Below are positions 1 to 10,863 of a stretch of 10,863 bases of DNA, piece after piece; the first letter of the stretch is position 1, and each line of letters starts with the position of its first letter. Source of the stretch: Thermococci archaeon (lineage in GTDB: Archaea; Hadarchaeota; B88-G9); assembly GCA_003660555.1 (NCBI GenBank), contig QMUK01000035.1:1-10863 (forward strand). Reading direction: 5' to 3'. The notes beneath the pieces are model-generated. The model was not told where the DNA came from. It saw nothing but the letters and a program-made list of their open reading frames with translations, and did not search any database. A program made the translations under genes and the position numbers.

Positions 1-1
1 T

Positions 2-122
2 CTTCTTGAAGTGAGAAGGAAACAGAAAAGCAAAATAATATGAGAAAGCAATCGAAGAGATGATGGAGAAGAGGAACAGTCATTATTTCGAATTGGAAGC
101 AGAAGGGAATCATCTGCTCTGA
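2..122 (+). other. Probable 3' end of an upstream gene, apparently frameshifted
   Basis: Positions 2-40 read as LLEVRRKQKSKII and meet a stop at 41-43. One frame further on, positions 39-119 read YEKAIEEMMEKR followed by about 15 more codons ending in NHLL, with a stop at 120-122. Both pieces have the charged, purine-rich composition of the genes around them and would join into one C-terminal tail if one base near 33-41 (an A/T-rich run) were extra. The alternative is that the upstream gene truly ends at 41-43 and the rest is leader for the next gene, with AAATAATAT at 33-41 as a possible TATA element. The tail is too short to assign to a family. Confidence 0.35.
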
Positions 123-131
123 GTGGAGTGA

Positions 132-137
132 GGAGGA
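132..137 (+). promoter_or_regulatory. Ribosome binding site fixing the TTG start of the MBL-fold gene
   Basis: GGAGGA lies six bases before the TTG at 144. It is the only good Shine-Dalgarno match near the start of this frame, and it supports TTG rather than an internal ATG as the initiation codon. Confidence 0.6.
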
Positions 138-143
138 CCTGAA

Positions 144-779
144 TTGATTAGGAGAAGAGTGATCCCATTTATTTCCAGAGGAACGGAATCCAACTCATAT
201 CTAATAGAAGGAGAAGAGGCCATAGCCATAATAGACACCGGAATGGGTGGAGAAGTTACCCTGAAAGTCAAGCGAAGTCTCTCTTCTTTCCAAGGGAAAG
301 AGCTCTTCATAGTGAACACACACTGCCACGTCGATCACACGAGGGGAAATAATACCTTCAAGGGAGTAGTCATGATGCACGAGATAGAGGCGAAAAATGC
401 CTTGGATCCAAGAGTAAATTTATCTTACCTATTCGATGAACCAATTTCTTTGAAGACAGACAAGGAAATAAAAGACGAAGACGAAATAGATTTAGGAGGA
501 TACTTTCTTAGAGTATTGCATACTCCTGGACATACTTCGGGAAGCATTTGCCTCTATTCCGAGGAAGACAAGGTCTTATTCTCAGGAGACACTTTCTTCC
601 CAGAAGGGGGAATAGGAAGAACTGATTTCCCCACAGGAGACCTGTATTCTCTAATAGATTCTCTGGAAAGACTTCTTTCCCTAGATTTCGAATACCTCTG
701 CCCAGGACATGGCCCAGTTGTGAGAAACGGTAGAAGACACCTGAACCTAGCGATTGAGATAGCTAAATCCTTGATATAG
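144..779 (+). CDS. Metallo-beta-lactamase-fold hydrolase (glyoxalase II-like)
   Basis: A 211-residue, single-domain MBL-fold hydrolase. The metal ligands are in the expected order: the H60-x-H62-x-D64-H65 motif within THCHVDH, H130 in HTPGHTSGS, D149 in FSGDT, and H189 in PGHG. This is the pattern of binuclear, usually zinc, thioesterases of the hydroxyacylglutathione hydrolase group, and the length fits stand-alone archaeal members. There is no signal peptide, so it is presumably cytosolic. The start is TTG at 144, seven bases after a GGAGGA site. The 3' end overlaps the convergent aminotransferase by 17 bp. The substrate cannot be read from the sequence. Glutathione is not expected in most archaea, so a thioester of another thiol or an unrelated ester is more likely than true glyoxalase II activity. 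Confidence 0.88.
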   Translation: MIRRRVIPFISRGTESNSYLIEGEEAIAIIDTGMGGEVTLKVKRSLSSFQGKELFIVNTHCHVDHTRGNNTFKGVVMMHEIEAKNALDPRVNLSYLFDEPISLKTDKEIKDEDEIDLGGYFLRVLHTPGHTSGSICLYSEEDKVLFSGDTFFPEGGIGRTDFPTGDLYSLIDSLERLLSLDFEYLCPGHGPVVRNGRRHLNLAIEIAKSLI

Positions 780-1977
780 CTTCGTCTATTCTCTCCATAG
801 CCTCTTTTATTTTGTCTCTAGAAGTAGCATAGGAGAGTCTGAGATATCCCTCTCCGAATTCTCCGAAGTAGGATCCAGCAACTACTACTACCTTAGCCTC
901 TTCGAAAAGGTAATCCATTAGTCCCTCATCCTGCTTTTTCCCAGAGAGATATTTTCTTTTGAACTCTGGATCTTTTCCTCCCCTATCGGTCATTCTCTTT
1001 AGTATTTCCTCAACGTTCGGGAAGGCGTAAAATGCACCTTCTGGCTCAACACAGCTCATACCTTCTATCTCGTTTGCCATTTTCACAATCAATTTCCTTC
1101 TCTTATCGTATTCCCTCCTCATCTCATCTACGCAATCTTGTGGACCTCTAATTGCCTCTAGAGCTGCGTATTGAGAGGGAGTAGGGGCACAAATCATATC
1201 GTATTGGTGTATTTTGAGTATTCCGTCTATGATTTCCTCAGGGGCTACCACATAGCCAACTCTCCATCCAGTCATGGCATATGCCTTAGAGAAGCCGTTA
1301 ATGGTTATGGTTCTTTCCTCCATTCCGTTTAAAGAGGCCATACTCACGTGTTTCCCTCTATATATCAACTTCTCGTATATTTCGTCGCTTATTACTAGGA
1401 GATCATGCTCTACGGAGATATCCGCTATCTCCTCCAAAGTCTTCTTGTCTAAGACTGCTCCTGTAGGATTGCTAGGGGTTATTATTACCAGTACCTTACT
1501 CTTCTTTGATATCCTCCTCTCTAATTCTTCAGGATCTATTTTAAACCCCCTTTCCTCTGGAGAGGGGACTGGAACAGGTGTTCCTCCAGAGAAGAGTATG
1601 GTTGGCTTGTAAGCCACATAAGCTGGGTCGGAGTAGAGCACTTCGTCCCCAGGGTCTACTGTCGCCATTAAAGAGAAAGCAAAGGCCTCGCTTGTTCCAC
1701 TAGTTATCAGAACATTCTCTATTCCAACATCAATCTTGTTTTCTCTCTCTAATTTTCTGACTATTTCCTCTCTCAACTCTTTAATTCCATAATTGGATGT
1801 ATAGTGCGTCTTACCCTCCTTTATTGCCCTAATTCCAGCTTCTTTTATGTGCTCTGGAGTATCGAAATCTGGCTCTCCGACTCCGAGGCTTATTATTCCA
1901 GGAGCCCCAGTAGCTAGGTCAAACAGCCTTCTTATTCCAGAAGGAGGTACCTTCAAGACTCTTTCAGCGAGTTTCAA
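763..1977 (-). CDS. PLP-dependent aminotransferase, class I/II (aspartate aminotransferase family)
   Basis: A 404-residue fold-type I aminotransferase. Visible landmarks: SLGVGEPDFDTP near residues 30-41, NPTG at 170-173, D198 and Y201 of the pyridoxal pocket in SDEIYEKL, the Schiff-base lysine K231 in GFSKAYAMTGWR, R239 nearby for cofactor phosphate, and R380 in GYLRLSYA for the substrate carboxylate. It transfers amino groups between an amino acid and a 2-oxo acid. Aspartate, alanine or aromatic substrates are all possible. It is slightly longer than the roughly 370-390 residues usual for the family because of a charged stretch at 326-352. The TTG start has GGAGGT just upstream (1980-1985). 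It is transcribed divergently from the transporter operon and converges with the MBL gene. Confidence 0.92.
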   Translation of the reverse strand: MKLAERVLKVPPSGIRRLFDLATGAPGIISLGVGEPDFDTPEHIKEAGIRAIKEGKTHYTSNYGIKELREEIVRKLERENKIDVGIENVLITSGTSEAFAFSLMATVDPGDEVLYSDPAYVAYKPTILFSGGTPVPVPSPEERGFKIDPEELERRISKKSKVLVIITPSNPTGAVLDKKTLEEIADISVEHDLLVISDEIYEKLIYRGKHVSMASLNGMEERTITINGFSKAYAMTGWRVGYVVAPEEIIDGILKIHQYDMICAPTPSQYAALEAIRGPQDCVDEMRREYDKRRKLIVKMANEIEGMSCVEPEGAFYAFPNVEEILKRMTDRGGKDPEFKRKYLSGKKQDEGLMDYLFEEAKVVVVAGSYFGEFGEGYLRLSYATSRDKIKEAMERIDEAISRI

Positions 1978-2005
1978 TTACCTCCCGCTTTGACTTTCCA
2001 AGGGG

Positions 2006-2018
2006 ATTTAATATTTAT
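2006..2018 (-). promoter_or_regulatory. Putative TATA element for the aminotransferase gene
   Basis: On the - strand this reads ATAAATATTAAAT, centred about 35 bases before the TTG start. Archaeal transcription usually begins about 26 bases downstream of the box centre, which would give a leader of roughly 10 bases, just enough for the GGAGGT site at 1980-1985. Confidence 0.45.
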
Positions 2019-2082
2019 CTTACGGGGACCTCGTGATACTCTTCCAAGGACTCTCATCGGTCCGATCGATCAATAGCTGAAC

Positions 2083-2093
2083 ATATTTAATAT
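2083..2093 (+). promoter_or_regulatory. Putative TATA element for the ABC transporter operon
   Basis: ATATTTAATAT lies about 30 bases before the first possible start codon. Initiation some 26 bases after its centre would fall near 2114, giving a leader of only a few bases before GTG 2118 or about 13 before ATG 2127. It is the only strong A/T box between the two divergent genes on this strand. Confidence 0.45.
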
Positions 2094-2117
2094 CGTGAGG
2101 ACATCTCGAGTAGGCTG

Positions 2118-3182
2118 GTGGTCGAGATGTACAGGCAAATTGCCCTATTGCTCATAGGAATATTGATAGGCTCAACTTTTACGATGTATTTCCAAGGCAG
2201 AGATATAGAGAGCAGAGAACCGGAGAGAGTAATAAGAGTGGGGGCATTAAGGGCAATTTACCACGAGATCTACTTGATAAAGGGTCTAGGACTAGACGAG
2301 TACGTACCAGCTGAAGTGGAGGTGAAGATCTATCCACACGGAACAGCCATGATGACCGCCTTTCAAGCTGGAGAACTGGACATAATGTATGTAGGAACAG
2401 TTCCAGCCATGAATGCCTTCTCAGCTGGAGCTAAGATAAAAGTAATAGCAGGGACTAACCTAGGGGGAACTTCTCTAGTCATAAACAAATCCAGTGGTAT
2501 AAAGAGGCTCAAAGACATCAAAGGAAAGAAAATACTCGTTCCAGGGCCACATAATTTTCAAGACGTCGTCTTAAGAGCAATAATACTTCCAAGAGCCAAT
2601 TTAACAGAAGAAGACGTCATCATAGAGTATGAGGGAGATAAAGGAATGATGATTCACAGATTAGTGAGTGGAGAGGCAGACGCTGCCATAGTTTGGGAAC
2701 CCCACGTCACTAGAATGTTGTTCGACGAGAACATGAATAGAAGAGAGAACATAGAGGTACTAGTCCCTTGGAACGAGATAATAAGCGAAGACCCATCTAA
2801 AGGATATAGGTATTCCAGTAGTTGCCTAGTAGTAGGAGAGGAATTCCTAAGAGAGAACGAGGACTTAGTCAGAGCTTGGGTCTTAATTCATGCTTTAGCA
2901 ATAGAATATTGGAAGAGAAATCCGAAAAAAGCATCTGAAATAATCTCAAGGGAGATGGAGAGAATAGCACAGGTAAGTATATCACCTGAAATGGTCGAGG
3001 AGGCATTCAAGAGGGTGAGGTTAAGCTTAGATCCAGCCATCGACTCCATGAAATTGTTCTCGGAGAAAAGTCATGAACTTGGCTTCTCAAAGGAGAAGGT
3101 AGATGTAGAGAAGCTCTACTATCCAGAGATCCAAAGAGAAGTAGAGAGAATAATGAGGGAGCTATTCCATGAGCAACAATAA
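2118..3182 (+). CDS. ABC transporter substrate-binding protein, SsuA/NrtA/NMT1-like
   Basis: About 354 residues. An N-terminal hydrophobic segment (roughly residues 5-24) is followed by a periplasmic-binding-type II domain of the SsuA/TauA/NrtA group: IRVGALRAIYHEI at the first strand, FQAGELDIMYVG, and the second-lobe patterns LVSGEADAAIVWEPH and GKKILVPGP. The first segment has no cysteine, so this is not a lipoprotein. It is either anchored by that segment or cleaved after it. The protein captures a ligand outside the cell for the ATPase and permease that follow. Sulfonates, taurine, nitrate, cyanate and thiamine precursors are all transported by relatives, and the sequence does not choose among them. 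GTG 2118 and ATG 2127 both fit; ATG has the better site, GGTGGT at 2117-2122, four bases upstream. Confidence 0.85.
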   Translation: MVEMYRQIALLLIGILIGSTFTMYFQGRDIESREPERVIRVGALRAIYHEIYLIKGLGLDEYVPAEVEVKIYPHGTAMMTAFQAGELDIMYVGTVPAMNAFSAGAKIKVIAGTNLGGTSLVINKSSGIKRLKDIKGKKILVPGPHNFQDVVLRAIILPRANLTEEDVIIEYEGDKGMMIHRLVSGEADAAIVWEPHVTRMLFDENMNRRENIEVLVPWNEIISEDPSKGYRYSSSCLVVGEEFLRENEDLVRAWVLIHALAIEYWKRNPKKASEIISREMERIAQVSISPEMVEEAFKRVRLSLDPAIDSMKLFSEKSHELGFSKEKVDVEKLYYPEIQREVERIMRELFHEQQ

Positions 3183-3984
3183 ATTGGAATGCCTTTCAGT
3201 CTCTAAGCTTTATGAGAAGAACGGAAACAAGATATGGGCACTCAAGAATCTGAACTTAGAGGTAAAAGAGGGAGAATTCCTCGCAATAGTTGGACCTAGT
3301 GGTTGTGGGAAGAGTACGCTCCTCAAACTCATGGCCTCCCTCGAGAGACCTACTGAAGGGAAGATACTTTTAGACGGAAAGGAGCTAAGAGATCCAGGGC
3401 CAGAGAGAGCAATGGTTTTCCAGTACTTCTCCCTCTTCCCATGGTGCACTGTGTTAGAAAACGTGGAGTTCGGATTGAAGATGTTGAACGTAGAAGAGGA
3501 TGAGAGAAGGGAGAGAGCGCTTCACTACATCAAACTAGTGGGATTAGAGGGGTTTGAGGACTATTATCCAAGGCAACTGAGTGGGGGGATGAAACAGAGG
3601 GTAGCTCTAGCTAGAGCATTGGCAGTCAATCCAGAAGTTCTACTCATGGATGAACCCTTTGGCTCTTTGGACGCTCAGACGAGGAACTTCCTCCAAGCAG
3701 AACTACTCAAAATATGGGAGGAAGAAAAGAAGACAATAGTCTTCGTGACCCACAGCATAATCGAAGCAGTCTATCTAGGGGATAGGGTCGTACTAATGAC
3801 TTCCAGACCAGGTAGAGTAAAGGAAGTTTTCGAGATAGACATAGAAAGACCTAGAGACAAAGGATCTTCAGAATTCTCGAGAGTGAGAAGTGAGATACTA
3901 TCTAGTCTAAAGAAGGAAGTACTTAAGACAATCTCTTCCGAGTACTCTCTAGACTTAAAAGAGATAGCGGAGATGATACGTTGA
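3169..3984 (+). CDS. ABC transporter ATP-binding protein, SsuB/TauB/NrtD-like
   Basis: A 271-residue ATPase with every motif intact: Walker A GPSGCGKST at 42-50, Q-loop Q85 in VFQYFSLFPW, signature LSGGMKQR at 137-144, Walker B LLMDEP at 158-163, D-loop SLDAQTR, and switch H195 in FVTH. The QYFSLFPW segment and PFGSLDAQTR are typical of the nitrate/sulfonate/taurine transporter branch. It hydrolyses ATP on the cytoplasmic face to drive the permease encoded next. The ATG start lies inside the end of the binding-protein gene (14-bp overlap), with GAGG at 3155-3158 as a possible ribosome site. About 50 residues follow the core domain (from about 222), as is common in this branch. Confidence 0.93.
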   Translation: MSNNKLECLSVSKLYEKNGNKIWALKNLNLEVKEGEFLAIVGPSGCGKSTLLKLMASLERPTEGKILLDGKELRDPGPERAMVFQYFSLFPWCTVLENVEFGLKMLNVEEDERRERALHYIKLVGLEGFEDYYPRQLSGGMKQRVALARALAVNPEVLLMDEPFGSLDAQTRNFLQAELLKIWEEEKKTIVFVTHSIIEAVYLGDRVVLMTSRPGRVKEVFEIDIERPRDKGSSEFSRVRSEILSSLKKEVLKTISSEYSLDLKEIAEMIR

Positions 3985-4763
3985 ATGCTAGAACCATCTT
4001 TGTTTTTCTTGTATTTTTCGCATCTTGGGAACTAATTTCCAGGTCATTGGGAAATCCAATTTTTCCTCCACCATCCAAGGTATTCTTAGCTCTATTTGAT
4101 CTAATGTTGCCGAGAAACTTGGGATTCCTAAGCGCCCCAGTAGAGAGTGGGAAGTTAGTCCCATCTCTGCTTAACACGCTGGAGAGAGTTCTCATGGGTT
4201 TCTCTCTAGGTTCTCTAGCAGGATTTTCTTTAGGGATCTTGAATTTCAGATTCGAGTCTCTAGAAAAGACTATAGATCCTATAGTGAAAATCCTACATCC
4301 AATACCAGGAGTAAGTTGGATTCCAATATCTTTCCTCGCTTTCGGCGAGTCAGACCTAGCAGTGGTTTTTCCAGTAGTGATAGCGACTTTCTTCCCAATG
4401 TTAGTCAATACCACTTCCGGAATGAAGAGTGTCGAGGAAGATCTAATATTGGCAGCTAGGAACTTAGGGGCAAAGGGAATTAGATTCTATTCCCACGTGT
4501 TAATACCAGCTACTCTACCCTTTGTTATATCTGGGTTAAGGATATCTTGGTCGTACAGTTGGAGAACTAGTATAGCAGCGGAGATGGTTCTTTCTCTAGC
4601 CAAGGGAGGAGGACTGGGGATGCTCCACCTCACCTCTATGTATCATCTGGACGTGGCCTCTGCAATGGCGATAATGTTAACCATAGGCGTCACTGGAATG
4701 GTCCTAGATCACCTAGTTCTCGGATATCTAGAGAGGAGAACCCTGGAGAAATGGGAGGGATAA
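3981..4763 (+). CDS. ABC transporter permease, SsuC/TauC/NrtB-like
   Basis: A 260-residue integral membrane protein with about six hydrophobic segments (near residues 5-19, 69-87, 107-122, 126-143, 174-198 and 223-248). The cytoplasmic EAA-type coupling loop is clear around 153-182: EDLILAARNLGAKG followed by VLIPATLPFVISGLR. This is the binding-protein-dependent inner-membrane component of the SsuC/TauC/NrtB type and presumably works as a homodimer with the ATPase encoded upstream. The start is TTG and overlaps the ATPase stop codon as TTGA. GGAGATGAT at 3969-3977 is a good ribosome site. No in-frame ATG lies near it, so the TTG assignment is fairly secure. The 3' end overlaps the next gene by 13 bp. 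Confidence 0.92.
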   Translation: MNARTIFVFLVFFASWELISRSLGNPIFPPPSKVFLALFDLMLPRNLGFLSAPVESGKLVPSLLNTLERVLMGFSLGSLAGFSLGILNFRFESLEKTIDPIVKILHPIPGVSWIPISFLAFGESDLAVVFPVVIATFFPMLVNTTSGMKSVEEDLILAARNLGAKGIRFYSHVLIPATLPFVISGLRISWSYSWRTSIAAEMVLSLAKGGGLGMLHLTSMYHLDVASAMAIMLTIGVTGMVLDHLVLGYLERRTLEKWEG

Positions 4764-5245
4764 CCTTGTGGGACTTCTCCTATCCTAAGGAGATCAAAGT
4801 GTGCTTTTTCGAGACGAAATTGAATCCCAATGAGATATTAGCCAGATTGGAGGAGATGAGAAGGGAAGAGAAAAGTAAAGACAAAGCAATCCAAGTCTTC
4901 GACGCAGAAAACGTTTGTGGAGAGGAACATCTATATCACTCTACTAGACTAGCTGTTAAATCATTTAAAAGAGGAGGAATTTCTAGGAGTTTAGAAATGG
5001 AGATACTGTTGTTCGTAGCTGGAGAGAGGCAGATATCAAGAGCACTCGAAAAAGTAGGCGTGAAAGAGGGAACTAAAAGAGTGGCTGTAGTACTAGTGAA
5101 CTCCTCTGAAGAAGACGTGAAGTGGATCGGAGAGAGAATAAAGCCTAGTTGCAATCAAGAGAGAGTAAGGAGAATATTTGGTATAAAGGGGAGAGATGCA
5201 CTAATTGAAATATTAGAGAGATCAGCTCTGCTTCCTATAATTTAA
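4751..5245 (+). CDS. cgi121: KEOPS complex subunit Cgi121
   Basis: A 164-residue protein matching archaeal Cgi121 (TPRKB family), the accessory KEOPS subunit that binds tRNA and supports Bud32 during N6-threonylcarbamoyladenosine (t6A37) synthesis. Family features seen: VFDAENVCGEEHLYHSTRLA near 49-68, the helix with ISRSLEMEILLFVAGERQI at 77-95, ALEKVGVKEGTKRVAVVLVN at 98-117, and a short C-terminal helix after RRIFGIKG. The length is typical. The ATG at 4751 lies inside the permease gene. TTG at 4766 (residue 6) is a credible alternative because GGAGGG at 4753-4758 lies seven bases before it. Being the last gene of a nutrient transporter operon is an unusual place for it. No other KEOPS gene is in the window. 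Confidence 0.85.
   Translation: MGGITLWDFSYPKEIKVCFFETKLNPNEILARLEEMRREEKSKDKAIQVFDAENVCGEEHLYHSTRLAVKSFKRGGISRSLEMEILLFVAGERQISRALEKVGVKEGTKRVAVVLVNSSEEDVKWIGERIKPSCNQERVRRIFGIKGRDALIEILERSALLPII
4753..4758 (+). promoter_or_regulatory. Ribosome binding site suggesting a TTG start for cgi121
   Basis: GGAGGG is seven bases before the in-frame TTG at 4766 and lies inside the coding sequence if ATG 4751 is used. By strength and spacing it favours TTG 4766, which would remove five residues and leave only two bases between the permease stop and cgi121. Confidence 0.45.
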
Positions 5246-6235
5246 TCCTGCATTACTCAGAGCATCTTCTATTATCTCCTTGAATCTATCGTAGGGCCAA
5301 GCCCCCACTACCATGTAGGAAGTACCGTCAGGCAACACTATGAAGAAAGTCGGAGTACCAGAGACACCGAGTTCAGTCCCCTCCTTGAAGTCTTCCTCTA
5401 CTTCCTTAGAGTACCTCCCTTCCTCCAAGCACTTCCTGAATTCCTCTAAGTCTAACCCTATTTCTTTGGCATATCTCTCTATTGCCTCTTTGCCCAAGTA
5501 TTTGTCTAGGTTCCTCTCCCTGTAACCGGATAAGTTCCCTTCGAAGAGCTTGTCGTGCATTTCCCAGTATTTCCCTTGTTCCCCAGCACATTCCGCAGCC
5601 TCTGCAGTTATTCTGGAGTGAGGGTGAAAAGCTAAAGGGAAATCCTTGAAGTAATACTTGAGCTTTCCAGACTCTATGTACTCTTTTTCTATCTTTAGAA
5701 GAGTCTCCTTGAAGAATTTCCCACAATATGGACATTCATAGTCCTCGAAATCAACCAATGATAATTTCGCACTCTGATATCCCTTGTAGCTCCTCTCATC
5801 CAATTTAGGTGAGTAGAGCACTCTAATAGCAGGAGCAGGAATCCTCATTATTTGTTCATCATCTAGTAGGTATGCATCTCCTCTTTCAGAAAGGATTGGC
5901 TCAAGACTCGGAAACACATCCAATTCTTCTATCTCCTTTGGTAGTACTATTTGGGGGAGTACTCTCACACCGTACTTTTCCAAGAGTTCTCTTCCCTTAT
6001 CTGACCTATAGTCTACTCTCTCTACCGAGAGAGGAAGGTCGAATTTCTCTCTGAGAGAACTTATCACAATTTCCTCCCTGCATATCTTGCATTTAGAGTC
6101 ATAGATGAGCGTCGCATTTATTACTCTTTGCTTTACTTCCTCTGCAACCTCCTTACTAGTGCCCCCTTCATTTTCGGCTCCTATGCACCCAACGAATAAC
6201 AAGACCAATGTGATCAGTACCGCAACTTTGTTCAA
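5222..6235 (-). CDS. Lipoprotein with glutaredoxin-like and DsbA-like dithiol domains
   Basis: Residue numbers here count from the upstream in-frame ATG at 6253 (343 residues). A start at TTG 6235 (residue 7) is preferred: it gives MNKVAVLITLVLLFVGC, a classic lipoprotein signal ending at C23, and GGGGGGATCC precedes it. The exported part has two thioredoxin-fold units. The first (about 46-125) holds C55-K-I-C58 and a likely cis-proline at P100 in RVLPQIVLP. The second (about 160-335) is DsbA/DSBA-oxidoreductase-like, with C174-P-Y-C177 in FEDYECPYCGKFF, KDFPLAFHPHS, and SGTPTFF with cis-proline P301. It probably makes, breaks or relays disulfides in surface or secreted proteins. Its 3' end overlaps cgi121 by 24 bp. 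No membrane partner such as VKOR or CcdA is nearby. Confidence 0.82.
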   Translation of the reverse strand: MNKVAVLITLVLLFVGCIGAENEGGTSKEVAEEVKQRVINATLIYDSKCKICREEIVISSLREKFDLPLSVERVDYRSDKGRELLEKYGVRVLPQIVLPKEIEELDVFPSLEPILSERGDAYLLDDEQIMRIPAPAIRVLYSPKLDERSYKGYQSAKLSLVDFEDYECPYCGKFFKETLLKIEKEYIESGKLKYYFKDFPLAFHPHSRITAEAAECAGEQGKYWEMHDKLFEGNLSGYRERNLDKYLGKEAIERYAKEIGLDLEEFRKCLEEGRYSKEVEEDFKEGTELGVSGTPTFFIVLPDGTSYMVVGAWPYDRFKEIIEDALSNAGLNYRKQS

Positions 6236-6236
6236 C

Positions 6237-6246
6237 GGATCCCCCC
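6237..6246 (-). promoter_or_regulatory. Ribosome binding site for the dithiol lipoprotein
   Basis: On the - strand this reads GGGGGGATCC, one base before TTG 6235 and close to the archaeal complement GGAGGTGATCC. No such match precedes the ATG at 6253. Together with the signal peptide that begins at the TTG, this decides the start. Confidence 0.4.
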
Positions 6247-6278
6247 AAGGCATTTGACATTATACAGAAAAAGGTTTA

Positions 6279-6290
6279 TCCAATATTGGA
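6279..6290. promoter_or_regulatory. 12-bp perfect palindrome between divergent genes
   Basis: TCCAATATTGGA is its own reverse complement. It lies in the 166-bp gap between the lipoprotein gene (-) and the nucleotidyltransferase-like gene (+), next to GGATAAACC (- strand, 6273-6281), a weak TATA-like box for the lipoprotein gene. A regulator binding here could control that gene. The rest of the gap shows only a weak CAATTAAAC (6358-6366) that might serve the + strand gene. Confidence 0.35.
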
Positions 6291-6392
6291 CTAGACTTAA
6301 CCTGAAGAAGAAACTTCCTTAGCTCAGTAGCAAGTCTTAGACCGAATTTCTATTTGGCAATTAAACACGCACAGGGATCAGTCAGAGCGGAA

Positions 6393-6400
6393 GGTGGTGA
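6393..6400 (+). promoter_or_regulatory. Ribosome binding site fixing the start of the nucleotidyltransferase-like gene
   Basis: GGTGGTGA differs by one base from the archaeal GGAGGTGA and lies directly before the TTG at 6402. Starting there gives MRAILLCGG, the normal family N-terminus. The open frame extends upstream to TTG 6354, but that adds 16 residues unlike the family. Confidence 0.6.
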
Positions 6401-6401
6401 G

Positions 6402-7307
6402 TTGAGAGCAATACTCCTATGCGGAGGCTATGGAGAGGGATTGAGACCCCTCACTAACAGTAGACCTAAGGCTCTGATACCACTCGTTGGGAGAAACATA
6501 GTGGAGTGGACCATGGACTCTCTACCCCAAGAAGTAGAAGAGGTGATACTCTCAGTAGGTCCATTCGGAGACATGTTCTTCCAAGAATTCGAGAACTACG
6601 TGGAAAAGGACGTCTTAATAGTCAGGGAAGAGTATCCTCTTGGAACTGCTGGAGCTGTGAGAAACAGCACTAAGCTACTAAAAGACGGGACTTTCATGGT
6701 TCTCTCCGGAGATCTGATCTGTGAAATGGATCTCAGTAAATTATTGGACTTTCACTGGTCTAACGAATTTTCCATTACGGCAGCTCTTTCAATAGAGGGA
6801 AAAGACACATTTAAGTTCAAACTAGATGAAGATGGCAGGATATCGGAGATATCTGAGGCAAATGGATTCTTCCCAGTTGGAGCATTCGTCTTCGAACCAG
6901 AGGTTTTGGATATCTTACCCAGAATAGGGTCTCTTGAATCTGACGTGTTTCCAATACTGATTAGAACAGGAGAATTAGGAGGTCTACTTTTGAGTGGGAA
7001 GTATATCAGGATTAAGGGGTTAAACGATTATCTAGAGGCTCAAGAGCATCTCTTGAACTCAATGGGCTTAGAATCCTTAATAGAAAAAGACGTCTCGATT
7101 GGGAAAGACGTGGAAATAACAGGGTCTTACATTGCTGAGGGATGCGAAATATCCTCCAACACTAGTATAGAAAAATCAGCACTTCTGGGCTTCTGTAAAA
7201 TAGGAGAAGAATCCTCCATCTCGAAGTCGATAATTGGTGAAGGATCTGTTCTTCCACCAGGCTCTAGAGTGTTTAACAGGATAATTAGGGAGGAGAGTAG
7301 GGCTTGA
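6402..7307 (+). CDS. Sugar-phosphate nucleotidyltransferase-like protein, possibly inactive
   Basis: 301 residues from TTG 6402. An N-terminal nucleotidyltransferase fold (about 1-215) is followed by a left-handed beta-helix tail of hexapeptide type (about 229-290: VSIGKDVEI, GCEISSNTSIEKSALLG, GEGSVLPPGS). Family landmarks present: CGGYG at 7-11, PLTNSRPKALIP with K23, REEYPLGTAGAV at 75-86 and the metal-site D104 in LSGD. Active relatives make NDP-sugars from a sugar 1-phosphate and NTP. Two signature residues are changed: the arginine of GGxGxRL is G13 (GGYGEGLRPLT), and the aspartate expected before the DYLEA helix (the W-x-D-I-G pattern) is R203 (YIRIKGLNDYLEA). It may therefore be a regulatory paralogue, like eIF2B gamma/epsilon or GMPPA, or it may have altered catalysis. 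It is coupled to the downstream DUF89 gene. Confidence 0.85.
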   Translation: MRAILLCGGYGEGLRPLTNSRPKALIPLVGRNIVEWTMDSLPQEVEEVILSVGPFGDMFFQEFENYVEKDVLIVREEYPLGTAGAVRNSTKLLKDGTFMVLSGDLICEMDLSKLLDFHWSNEFSITAALSIEGKDTFKFKLDEDGRISEISEANGFFPVGAFVFEPEVLDILPRIGSLESDVFPILIRTGELGGLLLSGKYIRIKGLNDYLEAQEHLLNSMGLESLIEKDVSIGKDVEITGSYIAEGCEISSNTSIEKSALLGFCKIGEESSISKSIIGEGSVLPPGSRVFNRIIREESRA

Positions 7308-8164
7308 GGACGCATCCATATTGTCTGTATTGCGCTTTCAGACAAGCAGTTAAGGCGTCTTCGATAGCAACCAGTGATAGCGCTAGGAGATTAGGAGCAG
7401 TACTTCTCTCCCTATTAGAGATAGCGAAGTTCTCTAGGACTATGGACGAACCTCCAGCCAAATTAGGTACTAAAGTACACGAAATAGTCAAATTAGTAAC
7501 GGAAAACCCAGACCCATATGAGAAGGTAAAAGAGAAAAGCAATGAACTGGCTAGAGAGGTGGCCCGAAGTATAGAGGTAAATGGACTCATGGACGCAATA
7601 GAGCTGTCCATAGCTGGTAACGTAATAGATTACGTATCTCTAAGTGTTAATACGGAGCTAAAGAGAAGAATATTTGATGCGATGTCACAAGGGCTTTTCA
7701 TAGACGAAAGAAATAAGCTCATTGACAAATTGGAAAGAATAAATCAGAATGGAGAAATAATATATTTAGCAGATAACGCAGGGGAGATAGTTTTCGACGA
7801 AATCCTGATAGATTTCATCAAGGAAGAGTTCGATCTAAGGGTTATTCTAGTGGTGAGAGGAGGACCCTTGGTGAACGATGCGACCCTAAAGGATGTAGAG
7901 GAGATAGGCATGATCTCCAAAGTAGATGAAGTCATCACGACTGGGAAAGCCATGTCAGGAGTCCTTCTAGACGAAGTGCCGAGCGATCTCGTCAAAAGGA
8001 TATGGAAGTCTGATTTCATAATCAGTAAGGGGCAAGGAAACTTTGAAAGTATAGAACCACTATTCGGGAGGGGTAAAGTAGCCTTACTCCTCAGAGCCAA
8101 GTGTTCCCCAGTCGCTAGGGAGCTGGGGGTCCCCCTAGGATCAAACGTGGTGAAGATAGTGTAG
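7304..8164 (+). CDS. DUF89 family metal-dependent phosphatase (ARMT1-like)
   Basis: A 286-residue member of the DUF89/ARMT1-like family. Seen in order: an N-terminal CLYCAFRQA with C7 and C10, the hallmark LADNAGEIVFDE at 155-166, VRGGPLVNDAT at 184-194, SKGQGNFES at 241-249, and the C-terminal LLRAKCSPVARELGV. Characterised DUF89 proteins are metal-dependent phosphatases that act on sugar phosphates and related damaged metabolites. The short archaeal form with paired N-terminal cysteines is also known. The TTG start overlaps the upstream stop codon as TTGA, with GGGAGGAGAG at 7288-7297 as ribosome site, so translation is coupled to the nucleotidyltransferase-like gene. That suggests a shared sugar-phosphate substrate or pool, but the substrate itself is not visible. 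Confidence 0.88.
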   Translation: MRTHPYCLYCAFRQAVKASSIATSDSARRLGAVLLSLLEIAKFSRTMDEPPAKLGTKVHEIVKLVTENPDPYEKVKEKSNELAREVARSIEVNGLMDAIELSIAGNVIDYVSLSVNTELKRRIFDAMSQGLFIDERNKLIDKLERINQNGEIIYLADNAGEIVFDEILIDFIKEEFDLRVILVVRGGPLVNDATLKDVEEIGMISKVDEVITTGKAMSGVLLDEVPSDLVKRIWKSDFIISKGQGNFESIEPLFGRGKVALLLRAKCSPVARELGVPLGSNVVKIV

Positions 8165-8189
8165 CTCTGTGGGTATGCAAACTCATTTG
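8165..8189. terminator. Short convergent intergenic gap with possible T-rich termination signals
   Basis: Only 25 bp separate two convergent stop codons. For the + strand gene, short T tracts (ATTTGTTATTTCTCTC, 8185-8200) run from the gap into the opposing gene and could serve as an archaeal T-rich terminator. There is no hairpin. Confidence 0.25.
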
Positions 8190-8693
8190 TTATTTCTCTC
8201 TTGGTTTAAGGATCCTCACATCGCTTATGGTGGTGTAAGTGTCCTCCCAAAGGTAAATCAATGGTTTGAGATCCTTTAAATCATGAGAAAATTTTAGAAC
8301 TTCTCCAACGAAGAGAAAATGGTCTCCCACTTCGAAGTAGTCCTTTAATTTACACTCTAGATGAGCATAGCACCCCTCTACCACAGGAGCCTTGACTACC
8401 TCACCTCTTCTAGTTTTTATGTTGAATTTTTCCTTCTTGTTTACCACTCTCCCAGACACTTCTCCAGTTCTGGCAACTATGTCAGCCATCTCTAGTGTGC
8501 AGTAGTTCACGGTGAACTCTTCGCTAGCAAGTATGGCATTATAAGTATATCTCTTAGGGGAAATTGCCACTCCAAAGAGTGGGGGTTTAAACGACAAAGG
8601 AGAAGCCCAGGCTGCAGGCATGAAGTTCTCCTTTTCCTCTGTTGCAGTCCCTATCAGTACCACTACTTGGGGGTGTAGTTGATAGAATCTCAA
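8190..8693 (-). CDS. Flavoredoxin-like FMN-binding protein (flavin reductase-like domain)
   Basis: A 167-residue single-domain protein of the flavin reductase-like, FMN-binding split-barrel group, closest in pattern to archaeal flavoredoxins. Evidence: the opening PQVVVLIGTA, then FMPAAWASPLSFKPPLFGVAISPKRYTY split over residues 24-51, EEFTVNYCT, GCYAHLECKL, and the conserved GDHFLFVGEV at 123-132. It binds FMN non-covalently and may carry electrons or reduce a flavin or metal. The natural partner is unknown. The TTG start has GGTGAG three bases upstream. The gene is divergent from the nucleotide-sugar dehydrogenase and shares its promoter region, though the two have no obvious functional link. 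Confidence 0.85.
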   Translation of the reverse strand: MRFYQLHPQVVVLIGTATEEKENFMPAAWASPLSFKPPLFGVAISPKRYTYNAILASEEFTVNYCTLEMADIVARTGEVSGRVVNKKEKFNIKTRRGEVVKAPVVEGCYAHLECKLKDYFEVGDHFLFVGEVLKFSHDLKDLKPLIYLWEDTYTTISDVRILKPREK

Positions 8694-8703
8694 GTTCTCA
8701 CCA

Positions 8704-8712
8704 GTGACTCAC
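8704..8712. repeat. GTGAC palindrome, proximal copy
   Basis: GTGACTCAC is an inverted repeat (GTGA-C-TCAC) just upstream of the flavoredoxin-like gene. A related palindrome lies at 8736-8746, on the other side of the shared TATA-like element. Confidence 0.4.
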
Positions 8713-8720
8713 TTCCCTCT

Positions 8721-8733
8721 GTTACTTATATCA
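8721..8733. promoter_or_regulatory. Putative TATA element(s) serving two divergent genes
   Basis: GTTACTTATATCA is the only strong A/T-rich element in the 59-bp gap. On the - strand it reads TGATATAAGTAAC, about 34 bases before TTG 8693. On the + strand the TTATATCA part lies about 25 bases before ATG 8753, which would make the dehydrogenase mRNA essentially leaderless if that ATG is used. Confidence 0.4.
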
Positions 8734-8735
8734 AT

Positions 8736-8746
8736 GTGACGGTCAC
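8736..8746. repeat. GTGAC palindrome, distal copy
   Basis: GTGACGGTCAC is a perfect GTGAC-G-GTCAC inverted repeat, centred 33 bp from the centre of the 8704-8712 copy. It ends seven bases before ATG 8753, where a bound regulator would cover the dehydrogenase transcription start. Confidence 0.45.
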
Positions 8747-8752
8747 CTCCTA

Positions 8753-10090
8753 ATGGGAGAGTCCTTGAAGGAAGTCTTCATGAAGAAGGTCTCATCTGGC
8801 GAGCTCAGAATCTGTGTCTTAGGACTTGGTCACGTAGGTCTCCCACTATCAGCTCTTCTTTCCGAGAAATATCGTGTCATAGGTTACGACATAAACAAAA
8901 AGAGGGTGGAAGACCTTAGAGCTGGAAAATCTACATCTCCAGATGTTACTAGGAGAGACTTGGCTAAGAAGAACTTGTACTTCACGAATAAAGAGGAAGA
9001 AATAGGCAATTGTGATGCATATTTCATTTGCGTCCCTACACCCCTGAAAGAGGACAAGGAGCCAGATTTGAGCTTCGTAATAGAAGCGACTAAAACTGTT
9101 TCTAAGTTTTTAGAGAAAGGAAATCTAGTGGTATTGGAGAGTACCACGTTTCCGGGAACTACAGAGGAGATAGTCAAACCCCTTCTAGAAGAGAGCTCCG
9201 GATTAACTGCTGGGAATGACTTCTGGCTAGCTTATTCTCCGGAGAGAATAGATCCAGGGAATAAGGAGTACCCATTGAGAGAAATACCGAAAATTGTTGG
9301 AGGAATAAATAGAGAAAGCGCAGAGATCACCAAAGCGGTGTTATCAAGGGTATTCAGGAAAATAGTTTTGGTCAGAGACACCAAGACGGCTGAGGCGACT
9401 AAGCTATTCGAAAACATATTTAGAGGAGTTAACATAGCTCTAGTGAATGAAATGGCTCTAATATTTGAAAGGATGGGTATAGACACTTGGGAAGTAATAA
9501 GGGCAGCCTCTACTAAACCTTTCGCATTCATGCCCCATTACCCTGGTCCGGGGGTAGGAGGGCACTGCATACCCCTAGACCCATATTATCTCTCCTACAA
9601 GGCCAAGAGGTTCGAATACGTCCCGAAGTTCATAGAGCTCAGTGGAGAAATAAACGAGTTCATGAAGATACACACGGTAAATCTAGTCAGGAAATCACTA
9701 AAGAGTCTGGGTTTGAATGAAATTAAGGGATCTAAGGTCTTAGTGCTAGGCCTATCCTATAAAAAGGGAGTGAAGGACACTAGGGAATCTCCTTCGAGAA
9801 AAGTGATTGAGGAACTTTCGAGAGAGGGGGCCATTATTAGAGTATATGACCCGATAGTTGAGGAAATAACCACCGAGAGAGGAACTTTCTATTCTGAACA
9901 ATCTCTCGAGGACGCAGTCCACTGGGCACAATGTATAGTCTTGATGACAGACCATGAAGAGTTCAAATCAATTTTAAAGATGGATCTGAGAAATAAGGCA
10001 ATAGTAGACTGCAGGAATTTGTTTGGAGAAGAAATCCCAAGAGGATGTGTCTACTTCTGTATAGGTAAACCTCACCCCCACCCACCTTGA
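8753..10090 (+). CDS. UDP-N-acetyl-sugar 6-dehydrogenase (WecC/WbpA family)
   Basis: A 445-residue nucleotide-sugar dehydrogenase. The N-terminal Rossmann domain has LGLGHVGLPLS (GxGxxG at 24-29) and VIGYDINKKRVEDL. Then come FICVPTPL, ESTTFPGTTEE, YSPERIDPGN, the central helix EATKLFENIFRGVNIA with K217 and N221, and the catalytic cysteine C272 in GPGVGGHCIPLDP. The C-terminal domain has LVLGLSYKKGVKDTRESPS. It oxidises the C6 hydroxyl of a UDP-N-acetylhexosamine (ManNAc or GlcNAc) to the uronic acid in two NAD-dependent steps, feeding surface glycan or N-glycan synthesis. ATG 8753 has no Shine-Dalgarno site (CACCTCC precedes it). TTG at residue 5 or ATG at residue 10 are alternatives, the latter after GAAGGAAG. 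The HPHPP tail is unusual but short. Confidence 0.92.
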   Translation: MGESLKEVFMKKVSSGELRICVLGLGHVGLPLSALLSEKYRVIGYDINKKRVEDLRAGKSTSPDVTRRDLAKKNLYFTNKEEEIGNCDAYFICVPTPLKEDKEPDLSFVIEATKTVSKFLEKGNLVVLESTTFPGTTEEIVKPLLEESSGLTAGNDFWLAYSPERIDPGNKEYPLREIPKIVGGINRESAEITKAVLSRVFRKIVLVRDTKTAEATKLFENIFRGVNIALVNEMALIFERMGIDTWEVIRAASTKPFAFMPHYPGPGVGGHCIPLDPYYLSYKAKRFEYVPKFIELSGEINEFMKIHTVNLVRKSLKSLGLNEIKGSKVLVLGLSYKKGVKDTRESPSRKVIEELSREGAIIRVYDPIVEEITTERGTFYSEQSLEDAVHWAQCIVLMTDHEEFKSILKMDLRNKAIVDCRNLFGEEIPRGCVYFCIGKPHPHPP

Positions 10091-10186
10091 GTATATTATT
10101 TGGAGATTATCAGAGACATAAAAGATATAAAGAGGTAGAAATATACCGGAATTAGGTCTAGGCTAGGGTCGAGGGGGTTGGAGGAG
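10091..10186 (+). promoter_or_regulatory. Intergenic region with promoter of the surface-protein gene
   Basis: Two TATA-like elements are present: AAAGATATAAAG (10121-10132) and GAAATATACC (10138-10147). The second is better placed for a start at TTG 10187, giving a leader near 18 bases. GAGGGGG (10171-10177) and GGAGG (10180-10184) are candidate ribosome sites. I see no clear terminator for the dehydrogenase gene. Confidence 0.35.
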
Positions 10187-10863
10187 TTGAAGAGAGAAAG
10201 CCTAATGCTCCTAATTATAATGTTGACATCGATCTCAGGGAATCTAAGCGCAGGAGCATCCACAATACAGATAGATATACTCGGAGATACCGTTTCAGTT
10301 TGTCCAGGAACTTCTGGAGATGTTATGTTCAGAGTAACCAATTCTGGAGATGAGAAGACAATCTCCATCTCAGTATCTGGAGTTCCCTATGGATGGGGTA
10401 CTCAACTGGCTTTCAAGGTCTCCTACTCCAGAGGATTCCGAGAAGGAGGTTCGATAGACCTGAACTCCGATGGAGACTACGATGACTACTGGATAGTATC
10501 TCATTCTAGGGATACTATTAGTGTAGATGACCCATCTACTAGGAGCTTGGACTATCCATCCCTTCAGGAGGGGGACTACTTCAGTTTGGGCCCTATCACG
10601 TACAGAATTCTTGAGATAAACGAGAATTACGTATACTTCTCAGTTCCCAGAGGGGAATTGAAGATGAACTCAATGAGCGAGGTTCAGTTATCCTTGTTGG
10701 TAGAGGTACCAGAGAATGCAGTTTCGAATATCCAAGTACCTATTCAGACAACTACCTATGTGATCGACCAAGGAGGAGATGGAGTAGAAGGACAATATAC
10801 TTTTCATATAGGACGCAAAGGACTTTTCTCGGTCAGTAATAAGTACTATCTGGGAAGCGTTAA
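10187..10863 (+). CDS. Secreted beta-rich surface protein with a calcium-loop motif (3' partial)
   Basis: 225 codons are open from TTG 10187 to the window edge with no stop, so the C-terminus is missing. The start gives MKRESLMLLIIMLTSISG, then NLSAGA, a good Sec-type signal with likely cleavage near residue 24; ATG 10205 (residue 7) is an alternative. The mature part is rich in Ser, Thr, Gly, Asp and Tyr. It begins with a beta-sandwich-like stretch (PGTSGDVMFRVTNSGDEKTI at 40-59, then SVSGVPYGW) resembling NEW3-type or S-layer domains. DLNSDGDYDD at 91-100 matches a dockerin/EF-hand-type calcium loop. EGDYFSLGPITYRILEINEN at 128-147 recalls S-layer repeat units. It is probably a cell-surface protein, possibly an S-layer or S-layer-associated component. 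Lying next to an N-acetyl-sugar dehydrogenase fits, but does not prove, surface glycosylation. Confidence 0.7.
   Translation, partial: MKRESLMLLIIMLTSISGNLSAGASTIQIDILGDTVSVCPGTSGDVMFRVTNSGDEKTISISVSGVPYGWGTQLAFKVSYSRGFREGGSIDLNSDGDYDDYWIVSHSRDTISVDDPSTRSLDYPSLQEGDYFSLGPITYRILEINENYVYFSVPRGELKMNSMSEVQLSLLVEVPENAVSNIQVPIQTTTYVIDQGGDGVEGQYTFHIGRKGLFSVSNKYYLGSV

What the first reader, a model, noticed from the sequence alone, without database searches (positions are those of the whole stretch)
6402..7307. Nucleotidyltransferase with two replaced signature residues
In GGYGEGLRPLT the conserved arginine of GGxGxRL is Gly13 (GGA codon, one base from AGA). In YIRIKGLNDYLEA the metal-binding aspartate expected before the DYLEA helix is Arg203. 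The lysine in RPKALIP and the aspartate in LSGD remain. Loss of the triphosphate-binding Arg and the second metal ligand resembles regulatory homologues such as eIF2B gamma/epsilon and GMPPA, so this may be a non-catalytic sensor or partner subunit of another nucleotidyltransferase.
Basis: partly seen in the sequence, partly recalled or inferred. Interest (0 to 1): 0.6.

Follow-up and report, generated by a model that had tools for sequence, protein, structure and literature searches.

The report
Archaeal sugar-nucleotidyltransferase with lost active site
One archaeal gene encodes a protein shaped like the enzymes that make activated sugars, but most of its catalytic residues are gone while the fold is kept, so it is probably a non-enzymatic helper or sensor, a kind of protein already known from other organisms.

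Summary
The 301-aa protein at 6402-7307 (+) is an intact NTP_transferase (PF00483) with a short left-handed beta-helix. Arg13 is Gly and second-metal Asp203 is Arg, as reported. The EKP-motif Lys is also Ala153 (loop shortened), the sugar-site Asn is Pro158, and the Gly after the Asp is Lys205. Of seven catalytic positions only Lys23, Asp104 and Glu152 remain. None of 123 diverse homologues lacks more than two of the seven, and none lacks both Arg13 and Asp203. Other conserved positions are kept about as well as in other divergent members, codon usage is normal, and AlphaFold2 gives a confident GMPPB/VTC1-like fold. I read it as a functional, non-catalytic pseudo-nucleotidyltransferase. What it regulates is not shown: its genome has a canonical GlmU-type paralogue elsewhere, and the gene overlaps a DUF89 phosphatase gene. 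No orthologue was found in about 780 archaeal genomes, so conservation of the substitutions cannot be tested. Non-catalytic homologues (GalF, AGPase large subunit, GMPPA, eIF2B) are known: this is a singleton variant of a known kind. In passing: three other archaea carry adjacent NTase pairs with complementary active-site losses, which looks more interesting.

The parts
6402..7307 (+). pseudo-nucleotidyltransferase gene, 301 aa (TTG start)
   Evidence: PF00483 66.4 bits against cut-off 21.2; AlphaFold2 mean pLDDT 95.7, pTM 0.91; best solved-structure match VTC1 GDP-mannose pyrophosphorylase, Z 35.8, rmsd 2.3 over 301 residues
6393..6401 (+). possible ribosome-binding stretch GGTGGTGAG just before the TTG start
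   Evidence: sequence directly; inference only
6438..6440 (+). Gly13 (GGA) in place of the GGxGxR arginine
   Evidence: Arg in 97% of 123 homologues
6468..6470 (+). Lys23 (AAG), retained PK-motif lysine
6711..6713 (+). Asp104 (GAT), retained first metal ligand
   Evidence: Asp in 100% of 123 homologues
6858..6860 (+). Ala153 (GCA) in place of the EKP lysine; the loop after it is about 7 aa shorter than in the nearest relatives
   Evidence: Lys in 98% of homologues; loop gap in alignment A2; corresponds to GMPPB Lys162
6873..6875 (+). Pro158 (CCA) in place of the Asn of the NAG motif
   Evidence: Asn in 92% of homologues
7008..7010 (+). Arg203 (AGG) in place of the second metal-binding Asp; Lys205 (7014-7016) replaces the following Gly
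   Evidence: Asp and Gly each in 88% of homologues; corresponds to GMPPB Asp218
7068..7292 (+). short left-handed beta-helix domain (about residues 223-297)
   Evidence: Hexapep, LbH_EIF2B and Hexapep_GlmU matches; regular short strands in the model
7304..8164 (+). DUF89/ARMT1-like damage-control phosphatase gene; its TTG start overlaps the pseudo-NTase stop (TTGA)
   Evidence: PF01937 193 bits over the full profile; NF040824 208 bits, below its cut-off of 440; overlap

Best explanation
The gene encodes a folded but catalytically dead sugar-1-phosphate nucleotidyltransferase homologue. Shown by sequence: four of seven catalytic positions are replaced and the EKP loop is shortened, while the fold, the PLGTAG loop, Lys23 and Asp104 are kept. 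Inferred: it can no longer hold the beta/gamma phosphates, the second metal and the sugar phosphate together, so it does not transfer nucleotidyl groups, though it may still bind a nucleotide or NDP-sugar. Inferred and weaker: it acts by protein contact, through its beta-helix, on a catalytic protein. The candidates are the canonical GlmU-type paralogue of the same genome and the DUF89 phosphatase encoded by the overlapping gene.
For: Losses are concentrated in the active site: 4 of 7 catalytic positions against 4 of 22 other conserved positions; no other homologue of 123 lacks more than 2 of the 7. Not a frame or single-base error: four separate codons plus a loop deletion, with Arg203 AGG and Ala153 GCA several bases from Asp or Lys codons. 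The frame is open over 301 codons on a long branch (1.64 changes per site), with codon usage like its neighbours, which argues for selection on the protein. GMPPB/VTC1-like fold over the whole length. Loss of the Arg alone costs 86% of activity in H. pylori UDP-Glc PPase and 6000-fold in E. coli GlmU R18A; GalU T20M/R21H loses about 500-fold (PMC4643126). The genome keeps a canonical paralogue with all residues (L001, contig C78).
Against: No orthologue, so no proof that the changes are conserved. No NTase gene is adjacent; the DUF89 pairing is not seen in the 16 phylum relatives that have DUF89. Recombinant GMPPB with K162R among three lysine changes stayed active (PMC11228364), so the EKP lysine alone is not decisive. 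The model's confidence rests on an alignment of relatives and does not by itself prove folding.
Confidence: 0.62

Rival explanations
1. It is still a catalytic nucleotidyltransferase that uses other residues, perhaps the GDP-mannose- or other NDP-sugar-forming enzyme of this organism.
For: Asp104, Lys23, Glu152 and the PLGTAG loop are kept. Only three PF00483 proteins were found in the 91%-complete genome, one of them of inositol-phosphate cytidylyltransferase type, so one might expect this gene to supply an NDP-sugar. Some eukaryotic UDP-Glc PPases lack the Arg (PMC4643126).
Against: Four catalytic positions and the loop are gone together. No Asp sits near position 203 (a group with W-x-[SA]-[IV]-D-T has an Asp two residues on, where the query has Lys) and no Lys lies in the shortened EKP loop.
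Confidence: 0.15
2. It is a decaying gene without present function.
For: Singleton on a long branch, no orthologue in about 780 archaeal genomes.
Against: Open frame, codon usage equal to its neighbours, stop overlapping the start of an intact gene, losses concentrated in the active site while other conserved sites are kept.
Confidence: 0.1
3. It is a subunit or ligand-sensing regulator of the co-encoded DUF89 phosphatase rather than of another nucleotidyltransferase.
For: Four-base overlap TTGA of the two genes suggests translational coupling; the DUF89 protein matches PF01937 over its full length.
Against: DUF89 genes of 16 other genomes of the phylum have no NTase in the 1.5 kb fetched on either side; no DUF89-NTase complex is known to me.
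Confidence: 0.2

Closest known systems
GDP-mannose pyrophosphorylase GMPPB / plant VTC1 and archaeal GMP-like enzymes (nearest curated model NF052502)
   Same: Fold and domain order; Z 35.8 to VTC1 and 34.5 to a GMPPA/GMPPB-complex chain over the full length; nearest profile NF052502, 113 bits
   Different: Those enzymes keep Arg, EKP Lys, Asn and both metal Asps; the query scores far below the model's cut-off of 440 bits and lacks four catalytic residues
GMPPA / KONJAC (non-catalytic partners of GMPPB / VTC1)
   Same: Non-catalytic NTase plus beta-helix protein in a genome with a canonical paralogue; [quoted passage not shown]
   Different: Query is 301 aa against 420 aa and has no long beta-helix insertion; it also lost sugar-phosphate-site residues; partnership untested
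GalF (homologue of GalU) and potato AGPase large subunit
   Same: Loss of the same loop arginine (His in GalF, Lys in the potato large subunit) with strongly reduced activity (PMC4643126)
   Different: They belong to GalU- and GlgC-type branches; the query also lost the second-metal Asp position and the EKP Lys
eIF2B gamma and epsilon
   Same: NTase plus beta-helix architecture without sugar-nucleotide synthesis; Z about 27-31; Pfam LbH_EIF2B 43 bits, below its cut-off of 54
   Different: No C-terminal exchange-factor domain; no translation-initiation context

Membership tests
NTP_transferase fold family (PF00483) | profile match over cut-off and family fold | tested here: met
   66.4 bits against 21.2; model against VTC1 Z 35.8
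Catalytic sugar-1-phosphate nucleotidyltransferase | GGxGxR arginine | tested here: not met
   Gly13
Catalytic sugar-1-phosphate nucleotidyltransferase | PK-motif lysine | tested here: met
   Lys23
Catalytic sugar-1-phosphate nucleotidyltransferase | first metal Asp (GD) | tested here: met
   Asp104
Catalytic sugar-1-phosphate nucleotidyltransferase | EKP lysine and NAG asparagine (sugar-phosphate site) | tested here: not met
   Ala153, Pro158, shortened loop
Catalytic sugar-1-phosphate nucleotidyltransferase | second metal Asp in W-x-D-x-G | tested here: not met
   YIRIK: Arg203 and Lys205; aligned to GMPPB Asp218
GMPPA-type regulatory subunit | active-site-deficient NTase plus beta-helix protein with a canonical paralogue in the genome | tested here: met
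GMPPA-type regulatory subunit | long regulatory insertion in the beta-helix domain | tested here: not met
   301 aa against 420 aa; all residues align to catalytic chains; role of the insertion as cited in PMC9168903
GMPPA-type regulatory subunit | physical complex with the catalytic paralogue and product binding | not testable with these tools
   needs biochemistry or multimer prediction
eIF2B epsilon | C-terminal exchange-factor (HEAT) domain | tested here: not met
   protein ends after the beta-helix at residue 301

The most novel reading that the evidence does not exclude
A dedicated archaeal pseudo-nucleotidyltransferase that has kept the nucleotide side of the pocket and lost the sugar and second-metal side, and that controls the co-encoded DUF89 phosphatase or the GlmU-type enzyme: a nucleotide- or NDP-sugar-responsive switch not described for archaea.
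Probability: 0.2. Interest if true: 0.6.

Novelty: new variant of a known kind. Interest (0 to 1): 0.35.

Why it matters
Non-catalytic nucleotidyltransferases regulate sugar-nucleotide supply in eukaryotes and bacteria, and eIF2B shows how the fold was recruited for control of translation. A clear archaeal pseudo-enzyme would be an independent case of that recruitment. Its value is limited for now because it is a single sequence from one fragmentary genome.

Tried and rejected
Orthologue searches found nothing above 39% identity: 61 relatives, the whole held phylum of 28 genomes, 394 archaea and 389 genomes of another archaeal phylum (one search repeated almost the same set and added nothing), plus close-relative scans of genome contigs and viral contigs. 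The tree cannot place the query: its long branch meets another long branch (L114), so no origin is claimed. A sequence error was rejected because four separate codons and a loop deletion would all have to be wrong. A frameshift was rejected because homology continues end to end. A conserved gene pair with DUF89 was looked for in the phylum and not found. A nucleotide-sugar dehydrogenase lies near only a few homologues and was not counted as evidence. Residue-level alignments to GMPPA and eIF2B chains were not obtained; statements about them rest on cited papers or on my own knowledge.

Full report
What is there. The window is a 10.9-kb contig (C35) of a 1.30-Mb, 150-contig archaeal genome that is 91% complete and the only member of its family among the held genomes. 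Position 6402-7307 (+) is a 301-aa ORF starting with TTG. It matches PF00483 (66.4 bits, cut-off 21.2) followed by hexapeptide repeats; the nearest NCBIfam model is NF052502, mannose-1-phosphate guanylyltransferase (113 bits, far under its cut-off of 440). Its stop overlaps the TTG start of a DUF89/ARMT1-like phosphatase gene (TTGA).

Check of the observation. Alignment with archaeal relatives confirmed Gly13 and Arg203. It also showed losses not reported: the EKP lysine is Ala153 and the loop behind it is about 7 residues shorter, the Asn of NAG is Pro158, the Gly of W-x-D-x-G is Lys205 and the W is Tyr201. By a profile alignment to human GMPPB, Ala153 corresponds to Lys162 and Arg203 to Asp218; Lys162 is cited as part of the GMPPB catalytic centre (PMC11228364). 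Lys23, Asp104 and Glu152 remain.

Is it more than chance? In 124 sequences dereplicated at 85%, the query misses 4 of 7 catalytic residues. Three homologues miss 2, 29 miss 1 and 91 miss none. At the other 22 conserved columns the query departs at 4, a number reached or exceeded by 29 of 123 homologues. The decay is concentrated in the active site. The best-scoring relatives (L062 at 39% identity, L064, L036, L061) keep every residue; in the tree they sit with Thermoplasmatota sequences.

Is it a real, functional gene? The frame is open, its codon statistics equal those of its neighbours (mean log frequency -3.87 in frame against -4.20 and -4.31 in the other frames), and AlphaFold2 on an alignment of 56 sequences gives mean pLDDT 95.7 and pTM 0.91. 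The whole chain superposes on plant VTC1 (Z 35.8, rmsd 2.3), on chains of the GMPPA/GMPPB complex (34.5), on eIF2B (about 27-31) and on archaeal ST0452 (29.9). Together this supports a maintained protein with a lost active site; the model's confidence alone would not.

How it most likely works. Shown: the selective loss of residues. [quoted passage not shown] Inferred: with the second metal ligand and the sugar-phosphate lysine also gone, there is no catalysis. Inferred, weaker: because the PLGTAG loop, Lys23 and Asp104 persist, a nucleotide may still bind. Speculative: the protein works through contacts of its beta-helix with a catalytic protein. The genome holds a canonical GlmU-type enzyme cut by a contig end (C78, TIGR03992 at 306 bits) and an inositol-phosphate cytidylyltransferase-type protein (C17), one phosphomannomutase/phosphoglucomutase hit and one NDP-sugar dehydratase/epimerase hit. 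The DUF89 phosphatase of the overlapping gene is the other candidate partner, but the 16 other genomes of the phylum with DUF89 show no NTase beside it.

Comparison with known kinds. It works like the non-catalytic members GalF, AGPase large subunit, GMPPA/KONJAC and eIF2B gamma/epsilon, but it is not shown to belong to any of those families: it lacks the GMPPA beta-helix insertion and the eIF2B exchange domain, and its pattern of losses differs.

A related finding elsewhere. Three other archaeal genomes (L055, L060, L021) carry two adjacent NTase genes with complementary losses. One lost GGxGxR and PK (CAAKEESLYPFTESKPTAL) but keeps EKP and WIDIG; its neighbour keeps GxGTR and PK but has W-x-PCSYPW in place of W-x-D-x-G. 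The pattern is the same in all three genomes. This is conserved, unlike the window gene, and is the better place to look for an archaeal two-subunit NTase.

Limits. No orthologue of the window protein was found in the relatives and phylum sets, in 394 archaea or in 389 genomes of another archaeal phylum, nor in genome contigs or viral contigs with a close-relative search.

Noticed in passing
L055:70-2373, L060:1498-3861, L021:1498-3844 (three other archaeal genomes): Two adjacent same-strand NTase genes with complementary active-site losses, conserved in all three genomes: one lost GGxGxR and PK but keeps EKP and WIDIG, the other keeps GxGTR and PK but has W-x-PCSYPW instead of W-x-D-x-G. The degenerate ones are 53-71% identical to each other, the neighbours about 59%. 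Possibly a two-subunit NTase.
   Followed up: partly
L024, L028, L032, L115, L120, L133, L143, L148, L050, L017, L020: A group of archaeal NTases has W-x-[SA]-[IV]-D-[TS] in place of W-x-D-x-G: the Asp seems shifted by two residues while Arg and EKP are kept.
   Followed up: no
window 7304-8164: DUF89 damage-control phosphatase gene overlapping the pseudo-NTase gene; 17 of 28 genomes of the phylum (this one included) have a homologue, none of the others with an NTase in the fetched flanks.
   Followed up: partly
window 8753-10090: Nucleotide-sugar dehydrogenase (TIGR03026, 430 bits; near archaeal UDP-ManNAc dehydrogenase) downstream, hinting at glycan synthesis nearby.
   Followed up: no
window 2118-5245: Apparent substrate-binding protein, ATPase and permease genes of one ABC importer, overlapping head to tail, followed by an overlapping Cgi121 (KEOPS subunit) gene at 4751-5245.
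   Followed up: no
window 5222-6253 (-): DsbA-like thioredoxin-fold protein near the Rcas_1661 (seleno)lipoprotein family, with a second thioredoxin-like N-terminal part.
   Followed up: no
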